Source of the DNA: Microterricola gilva
GTDB lineage: Bacteria; Actinomycetota; Actinomycetes; Actinomycetales; Microbacteriaceae
Length of the DNA stretch: 64,000 nt
Assembly (NCBI RefSeq): GCF_004217495.1
Contig: NZ_SHLC01000001.1
Span: 3,100,001-3,164,000 of the forward strand
Reading direction: 5' to 3'
Of the stretch, positions 1-64,000 are shown piece after piece. The stretch's first letter is position 1, and each line of letters begins with the position of its first letter. Below the pieces are notes generated by a model. The model saw only the letters and a list, made by a program, of their open reading frames with translations, did no database searches and was not told the origin of the DNA. The position numbers were made by a program, and so were the translations under genes.

Positions 1-548
1 TCGAGCAGCTGCCCTCCGGCGGTGTCGCGCACGAATGCGCCGTCCTCGAAGGAGTCCCAGAGCAACCGCAGGGCCTGTACGAACTCGCTGGCCTGGTCGT
101 AGCGGTGCTCGTTCGGCGCGTGGGCGTCGCGGCCGTGGTTGCCGGCCGCGCGCGGCTCCGCCCCCGTCACGACATTGAGGCCGGCCCGGCCGTCACTGAG
201 CAGGTCGACGGATGCCGTGGCCCGCGCCAACGCATAGGGGTCGCTGTATGTGGTGTTGGCCGTCGCGATCAGGCCGATCCGCTTGGTCACGCCTGCCAGG
301 TAGGTGATCGCGGAGAGCGGGTCGATCCTGGCCACGAGGTACGGGTCGCGGAACTCCAGGTCGTGCCCCGTCGCCAGCCAATCGCCGAAGAAGAGGTAGT
401 CCAGCTTGGCCGCCTCGGCCAGCTTCGCGGTGCGCCGAAGCACGGCGCCATCCCCGCGCGGGTTGTTGTGCGCGCCGGGATAGCGCCACCCGGATGGGTA
501 GCCGCCCAGCGCCCGGAACATTGCTCCGATGATGATCTGCTCGCTCAT
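1..548 (-). CDS. LLM-class FMN-dependent monooxygenase (NtaA/SnaA/DszA type), 3' end outside the window
   Basis: N-terminal 182 codons of a flavin-dependent monooxygenase of the bacterial luciferase-like fold. It starts at an ATG whose first residues are MSEQIIIGAM. Family traits visible are the early barrel strand FFGDWLA near residue 53, the RIGLIATANTTYSDPYALAR stretch, and the SDGRAGLNVVT segment that builds the flavin pocket. Members oxidise nitrilotriacetate, sulfones, sulfonates or thioethers using FMNH2 supplied by a separate reductase; a candidate reductase is encoded at 2897-3490. The natural substrate cannot be read from the sequence. The gene is divergent from the membrane protein gene at 670 and shares a 121-bp upstream region with it. 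Confidence 0.88.
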   Translation of the reverse strand, partial: MSEQIIIGAMFRALGGYPSGWRYPGAHNNPRGDGAVLRRTAKLAEAAKLDYLFFGDWLATGHDLEFRDPYLVARIDPLSAITYLAGVTKRIGLIATANTTYSDPYALARATASVDLLSDGRAGLNVVTGAEPRAAGNHGRDAHAPNEHRYDQASEFVQALRLLWDSFEDGAFVRDTAGGQLL

Positions 549-669
549 GCAGGGCACGTTACGCCGGGCGCCGGGCGGGCGCCCGCGTGTTACGGGGCGC
601 TGTTCATACGGGGAAACGCGACGTAACGTGGAGGGATCGGAGCGACCCCCGGGAGTGGGAGGTGGCAGC

Positions 670-1554
670 GTGGCCGTACAGATGGGCTTCGCCGCGTTCA
701 GTGATGACGCACTTGCCAGAGAGCGCGCGCTCGCCCGCGAGCAGGTCTATTCACGGCAGGGCCAGCAGGAGGAGCCGGGCGAGTACACGGACCCGGACAG
801 CGGGCGAACCGTGCTGCTGCGGGCGAGCGAATGGCGGCTGCTGCAACTCGAGCGCGAGCTGGCACGCCGGGCGGCGCGACGCGACGCCACGACGGCCGAG
901 CCGGCCGACCTCGGGTCGGGGCAGCGGCCGGGTCCCCGTCCCGATGGGGGCGTTGAGGATGCCGGCGCAGCGGCATCCGCACAGAGTCGGCCGGCCGGCC
1001 GGCGTCTCCTCCGGCGATCATGGGCGCCCTTCGGCGCCGGCCTGCTCCTCGGCGCCCTGGCCGCACTCACCACGACGGGCATTCTGCGGGCGCCAGACCT
1101 CGCGCTGTTCGGGGCCGGCCCGGCGGAGCAGACGCCGACGCCGACGCCCATGGCGGACGGCTACGAAGCCCTGCTGAACGTGTTCAGCGCGGACGGCAAG
1201 GGCAGCCACGAGGCGAGCCTCCCCGCCGTGCTCGAGTCGAGCTTTGCCCCGGACGACGTCGCAATCGTGTTCCTTCCCGCAAACGGCAACACCGGCACCC
1301 GCGTGTACGCCGCCCGCAACGGCCCCGCGCAGCTCTGCCTCGTCGCGGTGATCCCCTCGCAACAGCTGGCCTTGAACTGTGGCGAGCTCGCCGATGTCGC
1401 CAGGGGCGGACTCACCCTGCACTTCTGGCTCACCGACGGGCTGCAGCAGGCTCGCTCGCTACTCGGCGACAACGTCGACATCACGGCCTCGATGGCCACC
1501 GTCAGCTGGAACCCCGACGGCTCGTTCAGCATCACGCAGACGCCGATCGACTGA
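670..1554 (+). CDS. membrane-anchored hypothetical protein
   Basis: I do not recognise a named family. A GTG start is chosen because GGAGG-like bases lie seven bases upstream; earlier in-frame starts lack such a site. The 294-residue protein has a charged cytoplasmic N-terminus rich in Arg, Glu and Ala (about residues 1-115), one membrane segment near 118-140 (GAGLLLGALAALTTTGIL), and an outer domain of about 150 residues with two Cys (in AQLCLVAV and LALNCGELA) that could form a disulfide. The TPTPTPM stretch just after the membrane segment looks like a linker. Single-pass anchored proteins of this shape are common in Microbacteriaceae and mostly lack an assigned role. Confidence 0.72.
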   Translation: MAVQMGFAAFSDDALARERALAREQVYSRQGQQEEPGEYTDPDSGRTVLLRASEWRLLQLERELARRAARRDATTAEPADLGSGQRPGPRPDGGVEDAGAAASAQSRPAGRRLLRRSWAPFGAGLLLGALAALTTTGILRAPDLALFGAGPAEQTPTPTPMADGYEALLNVFSADGKGSHEASLPAVLESSFAPDDVAIVFLPANGNTGTRVYAARNGPAQLCLVAVIPSQQLALNCGELADVARGGLTLHFWLTDGLQQARSLLGDNVDITASMATVSWNPDGSFSITQTPID

Positions 1555-1559
1555 GTGGC

Positions 1560-2894
1560 CTAGCGCACGGCGCAGCCGAACGACGAGGCCTCGCCGCTTG
1601 TCGCCGGTGCCCACTCCGGGTGCGGTCGGTCATCCTCGTCGAGCTGCCACTGGCCATCGACCTCGCTGTAGCCGGCGGCGGGGCCGTTCTCGAGCAGTTC
1701 GCTGAGCGCGTGCAGCAGGGCGTCGACATCGGCGGTGCTCGAACCGAGCCCGAAGCTCGCACGCACCGCGGCCTTTCCCTGCCCGATGCGCTCCAGCAGC
1801 GGGTGGGCACAGAAGCGTCCGTCGCGCACGGCGATCCCCCACTCCGCGGAGAGCACGAGGGCCGCGAGTCGGGCGTCGAGCCCGTCGATGTGGAACGAGA
1901 CGACGCCGACCGGGTCGACGCTGTCGGAGAAGATGCGGTTCACGTGCACCCGCGGCAGTGCCTCGAGCCCCGTCAACAGCCGCTCGCGCAGGGCGCTCTC
2001 GTGATCGTGCCACTCGGCGTCGTCGAGGGCATCGATGGCCTGGATGGCGCGGGCGAGCGCCACTACGCCGAGCACATTCGGCGATCCGGCCTCGTGCCTG
2101 GCCGGGCCGAGCCGCCAGGCCGCGCCGTCGAGCGTCACGGATGTCACAGCGCCGCCCCCGCGCAGATACGGCGGCGCGGCGTCCAGCCAGTCCCTCCGAC
2201 CGACGAGCACGCCGGCACCGAATGGGGCGTAGGTCTTGTGGCCGGAGAAGGCCAGGTAGTCGACACCGTCGAAGGCGAGGTCGACGCGACGGTGCGGCAC
2301 GAGCTGCGCGCCGTCGACGGCGAGCCGTGCGCCGTGGCGGTGTGCGATGGTGGCGAGGCGCCGCAGTGGCAGGGTCTCCCCCGTCACGTTGCTGGCCCCG
2401 GTCACGGTGAGCAGCGCGGCGGGGCGCGCCTGCAGTTCGGCCTCGACGAGGAGCAGTGTCTCGGCGATGGTCTGGCCGGCCTGCACGACCCTGGCGCCCC
2501 TGCCGCCCTCCGCGCTCCACGGCAGCAGATTCGCGTGGTGTTCGATGTCGAGCAGCACGGTCTCGCCCGGAACGGCAGACGCAAGCAGTCCGAGAGCATC
2601 GGTGGTGTTGCGGGTGAAGACCACGGCATCGCCGACGCGGGCGCCGACGAATCCGCCGACGATGTCGCGCGCGTGCTCGTAGGCGGCCGTCGACACCTGT
2701 GAGGCGTAGCCGGCACCGCGGTGCACGCTCGAGTAGTACGGCAGCACCTCACTGAGGTGTGTGGCGACGGATTCGAGGGCGGGGGCGCTGGCCGCGTAGT
2801 CGAGGTTCACGGCCCTGGCTTCGCCGCCGCCCTGCAGCGGCACGGAGAGCTCACCGCCGACGACCGGCAGCAACGGACAATCAGAGATCGACAT
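1560..2894 (-). CDS. aminotransferase class V, cysteine desulfurase (SufS/CsdA) like
   Basis: PLP-dependent fold-type I enzyme of 444 residues. The Schiff-base lysine is in SGHKTYAPFGAG (about Lys220), the PLP-binding Asp is in VDGAQL (about Asp194), and a Cys in RDGRFCAHPLL sits where cysteine desulfurases carry the sulfur-accepting residue. Cysteine desulfurases remove sulfur from L-cysteine and pass it on as persulfide. No sufB/C/D/U or iscU gene is nearby, so a stand-alone desulfurase or lyase role is as likely as cluster assembly. It overlaps or abuts the FMN reductase upstream: in-frame GTG codons at 2903 and 2900 are alternative starts, and the second would give a GTGA overlap. The two genes are probably translated together. 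Confidence 0.85.
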   Translation of the reverse strand: MSISDCPLLPVVGGELSVPLQGGGEARAVNLDYAASAPALESVATHLSEVLPYYSSVHRGAGYASQVSTAAYEHARDIVGGFVGARVGDAVVFTRNTTDALGLLASAVPGETVLLDIEHHANLLPWSAEGGRGARVVQAGQTIAETLLLVEAELQARPAALLTVTGASNVTGETLPLRRLATIAHRHGARLAVDGAQLVPHRRVDLAFDGVDYLAFSGHKTYAPFGAGVLVGRRDWLDAAPPYLRGGGAVTSVTLDGAAWRLGPARHEAGSPNVLGVVALARAIQAIDALDDAEWHDHESALRERLLTGLEALPRVHVNRIFSDSVDPVGVVSFHIDGLDARLAALVLSAEWGIAVRDGRFCAHPLLERIGQGKAAVRASFGLGSSTADVDALLHALSELLENGPAAGYSEVDGQWQLDEDDRPHPEWAPATSGEASSFGCAVR

Positions 2895-2896
2895 CC

Positions 2897-3490
2897 TCAC
2901 CACGCCCCGACGTATGCGACGGGGTCGGCCGTCGGCGCGAGCGCGGCGCGCACGAGCGGCAGTCCCTGCGCGATGGCCTGGTCGATCCGGGCGGTCAGCG
3001 CGGGGTTGCTGACCTCGTAGGCGGTGAAGTCGGAATCCTGCGCGTAGACCCCGATCGGCAGCGTGAGCGCCTGGAAGAACGAGAACAACGGCCGTTCCTG
3101 GTGCTCGATGATGAGTGCGTGCTTGTCGCTTCCTCCGGTCGCCGCGAGCAGGACCGGGGTCCCGCGCAGCGAATACTGTCCGACGAAGTCGAAGACGTGC
3201 TTGAACAGCCCGGTGAACGAGGCCCGGTAGACGGGGCTCGCCACGACGAGCAGATCCGCCTCCTCGATGCGCACGATCTCCGCTTCGGCCTCTGCCGAGA
3301 GCTCGTCGCGGCGCAGCGCCCCACTGAATGCCCGACCGACCTCGCTCAGCTCGATCAGGTGTACGTCGATGTCATAGGAGCCGCCCAGTGCCCGCTCGAG
3401 CGCCACGAGAATGGCGCGAACGAGCGCGGTGGTCTTGGATGGCGCGTGCAGACTGCCGGAGACGGCGACAACGCGGAGTGAGCGGGGCAT
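2897..3490 (-). CDS. NAD(P)H-dependent FMN reductase (SsuE/MsuE type)
   Basis: Flavodoxin-fold reductase of 197 residues starting MPRSLRVVAVSGSLHAPSKT; the GSLHAPSKT loop binds the FMN phosphate. Later family features are LLVVASPVYRASFTGLFKHV and PVLLAATGGSDKHAL. Enzymes of this group reduce FMN with NAD(P)H and hand FMNH2 to two-component monooxygenases that release sulfite from sulfonates. The co-directional desulfurase-like gene follows with almost no gap, and an LLM monooxygenase is encoded at 1-548, so a sulfur-scavenging role is reasonable. Two direct repeats lie 50-85 bases upstream and may be an operator. Confidence 0.88.
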   Translation of the reverse strand: MPRSLRVVAVSGSLHAPSKTTALVRAILVALERALGGSYDIDVHLIELSEVGRAFSGALRRDELSAEAEAEIVRIEEADLLVVASPVYRASFTGLFKHVFDFVGQYSLRGTPVLLAATGGSDKHALIIEHQERPLFSFFQALTLPIGVYAQDSDFTAYEVSNPALTARIDQAIAQGLPLVRAALAPTADPVAYVGAW

Positions 3491-3540
3491 GCAGTGAACG
3501 CTATTCCGGGCGGGCGGATGCCGCGAGCCCCGGTGACACG

Positions 3541-3574
3541 CGACGTAAGAGTCGCGCAACACGGCGTAAGAGTC
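3541..3574. promoter_or_regulatory. pair of 13-bp direct repeats upstream of the FMN reductase gene
   Basis: CGACGTAAGAGTC at 3541-3553 recurs as CGGCGTAAGAGTC at 3562-3574, with one mismatch and a centre-to-centre distance of exactly 21 bp (two helical turns). The core ACGCGACGTAA is also present at 616-626, in the divergent region between the LLM monooxygenase and the gene at 670. Spacing and sharing suggest a regulator site, perhaps for sulfur supply. This is inference; the binding protein is unknown. Confidence 0.4.
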
Positions 3575-3601
3575 ACCCGGCCGAAGTCGGAGTGCCGACA
3601 C

Positions 3602-3639
3602 AAAAAAAGAGGCCACCCGCACAGGCGGGTGGCCTCTTC
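3602..3639 (-). terminator. Rho-independent terminator after the distal 5S rRNA
   Basis: Read on the minus strand, a stem formed by GAGGCCACCCGCC and GCGGGTGGCCTC around a short loop is followed by seven T residues. It lies just 3' of the 5S gene at 3651-3768. Confidence 0.88.
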
Positions 3640-3650
3640 CAACAGTTGAG

Positions 3651-3768
3651 TCCGGCGGTGTCCTACTCTCCCACAGGGTCCCCCCTGCAGTACCATCGGC
3701 GCTGAGAGTCTTAGCTTCCGGGTTCGGAATGTAACCGGGCGTTTCCCTCTCGCTATGGCCACCGAAAC
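3651..3768 (-). rRNA. rrf: 5S ribosomal RNA, distal copy
   Basis: About 118 bases with the 5S signatures: 5' GTTTCGGTGGCC, the CGAACCCGGAAGCTAAG segment and the 3' GGACACCGCCGGA that closes helix I. It differs from the proximal copy at 3891-4008 at only two positions. A terminator lies between the two copies, so this one may need its own transcription start: TATAGA at 3793-3798 would start RNA about 18 bases upstream, although its -35 is poor. Confidence 0.93.
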
Positions 3769-3847
3769 AGCACATAGTTGATATGGCTCAAGTCTATACG
3801 AGGCGGCGGGTGGCTCAGTACCGCGGCCGGCGGGTGGGGTGTTAACG

Positions 3848-3880
3848 AAAGAAAGCCACCCCCGAGGGGGTGGCTTTCTT
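3848..3880 (-). terminator. Rho-independent terminator between the two 5S genes
   Basis: Stem GAAAGCCACCCCC / GGGGGTGGCTTTC with a short loop, followed on the minus strand by TTTCGTT. It is placed right after the proximal 5S gene, where rRNA operon transcription would be expected to end. Confidence 0.8.
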
Positions 3881-3890
3881 CCAAAGTAAG

Positions 3891-4008
3891 TCCGGCGGTG
3901 TCCTACTCTCCCACAGGGTCCCCCCTGCAGTACCATCGGCGCAGAGAGTCTTAGCTTCCGGGTTCGGAATGTAACCGGGCGTTTCCCTCTCGCTATGGCC
4001 GCCGAAAC
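3891..4008 (-). rRNA. rrf: 5S ribosomal RNA, proximal copy
   Basis: Same 5S signatures as the distal copy, located 160 bases downstream of the 23S gene, in the normal 16S-23S-5S order. The two differences from the distal copy are one base in the first helix (GGCGGCC versus GGTGGCC) and one in the internal segment (CTCTGCGCC versus CTCAGCGCC). Confidence 0.95.
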
Positions 4009-4168
4009 ACTATTGATGTATCAAAGTGAATCAAACAACCAACACACAAAAGTGTTGGTGTTTGGTTCTCGACCGTACATCGAGAACCACATAGTGGACG
4101 CAAGCATTCTCACGGACTCTCACCGTGCCACACACACCAGCCTTACAACGATGTGTGTGTAATGATTT

Positions 4169-9257
<5,089 letters not shown>

Positions 9258-9443
9258 TGTTTAATAGCCAGCCACCGAAGCAACTGACACATTTTGCGCG
9301 TCGGCACCACCGGAATAGGCGGACACCTCAGCAAGTTTGAAACTGACAGAACAAATCATTACTGACTTGCTTTGTTGTTTAAATGTTTTCCAAAGGAATC
9401 TCCTACCTCACAAAGAGGTACGAGGTTTTTGGCATTTGACATT

Positions 9444-9468
9444 GTGCACGCTGTTGAGTTCTCAAGGA
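9444..9468 (-). promoter_or_regulatory. antitermination boxA-like site in the rRNA leader
   Basis: CTTGAGAACTCAACAGCGTG on the minus strand matches the TTTGAGAACTCAATAGTGTG type of boxA element known in actinobacterial rRNA leaders. A related element recurs in the 16S-23S spacer. It should load Nus factors on the elongating polymerase. Confidence 0.6.
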
Positions 9469-9528
9469 TCGGATGCACCCGGATTCTTGCCGCTTTACTC
9501 GCGGCTGCCGCTCCGAGGCAACTTCTCT

Positions 9529-9556
9529 AACTTACCAGATCATCCCCTCCCCGCAA
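9529..9556 (-). promoter_or_regulatory. rRNA operon promoter, proximal
   Basis: On the minus strand, TTGCGG (9551-9556), a 16-base spacer and TAAGTT (9529-9534). It shares its -35 hexamer and the TAAG start of its -10 hexamer with the upstream promoter at 9642-9670. It would start RNA about 270 bases before the 16S gene. Confidence 0.5.
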
Positions 9557-9641
9557 AACCGAGCGAATCAGACACTCCAGGCCCGAAAGCACCAGAAACC
9601 GACTCAAACCCGAAGGCGAGAAGAAGAAGAGGCAAGTGTCA

Positions 9642-9670
9642 ATCTTAGGCGTGAAACCCGGCCACCGCAA
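9642..9670 (-). promoter_or_regulatory. rRNA operon promoter, distal
   Basis: On the minus strand, TTGCGG (9665-9670), a 17-base spacer and TAAGAT (9642-9647). Tandem promoters are the rule for rRNA operons. Nothing further is visible between 9671 and 9798. Confidence 0.5.
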
Positions 9671-9798
9671 ATGCGGCAAACAAAGGATTTATGGCTAAGA
9701 TCTGTGTTCCCGCTTGAGGCCGGCCTGCGTTTTCCGCTTCCAAACCTGTGGGGCAACAAGGAAGACATTACGCGGCATCCAGCCCCCTGCGCAAAACG

Positions 9799-9880
9799 AG
9801 CAGCGGCGCCGGGCGTGTCGCGAAGCGCGACGCGCAGCGTCGCGAAAGGCGGCAGCCCCCACCCCGGCAAACCCGGGACC
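9799..9880. repeat. palindromic dispersed repeat, family 2, copy A
   Basis: Begins AGCAGCGGCGCCGGG, then a stem-loop CGACGC-GCA-GCGTCG, the invariant box GAAAGGCGGCAGCC and a terminal CCCGGG block. The other copies are at 13754-13833 and inside hrpA at 15344-15422. The stem bases differ between copies but stay paired. Confidence 0.7.
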
Positions 9881-9908
9881 CGCCACCGATGCCGGCCCGG
9901 TTACAACA

Positions 9909-9947
9909 CAAGGCCCCGGCCGAGCGAGCGCTCAGACCGGGGCCTTG
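9909..9947 (-). terminator. Rho-independent terminator after the aldo/keto reductase gene
   Basis: Stem AAGGCCCCGG / CCGGGGCCTT around a GC-rich loop. On the minus strand it is followed by TTGTGTTGT. It is 100 bases past the stop of the gene at 10047. Confidence 0.6.
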
Positions 9948-9957
9948 AGCAGTAGGG

Positions 9958-9982
9958 GGTTTCGACAAGCTCAACCAACGGG
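9958..9982 (+). repeat. dispersed repeat, family 1 (GTTTCGACAAGCTCAACC), copy 1
   Basis: GGTTTCGACAAGCTCAACC followed by AACGGG, next to a terminator. Five further full copies lie in this window, all in the same orientation and all between genes. Confidence 0.75.
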
Positions 9983-10046
9983 TGGGGCTCCCCCGACGGG
10001 AGGGATCCCAACCAGCGATGTCGAGACTGCGCGAGAAGCCTGCGTG

Positions 10047-10907
<861 letters not shown>

Positions 10908-10999
10908 TCACGGATGCCGCGGGCCCGGCCCATCATTGCGAACCGTTTCGCCACCGGCGAAGTCGCGTCCGCGCCATCTGTGCTGGGCAGCGAAGCGCA

Positions 11000-11752
11000 C
11001 TAGTGGTAGCGGCGGCCCTCGTCGCGGCGGAACAGGAACAGCGCGGTGGCGAGGCCGAGCACGGTCCAGACGAGGATCCCGACCCACACCCACCATTCGA
11101 GTTCCCCGCCCTGCACGGCCCAGATGACGAACTCGCGGGCCTGACGTGACGGGGTGAACTTGGACAGGGTGTTGAGCCAGTCGGCGAAGAGGATCGGCGG
11201 CAGGAACAGGCCGCCGGCGAAGGCGAGCGCGAACATCACGACCTGCACGACGGCGATCGCCGCCTTCGACGGCATCGAGTAGCCGATGCAGATACCGATG
11301 AGCATGAACGGCAGAGCGGAGACCGCGAGTGCGGCGAAGCCGGCGAGGATGCGCGGCGGCGACGCCTCGGCGGCGGTGAAGAGACCGCCGATCACGATGA
11401 CGGGGATGATCGCGGCGAGCCCGAGCATGCCGGTGGAGAACACCTGGGCCAGCACCCGCGAGAGGCCGGGCGCCGGCAGGGTGCGCAGGTACGGATCCCA
11501 CGGCTTCTCCCTGTTCTCGGCGATCGTCAGCCCGAAGCTGAACAGCGCATTCGACATCACCGCGAACACGGCGAGCGAGATGACGGCCTGGGTGGCGAAG
11601 AGCGGGTCGTTCGCGACCGTGCGCTGCGGCACGACGAAGAACAGCAGGGCCAGCGCGGGGAAGACGAGCGATCCGATCAGGGCGATGGGGATGCGCGCCG
11701 TCTCGATCAGGTCGTACTTCGCGTGCAGCATGGCCAGTGACATGGTGCTCAT
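11000..11752 (-). CDS. ABC-2 type transporter permease
   Basis: 250-residue integral membrane protein with about six hydrophobic segments (for example LIGSLVFPALALLFFVV, FAVMSNALFSFGLTIA, VVMFALAFAGGLFLPPILF). The layout with a late amphipathic FADWLNTLSKFTPSR segment fits ABC-2/DrrB-type exporters. It is last in a four-gene operon and overlaps the ATPase gene by 4 bp (ATGA). Such exporters move drugs, lipids or peptides; the cargo is unknown. Confidence 0.9.
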   Translation of the reverse strand: MSTMSLAMLHAKYDLIETARIPIALIGSLVFPALALLFFVVPQRTVANDPLFATQAVISLAVFAVMSNALFSFGLTIAENREKPWDPYLRTLPAPGLSRVLAQVFSTGMLGLAAIIPVIVIGGLFTAAEASPPRILAGFAALAVSALPFMLIGICIGYSMPSKAAIAVVQVVMFALAFAGGLFLPPILFADWLNTLSKFTPSRQAREFVIWAVQGGELEWWVWVGILVWTVLGLATALFLFRRDEGRRYH

Positions 11753-12708
11753 CGGGCGACTTCCTCGGTCTCGGTCGGGGCGGGCGATGCGGCGGCCCGG
11801 TTTGAGTGGGCCCTGTCCGACTCGGTCAGGGTGAGGAAGGCCTCCTCGAGCGTTGCGCCGCGCACGGCGAGATCGGCGAAGCGGATGCCGGAGCCCACGA
11901 GTTCGCGGATCAACTGATCGGAGTCGGCCGTGTAGAGCAGCAGCTCGGCGGCATCCGCCGAATCGGCTCCGACCGTCTCGGCCCGGGCCACTCCTGGCAG
12001 CGCACCGACGGCGGAGGGCTCCGGCGTGCGCAGCCGGATCTGGCGCACGCCGACCTTGCCGACGATGGCCTGAAGCGTGTCATCGGCGATGACCCGGCCA
12101 CCCGCCATGACAACCACGCGTTCGGCGAGAGCCTCGATCTCTTCCAGGTAGTGACTCGTGACGACAACCGTCGCGCCGGCTTCGTGCTGGCGGCGCACCG
12201 CCTGCCACAGGGTGTGCCTGCCGTCGATGTCGAGACCCGTCGTCGGCTCGTCGAGCAGCACGAGTTTGGGCCGGCCGACGAAAGCAAGCGCGACGCTGAG
12301 CCGGCGCTTCTGCCCGCCGGAGAGCGCACCGGCCTGGCGCTTGAGCAGCGGAGTGAGCCCGAACTCCTCCGCGAGCGCCTCCGTGCGCATCGGCTGCTCG
12401 AAGTGCTTGCCGACGAAGTCGATGACCTCGCCGACGCGCAGCGTCGGGGGCAGCGCCGTCTCCTGCGGCGTGCTGCCGAGGCTCTGCCGTGAGCGCACGT
12501 CCTGTGGCGAGCGGCCGAGCAGGGTGACGCTGCCGGATGTCGGGCGGCGCAGCCCGTTCAACAATGAGATGAGCGTCGTCTTGCCCGCCCCGTTCGGGCC
12601 GAGCAGGCCGAGCATGCTGCCCGCCTCGATCTCGAGGGTGACGTCGTCGACGGCGAGCACATCGCCGAAGCGGCGACTGGCGTGATCGAGCTGGGCGAGG
12701 GCGGTCAT
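11749..12708 (-). CDS. ABC transporter ATP-binding protein (DrrA/CcmA type)
   Basis: 319-residue ATPase. Walker A is GPNGAGKTT near residue 39, the Q-loop is GSTPQETALP, the signature is LSGGQKRRL, Walker B is LVLLDEPTTGLD and the switch His is in VVVTSHYLEEIE. The C-terminal ~90 residues resemble the regulatory tail of DrrA-type ATPases. The ATG at 12708 overlaps the stop of the regulator gene by 4 bp, and the 3' end overlaps the permease, so the three are translationally coupled. Confidence 0.94.
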   Translation of the reverse strand: MTALAQLDHASRRFGDVLAVDDVTLEIEAGSMLGLLGPNGAGKTTLISLLNGLRRPTSGSVTLLGRSPQDVRSRQSLGSTPQETALPPTLRVGEVIDFVGKHFEQPMRTEALAEEFGLTPLLKRQAGALSGGQKRRLSVALAFVGRPKLVLLDEPTTGLDIDGRHTLWQAVRRQHEAGATVVVTSHYLEEIEALAERVVVMAGGRVIADDTLQAIVGKVGVRQIRLRTPEPSAVGALPGVARAETVGADSADAAELLLYTADSDQLIRELVGSGIRFADLAVRGATLEEAFLTLTESDRAHSNRAAASPAPTETEEVAR

Positions 12709-13016
12709 GCTGTGCCTCCAAGGAGCTGCTTGAGCGCGTCGGTGTAGTCCTCGAAGGCGCGGCGACCGGCTTTGCTGAGGGAGATGTAAGTGACGGGCGT
12801 GCGACCCTGGTGGGTCTTCTCCACCTCGACGTATTCGGCGTCCTCGAGCTTGCGGAGGTGCGTGGAGAGGTTGCCCGGCGTCATGTCGAGCAGTTCCTGC
12901 AGCCGCGGGAAGGAGATCTTGTCGCCGGGCGGGATCGTGGCGAGCGTCGCTGTGATCTTGAGGCGGGCGGCGGCGTGGATCACCGGGTCGAGCTCGCCCT
13001 GCTGCACGGGAGCCAT
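12705..13016 (-). CDS. winged-helix transcriptional regulator (MarR/ArsR-like, HTH_34 type)
   Basis: 103-residue one-domain DNA-binding protein. The helix-turn-helix is FPRLQELLDMTPGNLSTHLR and the wing is YVEVEKTHQGRTPVTYISL, followed by a helix likely used for dimerisation. Small regulators of this group often sit in ABC-2 exporter operons and repress them. The inverted repeat at 13665-13683 ahead of the operon is the natural candidate operator. Confidence 0.9.
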   Translation of the reverse strand: MAPVQQGELDPVIHAAARLKITATLATIPPGDKISFPRLQELLDMTPGNLSTHLRKLEDAEYVEVEKTHQGRTPVTYISLSKAGRRAFEDYTDALKQLLGGTA

Positions 13017-13019
13017 GGC

Positions 13020-13661
13020 TCAGCGACCCTGGCGCAAGCGCACGGCGAACACCAGCGCGGAGAGGAGCAGCGCTCCCCCACCGAAGACGGCCATCACGAG
13101 GTTGTTCGTCGGCGCCCCGAAGAAGGGGGCGATCGCTCCGACCACGAGCATGATGATGCCGAGCACGAGCATGCTCACCTGGCGCCAGAGCGCGGCACCG
13201 GCGAGGTAGAGCGTTCCGCACATCAGTGAGAAGGCAGAGGGGAAGAAGATGCTCGCCAGCTCCTGCGACATGCCATTGGAGATGAGCCCGACGCCGAGCG
13301 CGGCGAATGCCATGCCGCAGAGCGACCACGAGATCCCGTAGACCGCGCCGGCGAAGTTCGACTCGCCCTTGACGCCGCGGTTGAGGCGCGCGCCGATGAT
13401 GGCGGAGGCGACGATGGCTCCCACGATCAGCACAGCGAAGATCGGGGCGGCCACCGCCATCGGAATAGTGAAGGCGGGGTTCCCGTCCGGGTACGCAGAC
13501 CACAGCACGAGGAAGCCGATGAGCCACGCCGCGCCCCAGATGCCGAGCATCCACGGAATCGGACGCAGCATCAGCTGGTCGACCTTGCGCTGCTGCGTGG
13601 TGATCAGCGCGAGCATCTCGGCCGCGTCATCCTGCTCATGGGGTTCGACTGCGTTCGTCAT
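13020..13661 (-). CDS. multi-pass membrane protein, first gene of the exporter operon
   Basis: 213 residues with a short charged N-terminus (MTNAVEPHEQDDAAEM) and about six hydrophobic segments, including MLGIWGAAWLIGFLVLWSAY, ISWSLCGMAFAALGVGLI and LVLGIIMLVVGAIAPFFG. No family name is recognised. ATG 13661 is preferred over a TTG six codons earlier because the predicted transcription start falls on or next to it, giving a leaderless mRNA. It lies 3 bp ahead of the regulator gene, so it is co-transcribed with the exporter genes. Confidence 0.82.
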   Translation of the reverse strand: MTNAVEPHEQDDAAEMLALITTQQRKVDQLMLRPIPWMLGIWGAAWLIGFLVLWSAYPDGNPAFTIPMAVAAPIFAVLIVGAIVASAIIGARLNRGVKGESNFAGAVYGISWSLCGMAFAALGVGLISNGMSQELASIFFPSAFSLMCGTLYLAGAALWRQVSMLVLGIIMLVVGAIAPFFGAPTNNLVMAVFGGGALLLSALVFAVRLRQGR

Positions 13662-13664
13662 AGT

Positions 13665-13683
13665 TACTTTGTAACGCAAAGTA
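13665..13683. promoter_or_regulatory. perfect 19-bp inverted repeat, candidate operator
   Basis: TACTTTGTAACGCAAAGTA: two 7-bp arms around five bases with no mismatch. It overlaps the -10 element of the promoter at 13669-13697, so a bound regulator would block polymerase. Confidence 0.65.
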
Positions 13684-13697
13684 CTCTGTCACGTCAA
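13669..13697 (-). promoter_or_regulatory. promoter of the ABC exporter operon, likely leaderless
   Basis: TTGACG (13692-13697), a 17-base spacer and TTACAA (13669-13674) on the minus strand. The -10 ends seven bases before the ATG at 13661, and no ribosome-binding site is visible, so translation probably begins at the 5' end of the RNA. Confidence 0.6.
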
Positions 13698-13709
13698 TCC
13701 CTTTGCGAA

Positions 13710-13731
13710 GTTTCGACAGGCTCAACCAGCA
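13710..13731 (+). repeat. dispersed repeat, family 1, copy 2
   Basis: GTTTCGACAGGCTCAACC followed by AGCA; it lies just upstream of the exporter operon promoter. Confidence 0.75.
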
Positions 13732-13753
13732 GACACCGCAGGCAGCAGCGCGC

Positions 13754-13833
13754 AGCAGCGGCGCGGGAGGGTCGGCGGGGCACGATGCGAAGCATCGTGA
13801 AAGGCGGCAGCCCTGAATCCGGAAGACTCGGGT
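13754..13833. repeat. palindromic dispersed repeat, family 2, copy B
   Basis: Begins AGCAGCGGCGCGGGA and carries the stem-loop CACGATGC-GAA-GCATCGTG, then GAAAGGCGGCAGCC and a terminal GACTCGGG. Together with the family 1 copies on either side it fills most of the 330-bp gap between 13684 and 14016, which has no gene. Confidence 0.7.
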
Positions 13834-13945
13834 GCGCAACAGCACAACGACCCACGAGGCTTCGGTCGCGGCCTCGTTCCTCAGCTGCTCCCTCGAGCCA
13901 GCGAGCTGAGGAGCAAGCCCTCTCGCACCACGCGGAGACGGGCAG

Positions 13946-13970
13946 GGATTCGACAGGCTCAACCAGCGGG
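13946..13970 (+). repeat. dispersed repeat, family 1, copy 3
   Basis: GGATTCGACAGGCTCAACC followed by AGCGGG, 47 bases upstream of the hrpA start. Confidence 0.72.
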
Positions 13971-14016
13971 GCAGCTCGCCCACTAGGCCGGTGACTCCGC
14001 GTACGATGGAGGGCTG

Positions 14017-17000
14017 ATGACTGACACCGCCGCCATCCCCGTGATCACCTACCCGCCCGAGCTGCCGGTGAGTGCGATGCGCGACGAGATCGCCGACGCC
14101 ATCCGCGACAACCAGGTCGTGATCGTGGCCGGCGCGACCGGTTCGGGCAAGACGACGCAGATCCCGAAGATCTGTCTCGAGCTCGGCCGCACGAGCATCG
14201 GGCACACCCAGCCGCGCAGGCTCGCGGCCCGCACCATCGCGGAGCGCATCGCCGAAGAACTCGGCGAGGAGGTCGGCGGCGTCGTCGGCTATCAGGTGCG
14301 TTTCACCGACAAGGCGACGGCCAGCACGAAGATCAAGCTGATGACCGACGGCATCCTGTTGAACGAGATGCACCGGGACCGGCTGCTGCGCCGCTACGAC
14401 ACGATCATCATCGACGAGGCGCACGAGCGCAGCCTCAACATCGACTTCCTGCTCGGCTATCTGCGCGAGCTGCTGCCCAAGCGGCCGGACCTCAAAGTCA
14501 TCGTCACCTCGGCGACGATCGATCCGGAGAGCTTCGCGAAGCACTTCGCGAGCGTGCCGGCCGACGGCGGCGAGCCCGTTCCGGCGACGATCATCGAGGT
14601 CTCCGGCCGCACCTACCCCGTCGAGATCCGCTACCGGCCCCTCGTTGCAGAGGAGAATCTCGACGAGGACGATGTCGAGGCCACGGGCGCCGCGAACCCG
14701 GCCGACGACAAGGACTACCTGCAGGGCATCCTCGACGCCCTCGACGAACTCGCCCGCGAGTCCAGCGGCGACGTGCTCGTGTTCCTCTCCGGAGAGAACG
14801 AGATCCGGGATGCCGAGGAGGCCGTGCGCGGTCACTACGGCGCGACGGGTGGCCGCGGCGGCGTCACCGAGGTGCTCCCCCTCTACGGCCGGCTCTCCGC
14901 CGCCGACCAGCACCGCGTGTTCCAGCCCTCGACGGTCGCCGGAGTGCGCCGCCGGGTCGTGCTGGCGACGAACGTGGCCGAGACGAGCCTCACCGTTCCC
15001 GGCATCAAGTACGTGATCGACGCCGGCACCGCCCGCATCAGCCGCTACAGCGTGCGCTCCAAGGTGCAGCGGCTGCCGATCGAGGCGATCTCGCAGGCCA
15101 GCGCCAACCAGCGCTCCGGTCGGTCCGGCCGCACGAGCAACGGCATCGCAATCCGCCTGTACTCCGAGGAGGACTTCAACCGCCGCCCCGAGTTCACCGA
15201 GCCGGAGGTGCTCCGCACCAACCTGGCCGCCGTGATCCTGCAGATGATCGCCCTGGATCTCGGCGACATCGCGAAGTTCCCGTTCCTCACCCCTCCGGAC
15301 TCCCGTGGCGTCAAGGACGGCCTCGACCTGCTGAGCGAGCTCGGCGCAACGCGCAGCGTTGCGAAAGGCTTGCCGCGCAGCGGCAAGCACGGCGGCAGCC
15401 AGAACGCCGCGGCAGACTCGGGAGCCGACTCGGCGCAGGGCAGTCACGACCGCACGGCAACCACACCGGCATCCGCCACCCCGAAGCTCACCCGCATCGG
15501 GCAGCAGCTCTCGAAGCTGCCGATCGACCCGCGCTTCGGGCGCATGGTGATCGAGTCCAAGACGCAGGGCGTCAGCCGCGACGTGCTGGCGATCGTCGCC
15601 GGGCTCACGATTCAGGACCCACGGGAGCGGCCGCTCGAGCGCCGCCAGCAGGCCGACGAGCAGCATGCCCGTTTCACCGACCCGACGAGCGACTTCCTCA
15701 GCCTGCTCAACCTCTGGAACTACCTCGAGAAGCAGCAGCGTGAGCTCGGCTCGAGCGCCTTCCGCCGGCTCTGCAAGAACGAGTACCTCAACTACCTCCG
15801 CGTGCGCGAGTGGAACGACGTCTACCGGCAGCTGCGCCAGCTGGCCAAGCCGCTCGGACTCTCGGTGCACGACTCCGCGCGCGACGGTGAGCCGAGCGCG
15901 CCGAACCCCGACGGCATCCACCGTGCCCTGCTCAGCGGTCTGCTCAGCCACATCGGGCTGAAGGATCAGGCACAGGCGGCGAAGGCGAGCGGCCCACGCG
16001 GCTCGAAGGATGCGGCATCCGCCCGCCGCGGCAAGGGCGAGTACATCGGAGCCAGGCAGGCCCGCTTCACGCTCTTCCCCGGCTCGGCGCTGGCCAAGAA
16101 ACAGCCGGATGCCGTGATGAGCGCCGAGCTCGTCGAGACCAGCAGGCTCTTCGCCCGCACCAACGCGGCGATCGACCCGGCCTGGGCGGAGCCGCTGGCC
16201 GGGGACCTCTGCAAGCGCAGCTATTCCGAGCCGCACTGGTCGAAGAACCAGGGCTCGGTCGTCGCCTACGAGAAGGTCACCCTCTACGGTGTGCCGATCG
16301 TGCCGAAACGGCGCGTGCAGTTCGGCACCATTGACCCGCACTACGCCCGCGAGCTGTTCATCCGGCACGCCCTCGTCGAGGGTGAGTGGGACGTGTCGCG
16401 GCTGAATGCAGGGCTCACCGCCTTCGACCGCGCCAACAAGCGCCTGCGCGCCGAGCTCGAGCAGCTCGAGGAGCGCACCAGGCGCCGCGACATCCTGGTC
16501 GACGACGAGGCCGTGTTCGAGTTCTACCACCGCCGCATCCCGGCCGAGATCAACTCCACCCGCAGCTTCGAGACCTGGTGGCGCCGCGCGCACAAGGAGA
16601 CGCCCGATCTACTGACGATGACGGCAGAGGCCCTCGTCCCTGAGGACGTCGCGAGCGAGGCGGACAGCACGCTGTTCCCGCCGAGCTGGCGGCAGGACGA
16701 CCAGGTCTTCACGCTGCGCTACAAGTTCGAGCCCGGCGCACCGGACGACGGCGTGAGCGTCGTCGTGCCGCTGACGCTGCTCGCGCGGCTGCGCCCGGAG
16801 GGCTTCGACTGGCAGGTCGAGGGCCTCCGCGACGAGCTCATCACCGCGCTGCTGAAGAGCCTGCCCAAGGTGATCCGCCGCAACGTCGTGCCGGCCGCCG
16901 ACTGGGCGGCGAAGATCGCAGCCGAGCTGCCGGAGCGCCCGGAGGGCACGGGAAGCGCATCGCGCAGCACCGCGCCGATGACGGTCACACCGTTCACGGA

Positions 17001-18264
17001 GGCCGTCGCCGCCGTGATCAAGAAGCTCGTCTACATCCCGGTGACGGCCGACGACTTCGACCTCGACCGGGTGCCGCCGCACCTGCGCGTCACCTTCCGC
17101 GTCGTCGACAGCCGCGGGCGCGAGATCGACAGCGACAAGGATCTGCGTGCACTGCAGGGCCGGCTCAGCGAGCGTGCCCGTGATGCCGTCGCGAGCACCT
17201 TCGCCGACCCGGATGCCGGGGGCGGCCGTGGCCGCCGCGGGGGCCGCGCGGGCGAGACCGATGGCGCGCACACCGGCGACTTCAGCGTGCAGCCGCGCGG
17301 CGGAAGGCCCGGACGCCCCGGAGCACCGGGCGGGCCGAGCGGCGGCAGCGCCTTCGCCGAACGCAGCGGACTCACCGCCTTCCCGACCGGGCTGCCGCCG
17401 ATTCCGGGCAACGGACCGGACCAGCAGGGCACGGAGATTCCCCGCTTCGTCGACCTCAAGCAGGGCGGCAACACGATCCGCGCCTACCCCGCACTCGTCG
17501 ACGAGGGGCAGAGCGTCGGTTTGCGGTTGCTCACGACCGCCGAGGAACAGGCCAGGGCGATGCCAGGCGGCATCCGTCGCCTGCTGCTTCTGGCCATCCC
17601 GTCGCCGCTCGGCTACGTGCAACAACACCTGACCAGCACCGAGAAGCTGACCCTGGCCGCGAGCCCATACCGTGGTGCGCAGGCACTGTTCGAGGACTGC
17701 CTCGCCGCCTGCGTCGACGACGTGCTGTTCCGGGTGAAGCCGGACGGGCTCGTGTTCAGCAAGGCCGAATTCGAGACGGTGCGCGATCGGGTCTCCAGCG
17801 TCGTGATGGACACGATGTTCGACACCGTGAAGATGGTCACGAGCATCCTCACCGCCGCGCGCAAGGCCGACAAGGCGCTCAAGGCAGCGAGCAGCATCAC
17901 GATCATGGCCGCACTGGCCGACGCCAGGCAACAGCTCGATGGGCTCATCTACTCCGGATTCGTCTCGCAGACGGGGCTAGAGCGGCTGCGGCACCTGCCG
18001 CGCTACCTCGGCGGCATCACGGTGCGGGTCGAGAAGCTCGTCGCCAACCCCGGCCGGGACCGCGTCGGTCTCACCGAGGTGGAATCGGGGCTGACCGCGT
18101 TCCGCAACGCCGGTGGCACGATCCCGCTCGCACAGCACGCGCCCGCGAATCTCGTGAAGGCCCGCTGGATGATCGAGGAGCTGCGGATCAGCCTGTTCGC
18201 CCAGGAACTGCGCACCGCCGAGAGCGTCTCGCTGCAGCGCATCGCGAAGGTGCTCGCGGGCTGA
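14017..18264 (+). CDS. hrpA: ATP-dependent RNA helicase HrpA
   Basis: 1,415-residue DEAH-box RNA helicase. Walker A is GATGSGKTT (residues 39-47), the DEAH box lies in IIIDEAHERS (near 132), SAT is in VTSATIDPES, and the helicase C-domain motif QRSGRSGR follows. After these come the HA2/OB-fold regions and a long C-terminal DUF3418-type domain, as in HrpA. GGAGGG ahead of the ATG supports this start. HrpA-type helicases act on structured RNA, including stalled ribosomes. Odd feature: residues about 443-487 (LGATRSVAKG onward) are an insertion, absent from the helicases I know, between the conserved LGA and LTRIGQQLSKLP segments. Its DNA is copy C of the palindromic repeat found twice between genes here. 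A Gly/Arg-rich linker near residues 1068-1115 is also low complexity. Confidence 0.96.
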   Translation: MTDTAAIPVITYPPELPVSAMRDEIADAIRDNQVVIVAGATGSGKTTQIPKICLELGRTSIGHTQPRRLAARTIAERIAEELGEEVGGVVGYQVRFTDKATASTKIKLMTDGILLNEMHRDRLLRRYDTIIIDEAHERSLNIDFLLGYLRELLPKRPDLKVIVTSATIDPESFAKHFASVPADGGEPVPATIIEVSGRTYPVEIRYRPLVAEENLDEDDVEATGAANPADDKDYLQGILDALDELARESSGDVLVFLSGENEIRDAEEAVRGHYGATGGRGGVTEVLPLYGRLSAADQHRVFQPSTVAGVRRRVVLATNVAETSLTVPGIKYVIDAGTARISRYSVRSKVQRLPIEAISQASANQRSGRSGRTSNGIAIRLYSEEDFNRRPEFTEPEVLRTNLAAVILQMIALDLGDIAKFPFLTPPDSRGVKDGLDLLSELGATRSVAKGLPRSGKHGGSQNAAADSGADSAQGSHDRTATTPASATPKLTRIGQQLSKLPIDPRFGRMVIESKTQGVSRDVLAIVAGLTIQDPRERPLERRQQADEQHARFTDPTSDFLSLLNLWNYLEKQQRELGSSAFRRLCKNEYLNYLRVREWNDVYRQLRQLAKPLGLSVHDSARDGEPSAPNPDGIHRALLSGLLSHIGLKDQAQAAKASGPRGSKDAASARRGKGEYIGARQARFTLFPGSALAKKQPDAVMSAELVETSRLFARTNAAIDPAWAEPLAGDLCKRSYSEPHWSKNQGSVVAYEKVTLYGVPIVPKRRVQFGTIDPHYARELFIRHALVEGEWDVSRLNAGLTAFDRANKRLRAELEQLEERTRRRDILVDDEAVFEFYHRRIPAEINSTRSFETWWRRAHKETPDLLTMTAEALVPEDVASEADSTLFPPSWRQDDQVFTLRYKFEPGAPDDGVSVVVPLTLLARLRPEGFDWQVEGLRDELITALLKSLPKVIRRNVVPAADWAAKIAAELPERPEGTGSASRSTAPMTVTPFTEAVAAVIKKLVYIPVTADDFDLDRVPPHLRVTFRVVDSRGREIDSDKDLRALQGRLSERARDAVASTFADPDAGGGRGRRGGRAGETDGAHTGDFSVQPRGGRPGRPGAPGGPSGGSAFAERSGLTAFPTGLPPIPGNGPDQQGTEIPRFVDLKQGGNTIRAYPALVDEGQSVGLRLLTTAEEQARAMPGGIRRLLLLAIPSPLGYVQQHLTSTEKLTLAASPYRGAQALFEDCLAACVDDVLFRVKPDGLVFSKAEFETVRDRVSSVVMDTMFDTVKMVTSILTAARKADKALKAASSITIMAALADARQQLDGLIYSGFVSQTGLERLRHLPRYLGGITVRVEKLVANPGRDRVGLTEVESGLTAFRNAGGTIPLAQHAPANLVKARWMIEELRISLFAQELRTAESVSLQRIAKVLAG
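15344..15422 (+). repeat. palindromic dispersed repeat, family 2, copy C, inside hrpA
   Basis: GCAACGC-GCA-GCGTTGC stem-loop, GAAAGGC, an extra stem-loop TTGCCGC-GCA-GCGGCAA, then GGCGGCAGCC and GACTCGGG. It keeps the hrpA reading frame and encodes ATRSVAKG; copy A also reads ATRSVAKGG in one of its frames. Confidence 0.7.
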
Positions 18265-18291
18265 GCCCACTCCTCGGCCCGGCGCACGCGC

Positions 18292-18315
18292 GGTTTCGAC
18301 AAGCTCAACCAACGG
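18292..18315 (+). repeat. dispersed repeat, family 1, copy 4
   Basis: GGTTTCGACAAGCTCAACC followed by AACGG, just upstream of the hrpA terminator. Confidence 0.75.
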
Positions 18316-18331
18316 GGTGTCGACAACGAAC

Positions 18332-18357
18332 GAAGGCCCCGCTCTCGCGGGGCCTTC
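18332..18357. terminator. bidirectional terminator between hrpA and the amino acid ABC operon
   Basis: Perfect stem GAAGGCCCCGC / GCGGGGCCTTC with a four-base loop (TCTC) between two convergent genes. T-tracts are short on both sides. Family 1 repeats flank it. Confidence 0.7.
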
Positions 18358-18358
18358 T

Positions 18359-18383
18359 GGGTTTCGACAGGCTCAACCAGCGG
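18359..18383 (+). repeat. dispersed repeat, family 1, copy 5
   Basis: GGTTTCGACAGGCTCAACC followed by AGCGG, directly after the terminator stem and 9 bases from the stop codon of the ABC ATPase gene. Confidence 0.75.
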
Positions 18384-18391
18384 ATGGCTGG

Positions 18392-19201
18392 CTAGAGCAC
18401 CTTGGAGAGGAACGCCTTCGTGCGCTGGTGCTGCGGGTTCGAGAGCACCTCGCGGGGGTCGCCGGACTCGACGACGACGCCGCCGTCCATGAACACGAGC
18501 TTGTCGGCGACCTCGCGGGCGAAGCCCATCTCGTGCGTGACGACGATCATCGTCATGCCGGACTTCGCCAGCTCCTTCATGACGTCGAGCACCTCGCCGA
18601 CGAGCTCCGGGTCCAGTGCACTGGTCGGCTCGTCGAAGAGCATGAGCTTGGGATCCATGGCGAGAGCGCGGGCGATTGCAACGCGCTGCTGCTGACCGCC
18701 GGAGAGGTGCGCCGGGTAGTAGTCGGCACGGTCGGCGAGGCCGACACGCTCCAGCAGCTCACGGGCGCGCTTCTCGACTACCGCCTTCTTCTGCCCCTTG
18801 ACGCGGATCGGCGCTTCCATGATGTTCTCGAGCGCGGTCATGTGCGGGAACAGGTTGAAGCGCTGGAACACCATGCCGATCTCGCGGCGCTGCTTGGCAG
18901 CCTCCTTGGGGTGCAGCTCGTAGAGCTTGCCGTTGGCCTCACGGAAGCCGACGAGCTCGCCGTCGACGCTGAGCCGGCCGGCCGAGAGCACCTCGAGGTG
19001 GTTGATGCAGCGCAGGAACGTCGACTTGCCCGAGCCACTCGGCCCGACGAGGCAGAGCACCTCGCCGCGCTTGACCTCGAGCGAGATCGACTTGAGAACC
19101 TCGTTGGAGCCGAAGCTCTTCGAGACGGCCTCTGCCAGCACCATCGGGGTCGTGGATGCCGCGGCGCCAGCGGTCTGCCCTGTGCTGAGTGTGTCGCTCA
19201 T
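18392..19201 (-). CDS. polar amino acid ABC transporter, ATP-binding protein (GlnQ/ArtP type)
   Basis: 269 residues. Walker A is GPSGSGKST, the Q-loop is [13 protein letters not shown], the signature is [15 protein letters not shown], Walker B is [14 protein letters not shown] and the switch His is in VTHEMGFA. The order and spacing are typical of PAAT-family ATPases, with a 19-residue non-conserved lead before [12 protein letters not shown]. It overlaps the permease gene by 4 bp and ends the binding protein-permease-ATPase operon. Confidence 0.95.
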
Positions 19202-20256
19202 CGCTTCCCTCCGTGTCCTGGGTTGATGGGTGGGTCTCCAGCACGGTTCGGCTCGACCGAGGCCGGTCCGGTGAGCACTGTCGGCTGGTTGCCGCCGATG
19301 ACCGGTATGGTGCCGGTCGGGCCTGCAGCCTTGTCCGGACGGCGGTCGCCGATGCCACGGGCGAAGCGCTTCTCCAGGAAGTACTGTCCGACCATCAGGA
19401 TGGACGTGAAGAACAGGTACCAGATCGACGCGACGATGAGCAGCGGGATCGGGTTGAACGTCTCGGCCGAGATGTCACGCGTGCGGTTGTACAGGTCGAA
19501 GCTGAATGGCACCGCCGTGACGAGCGAGGTGGTCTTCAGCATCGAGATGACCTCGTTGCCTGTCGGCGGGATGATCACGCGCATCGACTGCGGGATGACG
19601 ATGCGGAGCATCGTCTGCGACCAGCTCATACCGAGCGCCGTCGCGGCCTCTTCCTGTCCCCTGTCGACGGAGAGCAGACCGGCGCGCACGATTTCCGCCA
19701 TGTAGGCGGCTTCGTTGAGCGCCAGGCCGATGACGGCGATCCAGAAGGTGCTGATCGCGGCGGTCGTCGGGATCGAGACCCACGGTTCCGTGAACGGGAT
19801 CCCGATGTCGATCGTCTGGTAGATGATCGCGATGAGGCCCCAGAAGACGAGCTGCACGTAGACAGGCGTCCCGCGGAAGATCCAGAGGTAGAACCACGCG
19901 ACGCTCTTCACGACGGGGTTCGGCGAGAGTCGCATCACGGCGAGCAGGATGCCGAGGATGATGGCGAACACCATCGAGAGCACCGTGAGCTCGAGTGTCA
20001 CCAGCGCGGCCTGCGTCACCCGGACGTCGAAGACGTACTTGCCGACGGATGCCCAGTCGTAGGCCGGGCGCTGCGCCGCGTCGATGATGAACAGCACGAA
20101 GATGCCGATGAGCACGACGGCGAACACGGTGCGCCACGGGTGGCGCAGCTTGATCGCCTTGATCGCTTCGGGTCGCTTCTCGTCGCCCGCCGCTTCAACG
20201 CCGTTCGGCGACGGGGAGGCCCCCGCCGCCGAACGGTTGTGTTCTGACTGTGACAC
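19198..20256 (-). CDS. polar amino acid ABC transporter, permease
   Basis: 352-residue HisM/GlnP-type permease. The EAA loop is [27 protein letters not shown], where the ATPase docks. Hydrophobic segments begin with [16 protein letters not shown] and [22 protein letters not shown]. It is longer than the usual ~220 residues because of a hydrophilic N-terminal lead of about 40 residues and a Pro/Gly-rich C-terminal tail of about 55. One permease gene implies a homodimer. Confidence 0.94.
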
Positions 20257-20258
20257 GA

Positions 20259-21155
20259 CTAGCCCTTCGAGGCGGCGTTGATGGTGATCTCGCTGATGCC
20301 GCCGTCTGCAACGCCCCAGGCGTTGAGGATCTCGTCGTAGCTGCCGTCGTCGACCATCGACTGCAGGGCAGCCTGAACGGCCTCAGCCATGCCGGAGTCC
20401 TTGGCGACCGCGACGCCGTACGGCGCGATGTCGAAGGTCTCTCCTGCGGCCTGCAGCTTGCCGTTCGTCTGGGCGATTGCGTAGAGGGTGACGGGCGAGT
20501 CTGCACTCATTGCGTCGACCTGGCCGAGCGCGACGGCGTTGGTCGCGGCATCCTGCGTGTCGAACTGCACCTTCTCGATCGGGGCCTTGCCCGCTGCGAC
20601 ACAGGCTTCGCTCTTGGCCGGAACCTCATCGGTGTCTTCGTAGGTGGTTGCCTGCACGGCGACCTTGAGCCCACAGGCGTTGTTGGGGTCGACCTCGTTG
20701 CCTGCGGCGGACGCCCACTGGATGCCGGCGTTGTAGTAGTTGACGAAGTCGACCTGCTTCTGGCGCTCGACGGTGTCGGTGAAGCTCGACATGCCGATGT
20801 CGGCCTTGCCGCCGGTGACGCTCGGGATGATGTTGTCGAACTTGGAGACCTGGAATTCCGGTGTCAGACCGAACTTCGCGGCGATGCCCTCTGCCAGCTC
20901 CGCTCCCCAACCGATGGGGTTGCCGTCCGCGTCCTTGAACTCGTTCGGAGCGTAGGTCGGGTCGATGCCGATGACCAGCTTGCCGTCGTCGCCGACGCCG
21001 TCTGGGAGCAGCGCGATCGCGGCGTCGTCCGCGGCGATGGCCGGGGCGCTCGCCTCGTCACTGCCGCCGGCGGAGGGCGTGGAGTTGTCGACACAGCCGG
21101 AGAGCAGCAGAACGGCTGCCGCGGCGAGGGCCGGAACGGCGTAGCGAATACGCAT
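20259..21155 (-). CDS. polar amino acid ABC transporter, substrate-binding lipoprotein
   Basis: 298 residues: a signal peptide with lipobox LLLSGC (Cys21), a Ser/Gly linker, then a family 3 solute-binding domain (GVGDDGKLVIGIDPTYAPNEF; VDFVNYYNAG; DGSYDEILNAWGV). It is first in the operon, 2 bp ahead of the permease. The C-terminal 88 residues are identical at about 61 positions to the partial protein at the right edge of the window, so the genome has two related binding proteins. The ligand is not predictable beyond a polar amino acid. The 216-bp upstream gap contains an inverted repeat TAACG-N11-CGTTA at 21261-21281 of unknown meaning. Confidence 0.95.
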   Translation of the reverse strand: MRIRYAVPALAAAAVLLLSGCVDNSTPSAGGSDEASAPAIAADDAAIALLPDGVGDDGKLVIGIDPTYAPNEFKDADGNPIGWGAELAEGIAAKFGLTPEFQVSKFDNIIPSVTGGKADIGMSSFTDTVERQKQVDFVNYYNAGIQWASAAGNEVDPNNACGLKVAVQATTYEDTDEVPAKSEACVAAGKAPIEKVQFDTQDAATNAVALGQVDAMSADSPVTLYAIAQTNGKLQAAGETFDIAPYGVAVAKDSGMAEAVQAALQSMVDDGSYDEILNAWGVADGGISEITINAASKG

Positions 21156-21371
21156 GGTGGATCCTTACTCTCGGATTCGGAACCCGCGTCGGTGAGGGTT
21201 CCGCCCATTCGGGTGGAATCGAGCCTAATGCACTGGGCCGCAGGCCAAAACGAGGATTGATAACGTTTTGGTCGCACGTTAACGCACAACACAGCCGCGT
21301 TTGGCGACGTTTAGTTGCAAGGAATCCTGCCTTCACGCGCCTTTATTGCACGCGCCCCGGTGGAGACGGCC

Positions 21372-22232
21372 TCAGGGCATCGCGCCGATTGCCACCGGCA
21401 GTTCGTCGTGGTTCGACCACGACGACCAGGAGCCGGGGAACAGCGCGGGGCGGAACCCGGCGATCGTCAGCGCGAGCGCGTTGTGGGCGGCCGTGACACC
21501 GGAGCCGCAGTAGACACCGACGGGAGCGGTGTCGCTGACGCCCAGCGCCTCGTAGCGCGCACGCAGCTCGGCGGCGCCGAGGAAGCGGCCGTCCGCGTCG
21601 AGGTTGCCGGCCGTCGGCGCGCTCACGGCACCGGGGATGTGCCCGGCGCGCGGATCGATCGGTTCCACCTCGCCGCGGTAGCGCTCGCCGGCGCGCGCGT
21701 CGAGCAGCACACCGGATGCCGGCAGTGCGCCGGCCTGCTCGATGCTGAGCACCGGCAGCCGGCCGGACCCGAGCGTGATGGCACCGGGAAGGGTGTTGTC
21801 GACATCCGCGGTGCCGCTGGACAGCGAGCGCCCTGAGGCGGTCCAGGCCGGCAGCGCCCCGTCGAGCACCCGCACATCGGCGACTCCGCCGTAGCCGAGC
21901 AGCCACCAGGCTCGCACGGCGGCGTGACTCTTCCAGTCGTCGTAGACCACGACGATGTCGCCGTCGTTCAGGCCCCAGCCCCGGGCGGCGGCCTGCAGAT
22001 CGCTCATGGCGGGCAGCGGATGCCTGCCGTCCCGCGGCTCCCCGTGGCCGGCAAGTTCGCTGTCGAGGGCGACATAGACGGCGCCGGGGATGTGGCCGGC
22101 CTCGTACTGCGGCCGACCGGCCGGGCCACCGAGGGTCCAGCGCACGTCGAGCACTCGCACCGGGGTGCCACCGGCAGCGGCGTCGGCCTGCAGTGCGGCG
22201 AGTTCGTCGGCGGTCACGAGCGGATGCGGCAT
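21372..22232 (-). CDS. thiosulfate/3-mercaptopyruvate sulfurtransferase (two-domain rhodanese)
   Basis: 286 residues with tandem rhodanese domains. The first is catalytically silent (VRVLDVRWTLGG, AGHIPGAVYV). The second carries the active-site loop YCGSGVTAA with Cys242. The loop resembles the CGSGVTA form of 3-mercaptopyruvate sulfurtransferases (SseA). The reaction moves sulfane sulfur to cyanide, thiols or proteins. It is monocistronic and divergent from the MFS gene. Confidence 0.92.
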   Translation of the reverse strand: MPHPLVTADELAALQADAAAGGTPVRVLDVRWTLGGPAGRPQYEAGHIPGAVYVALDSELAGHGEPRDGRHPLPAMSDLQAAARGWGLNDGDIVVVYDDWKSHAAVRAWWLLGYGGVADVRVLDGALPAWTASGRSLSSGTADVDNTLPGAITLGSGRLPVLSIEQAGALPASGVLLDARAGERYRGEVEPIDPRAGHIPGAVSAPTAGNLDADGRFLGAAELRARYEALGVSDTAPVGVYCGSGVTAAHNALALTIAGFRPALFPGSWSSWSNHDELPVAIGAMP

Positions 22233-22392
22233 CCGGTGTCTCCAATCAGTGGTGAGCGCTGGCGTACCCGGCCGGGCAATTCGGCCAACGCAGATCGTTG
22301 CGACTGGCGCGGGGGCGCGCCCTCTGCCACGCTATATGCTGCGACGACGCGCAGCGCGACGGTGCCGTCTCGCTCGGTAGAATCGAGGACTT

Positions 22393-23622
22393 GTGAGCAC
22401 CTACTCCGACCTTCTCAAAACTCCGGGCGTTGCGCGCATCATCTCGGCCCAGCTCGTCGCCCGATTCCCGTTCGGCATGCTCTCGCTGGCCTTCCTCCTG
22501 CACATCGAGCAGAGCACCGGCAGCTACGGCGCGGCGGGACTCGTGCTCGCGGCGACCAGCGTCGGGCAGGCCATCGCCGGCCCGCTGACCAGCCGTTTCA
22601 TGGGCCGCTGGGGCATGCGCCCCGTCATCACGGCCACGCTGGTCATCTGCGTCGCCATGGTGAGCACCATCGCGCTCGTGCCCATGTCGGTGCCGATGTA
22701 CATGGTCGTCGGCGCCCTCGCCGGACTCAGCATGCCGCCGATCCAGCCGGCGGTCCGCACCATCTACCCGAAGATGGTCAATTCCCGCCAGCTGACCCCG
22801 CTGTTCTCCCTGGATGCCACGGCACAGGAGATCATCTGGGTGGTCGGCCCCGTCGTCACGACCTTCGTCGCGATCCAGATCAGCACCGTGTGGGGCATCA
22901 TGCTCGCGGTGATCTTCATGGTCGGCGGCGGAATCTGGTTCATCTCCTCCCCCGAACTCGGCCGGGTGCGGATCCCGCGCAGCAAGCGCAAGCTCGGCGC
23001 CGTGTTGCGCCGCCCGCCGGTGTTGCTGGCGACCGGCGTCGGCTTCCTGCTCGTGGGCGCCTGCGCCGCCGTCGAGGCCGCGGTCGTCGCGACCTTCGGA
23101 CACGATGGCGCTGAGGCCGGAATCGTCCTGGCCATCTTCTCGATCGGTTCCATCGCCGGCGGCCTCGGCCTCGGCCACGTGCCGATCGGCCCATGGTCGA
23201 CCGCCAGGCGCATGCTCGTCGTCTTCGTCGGCATGGGCCTCTCCGCCGTCGTGATGGCGCTCGTCACCGAGAACGACGTGTTCTGGTGGCTTTCCGGAGC
23301 ACTGTTCGTCTCCGGTCTCGGCATCGCGCCTGCCCTCGCCGTCTTGTTCGCCATCGTCTCGGCCAGCGTGAAGTTCAGCGACACCGCCGAGGCGTACGGC
23401 TGGGTCGGCACCGGCCAGCTGATCGGTGCGGCACTCGGTTCAGCCGCCGCCGGCTTCCTGATCGACAGCAACGGTGCGGTCGGCGGATTCTGGGCCGCCG
23501 CGATCTTCGCGCTCGTCGGCTTCATCGTGCCCGTGCTCGCCGTGCGTTACCACCCCGATCTGCGCGGCCGCGACGCGAGCCCGCTGCCGGACACCGAGGC
23601 GGTCCCCGTCCAGAACACCTGA
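22393..23622 (+). CDS. MFS transporter
   Basis: 409 residues with 12 predicted membrane segments. The loop after segment 2 is TSRFMGRWGMRPV, the MFS motif A region. It starts at a GTG that follows TAGAAT (22378-22383) by nine bases; GAGG four bases ahead could still act as a ribosome-binding site. It has the same organisation as the MFS protein at 38048-39358 (LPMLAF-type segment 1, then RTIYPKM versus RSVWATE in the middle region), so the two look like distant paralogues. The substrate is unknown. Confidence 0.88.
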   Translation: MSTYSDLLKTPGVARIISAQLVARFPFGMLSLAFLLHIEQSTGSYGAAGLVLAATSVGQAIAGPLTSRFMGRWGMRPVITATLVICVAMVSTIALVPMSVPMYMVVGALAGLSMPPIQPAVRTIYPKMVNSRQLTPLFSLDATAQEIIWVVGPVVTTFVAIQISTVWGIMLAVIFMVGGGIWFISSPELGRVRIPRSKRKLGAVLRRPPVLLATGVGFLLVGACAAVEAAVVATFGHDGAEAGIVLAIFSIGSIAGGLGLGHVPIGPWSTARRMLVVFVGMGLSAVVMALVTENDVFWWLSGALFVSGLGIAPALAVLFAIVSASVKFSDTAEAYGWVGTGQLIGAALGSAAAGFLIDSNGAVGGFWAAAIFALVGFIVPVLAVRYHPDLRGRDASPLPDTEAVPVQNT

Positions 23623-23720
23623 TCGGGGCTGGCGCAGATGCGCCCGGATTGGGATGATGGGGCGAGCCACCGCGCAACGAGGTGCCGGGGCGTGAACGCC
23701 GAGACGGAGCGCTGATACGC

Positions 23721-25169
23721 GTGGGCACGACTGTTTTCGAACGACGACGGCCGGAGGCATCCGTCGTCGCGCATGCACTGGCCGACACCAAGCAGGCCGC
23801 ATTCTGGCTGGATGACGTCGAGCGCCAGCGCTACCCCCGACTCAACGGTGAACTCACCGCCGACCTCGCGATCGTGGGCGGCGGGTACACCGGGCTCTGG
23901 AGCGCCGTGCTCGCCAAGCAGCGCAACCCCGGCGCGAGCGTCGTGCTGTTGGAGGGCAAGCGCATCGGCTGGGCGGCATCCGGCCGCAACGGCGGCTTCT
24001 GCGAGGCCAGCCTGACCCACGGCCGGGAGAACGGCGAGAACCGGTGGCCGGAGGAACTCGAGCAGCTCGAGCGCCTGGGCCTCGAGAACCTCGACGAGAT
24101 CGAGGCTTCAAGCGCCGAGCTCGGCATGGACTTCGAATTCGAGCGCAACGGCGCGATCGACCTCGCGCTTGAACCGCACCAGGTGCAGTGGCTGCGCGAG
24201 GCGGCGGCCGACGCCGTGGCGGACGGTGACGACAGCACCGTGTTCCTCGACGGCGATGCCCTGCGCGCCGAGGTCAATTCCCCCAGCTACCTCGCCGGCC
24301 TGTGGCACAAGCGCAGCTCGGCGATCCTGCACCCGGCCAAGCTCGCCGTCGAGCTGGCGCGCGTCGCAACGGAGATGGGGGTGCGCATCGTCGAGAACAG
24401 CCCGGTGAAGCACCTCGAATCGGGCGCGGGTGGGGCGGATGCCGCCGGCATCACCCTGCACGGAGATCGCGGCCGCGTGCACGCCCGCCAGGTGATCCTC
24501 GCCACGAACGCCTTCCCGTCGCTGCTCAAGCGCAACGCGCTGATGACGGTGCCGGTCTACGACTACGCGCTCATGACCGAGCCGCTCAGCGCCGAGCAGA
24601 TGGCCGCGATCGGCTGGAAGAACCGGCAGGGCCTCGGCGACGTCGCCAACCAATTCCACTACTACCGACTCTCCCGCGACAACCGCGTGCTGTTCGGCGG
24701 CTACGACGCCGTCTACCACTACGGCAGGCGGGTGCGCGAGCGCTACGAGGACCGCCCGGCCGCGTTCGAGCTGCTCGCGAATCACTTCTTCACGACGTTC
24801 CCGCAGCTGGAGGGGGCCCGGTTCACGCACAAGTGGGCCGGTGCGATCGATACCTGCACGCGTTTCGCCGCCTTCTACGGAACGGCGCGCGGCGGCCGCG
24901 TCGCCTACGCGGCCGGCTACACCGGCCTCGGAGTCGCCGCGACCCGCTTCGCGGCCAACGTGATGCTCGACCAGCTCGCCGGGCTCGAAACCGAGCGCAC
25001 GCAGCTGCGCATGGTGCGGGAGCGCCCGTTGCCCTTCCCCCCTGAGCCGGCCGCGGCGCTCGGCATCAACGCGACCCGCTGGTCGCTCGACCGCGCCGAT
25101 CACAACCTCGGGAAGCGCAACATCCTGCTGAAGACACTCGACGCTCTCGGACTAGGCTTCGACTCATGA
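23721..25169 (+). CDS. FAD-dependent amine oxidoreductase, gamma-glutamylputrescine oxidase (PuuB) like
   Basis: 482-residue DAO-fold enzyme. The dinucleotide motif is AIVGGGYTGLWSAVLA, the flavin-contact motif is AASGRNGGFC, and the C-terminal FAD motif is YAAGYTGLGVAATRFAA. PuuB-type enzymes oxidise N-acylated or free polyamines to aldehydes with release of ammonia and H2O2. GTG 23721 is chosen because GGAG lies upstream; an earlier in-frame GTG at 23682 has no support. It overlaps the cupin gene by 4 bp. A second PuuB-like enzyme is encoded at 28518-29918. Confidence 0.88.
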   Translation: MGTTVFERRRPEASVVAHALADTKQAAFWLDDVERQRYPRLNGELTADLAIVGGGYTGLWSAVLAKQRNPGASVVLLEGKRIGWAASGRNGGFCEASLTHGRENGENRWPEELEQLERLGLENLDEIEASSAELGMDFEFERNGAIDLALEPHQVQWLREAAADAVADGDDSTVFLDGDALRAEVNSPSYLAGLWHKRSSAILHPAKLAVELARVATEMGVRIVENSPVKHLESGAGGADAAGITLHGDRGRVHARQVILATNAFPSLLKRNALMTVPVYDYALMTEPLSAEQMAAIGWKNRQGLGDVANQFHYYRLSRDNRVLFGGYDAVYHYGRRVRERYEDRPAAFELLANHFFTTFPQLEGARFTHKWAGAIDTCTRFAAFYGTARGGRVAYAAGYTGLGVAATRFAANVMLDQLAGLETERTQLRMVRERPLPFPPEPAAALGINATRWSLDRADHNLGKRNILLKTLDALGLGFDS

Positions 25170-25519
25170 GCATTCTCGTCCCCGGTATCGTCACCGCCGC
25201 CGCATCCATCACCCTGAGCCACGAAGCCGTTCCGCCCGAGCAGCTTGTCGCCGGTTCCCCCAGCACGGGCACCGTCGAACTCGGCGGTTTCGGGGACGCT
25301 GAGATCGGCGTCTGGGAGATGACGGTCGGCGCCATGAGCGACGTCGAGGTGGACGAGGTCTTCGTGGTCATCGCCGGTCGCGCGACCGTCGAACTCGAGC
25401 CTGGCGACGACGATGGCGAGACGATCGAGCTCTTCCCCGGCGCCGTCGTGCGTCTCGCCGCGGGCACCCGCACCGTGTGGACCGTGACCGAGACCCTGCG
25501 CAAGGTCTACATCAGCTGA
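25166..25519 (+). CDS. cupin domain protein (Cupin_3/DUF861)
   Basis: 117 residues forming a single small beta-barrel: IGVWEMTVGAMSDVEVDEVFVVIAGRATVELE is cupin motif 1 with most metal ligands replaced, and LFPGAVVRLAAGTRTVWTV is motif 2. The family is frequently adjacent to PuuB-type oxidases and is thought to bind small ligands. ATGA overlap with the oxidase means coupled translation. The exact role is unknown. Confidence 0.88.
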   Translation: MSILVPGIVTAAASITLSHEAVPPEQLVAGSPSTGTVELGGFGDAEIGVWEMTVGAMSDVEVDEVFVVIAGRATVELEPGDDDGETIELFPGAVVRLAAGTRTVWTVTETLRKVYIS

Positions 25520-25548
25520 CCGTGTCCCGCGCGTGCGCCGGCCCGGCG

Positions 25549-26763
25549 TCAGAAGGCGGAGAGGCCGGTGAGCGCGCGCCCCAGCACGAGGGCGTGGATC
25601 TCGTCGGTCCCCTCGTAGGTGCGCACCGCCTCCAGATTGGCGGCGTGCCGCATGACGGGGAAGGCGCTCGTGATGCCGTCACCGGCGAGGATCGAGCGCG
25701 CCTCGTGCGCGATCTGCAGAGCCTCGCGCACGCTGTTGAGCTTGCCGACGCTGATCTGCGCCGCCGTGAGCGCGCCGCGTTCCTTGAGCCGGCCGAGGTG
25801 CAGCGCGAGCAGCACCCCCTTCTCGTACTCAAGCAGCATGTCGGCGAGCTTCGCCTGCACCAGCTGGCGTGAGCCGATCGGGCGCCCGAACACCTCACGG
25901 GACTTGGCCCGCTCGAGGGCGGCCTCGAGGCAGGATCGTGCAGCGCCCATCGCGCCCCAGACGATGCCGTAACGCGCCTCGTTGAGGCAGCCGAACGGGC
26001 CGGAGAGCCCTCGCGCGCCCGGCAGCATCGCGGATGCCGGCAGCCGCACGCCGTCGAAACGCACATCGCACTGGATCGACGCACGCATCGAGAGCTTGCC
26101 GTCGATGGCGGTGGCGCTGAAGCCGGCGGTGGCGGTCGGCACGAGGAAGCCGCGCACCTGGGCGCCCGGATTGCCTGCCTGCCCGGATGCCGTGTCATCG
26201 ACGCGCGCCCACACGATCGCGACATCCGCGATGCTGGCCAGTCCGATCCAGCGCTTCGCGCCGTCGAGCACCCACTCGTCGCCCTCGCGTCTGGCCGTCG
26301 TGGTCATGGCGGCTGGATCGCTGCCGCCTGCCGCCTCGGTGAGGGCGAAACAGCCGACGAGCTCGCCGGCCGCCATGCCGGGCAGCCACTGCTGCTTCTG
26401 CTCCTCCGAGCCGTACTTGTGGATCGCCGACATCGCGAGCGAGCCCTGCACAGACACGAAGGTGCGCCAGCCGCTGTCTGCCGCCTCGAGCTCGAGGCAG
26501 ACCAGCCCGTAGCTCACCGCCCCTGCCCCAGCGCAGCCGTAGCCGTCGAGGTGCATGCCGAGCAGGCCGAGTGCCCCGAGCTCGCGCACGAACTCGCGGC
26601 GGAAGTGCTTGTTCTCGAAGTCGTCCTCGATCACGGGGAGGATGCGCTCGGTGGCGAAGGCCCTGGCCGTCAGCTGCCAGGCGCGTTCCTCGTCGCTGAG
26701 GAGGGCGTCGAGCTCGAAGACGGAGTCGACCTGGGGGGTGGGGGCAACGGTCACGGTGTGCAT
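25549..26763 (-). CDS. gcdH: acyl-CoA dehydrogenase, glutaryl-CoA dehydrogenase type
   Basis: 404 residues. The acyl-CoA dehydrogenase flavin motif is CFALTEAAGGSDPAAM. The C-terminal TYEGTDEIHALVLGRALTG is the glutaryl-CoA dehydrogenase form, with the catalytic base at about Glu384. The reaction is oxidative decarboxylation of glutaryl-CoA to crotonyl-CoA. The ATG at 26763 is preceded by AGAAAGG. It follows the CoA-transferase gene by 19 bp in the same operon. That pairing is what fits glutarate activation followed by oxidation. Confidence 0.88.
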   Translation of the reverse strand: MHTVTVAPTPQVDSVFELDALLSDEERAWQLTARAFATERILPVIEDDFENKHFRREFVRELGALGLLGMHLDGYGCAGAGAVSYGLVCLELEAADSGWRTFVSVQGSLAMSAIHKYGSEEQKQQWLPGMAAGELVGCFALTEAAGGSDPAAMTTTARREGDEWVLDGAKRWIGLASIADVAIVWARVDDTASGQAGNPGAQVRGFLVPTATAGFSATAIDGKLSMRASIQCDVRFDGVRLPASAMLPGARGLSGPFGCLNEARYGIVWGAMGAARSCLEAALERAKSREVFGRPIGSRQLVQAKLADMLLEYEKGVLLALHLGRLKERGALTAAQISVGKLNSVREALQIAHEARSILAGDGITSAFPVMRHAANLEAVRTYEGTDEIHALVLGRALTGLSAF

Positions 26764-26782
26764 CCTTTCTGGGGCGGCGTTC

Positions 26783-27958
26783 TCATGGCTGGCGCGGCAG
26801 CCAGTCGGCGCCGTCGTGCTCGCCGAGGCGGGGTGGCATGCTGCGGTAGCTCGGCGGCGTGGCGTCCAGCCGGATCGGGTTGGCGACGAAGCGCCCGTTC
26901 CGGCCGCGCGCCGGATCGCCGATGTCGACCACGGTCGGCAGCCCGATGGCTGCGGCGAAGTCGAGTGCCTCGGCAATCGAGTTGACGAGACCGGCCGGCA
27001 CGCCGGCATCCGAGAGCACCGACACCCAGTGCGCCGCGGATGCCGCCTCCAGACGCCCCTCGATGATGGCGCGCAGCTCCGCGCGGTGGGCGACACGGCT
27101 CGCGTTGTCGGTGAAACGCACATCCTCGGCCAGCTCGGCGGCGTCGAGCAGACGCAGCAGGGTGCGGAACTGGCGGTCGTTGCCGACGGCGATCACGAGG
27201 TCGCGGTCTGCCGCGCGGAACAGCTCGTACGGTGCGATGCTCGGGTGCGCGTTGCCGAGGCGCTGCGGCGACACCCCGGTCGCGATGGTGCCGGCCGCCT
27301 GGTTGGTGAGTGCGGCGAGCAGGCTGCTGAGCAGGTTCACCCGCACGTGCTGACCGGGGCCGCCTGCGTCCCTGCTGCGCAACGCGAGCAGGATGCCCGC
27401 GAACGCGTTCTGCCCGCTGAGCACGTCGACGAGCGCGACGCCGACCTTGCTCGGATCGCCGTCCGCCGATCCGGTGATGCTCATCAGGCCGCCGACGGCC
27501 TGAACGAGCAGGTCGTATCCGGCGAGCGCCGCACCGGCACCGTCGCCGAAGCCGGTGATCGAGCAGTAGACGACACCGGGGTTGTCTGCGCGCACGGTCG
27601 GCTCGTCGAGGCCGAAGCGTTCCATGACGCCCGGTCGGAAGTTCTGCACGACGACGTCGGCGCTTGCGGCCAGCCGCCGCGCCTCGGCGAGACCGGCGTC
27701 CGTCGTGAAGTCACAGACCACGGCTCGCTTGTTGCGGTTGACACTGCCGAAGTAGGTGGAGTCACCCGCTGCGTCGACCGGCGGCAGCCAGCCGCGCGTC
27801 TCGTCGCCATCGCGGCTCTCGATCTTGATCACGTCTGCGCCGAAGTCGGCGAGCATCATGGTGGCGTATGGGCCGGCCAGCACGCGGGAGAAGTCGGCGA
27901 CGCGCACACCGGACAGCGGGCCACGCCCCGAATCGACCGTCGGCTGCTCCATGCCCAT
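26783..27958 (-). CDS. family III CoA-transferase (CaiB/BaiF), possibly glutarate CoA-transferase
   Basis: 391 residues. Hallmarks are VRVADFSRVLAGPYATMMLADFGADVIKIE near the start, NRNKRAVVCDF, and the catalytic Asp178 in VALVDVLSGQ. Family III enzymes move CoA between carboxylic acids through an Asp-anhydride intermediate. Succinate:glutarate CoA-transferase (SUGCT) belongs here and pairs with glutaryl-CoA dehydrogenase, which is the next gene, so glutarate is the best guess for the acceptor. Confidence 0.86.
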   Translation of the reverse strand: MGMEQPTVDSGRGPLSGVRVADFSRVLAGPYATMMLADFGADVIKIESRDGDETRGWLPPVDAAGDSTYFGSVNRNKRAVVCDFTTDAGLAEARRLAASADVVVQNFRPGVMERFGLDEPTVRADNPGVVYCSITGFGDGAGAALAGYDLLVQAVGGLMSITGSADGDPSKVGVALVDVLSGQNAFAGILLALRSRDAGGPGQHVRVNLLSSLLAALTNQAAGTIATGVSPQRLGNAHPSIAPYELFRAADRDLVIAVGNDRQFRTLLRLLDAAELAEDVRFTDNASRVAHRAELRAIIEGRLEAASAAHWVSVLSDAGVPAGLVNSIAEALDFAAAIGLPTVVDIGDPARGRNGRFVANPIRLDATPPSYRSMPPRLGEHDGADWLPRQP

Positions 27959-27973
27959 CCGCCTTCGCCCCGG

Positions 27974-28483
27974 TCAGGAGCGCGCGGGACTCCCCGCGGC
28001 GGCCTCGGCCGGACCTGGCACGTTTCCGACCCCCCAGCCGTACGCGAGCTTGTGCGCCTCGAGGACGAAGAAGGATTCGGTCGACACCACGCCGTCGATC
28101 GCCTGCATCCGGTCGTTCACCACGTCGGTGAAGTGCTCGATGTCGCGACAGATCACCTCGGCCATCACATCGAACTGCCCGGTCGTCAGGATGACGTAAC
28201 TCGTCTCGGGCAATTCGGCGAGCGCGCTGCACACGGCGCGCGCCTTCCCCGCTGCCGTGCGGATGCCGATCATGGCCAGCCGGTCGAAGCCGATCGCGAG
28301 CGGGTTGGCGATGCCGACGACCTGCAGGATCCCGAGCTCCTCGAGCCGGCGGGTGCGGTACCTGACCGACGAGGCCGGGATGCCGAGATCCTCCGCGATC
28401 TGCTTGAACGCGCGCCGCCCATCGGCCTGTAGCGCCGTGATGATCTGCCGATCCGTGTCGTCCATGCTCACCGGTGAGGTCAT
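27974..28483 (-). CDS. Lrp/AsnC family transcriptional regulator
   Basis: 169 residues: N-terminal HTH (IITALQADGRRAFKQIAEDLGIPASSVRYRTRRLEELGI) and a RAM/AsnC ligand domain (YVILTTGQFDVMAEVICRD). Such proteins respond to amino acids or their breakdown products. It sits between the oxidase and the CoA-transferase in the diamine operon and may control it together with the divergent transport operon. ATG 28483 has GGGAG three bases upstream; ATG 28465 is an alternative start with GGTGAG upstream. Confidence 0.92.
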   Translation of the reverse strand: MTSPVSMDDTDRQIITALQADGRRAFKQIAEDLGIPASSVRYRTRRLEELGILQVVGIANPLAIGFDRLAMIGIRTAAGKARAVCSALAELPETSYVILTTGQFDVMAEVICRDIEHFTDVVNDRMQAIDGVVSTESFFVLEAHKLAYGWGVGNVPGPAEAAAGSPARS

Positions 28484-28517
28484 GGCTCCCACGTTACCGC
28501 CGTCGGCGCGGCCGACG

Positions 28518-29918
28518 TTACGAGTCAAAACCGAGACCGAGGGCGTCCATCATGCGCAGCCACAGGTTGCGCCGGCCGGTCTCGTCCTGCCTGGCCATCG
28601 ACCAGCGGGTGAGTTGGACCCCGAGGTAGCGCACCGGCTCCGGCGGGAACGGCACCGGTTTGCGGCGGATCATCGCGAGCTGCGTGCGCTCGGTGGATCG
28701 CCCGGCCAGCAGGTCGAGCATGACCTGGGCGGCGAAGCGGGTCGCCGTGACGCCGAGCCCGGTGAAGCCCAGCGCATAGGCGATCCGCCCGTTCGCCGCG
28801 GTCCCCGTTGTGAGGCAGAAGCGCGTCGAGGAATCGACGACGCCACCCCACTGGTGGCTGAACCGCACATGGGCGAGCTGCGGGTACGTCGCGTAGAACT
28901 GGGCTGCAAGCTTGTCGAAGGTTTCCTGGCGCTGGGTCTTCGACTCATCGCGCGCTGAACCGTAGTGGTAGATCGCGTCGTAGCCACCCCAGAGGATTCG
29001 CCCGTCCGGCGTCTTGCGGTAGTAGTGGAACTGGTTGCCCGCATCGGTGAGACCGACGTCGCCCGTCCAGCCGATGCTGGCGAACTCCTCCTCGCTGAGC
29101 GGTTCGGTCACGATGGCGTAGTCGTAGACGGGGATCGTGACGAGGCTGAGCCTGCGCAGCAGCGGCTGGAAGACGTTGGTCGCCAGTGCGACACGGGCGG
29201 CGCGCACGGCGCCATCGGCCGTGCGGACGGTCACGTGGCCCGGATCGTTGCTGTCGAGGCCGAGCGCGGCGGAGTCTTCATAGATCTGCACGCCGAGCTC
29301 GAGGCACACCCGGCGCAGCCCCAGGACGAGCTTGTACGGGTCGACGAGCGCATAGTTCGGCATGTGCATGCCGGCGACGTACGACAGCGAGCTCGTCCAC
29401 TCGGGGATCTCCTCTGCCGGGATGAATCGTGCAGGGTCGCCGTGGGCTGTACTGGCCTGTGCCGCCTCCTCGAGCCCGGCGGCCTCCCACGGGGTGCGCG
29501 CGAATGCGACCTTTCCAGACATCACGAAGTCGGCGTCGATGCCGTAACGCTCGAGCGTCGCCTGCATCGCGTGCAGGTTCTCGATGCCCAGTCGCACCAG
29601 CGTGTCGATCTCCTCCGGCCAGCGCTCGATGCCGTTGGTGAAGCCATGGGTCAGACTCGGCGAGCAGAACCCGCCATTGCGGCCGCTCGCCGCATTGCCG
29701 AGACCGCCGGCTTCGAGCAGGACCACCCGCGCTTCGCGATCGGCCTCCTTGGCCAACAGCGCCGTCCAGAGGCCGGTGTATCCCCCGCCGACGACGAGAA
29801 GCTCGGTGTCGATGGTGGCGCGCAGGGCGGGGAGGCGTTCCGGCGCCTGCGCGTTGTCGATCCAGAACGGAACGGGACGAGCCTGTTGCAGGCCCGGAAT
29901 GGTCGCGGATGACGGCAT
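28518..29918 (-). CDS. FAD-dependent amine oxidoreductase, PuuB like (second copy)
   Basis: 466 residues with the same architecture as the enzyme at 23721-25169: LLVVGGGYTGLWTALLA, NAASGRNGGFCSPSLTHGF, NQFHYYRKTPDGRILWGGYDAIYHYG and YALGFTGLGVTATRFAAQ. Both end in almost the same residues (DALGLGFDS), so they are clear paralogues. It is located between the aldehyde dehydrogenase and the Lrp gene in one operon, so it most likely produces the aldehyde that the dehydrogenase consumes. Confidence 0.9.
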   Translation of the reverse strand: MPSSATIPGLQQARPVPFWIDNAQAPERLPALRATIDTELLVVGGGYTGLWTALLAKEADREARVVLLEAGGLGNAASGRNGGFCSPSLTHGFTNGIERWPEEIDTLVRLGIENLHAMQATLERYGIDADFVMSGKVAFARTPWEAAGLEEAAQASTAHGDPARFIPAEEIPEWTSSLSYVAGMHMPNYALVDPYKLVLGLRRVCLELGVQIYEDSAALGLDSNDPGHVTVRTADGAVRAARVALATNVFQPLLRRLSLVTIPVYDYAIVTEPLSEEEFASIGWTGDVGLTDAGNQFHYYRKTPDGRILWGGYDAIYHYGSARDESKTQRQETFDKLAAQFYATYPQLAHVRFSHQWGGVVDSSTRFCLTTGTAANGRIAYALGFTGLGVTATRFAAQVMLDLLAGRSTERTQLAMIRRKPVPFPPEPVRYLGVQLTRWSMARQDETGRRNLWLRMMDALGLGFDS

Positions 29919-29950
29919 GGTGCGACTCCTCGCAATTGGGGGTGGGCTGC

Positions 29951-29982
29951 GTGGTGCCTCGCCGCGCTCGGCGAGGCACCAC
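29951..29982. terminator. strong hairpin between the aldehyde dehydrogenase and oxidase genes
   Basis: Perfect 14-bp stem GTGGTGCCTCGCCG / CGGCGAGGCACCAC with a four-base loop. No T-tract follows on the minus strand (the sequence reads GCAGCCCACC), so it may attenuate, stabilise the upstream RNA, or be a repeat element rather than terminate fully. Confidence 0.45.
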
Positions 29983-30013
29983 GGCTCGGCGCCGCTCTGC
30001 GCGGCGCACGTGT

Positions 30014-31471
30014 TCAGCGGTTGAGGTGGATGACGCCCGTGCGCAGATCGCTCATGTCGATCAGCGTGTGCTTGCCACCGATCCGGCCCCAACCGGTGTT
30101 CTTGCCGCCCGCACCACCGAACGGCATGTTGATGTCCCAGAATCCGTTGCTGTCGTTCACGATGACCTGGCCGGTCTCGATCTCCTCGACGAAGCGGTAG
30201 GCCTTCGACAAATCGTTCGTGAACACGGCCGACTGCAGGCCGAGCGCGTCGGCGTTCGCGATGCGCAGCAGCTCGTCATCCGAGGCCCCCGTGATCACGG
30301 GAACGACCGGGCCGAACGACTCCTCGACGCTGAGCAGGCTGTCTTCGCTGACGCCGTCGACGATCGTGAACTCGTAGTAGAGATCGGTCGGCTGGCCCGA
30401 GCGCCTGCCGCCACCGGCCAGCACGTCGAAGCCGCGCGTGCGGGCATCCTCCATGTGCCTGTCCATCTTCGATGCGACGCCTTCGTTGTTGAGCGGCCCG
30501 AGGTTGACGGCCGAGTCGAACGGGTTGCCGAGGGTGACACCGTCGACGGTCTTCAGGAGTTGCTCGATGAAGGCGTCGTGCACATTGGCATGCACGAGCA
30601 CGCGCTCGGTCGCGCAGCAGACCTGGCCGGCGCAGAAGTAGGCACCGTCTGCGGCGGCCTGCGCCGCGCGCTGCAGATCGGCGTCTTCGAGCACGATCAG
30701 CGGGCCGTTGCCCGAGAGCTCCATGATCGAGCGCTTGAGCCCTGATGTCGCGTGGATCTTCGCCCCGGTCGCCGAGGAACCGATGAAGCCGATCGCGTCG
30801 ATGCCGTCGTGGGAGACCAGCTTCGACCCGAAATCGCCCTCGCCAGGAAGCACGTTGACGAGGCCCTTCGGCACGCCGGCGGCCTCGAAGGCCTCGAGCG
30901 CGGCAAGCACGGTCAGCGAGGTGTGTGTCGGCGGCTTCACCACGTGGGCGTTGCCCGTGGCGAGGCCGGGGGCAACGAATTCGGCGAGCATGAGGAGCGG
31001 GAAGTTCCAGGGGGTGATGATCGCCCAGGTGCCGACGGGCTTGTAGAACGACCACATCCGCTTGTTCGTGTCATTCGAGGGGAAGGTCTCACCGTGCAGA
31101 CGAACCGCGTCCTCCGCGTGCAGGTGGAACAGCTGCGCCGCTTCCTTGATGTCGGCGACAGACTCCGCGAGCGGCTTTCCCTGCTCGAGGGTCTGCAATC
31201 GGGCGAGGTCGTCGACACGCTTCTCAAGCTCGTCTCCGATGCGGTGGCAGATGGCGGCCCGCTGCCAGACTCCGACCTGACGCCACTCGCGCTGAGCGGC
31301 GCGTGCTGCGGCAACCGCCCGATCGAGATCGGCCGAACTCGGCAGGGGCAGGGTGGCGATGCGCTCTCCGGTGACGGGGCTGATCACGTCGAACGATTCG
31401 CCTGACGTTCCGTCGGTGAACTGCCCGTCGATGTAGAGCTGCTGCTTCGGGGGCGTTGGCATGAAATTCAC
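30014..31471 (-). CDS. NAD(P)-dependent aldehyde dehydrogenase (GabD/PuuC/BetB-like)
   Basis: 485 residues. The cofactor-site segments ITPWNFPLLM and VVKPPTHTSLTV are present, the general base is in MELSGNGPLIVLED, and the catalytic Cys is in CAGQVCCATERV. Two adjacent Cys occur where most relatives have one. The C-terminal NMPFGGAGGKNTGWGR segment is typical. It oxidises a polyamine-derived or semialdehyde substrate to the acid. A GTG start is used because AGAGAGG lies six bases upstream; ATG 31462 is the alternative. It is the first gene of the minus-strand operon and is divergent from the uptake operon. Confidence 0.9.
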   Translation of the reverse strand: MNFMPTPPKQQLYIDGQFTDGTSGESFDVISPVTGERIATLPLPSSADLDRAVAAARAAQREWRQVGVWQRAAICHRIGDELEKRVDDLARLQTLEQGKPLAESVADIKEAAQLFHLHAEDAVRLHGETFPSNDTNKRMWSFYKPVGTWAIITPWNFPLLMLAEFVAPGLATGNAHVVKPPTHTSLTVLAALEAFEAAGVPKGLVNVLPGEGDFGSKLVSHDGIDAIGFIGSSATGAKIHATSGLKRSIMELSGNGPLIVLEDADLQRAAQAAADGAYFCAGQVCCATERVLVHANVHDAFIEQLLKTVDGVTLGNPFDSAVNLGPLNNEGVASKMDRHMEDARTRGFDVLAGGGRRSGQPTDLYYEFTIVDGVSEDSLLSVEESFGPVVPVITGASDDELLRIANADALGLQSAVFTNDLSKAYRFVEEIETGQVIVNDSNGFWDINMPFGGAGGKNTGWGRIGGKHTLIDMSDLRTGVIHLNR

Positions 31472-31550
31472 GAGCTACCTCTCTCTCAACAGCGGCGCCT
31501 CATTGCCCCACTGTCGGCCGACACCCTGCGGTGCCGTATGCCGGGATTTC

Positions 31551-31578
31551 ACACTATCCATTCCGGCCGAGATGTCAA
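31551..31578 (-). promoter_or_regulatory. candidate promoter of the aldehyde dehydrogenase operon
   Basis: TTGACA (31573-31578), a 16-base spacer and TAGTGT (31551-31556) on the minus strand. The -35 is consensus and the -10 is weak. RNA would start about 75 bases before the coding start. Confidence 0.4.
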
Positions 31579-31587
31579 CGAAAAAGC

Positions 31588-31623
31588 GCAAGCTTGCTCT
31601 CACAAATTTGCTCAATGCGCAAA
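31588..31623. promoter_or_regulatory. paired palindromes in the divergent control region
   Basis: GCAAGCTTGC at 31588-31597 is a perfect palindrome. TTTGC-N7-GCAAA at 31607-31623 is a second dyad. Their centres are about 22 bp apart, roughly two helical turns, and both lie between the two divergent -35 hexamers. This is the arrangement expected for a shared regulator; the Lrp-type protein at 27974-28483 is the obvious candidate. Confidence 0.45.
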
Positions 31624-31641
31624 ACCGTTACATAAAAACTG

Positions 31642-31670
31642 TTGATCACACGGCGCGTCGCGCCCATACT
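31642..31670 (+). promoter_or_regulatory. candidate promoter of the polyamine uptake operon
   Basis: TTGATC (31642-31647), a 17-base spacer and CATACT (31665-31670). RNA would start near 31677 and carry a ~75-base leader with GGAGG ahead of the ATG. Confidence 0.45.
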
Positions 31671-31751
31671 TTACTCACACGCCACGACGCACCGCTGGCG
31701 CGGGTCGCGATCAACGTGGACGCGACGCATTCCCGACACTGTGGAGGCACC

Positions 31752-32843
31752 ATGCATTACAGGAAAGTCTCGCTGCTTGCGATGGCAACCGTCGCAACGC
31801 TGGCTCTCGCTTCATGCTCCGCCGGATCCGAGAGCGCCGAGCTCGACCCGAACGCCGACGTGACCGAGCAGAGCCTCGTCGTCAGCGTGTGGGCCGACTA
31901 CTACCCCGAGGATCTCGCCGAGACCTTCGAGGCGGCCACCGGCATCCCGATCACGATCGTGAATCACGCGACCAATGAGGAGGTCATGGGCAAGCTCACC
32001 GCCGGTGGCGACTCCGGCATCGACGTCGCCTTCGTCTCTGGGCAGTACGCGCAGGCCCTGAATGAGGCCGGCCTGCTGCAGCCACTCGACGAGTCACTCA
32101 TCCCCAACGAGAAGAACCTGTACGCGGAGGCCCAGGAACTCGCCTATGACCCCGGCAACACCTTCTCGATGCCGTACGCGTGGGGCACGACGGGGCTCTG
32201 CTACCGCTCCGACCTGGTCCCGACCACCCCAACGTCATGGAACGAGCTGCTGGAGCCTGCACCGGACCTCGTCGGCAAGACGACGATGCTCTCGACGGAA
32301 CGCTGGATGGCGCTGCCGGCGCTGAAGGCGATGGGCCTCTCCGTCAACTCGACCAACCCCGACGACCTCGACGCGGTCAAGGAGCAGATGCTGACAACCA
32401 AGGACACCCTGCTTGCCTTCGATGACACGACCTTCTACACGAAGCTCGTCTCCGGCGAGGCATCGATGACCGAGGCGTGGGACGGATGGTGCAACTACGG
32501 CATCGCCGAGGACCCGAACATCAAGTTCGTCGTCCCGGAGGAGGGAAGCGACCTCTGGGTCGACACGATGACCGTGCTGAAGACCTCGAAGAACAAGGAG
32601 GCCGCGATGGCCTTCGTGAACTACATTCTCGAGGCCGACGTGCAGTCCTGGGTGGCGGAGAACATCCTGTACAAGGTTCCCAACGAGGCCGCCATGGCCC
32701 TCGTCGACCCGGCCGTGATCGCCGCGTACCCGAACCTCGCCATGTCCCCGGCCGAACTGCTCGAGCAGGAGACCATCGTTGACCTCGGCGAGTTCAGTCC
32801 CGAGTACACGAAGTTGGCCACCGAGATCATGGCCGCAGGCTAG
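31752..32843 (+). CDS. polyamine-type ABC transporter, substrate-binding lipoprotein (PotD/PotF type)
   Basis: 363 residues. The signal peptide has lipobox LALASC (Cys22). The mature part is a family 1/8 spermidine/putrescine-binding fold: VVSVWADYYPEDLAETFEAATGIPI, NEEVMGKLTAGGDSGIDVAFVS and SMPYAWGTTGLCYRSD. ATG 31752 has GGAGG upstream; the longer upstream reading frame has no start signal. It leads the PotD-B-C-A order of the operon. The ligand is a polyamine or other diamine by family and neighbours. Confidence 0.93.
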   Translation: MHYRKVSLLAMATVATLALASCSAGSESAELDPNADVTEQSLVVSVWADYYPEDLAETFEAATGIPITIVNHATNEEVMGKLTAGGDSGIDVAFVSGQYAQALNEAGLLQPLDESLIPNEKNLYAEAQELAYDPGNTFSMPYAWGTTGLCYRSDLVPTTPTSWNELLEPAPDLVGKTTMLSTERWMALPALKAMGLSVNSTNPDDLDAVKEQMLTTKDTLLAFDDTTFYTKLVSGEASMTEAWDGWCNYGIAEDPNIKFVVPEEGSDLWVDTMTVLKTSKNKEAAMAFVNYILEADVQSWVAENILYKVPNEAAMALVDPAVIAAYPNLAMSPAELLEQETIVDLGEFSPEYTKLATEIMAAG

Positions 32844-32858
32844 ACAGGGCACGGCTCC

Positions 32859-33773
32859 GTGACATCCGACACCGCCCCCTCCGGCGCCGCCCCTCGTGGG
32901 TCGCGCCGGAGGTGGGCGCCCGCGCCCTTCCTCGCCCCCGGCATGGTGGTGCTCAGCCTCTTCGTGGCCGTGCCGATCCTGCTGATCACCAGTTACGCCT
33001 TCTTCACCCGCGGCCGCTTCGGCGGCGTGCAGTTCACCTTCACCCTCGACAACTTCGCGCGCCTAGCCGACCCGCTCTACCTCAAGGTCATCGCGACCTC
33101 TGTGGGCATCGGGCTGATCGTCACGTTGCTGGCGCTTCTGCTCGGCTACCCGACGGCACTCGTGATCACGCGCCTGCCGGCCAAGTGGCGCACCATCGCC
33201 CTGGTCGCAGTGCTGTTGCCGTTCTGGACCAACTTCCTGATCCGCACCTACGCCTGGATCCTGCTGCTGAACAACGCGGGGTGGATCAACCAGGGCTTGC
33301 AGGCGGTCGGCATCATCGACGAACCGCTCACACTGCTCTACACGCAGCCGGCCGTCGTCGTCGGATTGCTGTACATGTACCTGCCGCTCATGGTGCTGCC
33401 GCTGTACTCCTCGTTGTCTGCGCAGGACGCCCAGCTGGCTGAGGCCGCGACGAATCTCGGGTCGAGCCCATGGCGGGTGTTCCGCACGGTCACCTTTCCG
33501 CTCTCGATTCCCGGCGTGCTCACCGGTTGCGTCTTCGTGTTCGTGCCGGCGATGGGCAACTTCGTCATCCCGGAGCTGCTCGGCGGCGGCAAGACCGTGC
33601 TGATCGGCAACCTCGTGCGCGATCAGTTCCTCAAGGCACGCGACTGGCCGTTCGGTGCCGCCATCGCACTCGTGCTGACGATCATGCTCCTGCTGCTGCT
33701 CTTCGCCCAGCAGCGGGCATCCCGCCGGGTGACCGAGGGCCCGGCCGAGAGGAAGGTGACCACCCGTGCGTAA
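32859..33773 (+). CDS. potB: polyamine-type ABC transporter, permease (PotB type)
   Basis: 304 residues, six membrane segments, with the EAA loop LAEAATNLGSSPWRVFRTVTFPLSIPG for contact with the ATPase. LLPFWTNFLIRTYAWILLL is characteristic of PotB. A GTG start lies 15 bases after the binding-protein stop. It overlaps the PotC gene by 8 bp. Confidence 0.93.
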   Translation: MTSDTAPSGAAPRGSRRRWAPAPFLAPGMVVLSLFVAVPILLITSYAFFTRGRFGGVQFTFTLDNFARLADPLYLKVIATSVGIGLIVTLLALLLGYPTALVITRLPAKWRTIALVAVLLPFWTNFLIRTYAWILLLNNAGWINQGLQAVGIIDEPLTLLYTQPAVVVGLLYMYLPLMVLPLYSSLSAQDAQLAEAATNLGSSPWRVFRTVTFPLSIPGVLTGCVFVFVPAMGNFVIPELLGGGKTVLIGNLVRDQFLKARDWPFGAAIALVLTIMLLLLLFAQQRASRRVTEGPAERKVTTRA

Positions 33774-34536
33774 CTCCCGGCTGATCAAGCTGCCGTTCTG
33801 GCTCACCTACCTCTTCCTGTACCTGCCGATCCTCGTCGTCGTGATCATGTCGTTCAACGCCTCGGCGAACCTGTTCGTCTGGCGCGGCTTCTCCCTGGAG
33901 TGGTACCCGGCGGTGTTCGCTGATGAGGCGATCACGACCGGGCTCCGCAACACGCTCATCGTCGCCAGCCTGGTGACCCTGCTCGCCACCGCACTCGGAA
34001 CACTGCTCGCGGTCGGCATCCACCGCTATACACGCGGCGGGCTGGTGCGCGCCTTCGCCATCGCGCCGGCCCTGCTGCCCGATCTGCTGCTCGCGATCGG
34101 ACTGCTCAGCCTGTTCTCGCTGCTCGGTGTCACGCTCGGACTGCACTCTGTCGTGATCGCGCACGTGACATTCGCCATGGCGTTCGTCACGGCGATCGTC
34201 TTGGCGCGCCTGGCCAGTCTCGACCCGAATCTGGAGGAGGCGTCGCAGGATCTCGGCGCCGGGGCGATGCGGACGTTCATGAAGGTCACCCTGCCGCAGC
34301 TCGCACCCGGCATCGTCGCCGGTGCGCTGTTGTCGTTCACGCTCTCCCTGGACGAGTTCGTGATGGCCTTCTTCACCGCGGCCCCGACCACCCCGACCCT
34401 GCCCATTGCCATCTATTCCATGGTCCGCTTCGGCGTCACCCCCGAGGTCAACGCCCTCGCGACCATGCTGCTGTTCGTGAGCGTTCTCACCGTGATCGGT
34501 GCGCAACGCCTGACCCGAGTGACGGATTCCCTATGA
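33766..34536 (+). CDS. potC: polyamine-type ABC transporter, permease (PotC type)
   Basis: 256 residues, six membrane segments. The EAA loop is EEASQDLGAGAMRTFMKVTLPQLAPG, followed by SFTLSLDEFVMAFFTA, a PotC hallmark. It begins with GTG within the end of potB and overlaps the ATPase gene by 4 bp. Confidence 0.93.
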   Translation: MRNSRLIKLPFWLTYLFLYLPILVVVIMSFNASANLFVWRGFSLEWYPAVFADEAITTGLRNTLIVASLVTLLATALGTLLAVGIHRYTRGGLVRAFAIAPALLPDLLLAIGLLSLFSLLGVTLGLHSVVIAHVTFAMAFVTAIVLARLASLDPNLEEASQDLGAGAMRTFMKVTLPQLAPGIVAGALLSFTLSLDEFVMAFFTAAPTTPTLPIAIYSMVRFGVTPEVNALATMLLFVSVLTVIGAQRLTRVTDSL

Positions 34537-35615
34537 GCACGACCACGACCACCGCGCCCCTCCTCGACATCCGTGGCCTCAGCCACAGCTACGGCGAGGT
34601 GGCCGCGCTGAAGGACATCTCCCTGTCGATCGCCGACAACGAGTTCTTCGCCCTGCTCGGCCCGTCCGGGTGCGGCAAGACGACCCTCCTGCGCGCGATC
34701 GCCGGCTTCGAGACGCCGAGCGCCGGGAGCATTCTGCTCGACGGACAGGATCTGACCTCCCTGCCTGCGCATCGCAGGCCGATCAACATGATGTTCCAGT
34801 CGTACGCGCTGTTCCCGCACATGACCGTCGGCCAGAACATCGCGTACGGGCTTGAGGCCGACGGGGTCGAGAAGGCCGAGATCCGGCGCCGGGTCGGCGA
34901 GATGCTCGACATCATCGGTCTCTCCGAGTTCGAGCGCCGCCGTCCGGCGAAGCTCTCCGGCGGCCAGCGGCAGAGGGTCGCCCTGGCCAGGGCGCTCGTC
35001 AAGCGCCCCCGGCTCCTGCTGCTCGACGAGCCCCTCTCGGCGCTCGACCGCAAGGTGCGCGCCGAGATGCAGCTCGAACTCAAGCGGATGCAGCACGAGG
35101 TCGGCATGACCTTCGTCGTCGTCACCCACGACCAGGAGGAGGCGATGTCGATGGCCGACCGCGTCGCCGTCTTGAACCGTGGTGCGATCGAGCAGCTCGA
35201 CAACCCTGTCGGGCTCTACTCGAGCCCGTCGACGCGCTTCGTGGCCAACTTCATCGGCTCGGCGAATCTCATCGATGGAACGGCGGTGGCCGGCGGCGTC
35301 ACGACGCCGGCGATCGGCTTCCTGCCTGCCACGCACAACCATGCCCCAGGCGACCAGGTGACTCTCGTGCTCCGCCCGGAGGATGTGCGGATCACCGGAA
35401 CAGACGGCGCGATCGAGGGCACCGTCGTCGACACCTTCTTCCTCGGCGGGTCCTCCACCGTCTCCGTCGCGGTACCGGGCCTCCCCCGGCCGATCAGCTG
35501 CACCGTGCACGCAGCCCACGTAGCCGAGCGGGGCGAGCGGGTCGGGCTCAGCTACGACCGCATTCGCGCGGTCGTCGTCGCGAATCCGGGCACCGTTGAC
35601 GCGCCGGCCGCCTGA
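34533..35615 (+). CDS. potA: polyamine-type ABC transporter, ATP-binding protein (PotA type)
   Basis: 360 residues. Walker A is GPSGCGKTT, the Q-loop is NMMFQSYALFPHMT, the signature is LSGGQRQRVALARAL, Walker B is LLLLDEPLSALDRK and the switch His is in VVTHDQEEAM. A C-terminal TOBE domain (about residues 275-350) follows. It completes a full importer of the spermidine/putrescine class. Confidence 0.94.
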   Translation: MSTTTTTAPLLDIRGLSHSYGEVAALKDISLSIADNEFFALLGPSGCGKTTLLRAIAGFETPSAGSILLDGQDLTSLPAHRRPINMMFQSYALFPHMTVGQNIAYGLEADGVEKAEIRRRVGEMLDIIGLSEFERRRPAKLSGGQRQRVALARALVKRPRLLLLDEPLSALDRKVRAEMQLELKRMQHEVGMTFVVVTHDQEEAMSMADRVAVLNRGAIEQLDNPVGLYSSPSTRFVANFIGSANLIDGTAVAGGVTTPAIGFLPATHNHAPGDQVTLVLRPEDVRITGTDGAIEGTVVDTFFLGGSSTVSVAVPGLPRPISCTVHAAHVAERGERVGLSYDRIRAVVVANPGTVDAPAA

Positions 35616-35774
35616 GCGTTCGACCGCGCGGCGGCTTCGCCAGCCTGTCGAATACCGGGCGACATTTTGCCATCACGTCCATTCACCCGGGCACACCTTG
35701 CCCATAAGCTTGTCGCACGTGTGCATCGCTGCTCGCCTCGAGTCGTGCGATGCCGTAGCGGTTGAGAGGAACCC

Positions 35775-37142
35775 ATGAGCGCGTATGCAGTAACCAACCC
35801 GGCGACGGGCGAAACAGTCAAGCGATACCCGACCATCACGGACGCCGAGCTTGCGGCCGCGATCGACAGCGCGGACGCCGCGCATCGCGGGTGGTCACGG
35901 GGTTCGACTGTCGCCGAGCGCGCGGCGCTGATCCGCCGTGTCGCCGAGCTGCACGTCGAGCGTCGCGACGCCCTCGCCGAGATCATCGTGCGCGAGATGG
36001 GCAAGCCGCTCGAGCAGGCCCTCGGCGAGGTGGACTTCGCCGCCTACATCTTCGAGTACTACGCAGACAACGCCGAGTCGCTGATGGCCGACGAGCCGAT
36101 CACGCTGCTCGCCGGCGAGGGTTCGGCGTTGATCCGCCGGCGCTCGCTCGGTGTGCTGCTCGGCATCATGCCGTGGAACTTCCCCTACTACCAGGTGGCC
36201 CGCTTCGCCGGCCCGAACCTGATCGTCGGCAACACCATCCTGCTCAAGCACGCAGAGCAGTGCCCGGAATCCGCCGCGGCCATCGAGCAGATCTTCCTCG
36301 ACGCCGGGTTCCCCGTCGGCGCCTACGTCAACATCTACGCCTCGCACGAGCAGATCGCCACGATCATCGCCGACCCGCGCGTTCAGGGCGTCTCGCTGAC
36401 CGGCTCAGAGCGCGCCGGCGCGGCCGTGGCCGAGATTGCGGGGCGCCACCTGAAGAAGGTCGTGCTCGAGCTCGGCGGGTCCGACCCGTTCATCCTGCTC
36501 AGCACCGACGACCTCGACGCGACCGTCGAGGCCGCCGTGCTCGCCCGCATCGACAACAACGGCCAGGCATGCAACGCCGCCAAGCGTTTCATCATCATCG
36601 ATGAGCTCTACGACGACTTCCTCGCCAAGTTCACGGCCGCCTTCACCGCCTCAGCACCCGGCGACCCGATGGCGGAGGGCACCAACCTCGGCCCGCTCTC
36701 CTCGGCCAAGGCCGCCGACGGCCTGCAGGACCAGCTCGACCGCGCAGTCGCCCAGGGTGCGACGCTCGTGGCCGGCGCTCCGCGCAACGGCACGTTCTTC
36801 CCGGCGACCGTGCTCACCGACATCGCCCCGGGCAACGACGTCTACCACGAGGAGTTCTTCGGCCCCGTCGCCTCGATCTACCGCGTCGCCTCAGAGGCCG
36901 AGGCGATCGAGCTCGCCAACGACACCCCGTTCGGTCTCGGCTCCTTCGTGTTCACCACCGACCCGGAGCAGGCGCTTCGCGTGGCCGACGGCATCGAGGC
37001 GGGCATGGTGTTCATCAACGTCGTCGCGGCGGACGGCGCCGAGCTGCCGTTCGGTGGCGTCAAGCGTTCCGGCTCCGGCCGCGAGCTCGGCCGCTTCGGC
37101 GCGGACGAGTTCGTCAACAAGAAGATGATCCGCATCGGCTGA
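35775..37142 (+). CDS. gabD: NAD(P)-dependent succinate-semialdehyde dehydrogenase (GabD/Sad-like)
   Basis: 455 residues. GIMPWNFPYYQVARF, the LELGGSDPFILL base segment, the catalytic Cys in NNGQACNAAKRF, and the FGGVKRSGSGRELGRFG C-terminus all match the short succinate-semialdehyde dehydrogenases of Actinobacteria. Succinate or glutarate semialdehyde are the plausible substrates here, since these are the end aldehydes of putrescine and cadaverine breakdown. It is 159 bp after potA; AGAGG precedes the ATG. The gap has no gene and may hold a separate promoter. Confidence 0.9.
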   Translation: MSAYAVTNPATGETVKRYPTITDAELAAAIDSADAAHRGWSRGSTVAERAALIRRVAELHVERRDALAEIIVREMGKPLEQALGEVDFAAYIFEYYADNAESLMADEPITLLAGEGSALIRRRSLGVLLGIMPWNFPYYQVARFAGPNLIVGNTILLKHAEQCPESAAAIEQIFLDAGFPVGAYVNIYASHEQIATIIADPRVQGVSLTGSERAGAAVAEIAGRHLKKVVLELGGSDPFILLSTDDLDATVEAAVLARIDNNGQACNAAKRFIIIDELYDDFLAKFTAAFTASAPGDPMAEGTNLGPLSSAKAADGLQDQLDRAVAQGATLVAGAPRNGTFFPATVLTDIAPGNDVYHEEFFGPVASIYRVASEAEAIELANDTPFGLGSFVFTTDPEQALRVADGIEAGMVFINVVAADGAELPFGGVKRSGSGRELGRFGADEFVNKKMIRIG

Positions 37143-37174
37143 GCCCACACGGCACCTGCCGCTCAGCGGATGCG

Positions 37175-37217
37175 CGGCCCCGAGGCACCGGAATCACGGC
37201 GCCTCGGGGCCGTTTCA
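37175..37217. terminator. terminator between convergent gabD-like and HAD phosphatase genes
   Basis: 12-bp stem CGGCCCCGAGGC / GCCTCGGGGCCG with a 14-base loop, then TTTCAT on the plus strand. It ends transcription of the uptake operon and probably also of the nucleoside operon coming from the right. Confidence 0.7.
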
Positions 37218-38051
37218 TGTGCTGTGCAGCAGTGCGATCTGGTGCACAACGGCGTCGTCATCGTTGGCTGCGACGACGGCGGACGCCGCCCCGCGCACCA
37301 TCGCGTTGGCGTTGGCCATCGCGAAACTCGCATCGGCGACCGCGAACATCGGCAGGTCATTGTTGTTGTCGCCGAAACAGACGAGGCGGGCAGCGCCGGC
37401 GTGGCGCTGCAGCTCGGCGGCGGCGACCGCCTTGTTCGCTTCGACGGCGCTGATCTCGAGCCAGTACTCATCGGGGAAGTAGTTGTCGCGCTGCACGACA
37501 ATGTGCGCTCGACCCGCGAGCGGAGCGACCAGCGCCTCCGCCGCCTGCTCGATGGCCTCACGCCCTCCGATGATGGTCAGGTAGAAGACGTCGGTCTCCG
37601 GAAGCTCCGCCCAGGAATCGACGGGGCGCATCCGGGGGTCGCCCGCCCTGGACACCGTGTAGTTGCGGGTGCCGGCACTCTCCTCGGCCCGGTTCCATCT
37701 GACCCAATCCCGGCCGTCGCGAAACTCGTAGACGAGTGGCGGCAGCTGCCTGGCCCGGCACTCGGCGAGCACAAGCGCGACCACAGACCCGTCCAGTCCG
37801 TGCCGCGCCAGCACCTCGCCGTTTCGCCCATCGACGATGAGCGCACCACCGTAGACGGCCACCGGGATCCGCACATCGAGACCGGCCAGCACGACGCGGG
37901 CGGACTCATATGAGCGCGCGGTCGCGTAACTGAACAGCAGGCCCTCGTCCGCGACCAGGCGATTGATCGTCGTGCGCGTGACAGCGCTGAGCGTGCCGTC
38001 CGAGGCAAGCAGGGTGCCGTCGAGGTCGCTGAGGTAGAGCGTGGTTGTCAT
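37215..38051 (-). CDS. HAD-superfamily hydrolase, Cof type
   Basis: 278 residues with HAD motif I DLDGTLL (nucleophile Asp9), a C2B cap domain in the middle, the motif III lysine in AVEANKAVA and motif IV GDNNNDLPMF. Cof-type HADs dephosphorylate sugar phosphates, PLP or FMN. It overlaps the MFS gene by 4 bp and is the last gene of the long minus-strand operon, so a sugar phosphate derived from nucleosides is a possible substrate. Confidence 0.9.
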   Translation of the reverse strand: MTTTLYLSDLDGTLLASDGTLSAVTRTTINRLVADEGLLFSYATARSYESARVVLAGLDVRIPVAVYGGALIVDGRNGEVLARHGLDGSVVALVLAECRARQLPPLVYEFRDGRDWVRWNRAEESAGTRNYTVSRAGDPRMRPVDSWAELPETDVFYLTIIGGREAIEQAAEALVAPLAGRAHIVVQRDNYFPDEYWLEISAVEANKAVAAAELQRHAGAARLVCFGDNNNDLPMFAVADASFAMANANAMVRGAASAVVAANDDDAVVHQIALLHST

Positions 38052-39358
38052 GTCGTCTCCGGGTGAGATGCGGCCACAGCCGGCATCGGATCGATGGGGG
38101 TGGATGCGGCCGTCGCCGGTCCGGCTGGGAGGAGGGTCGCTCGGCGAAGCCAGGCGATGCCGGCGATGAGGAGGCCGGCGAGCACTGCAGCGAGGAGCGC
38201 CGACTGCACACCGGCGGCCGCGACGAGCAGGCCGGCACTCCCCTGCCCCAGGCCCAGCCCCAGCGTGACCGCCGTGACGACCCAGGCGAACGCCTCACCG
38301 GATGCGGCCGCCGGGGCGATCCGATCGACGAGCAGGGAATGCGCCGTCGCCTGCGGTGTGATGAGCGTGCCAGCGATCATCAGCGCGACGACGAAGCCGG
38401 CGAAGCTCAGCGGAATGGTCATGATCGCGATCAGGACAGCGAAGCCGGCGAGCAGCACTGGCGCCCGCCTGTGCAGGGCCCGCGGCCACGGCCGGATGCC
38501 GTAGACGAGGCCGAATGCCACCGAGGTGAGCGACCATGCTCCGATCAGCACCCCGCCGAGCGCGAGATTCCCGGCGTCGACCGCCACGGCGGGGACAACG
38601 ACCTCGACCGTGCCGAGGAGCACCCCGAAGCCGCCGGCGATGAGCACCAGGGTGTGCAGGCCGGGGTTCCGCACCAGTGCGCGCGACACGCGCCGGCTCT
38701 CGCGCCGCTCGATCCGCCGCAGCTCTCCCCGACGTTCCTTCCGCCCGGCCCGCCCGACGAGCGGCATCGCCAGGAACGCCGCCGAGCCGCCGACGAGCAG
38801 CACGACGGTGACCAGCAACCCGGTTCCGGCCCATGGCAGTGCCGCGAGACCTCCGGCCAGTGCCGGCCCGAGGATGAAGAAGATCTCGAGGCTGATCGCC
38901 TCGTAGCTGAGAGCCGCATCCAGCATCCGACCGCTCGGCAGCTCCGTGGCCCACACCGAGCGGGAGGCCGGCGACACGGAGGGTTGCGTGACGCCGAACA
39001 GCAGTGCGGACGCCGCCAGCACGGCGACCGGGGCGCGCAGCTCGACGACCGCGAAGTTCATCGCCGCCACGAGCGAGAACAGCACGAGCACAGGCGCGAG
39101 GGTGCGTCGCATGCCGAACGCGTCGATCAGCCGCCCCTGGGCCACGGTGCCGAAGGCGACACCGAGAAGCACGCAGCCGCTGACCAAACCCGAATCGGCG
39201 AAGGTGCCGGTCATCCGTTGGACGTAGAGCAGGAAGGCGATGCTCGCCATGGCGATGGGGAGGCGTGCGACCGCCGAGGTCGCCATGAACCATGGCACCC
39301 CCGGCAGCCGCATCATCGCGGCGAACTGCGCTCGCCCCGCTCCGTGCGCGTCGCTCAT
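38048..39358 (-). CDS. MFS transporter
   Basis: 436 residues with 12 predicted membrane segments and motif A-like QGRLIDAFGMRRTLAP. It has a long cytoplasmic loop rich in Arg (about residues 203-230). It sits within the nucleoside operon (34 bp after the M24 gene, 4-bp overlap with the HAD gene), so it may export a product or import a related substrate. Relative of the protein at 22393-23622. Confidence 0.88.
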   Translation of the reverse strand: MSDAHGAGRAQFAAMMRLPGVPWFMATSAVARLPIAMASIAFLLYVQRMTGTFADSGLVSGCVLLGVAFGTVAQGRLIDAFGMRRTLAPVLVLFSLVAAMNFAVVELRAPVAVLAASALLFGVTQPSVSPASRSVWATELPSGRMLDAALSYEAISLEIFFILGPALAGGLAALPWAGTGLLVTVVLLVGGSAAFLAMPLVGRAGRKERRGELRRIERRESRRVSRALVRNPGLHTLVLIAGGFGVLLGTVEVVVPAVAVDAGNLALGGVLIGAWSLTSVAFGLVYGIRPWPRALHRRAPVLLAGFAVLIAIMTIPLSFAGFVVALMIAGTLITPQATAHSLLVDRIAPAAASGEAFAWVVTAVTLGLGLGQGSAGLLVAAAGVQSALLAAVLAGLLIAGIAWLRRATLLPAGPATAASTPIDPMPAVAASHPETT

Positions 39359-39392
39359 GGAACCCTCCCGCTGGTGGAACTGCCGTCGTGGA

Positions 39393-40064
39393 CTACGCGA
39401 TGACCGTGCAGCGCGATGGCCCGAACCAGACCACGTCTTCCCGCTTCACCCCGTACAGGTGGTTGCCGATGAAGGGCTCGACGGCCCAGGCCCCGGTCAT
39501 CACCGTCTCGTTCCACGCGTCGATGTAGCCCTCGTCGTATGAGGAGTTCTGCACGAGCGAGTGGCCGATGTTCGAGAGGCGATCGAGCAGGACGAACTCG
39601 GTCTTGTCGAGCTCTTCCTTGAAGACACCGAACCAGTCGCAGGCACGCATTCCCGGTTTCGCCGCTGCGAGCACGGTCGCGTGGATCCGCTCGATCGTCG
39701 CCAGGGCCTGGGCCTGCGCCACGCTGTCGCCCACCTGGAAGGAGCGGGTGCAGTCACCCCACCAGCCGTCTGGGGTGACCGGGTGGACGTCGACCATGCC
39801 GAGGTCCAGATTCCACAGCACGCGCTCGCTCGGAACATCGGTGGGAAAGCAGCTGAGGGTTCCGATGCCGAACCCGACCGTCGTCGGCGTCCACACTCCG
39901 GTTCCCCCCGCTTCGACGACCTGGGCGTCGATGCGGTCGCGCACCTCACGTTCGGTCTCGCCCGGCCGTGCCTCGGCGGCCGCGGCCTCGGCCAACCGAA
40001 TCGCGAGGCGCTGCGCCTCGACGAGTCCGGCTGGTGGTACATCGCTCAGGGTCACGTCACTCAT
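39393..40064 (-). CDS. M24 (pita-bread fold) metallopeptidase-like protein
   Basis: 223 residues, close to the size of the catalytic domain alone. The five metal ligands are present: two Asp in NLDLGMVDVHPV and WWGDCTRSF, His in NIGHSLVQN, Glu in WAVEPFIG and Glu in VKREDVVWF. The fold serves methionine and Xaa-Pro aminopeptidases and also creatinase-type amidinohydrolases. Its presence among nucleoside hydrolases makes a non-peptide substrate worth considering, but the sequence does not decide it. There are 18 bp between it and the GATase-like gene. Confidence 0.85.
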   Translation of the reverse strand: MSDVTLSDVPPAGLVEAQRLAIRLAEAAAAEARPGETEREVRDRIDAQVVEAGGTGVWTPTTVGFGIGTLSCFPTDVPSERVLWNLDLGMVDVHPVTPDGWWGDCTRSFQVGDSVAQAQALATIERIHATVLAAAKPGMRACDWFGVFKEELDKTEFVLLDRLSNIGHSLVQNSSYDEGYIDAWNETVMTGAWAVEPFIGNHLYGVKREDVVWFGPSRCTVIA

Positions 40065-40082
40065 CTCTTCGTCGATTTCCTT

Positions 40083-40841
40083 CTACTTCGAGCTGCTGCC
40101 GGATGCGGCGAGCCAGTCGGTCAGTTGCGGCCACAGGGCGGCGAAGCCGTCCCACGCGAGGAACTCTGCCGGTAGCCAGTGCGGCCCCATGTCGCTCGCG
40201 AAGGCGGCCACCCGGCCGGCACCAACCTCATCGACGACGAGCATCGGCCGCTCGTTGGTCGTGGCGAGGACCTGCGCACCCGGTTTGGCGACAAGCCGGT
40301 GGAATCCGAGCAGGTGCGGCCACTCGGCGTCCATGCCTCTGGTGACCGGGTGCTCGGTGGCCAACACCGTCACCGCGCCCTCCGGGCATTCCTCGCGGTC
40401 ATCGCCGATCTCCATCTCCACCGGGAGCACCTCAGCGAGCGCCGTGGCCCGGTAGTTGGCCTTCGCCTCGATTCCCTGGAAGCTCAGGTAGCCACCGACC
40501 ATGAGCAGTGCTCCACCGCCCCGCACCCAGTCGGCGAGCACCTGGAGTCGGTTCGGCATCCGCACGCTCCTCTGAAACACCGAGGCAGGAAGCAGCAGCG
40601 TGTTCGAGCCGATGTCGCTCAACACGACGACGTCGAATTCGTCGAGCTCGGCCGCCGTGGTGGGGAAACGGTCAGCGGCCACGTGGTTCGGCTGGAAGAC
40701 CACCTCGTGCCCCGCCGCCTCAAGGGCCGCGATGAAGTAGCCTGCACCCTCCTCATAGTGCGTGGTGATGAAGGTGTCGAAACCCTTCGAATGAACAGAC
40801 GTCGTCGACCACGACTCCCCCGCCAACAGGATGCGGCTCAT
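40083..40841 (-). CDS. glutamine amidotransferase-like protein (PF07090 / STM3548 type)
   Basis: 252 residues of the class I GATase-like fold: ILLAGESWSTTSVHSKGFD at the start, DEFDVVVLSDIGSNTLLLP, and GGGALLMVGGYLSFQGIEAKANY. A nucleophile-elbow Cys is not visible where catalytic GATases have one (MVGGYLSF), so it may be a binding protein or a different hydrolase. It overlaps the nucleoside hydrolase gene by 4 bp. The function of the family is unclear. Confidence 0.82.
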   Translation of the reverse strand: MSRILLAGESWSTTSVHSKGFDTFITTHYEEGAGYFIAALEAAGHEVVFQPNHVAADRFPTTAAELDEFDVVVLSDIGSNTLLLPASVFQRSVRMPNRLQVLADWVRGGGALLMVGGYLSFQGIEAKANYRATALAEVLPVEMEIGDDREECPEGAVTVLATEHPVTRGMDAEWPHLLGFHRLVAKPGAQVLATTNERPMLVVDEVGAGRVAAFASDMGPHWLPAEFLAWDGFAALWPQLTDWLAASGSSSK

Positions 40842-41875
40842 GATGAAACTCCCTTGTCACGGGCGAAGCGCCCGACTCGTTCGACCAACTGGTCGAGGAA
40901 AACGCGTGGCTGAGTTGAGGTGGCGATGTCGGCGTTGTGCTCTCTGCCCCACATGCCCCGGTAGTCGGCGACCGTCGTGCCCCGTGTGAGCGTTCCGGTC
41001 AACTCCACGTCGACCGTGGCCGAGCGGTACTCGGCCAGTTCCGGCTGGATTGCAAGTGCGGCGGCGAAGGGGTCGTGCATGTGGGCGCGGTAGCCGTCCC
41101 CGTTGTCGTTCTGGTTCTCGACGTAGAAGCGCACCGCGTCCGACAGGTGCCGAACGATGTGGTTCGAGGCCGTCGACCGGGTGCCTCGAGGCTGTTCGGG
41201 GTCGAGCGTCTCGGCCGGGGTGCTCCCGGCGAGCTCGGCGATGCGCGCGATGTCCTCCGGCAGCAGCCCGATCTGCTCGGTGATGTCGAGGCCGCACACG
41301 ATTGGACGCCGCTCGGGGGGAAGGACGGAGAAGGCGTCGAAGACGATCTTGGCGGCATCCGGGTCGACCGCGATGTTCCACTCGCTCGTCGGCGTGGTGT
41401 TCCCGATGTGGTTGAACGAGCCACCCATGACGACCAGGCGCTTGAGCAGCAGAGGAAGCTCAGGCTCGATGCGGAGCGCGAGTGCGAGATTGGTGAGCGG
41501 ACCGGTGACGAGGCCGATGACCTCGCCAGGGCGACTGCGCACAATGTCTGCCCATACCTCTGTGGCGTGCCGAGGCGACAACGACGTGGTCGGCTCCGGC
41601 AGCTCGGCATAGCCGATGCCCTGCGGGCCATGCGTGGCCTCGGCGGTCTCGAGGGGCTGCACAAGCGGAACCTCTGAGCCCAGCGCCACCTCGATGTGGC
41701 TGGCCCCGCAGAGTTCAAGCAGGGCCAGGTTATTCCTGGCGACGTGCTGCGCACTGACATTGCCAGCCGTGCAGGTGATGGCCACCACCTCCGCCTCGGG
41801 GCTTGCGAGCAGGTAGAGCAATGCCAGGGCGTCGTCGACCCCTGTGTCGACATCCATGATGAGTGCTTGTTTCAC
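40838..41875 (-). CDS. nucleoside hydrolase (IunH family), copy 1
   Basis: 345 residues starting with the calcium-binding DVDTGVDDALALLYLL motif. LVTGPLTNLALAL, RLVVMGGSFNHIGNTTPTSEWNIAVDPDAA and the late MHDPFAAALA Asp are the remaining ribose- and metal-contact segments. Reaction: N-ribosyl nucleoside plus water to base plus ribose. The C-terminus (WGREHNADIATS) is longer than in the second copy. The adjacent, non-identical paralogue suggests different base preferences. Confidence 0.92.
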   Translation of the reverse strand: MKQALIMDVDTGVDDALALLYLLASPEAEVVAITCTAGNVSAQHVARNNLALLELCGASHIEVALGSEVPLVQPLETAEATHGPQGIGYAELPEPTTSLSPRHATEVWADIVRSRPGEVIGLVTGPLTNLALALRIEPELPLLLKRLVVMGGSFNHIGNTTPTSEWNIAVDPDAAKIVFDAFSVLPPERRPIVCGLDITEQIGLLPEDIARIAELAGSTPAETLDPEQPRGTRSTASNHIVRHLSDAVRFYVENQNDNGDGYRAHMHDPFAAALAIQPELAEYRSATVDVELTGTLTRGTTVADYRGMWGREHNADIATSTQPRVFLDQLVERVGRFARDKGVSS

Positions 41876-41910
41876 GGGTGCACGAACCTTTCGTTCTGGT
41901 GGAGGCGGCG

Positions 41911-42846
41911 CTAGGCCGCGAGAGTTCCGCGCAGCAGCTCGAAGAATCGTGCAGAGTCTGCCTTCAGCGCGACGGATGAGTTCGGCCTCTGACCGCTGAT
42001 GCCGGTGAGGTCGATGAGGGTGCGACCGTAGCTGTGGAAGCCGACGGTGTCGATCGCGACGTGCAATCGGGCGACCTCGATGACGGCGGGATCGAGCAGG
42101 TAGGCGACGCAGAGCGCATCGTGCACTGCGGCACCGTCTGGCGACGAGTTGCCGTTCCCCCTGATGTAGTAGTCGAGGATCTGCGCCGTCGCCATCGCGC
42201 CGGCGGTTCCGAGCGCCTCCAGCTCACGGCACTGCGCCGCTGAGACGCGCGCGTGTCTGGTCGCATCGAGTGTCACGAGCGTCAGCCGGTCGAATCCTGC
42301 ATTCATGACCACGTGCGCGGCAACCGGATCCTGAAAGATGTTGAACTCTGCCTGCGAGGTCTCGTTGCCGTGCGAGGCGCTGCCTCCCATGATCACGATC
42401 TCGTCGACGGCATCCACGATCTCCGGCGCGATGGTGATGGCTGCCGCGATGTTGGTGAGCGGCCCGACAGGGACGAGGGTGATCCTCTCCGTTGCGGCGC
42501 GGAGCGTCTCGACGAGCCATTCGACGGCCGGCGTCGGATCGACGGCCACCGGGGATGGCGCGAGTTCGAGTTCCTCCTGGTGGACGGGAGTCGCCGAGCT
42601 CACAAACTCGGCCGGTGTCGGGAACGGGTGCGGGGCGAATGGGGCGCCGAGTCCGCGGAAGACCGGCACGTCGCTGCGGCCGATGTGGTGCAGCACGCGC
42701 AGCGTGTTCTCGGTGGTGTTCGCGACCGGAAGGTTGCCAGCAACCGTTGTGCACCCGAGCAGCGTGAGATCCGGGTGCAATCCGGCCATCATGATCGCGA
42801 CGGCGTCGTCGTTGCCTGTGTCGACGTCGAGGATGATCTTCCTCAC
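41911..42846 (-). CDS. nucleoside hydrolase (IunH family), copy 2
   Basis: 311 residues, the usual family length: DVDTGNDDAVAIMMA, LVPVGPLTNIAAAI, EIVIMGGSASHGNETSQAEFNIFQDPVAA and AAVHDALCVAYLL carry the metal- and ribose-binding residues. It overlaps the BtpA-like gene by 4 bp and precedes copy 1 by 35 bp. Confidence 0.93.
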   Translation of the reverse strand: MRKIILDVDTGNDDAVAIMMAGLHPDLTLLGCTTVAGNLPVANTTENTLRVLHHIGRSDVPVFRGLGAPFAPHPFPTPAEFVSSATPVHQEELELAPSPVAVDPTPAVEWLVETLRAATERITLVPVGPLTNIAAAITIAPEIVDAVDEIVIMGGSASHGNETSQAEFNIFQDPVAAHVVMNAGFDRLTLVTLDATRHARVSAAQCRELEALGTAGAMATAQILDYYIRGNGNSSPDGAAVHDALCVAYLLDPAVIEVARLHVAIDTVGFHSYGRTLIDLTGISGQRPNSSVALKADSARFFELLRGTLAA

Positions 42847-43607
42847 ACCGAGACTCCGCTGCCGACCGGTGCGGAAAGCGCACGGATGGCGGCGACGAAC
42901 TCGCGCACGTGCGCGCCGTCCACGTCACCCGTGTCCTGGTAGGTGTCCTTGAGGTAGCTGCCGACGATCACCGCGTTGGCGTTCTCCAGCTGGGCACGGC
43001 AGTTGTCAACGGTGACGCCCGCACCGACGACGAGCGGGAAGTCCGCACCGACGATGCGTCGGAACTCGCTGGTCTTCTCCAGCGGTGTCTCCTTGCCTGT
43101 CCCCTCGCCGGTCACGACGATCGCGTCTGCGCGTTCAACGCCGAGCAGGAGGTCCTCCTCGAGCGAGCGCCCGGAGAGGTAGGGCTGGTATTTGAAGCGC
43201 ACACCACCGAACACGAAGGTGTTCGATGCAGCCCTCTCCTCGGCCAGCCGCGCGGCGAAGTCCGCGTCTTCGGCCGGAGCGAGGTGGCCGGCGACGGAGT
43301 CGAGCTGGATGAACCTGGCCCCGTACTCATTGGCCAGCTCGAAGGCACGCCAGTCATCGTTCAGCACGTTGATGCCGAAGACGACCTCGGGGGCACTGGC
43401 GCGCAGGTAGTCGCAGACGAGTACGACCTCGTCGACCGAGCCGTAGTAGTTCTCGACGATCACTGCGTCAACGCCACCGGCCCACAGGGTCTCGATCTCG
43501 CGCTTGGCGATCTCCAGCTTCTGCGCGGTTCCGTCACCCTTGAGGTGGAGCATCGCAAAGACCGGGTGGGCGGAATCGAAGGTGGTGAGAAGTCTGTTCG
43601 TGGTCAT
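42843..43607 (-). CDS. BtpA/SgcQ family TIM-barrel protein
   Basis: 254 residues matching PF03437: FAMLHLKGDG at the first strand, GGVDAVIVENYYGS, VVFGINVLNDDWRAFELANEYGARFIQLDSV, ADAIVVTGEGTGKETP and PLVVGAGVTVDNC. Related proteins include BtpA of cyanobacteria and SgcQ of the enterobacterial sgc gene cluster; no enzymatic reaction is established. In this operon it may act on the sugar or sugar phosphate released from nucleosides. Confidence 0.85.
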   Translation of the reverse strand: MTTNRLLTTFDSAHPVFAMLHLKGDGTAQKLEIAKREIETLWAGGVDAVIVENYYGSVDEVVLVCDYLRASAPEVVFGINVLNDDWRAFELANEYGARFIQLDSVAGHLAPAEDADFAARLAEERAASNTFVFGGVRFKYQPYLSGRSLEEDLLLGVERADAIVVTGEGTGKETPLEKTSEFRRIVGADFPLVVGAGVTVDNCRAQLENANAVIVGSYLKDTYQDTGDVDGAHVREFVAAIRALSAPVGSGVSV

Positions 43608-43661
43608 GTTCGTACCGTTCTTGCCCTCGCGGGCAGTAGTGAAGTTGACGGGAAGGTGCGC

Positions 43662-44456
43662 TCAGGCGATGAGCGGGAGAACGTCGCCGAGGCGGAGTGC
43701 GGTGTGGCTGAGCCCGAGATCGCGGGCCAACTGAGCGACCTCCGGCCGCTTGAGCTTGGCTTCCTTGAGGATGCCGTCACTCGCGAAGACCTCGGTGGCC
43801 GTGGCGTCGGCGATGACGGTCCGATGCGCCATGACGACGACCCTGTTGAAGGATTCGACGACGAAGCGCATGTCGTGGGTGATCGTGATCACCGAGATCC
43901 CCTCTGCCTCCAACTGGTCGATCATCCGGTTGAGGAGCGCAAGGCCGCGGCTGTCGAGGCCGGCCGTCGGCTCATCGAGGATGACGTACCTGCACTCGCC
44001 GACGAGAATGGCCCCGATCGCGACGAACTTCTTGATGGCGAATGGCAGATCGTTCGGGTTCACGTCGAAGTGCTCGGCGACACCGGTGAGGTCGGCTGCA
44101 CGGGCGACGCGCGCCTCCCGCTTGACCTCATCCCACTTGTGGTACCGCGGCATGTACTCCAGCTCGCCCCTGACGGTGCTCCCGAAGATCTGGTCGTCGG
44201 GGTTCTGGAACACGTAGCCGACGGTTTTCGCGGTTACGGCCGTCGTCCGCGCGCTCGTGAGCACGCCGTCGACCGCGACACTTCCGCTGCTCGGCCGGAG
44301 CAGACCGTTCATCATCTTGACGGTCGTGGTCTTGCCTGCGCCGTTCTGGCCGACGATGGCCACCCGTTCACCGTCGTTGATGGTGAGGTTCACCGACTCG
44401 ACGGCGGGAGAGCCGTCTGGATAGGTGAAGGAGGCGTTGATCAGTTCAATAGGCAT
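43662..44456 (-). CDS. ECF transporter ATPase with degenerate signature motif (EcfA2)
   Basis: 264 residues. Walker A is GQNGAGKTT (36-44), Q84 lies in YVFQNPDDQIFG (typical ECF), Walker B is RYVILDEPTAGLD, and the switch His is in ITITHDMRF. The LSGGQ signature is replaced by LPFAI (137-141, followed by KKFVAIGAIL). One of the two composite ATP sites of the EcfA1-A2 dimer should therefore be impaired. The ATG at 44456 lies inside the end of the EcfA1 gene. The C-terminal tail ends in DVLPLIA. Confidence 0.88.
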   Translation of the reverse strand: MPIELINASFTYPDGSPAVESVNLTINDGERVAIVGQNGAGKTTTVKMMNGLLRPSSGSVAVDGVLTSARTTAVTAKTVGYVFQNPDDQIFGSTVRGELEYMPRYHKWDEVKREARVARAADLTGVAEHFDVNPNDLPFAIKKFVAIGAILVGECRYVILDEPTAGLDSRGLALLNRMIDQLEAEGISVITITHDMRFVVESFNRVVVMAHRTVIADATATEVFASDGILKEAKLKRPEVAQLARDLGLSHTALRLGDVLPLIA

Positions 44457-45300
44457 GGGCAAGTCCTTCCAGGCGTTCGCGCACGAGCACGTGCGCCTCG
44501 GCTCGTGTGATCGGAATGGCCGAGAGTGGTCGGCCGGCGTTCTCGAGCGCGAGGGCCAGCTCCGTGACCTCCGGACGTGGCACGTCGGCCTCGTCGAGCA
44601 CCGGCGAGGTGAGCACGTCGCGGACGTCACCCTCCATCACGACCCGGCCCTGTTTCATCACGATGATGCGGTCGGCGTACTCCGCCATCAGGTCGATCTT
44701 GTGTTCGACGAGGATGATCGATTTGCCGCGCCTCTTGAGGTCGCGGATGATCTCGAAGACCGCCTCTGAGGCCTCGGGATCCAGTTGCGAGGTCGGCTCG
44801 TCGATCACGATGAAGTCGGCATCCATCGCGATGATCGACGCGAAGGCGACCTTCTGGCGTTGGCCGCCGGAGAGCCCGTTCGGGTTCTTCTCGATGAGCG
44901 CCTCGAGGCCGAGCTCGGCCACGACCTGGCTCACACGGGAGATCATCTCCTCCCGCGGCACGCCGAGGTTCTCGAGCCCGAGCGCGATCTCCTCGAAGAC
45001 GGTGTCCTTGACCCCGCTGATCTGAGTGAACGGGTTCTGGAAGACGTAGCCGATCTTGCGCGACAGCTCCGCTGGGTCCCAGTCGGCGAGATTCGTGCCG
45101 AGAATCTCGACGGTTCCCGTCAGTGCTCCCTCGTGGAAATGCGGGATGAGGCCACGGATGAGGCTGCAGAGCGTGCTCTTGCCGCTGGCGTTCAGACCGA
45201 CGACGCCGTACAACAGGCCAGGTTGGATCTCGAGCGACACGTCGCTCAGCGCCGGCTCGTCGGCGTAGGCATAGGTGAAGCCCACATTCTTGATCGACAC
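44446..45300 (-). CDS. ECF transporter ATPase (EcfA1)
   Basis: 284 residues. Walker A is GLNASGKST, the Q-loop is GYVFQNPFTQISG, the signature is NGLSGGQRQKVAFA, Walker B is FIVIDEPTSQLDPE and the switch His is in ILVEHKIDLMA. All motifs are canonical apart from GLNASGKS in place of GPNGSGKS. The GTG start shares one base with the stop codon of the EcfT gene (TAGTG), so the two are coupled. Confidence 0.9.
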   Translation of the reverse strand: MSIKNVGFTYAYADEPALSDVSLEIQPGLLYGVVGLNASGKSTLCSLIRGLIPHFHEGALTGTVEILGTNLADWDPAELSRKIGYVFQNPFTQISGVKDTVFEEIALGLENLGVPREEMISRVSQVVAELGLEALIEKNPNGLSGGQRQKVAFASIIAMDADFIVIDEPTSQLDPEASEAVFEIIRDLKRRGKSIILVEHKIDLMAEYADRIIVMKQGRVVMEGDVRDVLTSPVLDEADVPRPEVTELALALENAGRPLSAIPITRAEAHVLVRERLEGLAHAY

Positions 45301-46091
45301 TAGTACCACGTCAGCAGAGCTCCCAGGATTGAGGCGGCGGCCAGGGTCACGGCAGCGCACAGAACAACGATGTCGCGCGTGCGGATGCCGTGCAGGATCA
45401 CCAGATGGCTGTGCGCCTGCCGCGAGTTGAATGCCCGGGCGTCGAGCGCGAGCGCCCGCTCCTCGGTCTCGTTCATCGCGGCCAGGAACACGGGGGCGAG
45501 GATCGGCACGAATGCACGAACGCGCTGGGCGATCGAGCCCTCCGTCTCGATCCCGCGGGATTTCTGTGCGTCCATCACGACCTTGGCGTTCTTGCCGAGG
45601 TCGATGATGGACTGGAACGAGGCGAGGATCACGTAGCTCGCCTTCGGCGTCATCCCCTTGAGCTCAAGCGCGAGCATGAGGTATTTCATCGGGATCAACG
45701 AGAAGAACAAGGTCACCGCTCCGCACATGGCCATGACGACCAGGGTGAAGCGGGCCCCCTCGATGACGCCCTCCATGCTCACTGCGATGGGGCCGACCTC
45801 GAACAGGATCTGCTCGCCCGGGATGAATGCGGCGCGCAGAACGAACAGGATGAGCCCGACGACGGCGAAGAGCTTGGCGTAGGTCGAGGCGAAGCTCGGA
45901 CCGATGCCGGCGCAGAACGCGATCACGACGAAGCTGGCACAGATGAGGGTGGGGGCGAGGAGCCCCGGGATTGCGACGGCGATTGCCGCCAACGACGCGA
46001 GGGCCACGAGGACCGTGATCGGGTTCAGATCGCGGATGCCGTTTCCCTGCGTCGCTGGTCGACGAAAGCCATCAATGAATTCGCTTGACAT
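45300..46091 (-). CDS. ECF transporter transmembrane component (EcfT)
   Basis: 263 residues with five to six membrane segments. The coupling helices end in the two short motifs that dock into the ATPases: AQKSRGIETEG and ALDARAFNSRQ, counterparts of the ARG motifs of EcfT. It lies between the S component and the two ATPase genes. Confidence 0.88.
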   Translation of the reverse strand: MSSEFIDGFRRPATQGNGIRDLNPITVLVALASLAAIAVAIPGLLAPTLICASFVVIAFCAGIGPSFASTYAKLFAVVGLILFVLRAAFIPGEQILFEVGPIAVSMEGVIEGARFTLVVMAMCGAVTLFFSLIPMKYLMLALELKGMTPKASYVILASFQSIIDLGKNAKVVMDAQKSRGIETEGSIAQRVRAFVPILAPVFLAAMNETEERALALDARAFNSRQAHSHLVILHGIRTRDIVVLCAAVTLAAASILGALLTWY

Positions 46092-46130
46092 GTCACGTCT
46101 CCAGAGATGTTGTGCGGAAGGTGATCCGCG

Positions 46131-46781
46131 TCAGACGTGCGCGGGCGTCTTCGCGGCCGCTGCCGACTTGTTGAGGTAGATGTAGCCGAGCGGGAGCTTG
46201 ACGTAGAGACGCTTGGGGATGCGCAGCAGGATCAGGTAGACGATCATCACGGTCGGCACCTTGTCGAGGATGTCCATGGGAATCTGTGCGACGAAGTTCG
46301 CGGTGTTGATGTCCATGCCGGAGGCAACCAGTGCACCGACGATGATGGCACCGCCGCCGCCGCCCAGGCCACCGAAGATCCAGATGGTCATCAGGGCGCC
46401 GAGTCCTCCGCCGATGATCGCGAAGGGGATCGCGCTCAGCAGCGTCTTCCACCAGCTGGTGAACACGCCGCGCTTCGCCAGCCACCCGGCGAGCAGACCG
46501 AACATGATGTTCAACAGTGCGAACGGGAGGTTCGTCGGCGAGGTGATCGAGTTGAGCAGGTTGGAGACCAGGCCGACGAGCGCCCCAGGAATGCTGCCGC
46601 AGGTAGCGCCGACGAGGATGGTTCCGATGCTGTCAAGGTAGACGGGGAGTTTGAGCAGGAGGGCGATCTGCCCGCCCACGAAGTTGATGGCGATTCCGAT
46701 CGGAATCATGAAAATCGTCAGGCGGCCGTAGCTCTTCATCAGGCGTGAGAAACCGGTCGTGCTGGTCATAGTTGTCACCAT
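46131..46781 (-). CDS. ECF transporter substrate-specific component (EcfS), substrate unassigned
   Basis: 216 residues, about six membrane segments, with FVGGQIALLLKLPVYLDSIGTILVGATCGSIPGALVGLVSNLLNSI typical of ECF S proteins of the class that uses a dedicated EcfT-A module. A Gly-rich segment (IFGGLGGGGGA) lies in a loop. The operon includes nucleoside hydrolases, so a nucleoside or free base is a reasonable ligand; known S families for vitamins are not recognised. It starts 4 bp after the kinase stop; ATG 46769 is an alternative. Confidence 0.85.
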   Translation of the reverse strand: MVTTMTSTTGFSRLMKSYGRLTIFMIPIGIAINFVGGQIALLLKLPVYLDSIGTILVGATCGSIPGALVGLVSNLLNSITSPTNLPFALLNIMFGLLAGWLAKRGVFTSWWKTLLSAIPFAIIGGGLGALMTIWIFGGLGGGGGAIIVGALVASGMDINTANFVAQIPMDILDKVPTVMIVYLILLRIPKRLYVKLPLGYIYLNKSAAAAKTPAHV

Positions 46782-46785
46782 TTCT

Positions 46786-47832
46786 TCATTGAGAGGTGTG
46801 TGTGGGGGACGGAATGGCGAGTTCAAGTCGTTCGCTCTGCTCTGCCATGAACGCATGGACAGTTGCCGCGTCGGTTTTCCCGGCACGCGCGCCGACCGTG
46901 CCGATGGAGAGCGCGGCCGCCGCATTGGCGAACCGCGCGGCCTCGGCCAGGTTCTTCGTCGTCGAATAGGCGTAGAGGAACGAACTTGAGAAGGTGTCGC
47001 CTGCACCTGTCACATCGACGGGCTCCACGGGGTATCCGGGAATGCTCTCGATGCCATCGCGGGTGTACAGATCGCACCCCTCGCTGTCTTTCGTGACGAC
47101 GATTGCGGTGGTTCTGTTCTGCAGAAGCCACTGCACATCGTTGCCCGATTCACGGAACCGCTCGTAACCGAGCGAGTTCATGAAGAGGATGTCGCAGTAC
47201 TCGATGAGTCCTGACGGATGGTTCTCGAGGTGGTACACGTCGAGATCGATGACGATCTTCACCCCGCGATCGCAGAGGTCGCGGAAGATCTCCTGTGCCC
47301 TCTTCTCGCCCATCCGGAACGGGATGCTGTCGGTCTGACTGGTGAAGAGGAACTCGGCATTGGCCATGTGCTCGAAGGCGTCAACCGAGATCTCGGTGTG
47401 GGTGATGCCCAGGTCCGGGATGATGACGATGTGCTGGTCGCCCGAGAGCAGGATGATGCACTTCGAGTCGGGAACGGCCTCATCGAAGATGACGTGCTTC
47501 GTGCTGATGCCCGCGTCCGTCAGCTCCGTGAGCAAGCGCTGCGTCAACGCCCTGGAGTTCAGCTGGGACATGAATGACGTCGGGATGCCGTAGTTCGCGA
47601 AGATCGACGCCGCGTTCGCGCACATTCCGCCGAACTGCTCTTCGAGCGTCTGCACGCTCACCTTGTCGCCACCGGCAGGGAAGTACGGGGCGATGTAGTA
47701 CTCGTCGATGGCCACATCGCCGAAGAAGACCGAGTAGCCGCGGGGTGGCGCGCTCTCGCTTGCCATCGTTGCCTGGTCAACGGGAACGGCGTGCACCGCC
47801 TGGGGTTCCGGAGTAGTCACGCTCACTGCCAT
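46786..47832 (-). CDS. PfkB/ribokinase family kinase
   Basis: 348 residues. GDVAIDEYYIAPYFPAGGD is the substrate-side start and VEPVDVTGAGDTFSSSFLYAY holds the ATP anion hole and catalytic Asp279. It phosphorylates ribose, a nucleoside or a related sugar. The first ~30 residues are an extension of low conservation; ATG codons inside it are possible starts. It overlaps the LacI gene by 10 bp, placing it first after the regulator. Confidence 0.9.
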   Translation of the reverse strand: MAVSVTTPEPQAVHAVPVDQATMASESAPPRGYSVFFGDVAIDEYYIAPYFPAGGDKVSVQTLEEQFGGMCANAASIFANYGIPTSFMSQLNSRALTQRLLTELTDAGISTKHVIFDEAVPDSKCIILLSGDQHIVIIPDLGITHTEISVDAFEHMANAEFLFTSQTDSIPFRMGEKRAQEIFRDLCDRGVKIVIDLDVYHLENHPSGLIEYCDILFMNSLGYERFRESGNDVQWLLQNRTTAIVVTKDSEGCDLYTRDGIESIPGYPVEPVDVTGAGDTFSSSFLYAYSTTKNLAEAARFANAAAALSIGTVGARAGKTDAATVHAFMAEQSERLELAIPSPTHTSQ

Positions 47833-48842
47833 CCTTCGTTTCGTGCCGGCGCCAACGGCGCCGTCGACTCTCGTGCAACCAGCTCCACGGGCAGCACGAC
47901 GTGCGCGGTGCCCTCCGAGAGCCCTTCCAACTCGTCGATCAACATCGTCACCGCGTGGCCGCCGAGGCCGAGAATGTCCTGGCGCACGGTGCTCAGTGAC
48001 GGGCTGCTGAATCGGGCATCCGGGCTGTCATCGAAGCCGAGGACGGAGACGTCGCGGGGAACGGAGAGTCCGTGTTCACGCAGCAGTTCCATCGCGCCGA
48101 GCGCCATCTGGTCGCTCCCTGCGAACACTGAGGTCAATTCGCCGTTCCTGATCCGCTCGACGAATGGGGCGATGCGCTCCCGGCCGCTCTCGGCCGTGAC
48201 GGTGCCCCAGACGATCTCGAGCGGTTCACCGCCGCCCTCGGCCCATGCGTCGCTGAAGCCCTGCACACGACGCCGACCGATCACGCCCGTGACCCCCATG
48301 ACGAGCACCGAACGGTGGCCGAGGGCCAGCAGGTGCTCGGCAGCGAGACGGCCGCCGTTCTCGTTGTCGGAGACGACGGATGCCAGTTCGGCCCCGTCGA
48401 TCTCCTCGTCGACGAGAACAGTCGGCATTCCGCCGAGGACGCGCGAGAGCTCGGCCTCCGACGGTGGCTCGCCTGCGGTGTACACGACGCCGTCGACGGC
48501 GCGCGAGTGGATCATCTGGAGGTACTGCACCTCGCGTGCGTTGTCGTAGCCGGTGCCACAGATGAGGATGTTGTAGCCGCGCGCGATCGCGGCGGCTTCC
48601 GCTCCCTTGGCGAGCTGGGCGAAGAATCCGTTGCCGATGTCCGGCACGAGGACGGCGAGGATCCTGGTCATGCCCAGCGCCAGGTTTTGGGCGGATCGGC
48701 TGGGAACGTAGTCGAGCGCGACCATGGCGTCTTCGACGCGCCGCTTCACGGCATCGCTCACCTTGCGCTTTCCGCTGAGCGCGTGTGAGACCGTCGTCTG
48801 GCTCACACCCGCCTTCTCGGCGACGTCCGCAATCGACACCAT
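47823..48842 (-). CDS. LacI family transcriptional regulator
   Basis: 339 residues. N-terminal HTH: SIADVAEKAGVSQTTVSHALSGKRKVS, then the hinge RSAQNLA (residues 49-55), then a periplasmic-binding-like effector domain (LAVLVPDIGNGFFAQLAKGAE; VFAGSDQMALGAMELL). It heads the operon and most likely represses it through the 25-bp operator in its own promoter, with a nucleoside or sugar as inducer. The GTG or ATG choice is clear: MVSIADVAEKAG begins at the ATG. Confidence 0.95.
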   Translation of the reverse strand: MVSIADVAEKAGVSQTTVSHALSGKRKVSDAVKRRVEDAMVALDYVPSRSAQNLALGMTRILAVLVPDIGNGFFAQLAKGAEAAAIARGYNILICGTGYDNAREVQYLQMIHSRAVDGVVYTAGEPPSEAELSRVLGGMPTVLVDEEIDGAELASVVSDNENGGRLAAEHLLALGHRSVLVMGVTGVIGRRRVQGFSDAWAEGGGEPLEIVWGTVTAESGRERIAPFVERIRNGELTSVFAGSDQMALGAMELLREHGLSVPRDVSVLGFDDSPDARFSSPSLSTVRQDILGLGGHAVTMLIDELEGLSEGTAHVVLPVELVARESTAPLAPARNEGWQ

Positions 48843-48885
48843 CGTGTACCGTCCTCGCTACAAAGTGACTGAGTAGTTCTGCTTG

Positions 48886-48910
48886 CAAAGCGGTTTGGCA
48901 AACCGCTTTG
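48886..48910. promoter_or_regulatory. perfect 25-bp inverted repeat, LacI-type operator
   Basis: Arms CAAAGCGGTTT and AAACCGCTTTG around GGC, with no mismatch. It lies just downstream of the promoter at 48916-48944, where a bound repressor would block the start of transcription. Confidence 0.75.
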
Positions 48911-48915
48911 GAACG

Positions 48916-48944
48916 ACAGTACCTGCGATGGGAACTTCTGGCAA
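48916..48944 (-). promoter_or_regulatory. promoter of the LacI-ECF-nucleoside hydrolase operon
   Basis: TTGCCA (48939-48944), a 17-base spacer and TACTGT (48916-48921) on the minus strand. RNA would start around 48909, inside the inverted repeat. Confidence 0.55.
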
Positions 48945-49024
48945 TACTTTTCACGAAGAAATGTGAGCGCCACTCAACGGCGCCGCTCCGGAACGCGTCA
49001 GCGCTCCCGCGGCCATGCCGCAGT

Positions 49025-49342
49025 TCATGATGCGGCCGCCATCTGGATGCGGCGGCCGCGCCCGACGTCCACCGCGCGCTCGGCGACCGCGCGGAAGCGG
49101 ATGAACCAGACAAGCATCAGCGCGGATGCGAGGAGGTAGAAGCCGTGCAGGAACCAGATCGGTCCGACGGGGAGGCTGAACACGTAGAGGGAGTACAGGC
49201 CATTGGCCACATTCGTGGTTGCGATGTTGACCAGGCTGTACGACGAAAGGTCCCGGGTGTGCACCGCCTTCGCCAGCATGGGCAGGTAGCTCACGGCGAA
49301 GAGCACGGTGGAGATCGCTCCGGCAAGCAGTGGAAGGTTCAT
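49025..49342 (-). CDS. small PQ-loop/SemiSWEET-like membrane protein
   Basis: 105 residues with three membrane segments: LLAGAISTVLFAVSYLPML, NIATTNVANGLYSLYVFSL and IWFLHGFYLLASALMLVWF. YLPMLAKAVHTRDLSSYSLVN after the first segment resembles the Pro-containing PQ-loop segment of bacterial SemiSWEET sugar transporters. A hydrophilic Arg-rich C-terminus follows. The start is taken at ATG 49342, with GGAAGG upstream; the longer frame adds an Arg-rich lead of 23 residues. It may transport a small sugar or be a related sensor; this is family-level inference. Confidence 0.68.
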   Translation of the reverse strand: MNLPLLAGAISTVLFAVSYLPMLAKAVHTRDLSSYSLVNIATTNVANGLYSLYVFSLPVGPIWFLHGFYLLASALMLVWFIRFRAVAERAVDVGRGRRIQMAAAS

Positions 49343-49433
49343 GACTGCGACGCTACGGATCGCCCGCCCCCGCTCGCGTCGGGCATGCAGCCCATTCCGC
49401 GGAAACGGCATGGGTAATTCTGCCCATCGGAGA

Positions 49434-51065
49434 TCAGACGAGGCCGTGCTCGTATGCGTAGGCCGTCGCTGCGGCGCGCGATGGCAGGCCGAGCTTCGCG
49501 AAGATGTTGCTGAGGTGCCTGGCGACCGTCTTCTCGCTGATGAACAGTTCTGCGGCGATCGCCTTGTTCGTCTTGCCGGCCGACACCAGACGCACGACCT
49601 CCCGCTCGCGTGCGGTCAGCGGCCCCGTCACCACGGCGGCGCCCGCAAGCGCCAGCTCATCGGCAACGCCGAGCTCCGCCATCGCGCCCAGCTCCGCGAA
49701 GGCAGCGCGCGCCGCCGCGAGCTCCATCGTCGCCGAATCCTCGTCGCCGAGTGCTCGACAGGCCCGCGCCGCGAGCAGGCGGCATCGCGCGGCTTCGTAC
49801 GGGGCATCGAGCCCCTGCCAGAGCACCCAGGCCCTGCGGATCCGGGTCAGCGCGGTACCGGCGTCGCCCTCGTCGATGAGCACGGCACCATCGCACTGAT
49901 TCGCGATGGCCTCGAGCATGGGCATCGCCCCACTCGGGGTGATCGCCACCAACTCGTCCGCCCCCGCCCTGGCCGCCGTGATGTCACCGACGGCGAGCTC
50001 AATCTCGACCAGAGCGACCAGCAGGCGGCGACGGGATGCCGGATCGGCGCCACCGACTGCCCGGCGGATCCGGCTTTGCGCCGACCGCGCGTCACCCCGG
50101 GCCAGCTGCAGCAGCGCGAGCCCGGGCTCCGGCTCGAAGCCGGTCTCGTTGGCGAGTCGATAACACTCGGCGGCCGCGTCGACCTCTCCCCGCAGACGGT
50201 GCAGCTCGCCCTCTTCGTACAGGGCGTCGAATGTGGCATTCCAGTCCCCGCGCCTGGCTCGCGCCTGTGCTGCGCGCGCTGCGCTGAAGGCGTCGTTCCA
50301 GGCGCCGTGCAGCGTGTACAACTGTGCGCGGTGCACCTGACACATTCCGCTGAACAGCACCATGTCCGGCCGGTCGCTGCACCAGTGGTCGAGCGCGGTC
50401 GTCCATTCCTGGGCGCGGCGCAGGTCGAAGGCCATCCGGCAGCTGCCGATCACAGCACAGTAGATGATCCCAGACGGGACCGGGGAAACCTCTCCAGCTG
50501 TCACGGCGACCATCGCCTCATCGAGGAGAGCCAGCCCGTCGCTCAACTGACCGCGGCTGATCCTCACCTGGCCCTGCCCGAGCTGAGAGAGCGCCAGAAC
50601 ATCGGGGTCGTGGAATCCGACCCCGACCTCCCACGCGGCATCGAACGCGCGCGCCGCGCCCTCGATGTCTCCACCCTCGAGCGCCCCGAATCCCCCCGGC
50701 ACGAGGAGGAGGCCCGCGACCGAGCTCGCCTCCACGCTCTCCTGCACGAGGCGCTGACCCCGCGCCAACCAGCCGCCGCCCTGCGCCACATCACCCCTGA
50801 TCGAGAGGAACATCCCGATCCACGCGGCACACCGGGCGGCGGCGACACTGTCCCCGTGCGCGAGGAACTCCTCGTGCGCCCTCGTCGCCATGTCGACGCC
50901 GACGGTCTCCTGCCCGGTGAGCAGAGCCGACGTCGACAGTCGCTCGAGGTCCTGCGCGGGCAACGGCTCGATCCGGTCGGCCTCGAGCAGCGCGTCGAAC
51001 GCATCGGCCCACCGGTGGGCGCCGAACGCGGTGCGCCCCCGCTCCAGGGCGACGGAGGAACTCAT
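49434..51065 (-). CDS. LuxR-family regulator with N-terminal TPR-like repeats
   Basis: 543 residues. The C-terminal ~65 are a LuxR/FixJ HTH: LTAREREVVRLVSAGKTNKAIAAELFISEKTVARHLSNIFAKLG. The preceding ~470 residues are Ala-rich helices in TPR-like pairs (GRTAFGAHRWADAFDALLEADRIEP; ERGRGEVDAAAECYRLANETG-like repeats), with no receiver domain and no Walker motif. Such STAND-less helical regulators sense small ligands or proteins. ATG 51065 has GGGAGG four bases upstream. It is divergent from nothing nearby; the PQ-loop gene follows 91 bp downstream. Confidence 0.88.
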   Translation of the reverse strand: MSSSVALERGRTAFGAHRWADAFDALLEADRIEPLPAQDLERLSTSALLTGQETVGVDMATRAHEEFLAHGDSVAAARCAAWIGMFLSIRGDVAQGGGWLARGQRLVQESVEASSVAGLLLVPGGFGALEGGDIEGAARAFDAAWEVGVGFHDPDVLALSQLGQGQVRISRGQLSDGLALLDEAMVAVTAGEVSPVPSGIIYCAVIGSCRMAFDLRRAQEWTTALDHWCSDRPDMVLFSGMCQVHRAQLYTLHGAWNDAFSAARAAQARARRGDWNATFDALYEEGELHRLRGEVDAAAECYRLANETGFEPEPGLALLQLARGDARSAQSRIRRAVGGADPASRRRLLVALVEIELAVGDITAARAGADELVAITPSGAMPMLEAIANQCDGAVLIDEGDAGTALTRIRRAWVLWQGLDAPYEAARCRLLAARACRALGDEDSATMELAAARAAFAELGAMAELGVADELALAGAAVVTGPLTAREREVVRLVSAGKTNKAIAAELFISEKTVARHLSNIFAKLGLPSRAAATAYAYEHGLV

Positions 51066-51181
51066 GATGCCTCCCGACCACGGGCGCGTGCGGTGCCGAA
51101 TGGCGCCCCGCACCCGTCAGCCACTCCTCACGCTACCGGCGCGGTTTCGCGCACACAAGCCATCTGACTTCGGGTGCCGCG

Positions 51182-51565
51182 CTATCGTTTCTGTGCCAGC
51201 TGCGCATCGATCTGCGCCTTGCGCAGCTCGAAGATGCGGCGCAGCAGCGACGCGGGCACCGGGGACTCCGCGGAGAATCGGAGTGCGCTGATGCTGTGCG
51301 AGAAGTCGGCGAGATCGGCCTCGAACTCGGGGAGCACACTGCCGCTGAAGGGGTAGAGCGCCAGGTGCGCCTTGGTCTGCATCGTCGCGGCATAGCCCTT
51401 GCCGCGGTAGAGCAGCGTCGGCATCCCGTAGCTCATGCCCTGCGTGACGTCGGGTGCGACCTCGCGGGCGACGTCGAGCACGCGCTCGAGTGCTGCCCGA
51501 TCTGCGTCGTTGTCGATCGACGCGAGATAGTCGGTGACGGGATGCGCGTTCGTGTCGCTGCTCAT
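51182..51565 (-). CDS. DUF1801 (YdhG-like) domain protein
   Basis: 127 residues of PF08818 type: VTDYLASIDNDADRAALERVLDVAREVAPDVTQGMSYGMPTLLYRGKG and YPFSGSVLPEFEADLADFSHS. The family folds like iron-chaperone frataxin-type proteins; its function is not settled. ATG 51565 is used; ATG 51574 is possible. The reading frame extends further 5' only because a family 1 repeat happens to be open in that frame. Confidence 0.82.
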   Translation of the reverse strand: MSSDTNAHPVTDYLASIDNDADRAALERVLDVAREVAPDVTQGMSYGMPTLLYRGKGYAATMQTKAHLALYPFSGSVLPEFEADLADFSHSISALRFSAESPVPASLLRRIFELRKAQIDAQLAQKR

Positions 51566-51592
51566 GCGTTTCATGCTCGCACAGCACGCCCG

Positions 51593-51616
51593 GGTTTCGA
51601 CAGGCTCAACCAACGG
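51593..51616 (+). repeat. dispersed repeat, family 1, copy 6
   Basis: GGTTTCGACAGGCTCAACC followed by AACGG. A truncated copy, GTTTCGACAGGCA, follows at 51621-51633, directly before the rplA terminator. Confidence 0.75.
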
Positions 51617-51639
51617 AGTTGTTTCGACAGGCATGCAAA

Positions 51640-51665
51640 AAGGGCCCGTGCGAACACGGGCCCTT
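51640..51665 (-). terminator. Rho-independent terminator of the rplK-rplA transcript
   Basis: Stem AAGGGCCCGTG / CACGGGCCCTT with a four-base loop, followed on the minus strand by TTTGC. It is placed 17 bases after the rplA stop. Confidence 0.85.
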
Positions 51666-51681
51666 CTTGAGAAACGCAGAA

Positions 51682-52371
51682 CTAGATGGCGTTGACGTCC
51701 AGCGGGATGCCGGGGCCGAACGTGGTCGACACTGCACCCTTCTGGATGTAGCGGCCCTTCGAGCTCGACGGCTTCAGACGCACGATCTCTTCGAGAGCGG
51801 CCTTGATGTTCTCGTCCAGCTGCTCGGCCGTGAAGCCGGCCTTGCCGACGACGAAGTGCACGTTGGCGTGCTTGTCGACGCGGAACTCGATCTTTCCACC
51901 CTTGATGTCGGAGACGGCCTTGGCCGTGTCCGGCGTAACCGTTCCGGTCTTCGGGTTCGGCATGAGGCCACGCGGACCGAGGACCTTACCGAGGCGACCG
52001 ACCTTGCCCATGAGCTCGGGGGTCGAGACGGCGGAGTCGAAAGCGGTGTAGCCAGCGGCCACCTTCTCGATCAGCTCGTCGCCGCCGACCTCGTCAGCAC
52101 CGGCAGCAAGAGCTGCCTCGGCTGCGGGGCCCGTTGCGAACACGATGACGCGAGCGGTCTTGCCGGTGCCGTGGGGCAGGATGACGGTGCCGCGCACCAT
52201 CTGGTCTGCCTTGCGGGGGTCAACGCCAAGCTTGAGGGCAACCTCAACCGTGCTGTTGAACTTGGCGGAACCGGTCTCCTTGGCAAGCGTGACTGCCTCG
52301 GTGGGGGTGTAGAACTTGTCGGCTTCGATCTTCTCGGCCGCGGCCCGGTAGGCCTTTGACTTCTGTGCCAT
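51682..52371 (-). CDS. rplA: 50S ribosomal protein L1
   Basis: 229 residues. The L1 signature [17 protein letters not shown] is present, as are [25 protein letters not shown] and [20 protein letters not shown]1 binds the 23S stalk and also its own mRNA. It is 78 bp downstream of rplK, the usual gene pair. Confidence 0.98.
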
Positions 52372-52449
52372 GTTTTTCTCCTTGAGAGAATGTGGTCATC
52401 TGCGCCTGGCGGGCGCTGCCACGGGTGAAAGTTGTGAAGGGGCCCCTAC

Positions 52450-52878
52450 TTAGGAGACCGTGATGCCCATCGAGCGAGCGGTGCCGGCGATGATCTTCGA
52501 GGCAGCCTCGATGTCGTTGGCGTTGAGGTCAACCATCTTGGCCTCAGCGATCTCACGAACCTGTGCCTGCGAGAGGTTGGCGACCTTGACGGTGTGGGGG
52601 GTACCCGAACCCTTGGCAACGCCTGCGGCCTTCTTGATGAGCTCAGCGGCGGGCGGGGTCTTCAGGATGAAGGTGAACGAGCGGTCCTCGTACACGGTGA
52701 TCTCAACGGGGATCACGTTGCCGCGCTGGGCCTCGGTCGCCGCGTTGTACGCCTTGCAGAACTCCATGATGTTCACGCCGTGCTGACCCAGGGCCGGGCC
52801 GATGGGCGGGGCGGGGTTTGCGGCGCCGGCCTTGATCTGAAGCTTGATCAGACCAGTAACCTTCTTCTTCGGTGCCAT
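52450..52878 (-). CDS. rplK: 50S ribosomal protein L11
   Basis: 142 residues with [40 protein letters not shown] at the start and [31 protein letters not shown], the C-terminal RNA-binding domain. It forms the GTPase-associated centre with the thiostrepton loop of 23S rRNA. ATG 52878 has a good AGAAGGAAG upstream. Confidence 0.98.
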
Positions 52879-52983
52879 TGTCTTCCTTCTTTCTTATCGA
52901 ACGCTCCGGTAGCCGGAGCACTCTCCCGTTCGCCCGGACTGTCCGAGCGACGGTGGTTTGTGGGGGCCGTGAGGCCAGAGGTA

Positions 52984-53907
52984 CTAGAGCTTGGTGACCT
53001 GGTCGAAGCTGAGCTCGACCGGGGTCTCACGCTCGAACAGGGACACGAGCACGGTGAGCTTGCCGCTCTCCGGCTTGATCTCGCTGATCGATCCGGGCAG
53101 GCCCGCGAAGGAGCCTTCCTTGATGGTGATCGTCTCGCCGATCTCGAAGTCGACCTCGGCCTGCAGCACGCGCTGCGCACCCTTGACCGCGCCGGCCTTG
53201 CCACCCTTGGCGGCAGGAACGTCCTTGATCTCGACGAGGCTCTTCAGCATGCCGAACGCCTCTTCGAAGCGCAGCGGCGTCGGGTTGTGGGCGTTGCCGA
53301 CGAAGCCAGTGACACCGGGGGTGTGGCGGACGACAGACCAGCTGTCCTCGTTGAGGTCCATGCGCACCAGCACGTAGCCGGGGATGCGAACACGGGTGAC
53401 CATCTTGCGCTGGCCGTTCTTGATCTCGACGACATCTTCCATCGGCACCTCGACCTGGTAGATGTACTCTTCCATGGCCATCGACGCCTTGCGGTTCTCG
53501 ATGTTCTGCTTCACGCGGCGCTCGAAGCCGGCGTAGGAGTGAATGACGTACCACTTGCCGGGCAGGAAACGCAGGTCCTGACGGAACTCTTCGTACGGGT
53601 CGGCCTCGGCCTCTTCGTCTTCGACGGCTTCCACGGCGGCCTCGGCCTCGTCGGCGGAGTCGATGTCGAGTGCGTCATCCACGATGGCGTCGGCCTCGGG
53701 GTCGATCGACTCGGCGAGGGCATCGAGAGCGGCATCGAGGTCGACGACGACGTCGCCGTCGTCGACAACGTGAACGGCGAGGTGCTCAGCAGACTCGACA
53801 GACTCCTCGGCCTCGGCGAGCGTGTTGCCCTCCTGTGCCTCGTCTTCCTCGGCGGACTGCTCGGCAGCCGTCGCCCAGTCGGCGTCTTCGTACTCAGTCT
53901 TAGACAC
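52984..53907 (-). CDS. nusG: transcription termination/antitermination protein NusG
   Basis: 307 residues. The NGN domain begins at WYVIHSYAGFERRVKQNIENR (about residue 117) and the KOW motif lies at IKEGSFAGLPGSISEIKPESGKLTVLVSLFERETPVEL. The first ~115 residues are an Asp/Glu-rich extension, longer than in E. coli but usual in Actinobacteria. NusG couples RNA polymerase to Rho, S10 and elongation control. It is between secE and rplK as expected. Confidence 0.97.
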   Translation of the reverse strand: MSKTEYEDADWATAAEQSAEEDEAQEGNTLAEAEESVESAEHLAVHVVDDGDVVVDLDAALDALAESIDPEADAIVDDALDIDSADEAEAAVEAVEDEEAEADPYEEFRQDLRFLPGKWYVIHSYAGFERRVKQNIENRKASMAMEEYIYQVEVPMEDVVEIKNGQRKMVTRVRIPGYVLVRMDLNEDSWSVVRHTPGVTGFVGNAHNPTPLRFEEAFGMLKSLVEIKDVPAAKGGKAGAVKGAQRVLQAEVDFEIGETITIKEGSFAGLPGSISEIKPESGKLTVLVSLFERETPVELSFDQVTKL

Positions 53908-54007
53908 TAAATCTCAATCCTTCGTGTATTGCGTTGCTCGCTGTTGCCCGATGTTCAGGCGGATGCGGCAGAACCGCGTTCGCAACTGCACCAGGCGCCC
54001 ATCGGAA

Positions 54008-54286
54008 CTATCCCGCCGGTGAACCGAAGACCCACGTGACACCGAGTGCGAACACCCAGTCAAGAGCAGACACCAGAGCCATCATGATGACGACGAACAC
54101 CAGCACGACACCGGTGTAGCTGAGCAGTTCCTTGCGGGTCGGAGTGACGACCTTCTTGAGCTCAGTGATGACCTGCTTGATGAAGAGGCTGACCCGCGCG
54201 AAAGGCCCGCGTTTGGTCTCGCGGTCTTTCTTGGCGTTCGCGACGACATCCTCACTGGGTTGTTCGTCGATAACTTTTCGGGCCAC
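54008..54286 (-). CDS. secE: preprotein translocase subunit SecE
   Basis: 92 residues: the amphipathic FARVSLFIKQVITELKKVVTPTRKELL region, then one membrane segment TGVVLVFVVIMMALVSALDWVF. The single-span form is typical of Actinobacteria. It starts at ATG 54286, with the tRNA-Trp gene 70 bp upstream. Confidence 0.96.
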   Translation of the reverse strand: MARKVIDEQPSEDVVANAKKDRETKRGPFARVSLFIKQVITELKKVVTPTRKELLSYTGVVLVFVVIMMALVSALDWVFALGVTWVFGSPAG

Positions 54287-54355
54287 CTGATCTCACCTTT
54301 CCCAGCCAGCTTTCGCCAGCTGGTTTTCGTGGGCCGGTGCATGAACACCGACTTG

Positions 54356-54428
54356 CAGGGCGGACAGGACTCGAACCTGCAACCTGCGGTTTTGGAGACC
54401 GCTGCTCTACCAATTGAGCCACCGCCCT
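54356..54428 (-). tRNA. trpT: tRNA-Trp (anticodon CCA)
   Basis: 73 bases forming a cloverleaf: acceptor stem AGGGCGG / CCGCCCT with discriminator G, anticodon arm GCGGT-CTCCAAA-ACCGC, and T-loop GGTTCGAGTCC. The 3' CCA is not encoded. It leads the secE-nusG-rplK-rplA group. Confidence 0.97.
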
Positions 54429-54587
54429 AAGGGCTTTCCTGCTGTACGCCACCCGCATTCCTGCGAGCGACCACATCAGCCATTCTACCGGTCGCAGCCA
54501 CGAAGCCCGTTCGCACCGAATCACACCGACCAGAGATCGGCACGAAAATAGGCGCAAAAAAGCTTGGCGGATTCAACAACCTCACCA

Positions 54588-54616
54588 AGTGTAGGTCACG
54601 GCGACGGCACTGTAAA
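54588..54616 (-). promoter_or_regulatory. promoter of the tRNA-Trp/secE/nusG transcript
   Basis: TTTACA (54611-54616), a 17-base spacer and TACACT (54588-54593) on the minus strand. RNA would start near 54581 and run about 150 bases before the tRNA. The rest of the 54429-54733 gap shows no gene. Confidence 0.5.
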
Positions 54617-54733
54617 GCTGAGCGGATCGGGGCCCGTGGAGTAGCGTTGTGAGCGTGCGCCCCCGCCCTGCCCTACGGGCGAGTCGGCTCGCACCAGGCA
54701 AGCAGGAGAGGAGCGCGCCAGCGGCGCCCACCG

Positions 54734-56212
54734 ATGAAACGTCGCAGCTTTCTGATCGCTTCGGCATCCGGCATCACACTGCTGGCCCTCACCGCGTGCT
54801 TTCCGACGCAGCCGAGGCCGACCGCCTCGCCGAGCAGCACGCCAACCCCGACCCCGCCGAGCGGCGTTCCGCAGCCGCTGCGGATGGCGCGCTCGAACTG
54901 GGGCGGCGACCCATTCGCGCGCGGCGCACTCAGTTTCCCCGCCGTCGACAGCGGCGATGAGCAGCGCACGCTGCTGCGCCGCTCGCTCAGCGACCGGCTC
55001 TACTTCGCCGGGGAGGCGACGGCCAGCGACGCGCCTGGCACGGTGCACGGCGCTCTCGGCTCCGGCCTGCGCGCGGCGCTCGAGATCGCGGATGCCGCGG
55101 AAGCCGGCGAACGTATCGCGGTGATCGGCGCCGGAATCGCCGGGCTGACGGCGGCACGGGCCCTGCGCGAAGCGGGTTTCGAGGTCGTCGTCGTCGAGGC
55201 GCGTGACCGGATCGGCGGGCGCATTCAGAGCGTGACAGACCCGAAGTGGCCGATCCCGCTCGAGCTCGGTTCACTGTTTGTGAGCGAGAGCTCCAGCGTG
55301 CTCGCCGGACAGTTGGCGCTTGCGGGCGTGAGCACGGAACCGTTCGCGAAGAGCCAGGAGGTGCGCGCGGCCGACGGCACCGTCATCCCGCCATCCGACG
55401 CCGGCGCGAACGCGGTGACGAGCGCGAGCGCGTGGGCCGTGCAACAGCCTGAGGACAGCTCGCTCGCGGCGGCGCTGGTCGACTCTGGGGCCGCCGCGGC
55501 ACTCTCGGCCGAGCCCGCCGAGAATGGGATCGCCGAGACCGACTGGCTCGCGCACGAGCTCACCGCCACGGTGGAGCCGGCCGCCGGCGCAGCGCCCGAG
55601 CTCCTCTCGGCGAGGTTGAGCGGGCGCCTGGTCGCCGACAGCACCGCCGAGGCGGCGATCGTGACCGGTTCACCTGACGGCCTCGGCGGCCTCGTCGACG
55701 CCACGGCGGACGGACTCGACATCCTGACCGGCAGCCCGGTGGCCACGGTGATCTGGGGCGACGACGGAGTGAGCCTGCGCTTGGCGCAGGGCGAGTCGAT
55801 GAGCGCCGCCCGCGTGCTCATGACGATCCCGCTCGGCGTGCTCCAGCAGGAGAGCACGCTGTTCGAACCGCCGCTGCCCGGGTGGAAGCTCGACGCGATC
55901 GCCGGCATCGGCATGGGCACCGTCGACAGCGTGTGGCTGCAGTTCGACGACGCGTTCTGGGCGACGGATGCCACTGCGCTCAGCACGATCGCCACAGACA
56001 GCCCGGTCGCCTACTGGACGAATCTGCAGCCGCTCACCGGCGAGGCGATCCTGGTCGGCACGATTGCGGCGGAGCGGGCGGCCGAGCTCGCCGCACTCAG
56101 CGACGCGGAGTTCAGCGCCGTGGTGTTGGAGAGCCTGCGCCCGTACGCGCCGGATCCGACGGCTCCGGGCCCGAGCGCTCCCGCTCCGAGCCCATCCCCC
56201 GCTCCCTCCTGA
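54734..56212 (+). CDS. lipoprotein FAD-dependent amine oxidase with circularly permuted motif order
   Basis: 492 residues. The signal peptide ends in lipobox LTAC (Cys22), so the protein is probably on the outer face of the membrane. In flavin amine oxidases the order is GxGxxGL Rossmann motif first, and WGxDP..FAGEAT..GTVHGA last. Here WGGDPFARGALSF (56-68), LYFAGEAT (89-96) and PGTVHGALGSGLRAA (101-115) come first. VIGAGIAGLTAARAL (130-144) and RIGGR (159-163) follow. The protein ends, after LTGEAILVGTIAAERAAELAALSDAEFSAVVLESLRPYAP, in a Pro/Ser tail. All motifs are intact, so an active enzyme is likely. Both new termini are Pro/Ser/Thr-rich linkers. The substrate is unknown. Its 3' end overlaps the next gene tail to tail. 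Confidence 0.85.
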   Translation: MKRRSFLIASASGITLLALTACFPTQPRPTASPSSTPTPTPPSGVPQPLRMARSNWGGDPFARGALSFPAVDSGDEQRTLLRRSLSDRLYFAGEATASDAPGTVHGALGSGLRAALEIADAAEAGERIAVIGAGIAGLTAARALREAGFEVVVVEARDRIGGRIQSVTDPKWPIPLELGSLFVSESSSVLAGQLALAGVSTEPFAKSQEVRAADGTVIPPSDAGANAVTSASAWAVQQPEDSSLAAALVDSGAAAALSAEPAENGIAETDWLAHELTATVEPAAGAAPELLSARLSGRLVADSTAEAAIVTGSPDGLGGLVDATADGLDILTGSPVATVIWGDDGVSLRLAQGESMSAARVLMTIPLGVLQQESTLFEPPLPGWKLDAIAGIGMGTVDSVWLQFDDAFWATDATALSTIATDSPVAYWTNLQPLTGEAILVGTIAAERAAELAALSDAEFSAVVLESLRPYAPDPTAPGPSAPAPSPSPAPS

Positions 56213-56963
56213 GGCGGCGGGCCGACGCCCGCGCCGTGATCGTGCGGCTGACAGCGACGAGCATCGCGGTCACGGCCAGGAAGATGCCGAGCACGAGCAC
56301 ACAGTAGATTGCGATGCCGATGGCGCCGCCGACCTGGGCCGGGTCGAGGAAGAAGTACGGGTACCAGCCGACATCCGCCCCACGGATCAGGGTGAACACG
56401 AGCCAGAGCGTCGGGAACGGCAACACCCAGCCGAGTGTCGACCACGGCATCGGCGAGGTGCGGGGGCTGATCACCGCATCGACGACCCAGGCCAGCAGGG
56501 CCAGCACGGGAACCACGAAGTGCAACAGCGTGTCTGACCAGGGGACGTCGACGCGGTAGGCACGGGTCGAGGCCTGCGCCACGATCACGGCGAAGACGAT
56601 GCCGGAGACCAGCAGGTAACACATGACGACCGTGCGCACGATGCCGAGCCACTGCGGGTCACGCGGCCGGGTGAGCGCGGTCACGCCCGCGACGGTGAGC
56701 ATGATGACCGCGAGGATCGCCGACTGGATCGTGAAGTAGCTGAAGAAGTTGACGGTCGCGAAGGACGAGAAGCCGAGAACGTAGTTGAAGTTGCCGTAGA
56801 GCGCGATGAGCTCGAGTACGGCGACGGCCAGGCGGTAGACGCCGAGCCCCCTGCGCAGGCGGCGCGGGGTGTGCACCTCGGCACTCTGCGCCACGGATGC
56901 CGTTCCCTCTGGGCCCCGCCGACCCGCTGTGGGGTTCGGGGGCGCAGAAGCACGGGGGTGCAT
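56112..56963 (-). CDS. Pr6Pr family multi-pass membrane protein
   Basis: 283 residues with six membrane segments (for example NFFSYFTIQSAILAVIMLTV, DTLLHFVVPVLALLAWVVDAV and IAIYCVLVLGIFLAVTAMLV). NFFSYFT and DTLLHFVVP are Pr6Pr-family features. The C-terminal ~33 residues (RERGMGSERERSGPEPSDP onward) lie in the 101 bp that overlap the amine oxidase gene on the other strand. The start at 56963 is the longest frame; a start near GLGVYRLAVAV would remove a 40-residue hydrophilic lead. The role is unknown. Confidence 0.8.
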   Translation of the reverse strand: MHPRASAPPNPTAGRRGPEGTASVAQSAEVHTPRRLRRGLGVYRLAVAVLELIALYGNFNYVLGFSSFATVNFFSYFTIQSAILAVIMLTVAGVTALTRPRDPQWLGIVRTVVMCYLLVSGIVFAVIVAQASTRAYRVDVPWSDTLLHFVVPVLALLAWVVDAVISPRTSPMPWSTLGWVLPFPTLWLVFTLIRGADVGWYPYFFLDPAQVGGAIGIAIYCVLVLGIFLAVTAMLVAVSRTITARASARRLRRERGMGSERERSGPEPSDPARTGAGSPTPRR

Positions 56964-57056
56964 GCTTCAACGCTACGCCGTGCCGGGCGGTGGCGCGGAC
57001 GAGGCGGGTGAGACGCACCCTGTCATCGGACTGCCCCCACCCTTTAGGCTATGGCT

Positions 57057-58259
57057 GTGACCGAAAAAGCGCGTATCTCAGCCCGTATTGCAGCCATCGC
57101 CGAATCGGCGACCCTCAAGGTTGACGCCAAGGCCAAGGCCCTGCAGGCCGACGGCCGCCCGGTGATCAGCTACGCCGCCGGCGAGCCCGATTTCGCCACC
57201 CCTGAGCACATCGTCGAGGCGGCACTCGCCGCCGTGCGCGACCCCAAGAACTATCGCTACACTCCGGCGGCCGGTCTGCCGGAACTGCGTGAGGCGATCG
57301 CAGCGAAGACGCTGCGTGACTCGGGCCTCGCCGTGAACGCCAGCCAGGTGATCGTGACCAACGGTGGCAAGCAGGCCGTCTACCAGGCCTTCCAGACCCT
57401 TCTCGACGACGGCGACGAGGTGCTCGTACCCACGCCGTACTGGACCACGTACCCCGAGGCCATCAAGCTGGCGGGCGGGCGTCAGGTCGACGTCTTCGCC
57501 GGCAGCGAGCAGAACTACCTCGTGACCGTTGAACAGCTCGAGGCCGCCCGCACCCCGCGCACCAAGGTGCTGCTCTTCGTCTCGCCGTCCAACCCGACCG
57601 GAGCGGTCTACTCGCCGGAGCAGACCCGCGAGATCGGCCAGTGGGCACTGGAGAACGACCTCTGGGTGATCAGCGACGAGATCTACCAGAACCTCACCTA
57701 CGACGGCGTCAAGGCCGTGTCGATCGTCGAGGCCGTCCCGGAGCTCGCCGACCGCACCATCCTCGTCAACGGTGTCGCCAAGACCTACGCGATGACGGGC
57801 TGGCGCGTCGGCTGGATGGTCGGCCCGGCCGACGCCATCAAGGGCGCGGGCAACCTGCAGTCGCACCTCAGCTCGAACGTGTCGAACATCTCGCAGCGTG
57901 CCGCCATCGAGGCGCTGACCGGCCCTCAGGATGCCGTCGCCACCATGCGCGAGGCCTTCGACCGCCGGCGCAAGCTGATCGTCGCCGAGCTGTCGAAGAT
58001 CGACGGGCTGCACGTGCCGACGCCGGAGGGCGCCTTCTACGTCTACCCGGACGTCACCGGCCTGCTCGGCCGCACCTGGGGCGGCGTCACGCCGACCACC
58101 TCGCTCGAGCTCGCCGATCTGATCCTGGACCAGGCCGAGGTCGCGGTCGTTCCCGGTGAGGCGTTCGGCCCGAGCGGTTTCGTGCGCCTCAGCTACGCGC
58201 TCGGCGATGCACCGCTGCTCGAGGGCGTGCAGCGCCTGCAGCGCCTCTTCGCCTCGTAG
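57057..58259 (+). CDS. aspC: pyridoxal-phosphate aspartate-type aminotransferase
   Basis: 400 residues, fold type [20 protein letters not shown], the [11 protein letters not shown] segment, [11 protein letters not shown], and the Schiff-base lysine in [17 protein letters not shown] identify the class Ib aspartate aminotransferases. The enzyme moves the amino group between aspartate and 2-oxoglutarate. GTG 57057 is preferred over ATG 57051: TAGGCT (57045-57050) ends seven bases before the GTG, no Shine-Dalgarno is visible, and relatives start at the same residue ([16 protein letters not shown]). The mRNA would be leaderless. Confidence 0.93.
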
Positions 58260-58293
58260 TCTCCAAGAGCTCGCGGCATCCGCACAAGGAATC

Positions 58294-58342
58294 AGCGAGG
58301 TTGCAAGGACAGGTCTCGAGATCTCGTCCTTGCAACCTCGCT
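58294..58342. terminator. bidirectional terminator after the aminotransferase gene
   Basis: A perfect 17-bp stem, AGCGAGGTTGCAAGGAC / GTCCTTGCAACCTCGCT, separated by 15 bases, followed by TTGTCCTTT on the plus strand. It stands between convergent genes. Confidence 0.75.
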
Positions 58343-58350
58343 TTGTCCTT

Positions 58351-59298
58351 TCAGCGCGCGGACGGCCCCTGCGTCAGCGCGTCGCGGGCGGCCGCCTCGA
58401 TCGCGTCCGCGACCCGGGTGAGCAGCCCAGAGGCCAGCCGCCACTGCTGCCAGTAGAGCGGGATCCCAATGCCGCCGGCAGGGTCGAGCTCGACGAGCGC
58501 ACCGGATGCCACCCGCTCCCCCACCTGCAGCGGCGGCAGCATCCCCCAACCCATGCCGAGCTCGATGGCACGGGCGAAGTCGGCCGTCGACGGCACGTAG
58601 TGGCTCGGCGGGCGGAGCGGCCCGTCGGTGCTGCCATCGCCAGACCCTGCAGCCGGCTCGCGCAGCGCCCGCTCGCGCAGATAGCCGTGCTGCATGTGGT
58701 CGGCGCGGTCGAAGTTGACCATCGGAGCGACGGCCAGCTCGGCGAGCGTCATCCCGTCCGGGAACCACCGCGCCACGAAAGCCGGCGACGCCATCGGGCG
58801 GTACTCCATCGCGCCGAGAGGCCGCACAACGCAGCCGGGAATGGCGCGCGCCACAGAGGTGACCGCGGCGACGACGGTTCCGGCCTCGAGCAGGGCGACC
58901 GTGTCGTCCTCGCCCTCGCGGTGCAGGTCGAAGCGCACGTTCTCGGCGTGACCGAGTTCGGCCAGCGCCGGAAGGATCCAGGTGCCGAGGGAGTCGGCGT
59001 TGACGGCGAGCGGAACGCTCACCGGGGTGATGGCGCTGCTCTCGACGCCCAACGTCGCCAACGTCTCGTGTTCGAGCTGCTCGAGCTGGCGGGCCAGCCG
59101 CATGACGAGCTCGCCGGACTCGGTGGCCCTGATGGGCTTCGACCGCACCAGCAGCACCCGGCCGAGCTGTTGCTCGAGGGCCTTGATGCGTTGACTGACG
59201 GCCGACGGCGTGACGTGGAGCGCGCGGGCGGCGGACTCCAGGCTGCCCTCGTCGAGCACGGCGGCGAGGGTGCGCAGGTGGTCCGATTGCAGCTGCAT
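58351..59298 (-). CDS. lysG: LysR-family regulator, ArgP/LysG type
   Basis: 315 residues. The HTH is AAVLDEGSLESAARALHVTPSAVSQRIKALEQQLG. The VPLAVNADSLGTWILPALAEL segment belongs to the ArgP/IciA/LysG group, which senses lysine or arginine and activates lysine/arginine export. A LysE-type exporter is encoded at 62905-63711, divergently but 3.6 kb away rather than next to it. It probably still controls that exporter. The 5' flank to the next gene is only 49 bp. Confidence 0.9.
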   Translation of the reverse strand: MQLQSDHLRTLAAVLDEGSLESAARALHVTPSAVSQRIKALEQQLGRVLLVRSKPIRATESGELVMRLARQLEQLEHETLATLGVESSAITPVSVPLAVNADSLGTWILPALAELGHAENVRFDLHREGEDDTVALLEAGTVVAAVTSVARAIPGCVVRPLGAMEYRPMASPAFVARWFPDGMTLAELAVAPMVNFDRADHMQHGYLRERALREPAAGSGDGSTDGPLRPPSHYVPSTADFARAIELGMGWGMLPPLQVGERVASGALVELDPAGGIGIPLYWQQWRLASGLLTRVADAIEAAARDALTQGPSAR

Positions 59299-59347
59299 AG
59301 GGCAAGGCTAGTGCGGGGTCAGTGGCGAGCTCTGCAAGAATGAGGGC

Positions 59348-59956
59348 ATGATGTCGACTCGAGCAGCGCGGACCCTGAAGGGACTCGCCGCCGCCTCGTT
59401 CTCGACCTTCGTCGCGCTGTTCTCCCACGTCTCCGGTGGCGGCGCCATGCCTGGGCTGCTCGGCGTGCTCGTTCCGCTCATCCTCGCGCTGCCGTTCTGC
59501 GTCGCGTTCGCCGGCCGCCGGCTGTCGGTCCCCCGGCTCGCCGCATCGGTCGCCGTCAGCCAGTTCTTGTTCCACTCGCTGTTCAGCATGGGGGCGACCT
59601 CCGCCCCGGCCATGGGCTCGATGTCCGGGCATGCCGGCCACGGCATGCCGATTGTGCTCGACGCGGCGCTCCCGGCGCAGCTGGGGCACTCAGACAGCCA
59701 GATGTGGGCAGCGCACCTCGTCGCCGGCGTCCTGACCGTCGCCGCCCTGTACTCGGGCGAAGCCGTTCTCGCACGGCTCGCCGCGTTCACCTGCTTCCTC
59801 CTCCGGCGCATCGTTCCGGCGCTCGTCGGTGGTCCCGCGACGCCGCCACGGCTCAGCCTCACGCTGCGCGCCGTCGACCTCACGACCCGGATGCCACTCG
59901 GCGTCTTCCCCAGCTCGGCCCCGCACAGAGGGCCACCGGCGCTCGCCTTCAGCTAG
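59348..59956 (+). CDS. Met/His-rich multi-pass membrane protein, probably metal related
   Basis: 202 residues with five hydrophobic segments (FSTFVALFSHVSGGGAMPG; LLGVLVPLILALPFCVAFA; SVAVSQFLFHSLFSMGA; AAHLVAGVLTVAALYSG; FTCFLLRRIVPALVGG). A loop reads SMGATSAPAMGSMSGHAGHGMP, rich in Met and His as in copper-handling membrane proteins. No family is recognised. Next genes downstream are CopC- and PCu(A)C-type, so a copper role is inferred from motif and context. Confidence 0.75.
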   Translation: MMSTRAARTLKGLAAASFSTFVALFSHVSGGGAMPGLLGVLVPLILALPFCVAFAGRRLSVPRLAASVAVSQFLFHSLFSMGATSAPAMGSMSGHAGHGMPIVLDAALPAQLGHSDSQMWAAHLVAGVLTVAALYSGEAVLARLAAFTCFLLRRIVPALVGGPATPPRLSLTLRAVDLTTRMPLGVFPSSAPHRGPPALAFS

Positions 59957-60388
59957 CCACCGCTTGAGCTAGTCACTGCGCGGCACCCTCCGCGGCGCCT
60001 CGGCAGCGTGGCTGACCCGACGCGAGCGACCACTCCGCCTGAACGCGGGTGAGCGCTGCGCCGTGCCCGCCTGGCTGCGGATGCCGCGTTCCATCGACGC
60101 GTGCCAGGCACATCGTCGATGCGCGCCTCGGCGCCGCTGCGGCAACGTGCAGCCACGTCGCGTAGCCGCGTCGCCGCGTCGCTGTTCGGCCGCAGCCCTT
60201 GGGCTGCGTCCCGACACTGCCGCGCCGTCGCGCGGCGACACGGTGCGCTACAGCAGTGCTGCGGTGCAGCGAGACCCGCCGCTTTCCCTCGCGCCCATGC
60301 ACGCTCTCCCGCGCCCGCCGTCTGACGCGCGCCACCCAGCGCGGCGTGCACCAGAACAGCGAACCACTCTCGAAAGGAACATTCCCTC
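59957..60388. other. 432-bp gap with no recognisable gene
   Basis: GC-rich sequence with many short palindromes, for example CGCAGCCC-TT-GGGCTGCG near 60192-60209. Open frames crossing it on either strand are Arg/Ala-rich and lack family features. AAAGGAA just before the copC start is a ribosome-binding site. A copper-responsive promoter is expected here but I could not point to one. Confidence 0.5.
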
Positions 60389-61006
60389 GTGAAATCCTCA
60401 CGATCCCGCCAGCGGGGTGCCGGCATCGCGCTCGCCTCCCTGCTGCTCGCCCTGCTCGGCATCACCATCGGCGCCACCCCCGCCTTCGCCCACGACCAAC
60501 TGGCGGCAAGCGACCCGGCAGCCGGGGCGGCGCTGGAGTCGGCGCCGTCTGAGGTGTCGCTGCAGTTCACCGACAATGTCCTCACGATCGGCGCCATCGT
60601 CCTGGTCGTGGATGCCGACGGCACCTCGTGGGCGGACGGGGACGCGGTCCTCGACGGCCCAACCGTGTCGACGAGGGTGGCCGGGGAGATGCCGGACGGC
60701 GCCTATGAGATTCGCTGGCGCGTCGTCTCGGCCGACGGCCACCCGATCAGCGGCGTCATCCCGTTCACCGTCGGCGACGCCGTCCAGCCGGCGGACGAAC
60801 CGGAAGGGACGGAGGCCACTTCGCCTCCTGCAGCGAGCGCGACACCGCAGGCAGCCGAGCCCGCGGAGACGGGGTCAGCCATGCGGCCCATCCTCATCGG
60901 CGTCGGAGGAGCGGCAGCCGCGCTGCTGATCCTCGCCGGCGTGGCCGTCTGGAAGCGGCGCGGCACTCCCTCCCAGCCCAACGACCACGGCACGCCGTCC
61001 TCCTGA
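60389..61006 (+). CDS. copC: CopC-domain copper resistance protein, membrane-anchored
   Basis: 205 residues. The signal peptide ends AFA, and the mature N-terminus starts with His35, a copper ligand in CopC. The beta-barrel follows (LAASDPAAGAALESAPSEVSLQFTD) and ends with RWRVVSADGHPISGVIPFTV, with a second conserved His. A Pro/Ala linker leads to a C-terminal membrane anchor (LIGVGGAAAALLILAGVAVW). CopC carries copper outside the membrane. It starts at a GTG with AAAGGAA upstream. No CopD gene is adjacent. Confidence 0.92.
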   Translation: MKSSRSRQRGAGIALASLLLALLGITIGATPAFAHDQLAASDPAAGAALESAPSEVSLQFTDNVLTIGAIVLVVDADGTSWADGDAVLDGPTVSTRVAGEMPDGAYEIRWRVVSADGHPISGVIPFTVGDAVQPADEPEGTEATSPPAASATPQAAEPAETGSAMRPILIGVGGAAAALLILAGVAVWKRRGTPSQPNDHGTPSS

Positions 61007-61049
61007 CGGCAGCCAGACACACAACGACAACAACCAGAAAGGCACCACC

Positions 61050-61592
61050 ATGCACGCACGCACCACCTCACGAGTCGCAGTCCTCGCCGCAGCTGCCCTC
61101 ATCGCCCTGACCGGCTGCGCAACGGGCGCCACGCCGGCATCCGACGAGCAGGCGACCGCCGCCGAGACCATCTCCGTCCACGAGGCCTGGGTCAAGGCCG
61201 CCGATGACGGCATGTCCGCCGCGTTCGCCGAGCTCGAGAACGCCGGCCAGGCGGACGTCACCATCACCGCGGTGACCTCTGCCGCGTCGAGCGATCTGCA
61301 GCTGCACGAGACCGTCGAGAACGAGGCGGGCGAGATGACGATGCGCGAGAAGGACGGCGGATTCGTCATCCCGGCCGGGAAGAGCCTGATCCTGGAGCCC
61401 GGCGGGAACCACATCATGATGATGGACCTGGCGAAGCCGATCAAGGCGGGCGACGAGCTCACCTTCACGCTCACCTTCTCCGACGGCTCAACAGCTGACT
61501 TCACGGCACCGGCCAAGGACTACTCCGGCGCGAACGAGAGCTACGAGGGCGACGACATGGAGATGGACATGGAGATGGACGGCGATCACTGA
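61050..61592 (+). CDS. PCu(A)C-type copper chaperone lipoprotein
   Basis: 180 residues. The lipobox is ALTGC (Cys23). The copper motif is complete: LHETVENEAGEMTMRE (His, Met) and GNHIMMMDLAKPI (His, Met) in the usual spacing. The family delivers Cu(I) to cytochrome oxidase. The Asp/Met-rich C-terminus (GDDMEMDMEMDGDH) is an extra likely metal-binding tail. The stop shares one base with the next start. AGAAAGG precedes the ATG. Confidence 0.93.
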   Translation: MHARTTSRVAVLAAAALIALTGCATGATPASDEQATAAETISVHEAWVKAADDGMSAAFAELENAGQADVTITAVTSAASSDLQLHETVENEAGEMTMREKDGGFVIPAGKSLILEPGGNHIMMMDLAKPIKAGDELTFTLTFSDGSTADFTAPAKDYSGANESYEGDDMEMDMEMDGDH

Positions 61593-62815
61593 TGGCTGAC
61601 GACCAGAACGCAGGCTCTGGTCGCAGCGGGCTGAGCCGGCGTCGACTCCTCCTCGGAGGGGTCGTCGCCGGCCTCGGCGCCGCCACTGCGATCGGTGCCG
61701 ACCTCGCGCTCAACCCCCGTGCCGATGCGCCGGAACCCGCGGCGCCGCTGAACGGCCAGGAGACCGTCCCGTTCTTCGGCGTGCACCAGGCGGGCATCAC
61801 CACGACTCCGCAGGCGCATGCCACGTTCATTGCGCTGGACCTGCAGCCGGGCGTCGATCGCGACGCTCTGCGTCGCATGATGCGCATCCTCAGTGATGAC
61901 GCCGCCCGGCTGACGCAGGGGCGGGCCGCACTGGCCGATTCCGAGCCCGAACTCGGAACGGTGCCTGCACGTCTGACCGTCACGTTCGGATTCGGACCGG
62001 GATTCGTCTCCCGGGCGGGCGACGCCCGCCCGGACTGGCTCGGCCCCCTGCCCGCATTCACGATCGACAGGCTCGAGCCGGCGTGGAACGACGGCGACCT
62101 GCTGCTGCAGATCGCCGCCGACGATGCCTTCACGGTGGCTCACGCCGCGCGAATGCTCCTGAAGGATTCCCGCAGCTTCGCCACCGTGCGCTGGACCCAG
62201 ACCGGGTTCCGCCGCGCACACGGTTCCGAGAAGCCCGGCACGACGATGCGCAACCTCTTCGGCCAGGTGGACGGCACCGTCAACCTGACGCCGGGCACGG
62301 CCGACTTCGACCGGCTGGTGTGGCATGAGCGGGGCTGGCTCGCCGGGGGCACCGGACTCGTGATCCGCCGAATCCGGATGGACCTCGACAAGTGGGATCG
62401 GCTCGACCGCGGAGGGCGCGAGCAGTCCGTCGGACGGACGCTCGCAACTGGCGCACCGCTGACGGGAACGAACGAGCACGACGAACCGGACTTCGCGGCG
62501 ACAACGAGCATCGGCTTCCCCGTGATCCCGGAGTTCTCCCACATCCGCCGTGCCCGCACCGAGAACACCGACGAGCGCATCTTCCGTCGCGGCTACAACT
62601 ACGACGGCGTCCCGACGGCCGGCGAGATCTCGAACAGCGGGCTGTTGTTCGTCTCATTCCAAGCCGACGTCGGCCGGCAGTTCGTGCCGATCCAACGACG
62701 GCTCGACGAGTTGGACCTGCTCAACGAGTGGACGACCCCGATCGGCTCCGCGGTGTTCGCCATCCCACCCGGTTGCGGGGAATCCGGATTCGTCGGCGAG
62801 ACGCTGCTGACGTGA
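61592..62815 (+). CDS. Dyp-type (EfeB-like) heme peroxidase, Tat substrate
   Basis: 407 residues. The twin-arginine signal is GLSRRRLLLGGVVAGLGAA. The Dyp signature NLFGQVDGT is present, with the proximal heme-ligand His in EFSHIRRAR. This is the exported class A/EfeB group, which oxidises dyes or porphyrin-like substrates or helps extract iron from heme. Here the partner genes concern copper, not EfeU/EfeO, so an oxidase-assembly or metal-oxidation role is as likely as iron uptake. ATG 61592 overlaps the chaperone stop (TGATG). Confidence 0.93.
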   Translation: MADDQNAGSGRSGLSRRRLLLGGVVAGLGAATAIGADLALNPRADAPEPAAPLNGQETVPFFGVHQAGITTTPQAHATFIALDLQPGVDRDALRRMMRILSDDAARLTQGRAALADSEPELGTVPARLTVTFGFGPGFVSRAGDARPDWLGPLPAFTIDRLEPAWNDGDLLLQIAADDAFTVAHAARMLLKDSRSFATVRWTQTGFRRAHGSEKPGTTMRNLFGQVDGTVNLTPGTADFDRLVWHERGWLAGGTGLVIRRIRMDLDKWDRLDRGGREQSVGRTLATGAPLTGTNEHDEPDFAATTSIGFPVIPEFSHIRRARTENTDERIFRRGYNYDGVPTAGEISNSGLLFVSFQADVGRQFVPIQRRLDELDLLNEWTTPIGSAVFAIPPGCGESGFVGETLLT

Positions 62816-62904
62816 CGACCGGTCCAGGGGAAAAATAAGCCAGGCTAATGCAGCGTAAGAATCATGAGCTGGATTGATCCACGGTGGCGATCTACCGTTG
62901 ATCC

Positions 62905-63711
62905 GTGACTCCTTCGCTCGCTCCCCTGTTCGCCGGCATCGGCCTCGGCTTCTCACTGATCATCGCGATCGGCGCGCAGAACGTCTTCGTGCTGCGCCAG
63001 GGCATCCGTCGCGAGCACGTGCTGGCCGTCGTCATCCTCTGCGCCGTGTCCGACGCCGTGCTGATCGTGGTGGGCATCAGCGGGATCGGTGCCCTGCTCG
63101 AGCAGCTGCCGTGGCTGCTGCCCGTGGCCCGCTGGGCCGGTGCGCTCTTCCTGGTCGGCTACGGGCTGCTCGCCGCCCGCCGCGCACTGAAGCCGGGTGG
63201 TGCCGGGCTGCTTGCCGACACAGCCGGCGGCAGGGACGAGGCCGAGTTGGAGGCTGTCGCCGCCTCAGCGAGCGCAGCGTCAGCGAGCGCAGCGTCAGCG
63301 AGCGCAGCGTCAGCTGGCACAGCCTCGGCCGGCGCTGCTTCGGCGAGCGCCGGCGGGGCAGAGCGCAGCGGCGCCGCGGCATCCACCCAGCGTTCGGGTC
63401 TTCACGGACGGCGGGCCGGCACGCTCGGGGCGGCGCTCGCGACCGCGTTCGCCCTGACGTGGTTGAACCCCCACGTCTACCTCGACACGGTGTTCCTGCT
63501 CGGTTCGGTGGCCAACGGCCACGGCAGCACGGGACGGTGGCTCTTCGGCGCCGGCGCGATCGTGGCCAGCATCACCTGGTTCGCGGCGCTCGGCTTCGGG
63601 GCACGCTACCTCGGGCGCTGGCTCGCCACTCCGCGAGCCTGGCGCATTCTCGACGGTGCGATCGCGGTGGTGATGGTGGCGCTCGGGGTGCTGCTCGTCG
63701 TTCCCCGTTAG
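62905..63711 (+). CDS. lysE: LysE-family amino acid exporter
   Basis: 268 residues. [27 protein letters not shown] and [19 protein letters not shown] are LysE hallmarks. Members export lysine/arginine. Odd feature: the loop after the third hydrophobic segment carries an expansion of about 60 residues rich in Ala and Ser, including [14 protein letters not shown], caused by a tandem 15-bp DNA repeat. It starts at GTG 62905. It overlaps the next, convergent gene by 4 bp, with no terminator between. Confidence 0.92.
63265..63309 (+). repeat. tandem 15-bp repeat inside lysE
   Basis: Three perfect copies of TCAGCGAGCGCAGCG in phase with the reading frame, encoding SASAA units, followed by a partial, degenerate copy. 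Length changes by replication slippage would be tolerated in frame. Confidence 0.85.
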
Positions 63712-64000
63712 CCCTGGGAGGCCGGGTTGATGGTGATCAGCTCGAGCCCTCCGGCGCGCACGCCCCAGGTGTCGAGGATCGCACCGTAGCTGCCGTCGTC
63801 GACCATGCCCTGCAGGGCCAGCTGAACGGCTTCGGCCATCCCGGAGTCTTTCGCGACGACGAAGCCGTAGGGCGCGACGTCGAAGGCCTCACCAGCTGGC
63901 TGCAGCCTGCCCTCCAGCTTGGAGAGCGCGTAGAGCGCCACCGGCGAATCGGCGCTGAACGCGTCGGCCTGACCGAGCACGACGGCGTTGACCGCGTTCC
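63708..64000 (-). CDS. polar amino acid ABC transporter substrate-binding protein, 3' part only
   Basis: The frame runs open to the window edge (…[25 protein letters not shown]…), giving the last ~97 residues of a family 3 solute-binding protein. It ends [12 protein letters not shown]. About 61 of the last 88 residues match the protein at 20259-21155, which makes it a paralogue. The signal peptide and partner genes lie outside the window to the right. Confidence 0.9.

Follow-up and report, generated by a model that had tools for sequence, protein, structure and literature searches.

Swapped segment order in a predicted lipid-anchored protein of the flavin amine oxidase superfamily from Microbacteriaceae

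The flavin amine oxidase superfamily is large and heavily studied, with members that include MAO, LSD1 and the polyamine and L-amino acid oxidases. The locus described here raises the question of whether the chain of such a protein can occur naturally in a permuted order. The window, which is the whole stretch of 64,000 nucleotides of Microterricola gilva DNA that was analysed, contains an open reading frame on the forward strand (54734-56212; ATG at 54734, stop ending at 56212) that encodes 492 amino acids, and a reading made from the sequence only had proposed that it is a circularly permuted flavin amine oxidase lipoprotein. The features of the gene and its neighbour are as follows.

54734..54799, + strand: Tat-type signal peptide with lipobox LTAC, residues 1-22, Cys22 being the predicted lipidation site (R3, R4, F6 and C22 identical throughout the 30-row alignment A1)
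54800..54868, + strand: Pro/Ser/Thr-rich spacer, residues 23-45, between the predicted lipid anchor and the enzyme (sequence; pLDDT <50 over 1-39)
54869..55090, + strand: relocated C-terminal FAD/substrate block, residues 46-119, with WGGDP, FAGEAT and the TVHGA helix (LSD2 699-774; own profile 114 bits; dN/dS 0.043 against the nearest relative)
55091..55105, + strand: new joint, residues 120-124, from the old C-terminal helix to Rossmann strand beta-1 (profile boundaries; pLDDT 96-97)
55106..56161, + strand: Rossmann and substrate domain, residues 125-476, equivalent to the N-terminal and middle part of the normal enzyme (PF01593 profile 1-368; LSD1 6nqm Z 24.9 over 124-475)
55127..55144, + strand: GAGIAG dinucleotide-binding motif, residues 132-137 (no variation at G132, A133, G134, A136 or G137 across the 30 rows of A1)
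55886..55888, + strand: Lys385, which takes the position of the catalytic lysine in LSD and polyamine oxidases (Lys in 9/63 and His in 41/63 family members)
56162..56212, + strand: Pro/Ser/Ala-rich tail and stop, the new C-terminus lying in the loop that leads into the WxxDP block of normal enzymes (pLDDT <50 over 478-488; alignment A2)
56112..56963, - strand: convergent gene for a Pr6Pr-family membrane protein, its 3' end overlapping that of the permuted gene by 101 bases (NCBIfam NF038065, 122 bits)

Membership of the superfamily is given by the Pfam Amino_oxidase profile PF01593, which is matched over most of the model with 212 bits (2.2e-62; the cut-off is 19.8 bits) in two stretches, the main one running from residue 135 to 476 against profile positions 1-368. 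The usual N-to-C motif order of standard members is absent. Instead the motifs W56...D59P60, FAGEAT (91-96) and TVHGA (103-107) lie upstream of GAGIAG (132-137) and RIGGR (159-163), the C-terminal FAD block (46-119) as a whole stands ahead of the Rossmann/substrate part (125-476), and the chain ends at the point where a conventional enzyme enters its WxxDP block. Because the block precedes the body, the protein is a permuted variant and not a standard member of PF01593. A phmmer search of the PDB gives the same picture, with residues 338-703 of human LSD2 aligning to 127-480 of the query and the adjoining LSD2 residues 699-774 aligning to 44-119 (26 bits for this second piece); the segments are swapped, adjoin in the partner and are not duplicated. 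The Pfam and LSD2 alignments bear out the proposal that the C-terminal signature (residues 56-115) comes before the Rossmann signature. The order is common to all rows of the end-to-end alignment A1, which comprises the window protein and 29 family members taken from the loci that matched it best. Both segments are homologous to a single conventional protein, their order is exchanged, no duplicate copy is present and the old termini are joined, and judged by its sequence the protein is almost certainly a natural circular permutant of the flavin amine oxidase fold.

Structure prediction, which had been suggested as a check, returned a confident fold. With A1 as input AlphaFold2 gave a mean pLDDT of 85.3 and a pTM of 0.82, with values below 50 only at residues 1-39 and 478-488 and values of 80-97 over the block (46-119). 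The best structural match was LSD1 (6nqm; Z 24.9 and rmsd 2.2 over 332 residues, model 124-475, by VIA-align), and these figures concern the body, as the aligner keeps chain order. LSD2 and, further down, maize polyamine oxidase were also among the top structures in VIA-align and Foldseek, both of which keep chain order. We also searched a piece of 157 residues across the new joint (protein 44-200) against solved structures. A best stretch running from the block start into the Rossmann part was found neither among the 60 matches listed for the whole protein nor among the 60 listed for the piece, where the longest joint-crossing matches begin in the last helix of the block (piece residues 62-67); therefore no listed solved structure has the swapped order. 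For L167, a permuted protein from a Pseudomonadota sample, folding from the single sequence gave a pLDDT of 31 and no usable model.

The same order had been proposed as something to look for in Microbacteriaceae, the family of the window, and it is present in a substantial part of it. A match at 1e-20 was obtained in 127 of 299 family genomes, and in 98 of the 299, own genome included, the match is colinear from residue 1-5 through block and joint to residue 308 or beyond; fragments of the same colinear kind were seen in three further genomes (G012, G251 and G288). The 98 genomes represent 30 of 85 genera, at identities of 36-91 percent apart from the window itself. Some of the printed matches run beyond a stop near their end, and wherever the DNA was examined a single open frame spanned both block and body. 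Order was classified using separate block and body profiles, which assigned 75 proteins as permuted and 31 as conventional, each with one block; frames matching only one profile were left unclassified (L003/L005, L006, L007, L008, L038 and an antisense frame in L057 and, in the further set, L152 with two frames, L154, L158 and L162). The permuted total is 82 distinct proteins, made up of 79 that were tallied and 3 from the Pseudomonadota sample.

Outside Microbacteriaceae, permuted proteins are present in further families of the order or class (L059, L060, L068-L072, L075, L111-L114), in further classes of the phylum (L139, L140, L141, L148) and in a sample of 249 genomes of Pseudomonadota, the phylum of a Roseovarius genome, where three genomes (L163, L164, L167) have them. 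Twenty Pseudomonadota loci were fetched, of which 3 are permuted and 17 conventional. In Pfam, each of four permuted proteins from outside the family matched PF01593 over 2-3 stretches (3.4e-62 or better). A tblastn search of plasmids gave no match at 1e-15, and a scan of genome contigs gave a single locus with a 39-residue Rossmann match.

The window gene and its nearest relative have a dN/dS of 0.13 overall (0.04 for the block and 0.15 for the body), and five other pairs gave 0.11-0.31. Both halves are under purifying selection, and the values of 0.11-0.31 across the six pairs rule out a chance open reading frame or a pseudogene. The order might also come from a separate domain that was fused on, or from an error of sequencing or assembly, but nothing in favour of this was found. 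Residues 56-115 match the flavin amine oxidase family itself, no second complete C-terminal block was found among the classified proteins, and the same order recurs in 30 genera and beyond under purifying selection; barring an artefact common to dozens of genomes this alternative is ruled out, and we regard it as exceedingly improbable. The swapped order is real, conserved and widespread. The proposal of a circularly permuted protein of flavin amine oxidase type is supported by its sequence, by the 82 distinct proteins, by selection on both halves and by the confident structure prediction.

The new termini had been described as rich in Pro, Ser and Thr, but only some family members have such a C-terminal tail, and in A2 the chains of permuted proteins from other families stop shortly past the last helix. 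Three proteins of the same genus (L010, L011 and L012) have an extra Pro/Ser/Thr-rich insertion of approximately 30-35 residues in the substrate domain, just ahead of the P(V/I)AYW strand.

At the other end of the chain the twin arginines, hydrophobic stretch and lipobox cysteine of a Tat lipoprotein are all present as a sequence pattern, in agreement with the lipoprotein assignment in the sequence-only reading. A pattern tally of open frames found both Tat motif and lipobox in all 63 permuted proteins of the family and in 69 of 79 permuted proteins overall (6 of the 16 outside the family). The remaining permuted proteins comprise 5 that are Tat-like without a lipobox and 5 scored as having no signal, two of which (L075 and L111) have twin arginines that are visible by eye. 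Conventional proteins scored differently (3 of 42 with both elements, 9 Tat-like and 30 with neither), a contrast that is somewhat overstated because the pattern missed an LP(A/G)C sequence seen by eye in conventional L073, L074 and L076. It is highly likely from these motifs that the permuted protein is a Tat lipoprotein.

In the arrangement that we propose, the ~75 residues that normally end the chain, a hairpin and helix predicted to close over the flavin, come first and pass through a short link to the Rossmann strand, with the new chain ends in one loop and the Tat-type signal and lipobox ahead of the block. Such a protein would fold with FAD bound in the cytoplasm, cross the membrane in the folded state by Tat and be retained at the outer face through a lipid on Cys22. 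With the lipid at that position the flavin/substrate lid block, and not the Rossmann half, would adjoin the anchor. Taken as a whole, a permuted, Tat-type lipid-anchored FAD enzyme is very probably the best explanation of the locus.

No signal was found in L059 and L060 by pattern, or in L163 and L164 by eye, and therefore permutation can occur without a need for export. These four form a signal-less permuted subfamily that is common to the window's phylum and the Pseudomonadota sample and forms one branch in a quick tree, which suggests cytosolic permuted enzymes and possible transfer between the phyla.

Whether the chain was permuted once or repeatedly is less clear-cut. In a careful tree of 76 rows aligned in a common order the permuted proteins need 6 label changes (5-6 in bootstrap trees), and they fall on one side in 0 percent of 200 bootstrap trees; in the quick tree the subfamily of L059, L060, L163 and L164 lies apart from the other permuted groups. 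These results favour several independent permutations at the same loop over a single one. Against this, the starred branches of the careful tree force just 1 change, the cut lies in the same loop across 16 diverse rows of A2, and an AU test does not reject a single permuted clade, with p = 0.376 for the 76 rows and p = 0.231 for an earlier set of 52 rows. We give repeated origin slightly less than an even chance. The 52-row set kept 19 of the 63 permuted family rows, dropped 11 conventional rows and added L003 as outgroup, while the later tree set dropped L003, the repeats or near-repeats L137, L138, L142, L143, L145, L159, L160 and L161, the remote conventional L168, L177 and L182, and six more permuted family rows. 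The duplication model of permutation, with a tandem duplication and subsequent trimming as put forward in the sequence-only reading, predicts a duplicated intermediate, according to PMC3320104. No such block-body-block protein was found among the classified proteins, Pseudomonadota loci included.

We compared the active site of the permuted protein with those of its relatives. The FAD-site residues are invariant across A1, and GxGxxG, the Glu after beta-2, GGR and the C-terminal GE(A/H)T block, which we take to be the FAD-binding motifs of the PF01593 superfamily, are all present and invariant or nearly so. The earlier claim that no motif is lost therefore stands for the FAD motifs but not for the substrate side, where residues have changed. 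We take Lys385 to be at the position of LSD1 Lys661 and Leu66 to be at that of the cage tyrosine, LSD1 Tyr761, so that at its LSD/PAO-type site the window protein keeps the lysine and has Leu at the cage-Tyr place. Lys is found in 9 of the 63 family members, the window protein being one of them, and also in 2 of the 12 permuted proteins from other families and in 4 of 31 conventional proteins; Tyr occupies the cage place in 3 of 63, 10 of 12 and 30 of 31 respectively. On this sequence comparison the substrate side of the window's family is remodelled. As Lys is rare in the conventional relatives sampled too, its loss is not special to the permuted forms and says little about the use of O2, and with Lys in 9/63 and the cage Tyr in 3/63 amine oxidation by O2 is only putative.

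We predict with considerable confidence that the protein is an FAD-binding redox enzyme. It would take a hydride from a small molecule that may well bear an amine, and the putative amine character of that substrate is a tentative assignment that we rate somewhat below even. In its own genus Lys385 would permit ordinary reoxidation by O2, while in most relatives, which are without the Lys, reoxidation may use another acceptor. The family may instead have left amine oxidation, as a dehydrogenase or non-amine flavoenzyme in which a membrane partner or cytochrome takes up the electrons of the flavin and the substrate is perhaps no amine. The scarcity of the catalytic Lys and the cage Tyr, the predicted membrane anchoring, the constant membrane-protein neighbour and the precedent of NicA2 and Pnao from Pseudomonas putida S16, exported superfamily members that are dehydrogenases and use cytochrome c instead of O2 (PMC9396064, in the text available), all point this way. 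The window protein, however, keeps Lys385, Lys is also rare in the conventional relatives sampled, and among the neighbours no electron carrier recurs throughout, although only frames of >170 aa were clustered and a small cytochrome is possible. A remodelled substrate side together with predicted export makes the dehydrogenase reading reasonable, and it too has close to, but not quite, an even chance. The high variability of the substrate-side residues within the family could also suit a protein without catalytic activity, a scaffold that would hold FAD or a ligand and act in signalling or in protection of the envelope; the FAD motifs hardly vary and selection on the chain is purifying, and although neither demonstrates turnover we think such a scaffold very unlikely.

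If the enzyme has a functional partner, the product of the convergent Pr6Pr gene is the best candidate. In all 28 family contexts that were fetched (one from each of 28 of the 98 genomes, in 26 genera, picked mostly one per genus) this gene was convergent and overlapped the permuted gene or lay within ~0.8 kb of it, and it was not found beside the permuted genes of other families in 12 of 12 (L103-L114, of which L106, L107, L111 and L114 are shorter stretches). Pr6Pr is found in 259 of the 299 family genomes, often in multiple copies, so its presence is uninformative and only its position is informative. Clustering the context frames of >170 aa from the 28 contexts showed that no further gene recurs in more than 22 of them; three other large clusters look like antisense frames of the permuted gene or Pr6Pr. 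One context, L079, has a Pr6Pr-like gene on either side of the permuted gene (L079:4768-6036 and L079:7664-8449). Against Pfam at E up to 10 Pr6Pr gave two matches, both far under the cut-off, and the name was absent from a literature search; it may bear a likeness to AIG1/ADTRP-type hydrolases. Synteny with secE, nusG and an aminotransferase is limited to the window's own genus (L077 and L115), all three names being our own labels, that of the aminotransferase resting on a search. The presumed nusG frame (52984-53907, - strand) encodes 307 aa with an acidic N-terminal extension. No cytochrome was found among the neighbours that were labelled.

A bolder proposal combines these observations. 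Permutation may have occurred repeatedly and independently at the same surface loop, with the Microbacteriaceae proteins always lipid-tethered outside the cell, and a lid block next to the anchor might be adaptive in that it turns the active site to face a membrane partner such as Pr6Pr. We consider this combination unlikely; were it true, a textbook superfamily would have a permuted branch, both hidden and widespread, that uses an electron acceptor of its own.

About one in three of the family genomes sampled has the permuted form, which extends to two phyla. It brings into view a redox enzyme, probably membrane-tethered and so far uncharacterised, beside which a membrane-protein gene lay in every family context fetched. 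The permuted form offers a natural experiment in how a reordered chain folds and loads FAD before its predicted export, and a test case for models of permutation by single or repeated origin at one loop. It is also a warning that annotation blind to segment order hides permuted proteins under the name “amine oxidase”. No description of a permuted amine oxidase was found among the literature matches listed, which cover openly accessible papers and in several cases are the top of longer lists, and the swapped order is apparently undescribed in this superfamily.

Among known systems the closest in sequence and structure are LSD1/LSD2 (KDM1A/B) and the polyamine oxidases, which belong to PF01593 and have the fold and FAD motifs in common with the window protein. 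The latter differs in its swapped order, its Tat-type lipoprotein signal and the Leu66 at the cage-Tyr place. The same genome encodes a conventional paralogue (L002/L004, G000:C1:1768041-1769309) that is 29 percent identical to the window protein in the body and 41 percent in the block, has the normal order and is without a Tat signal by pattern. NicA2 and Pnao share the superfamily, predicted export signals and a non-O2 acceptor; they lie in an operon with cytochrome c, whereas no labelled neighbour here is a cytochrome, and the available text of PMC9396064 makes no mention of permutation or lipidation. Rearrangements of the same kind are reported for other folds in the accessible parts of two further sources, namely the swaposins, which are natural circular permutants (PMC3320104), and the permuted flavoproteins LucY/MurB, in which the LucY permutants are man-made (PMC4408115).
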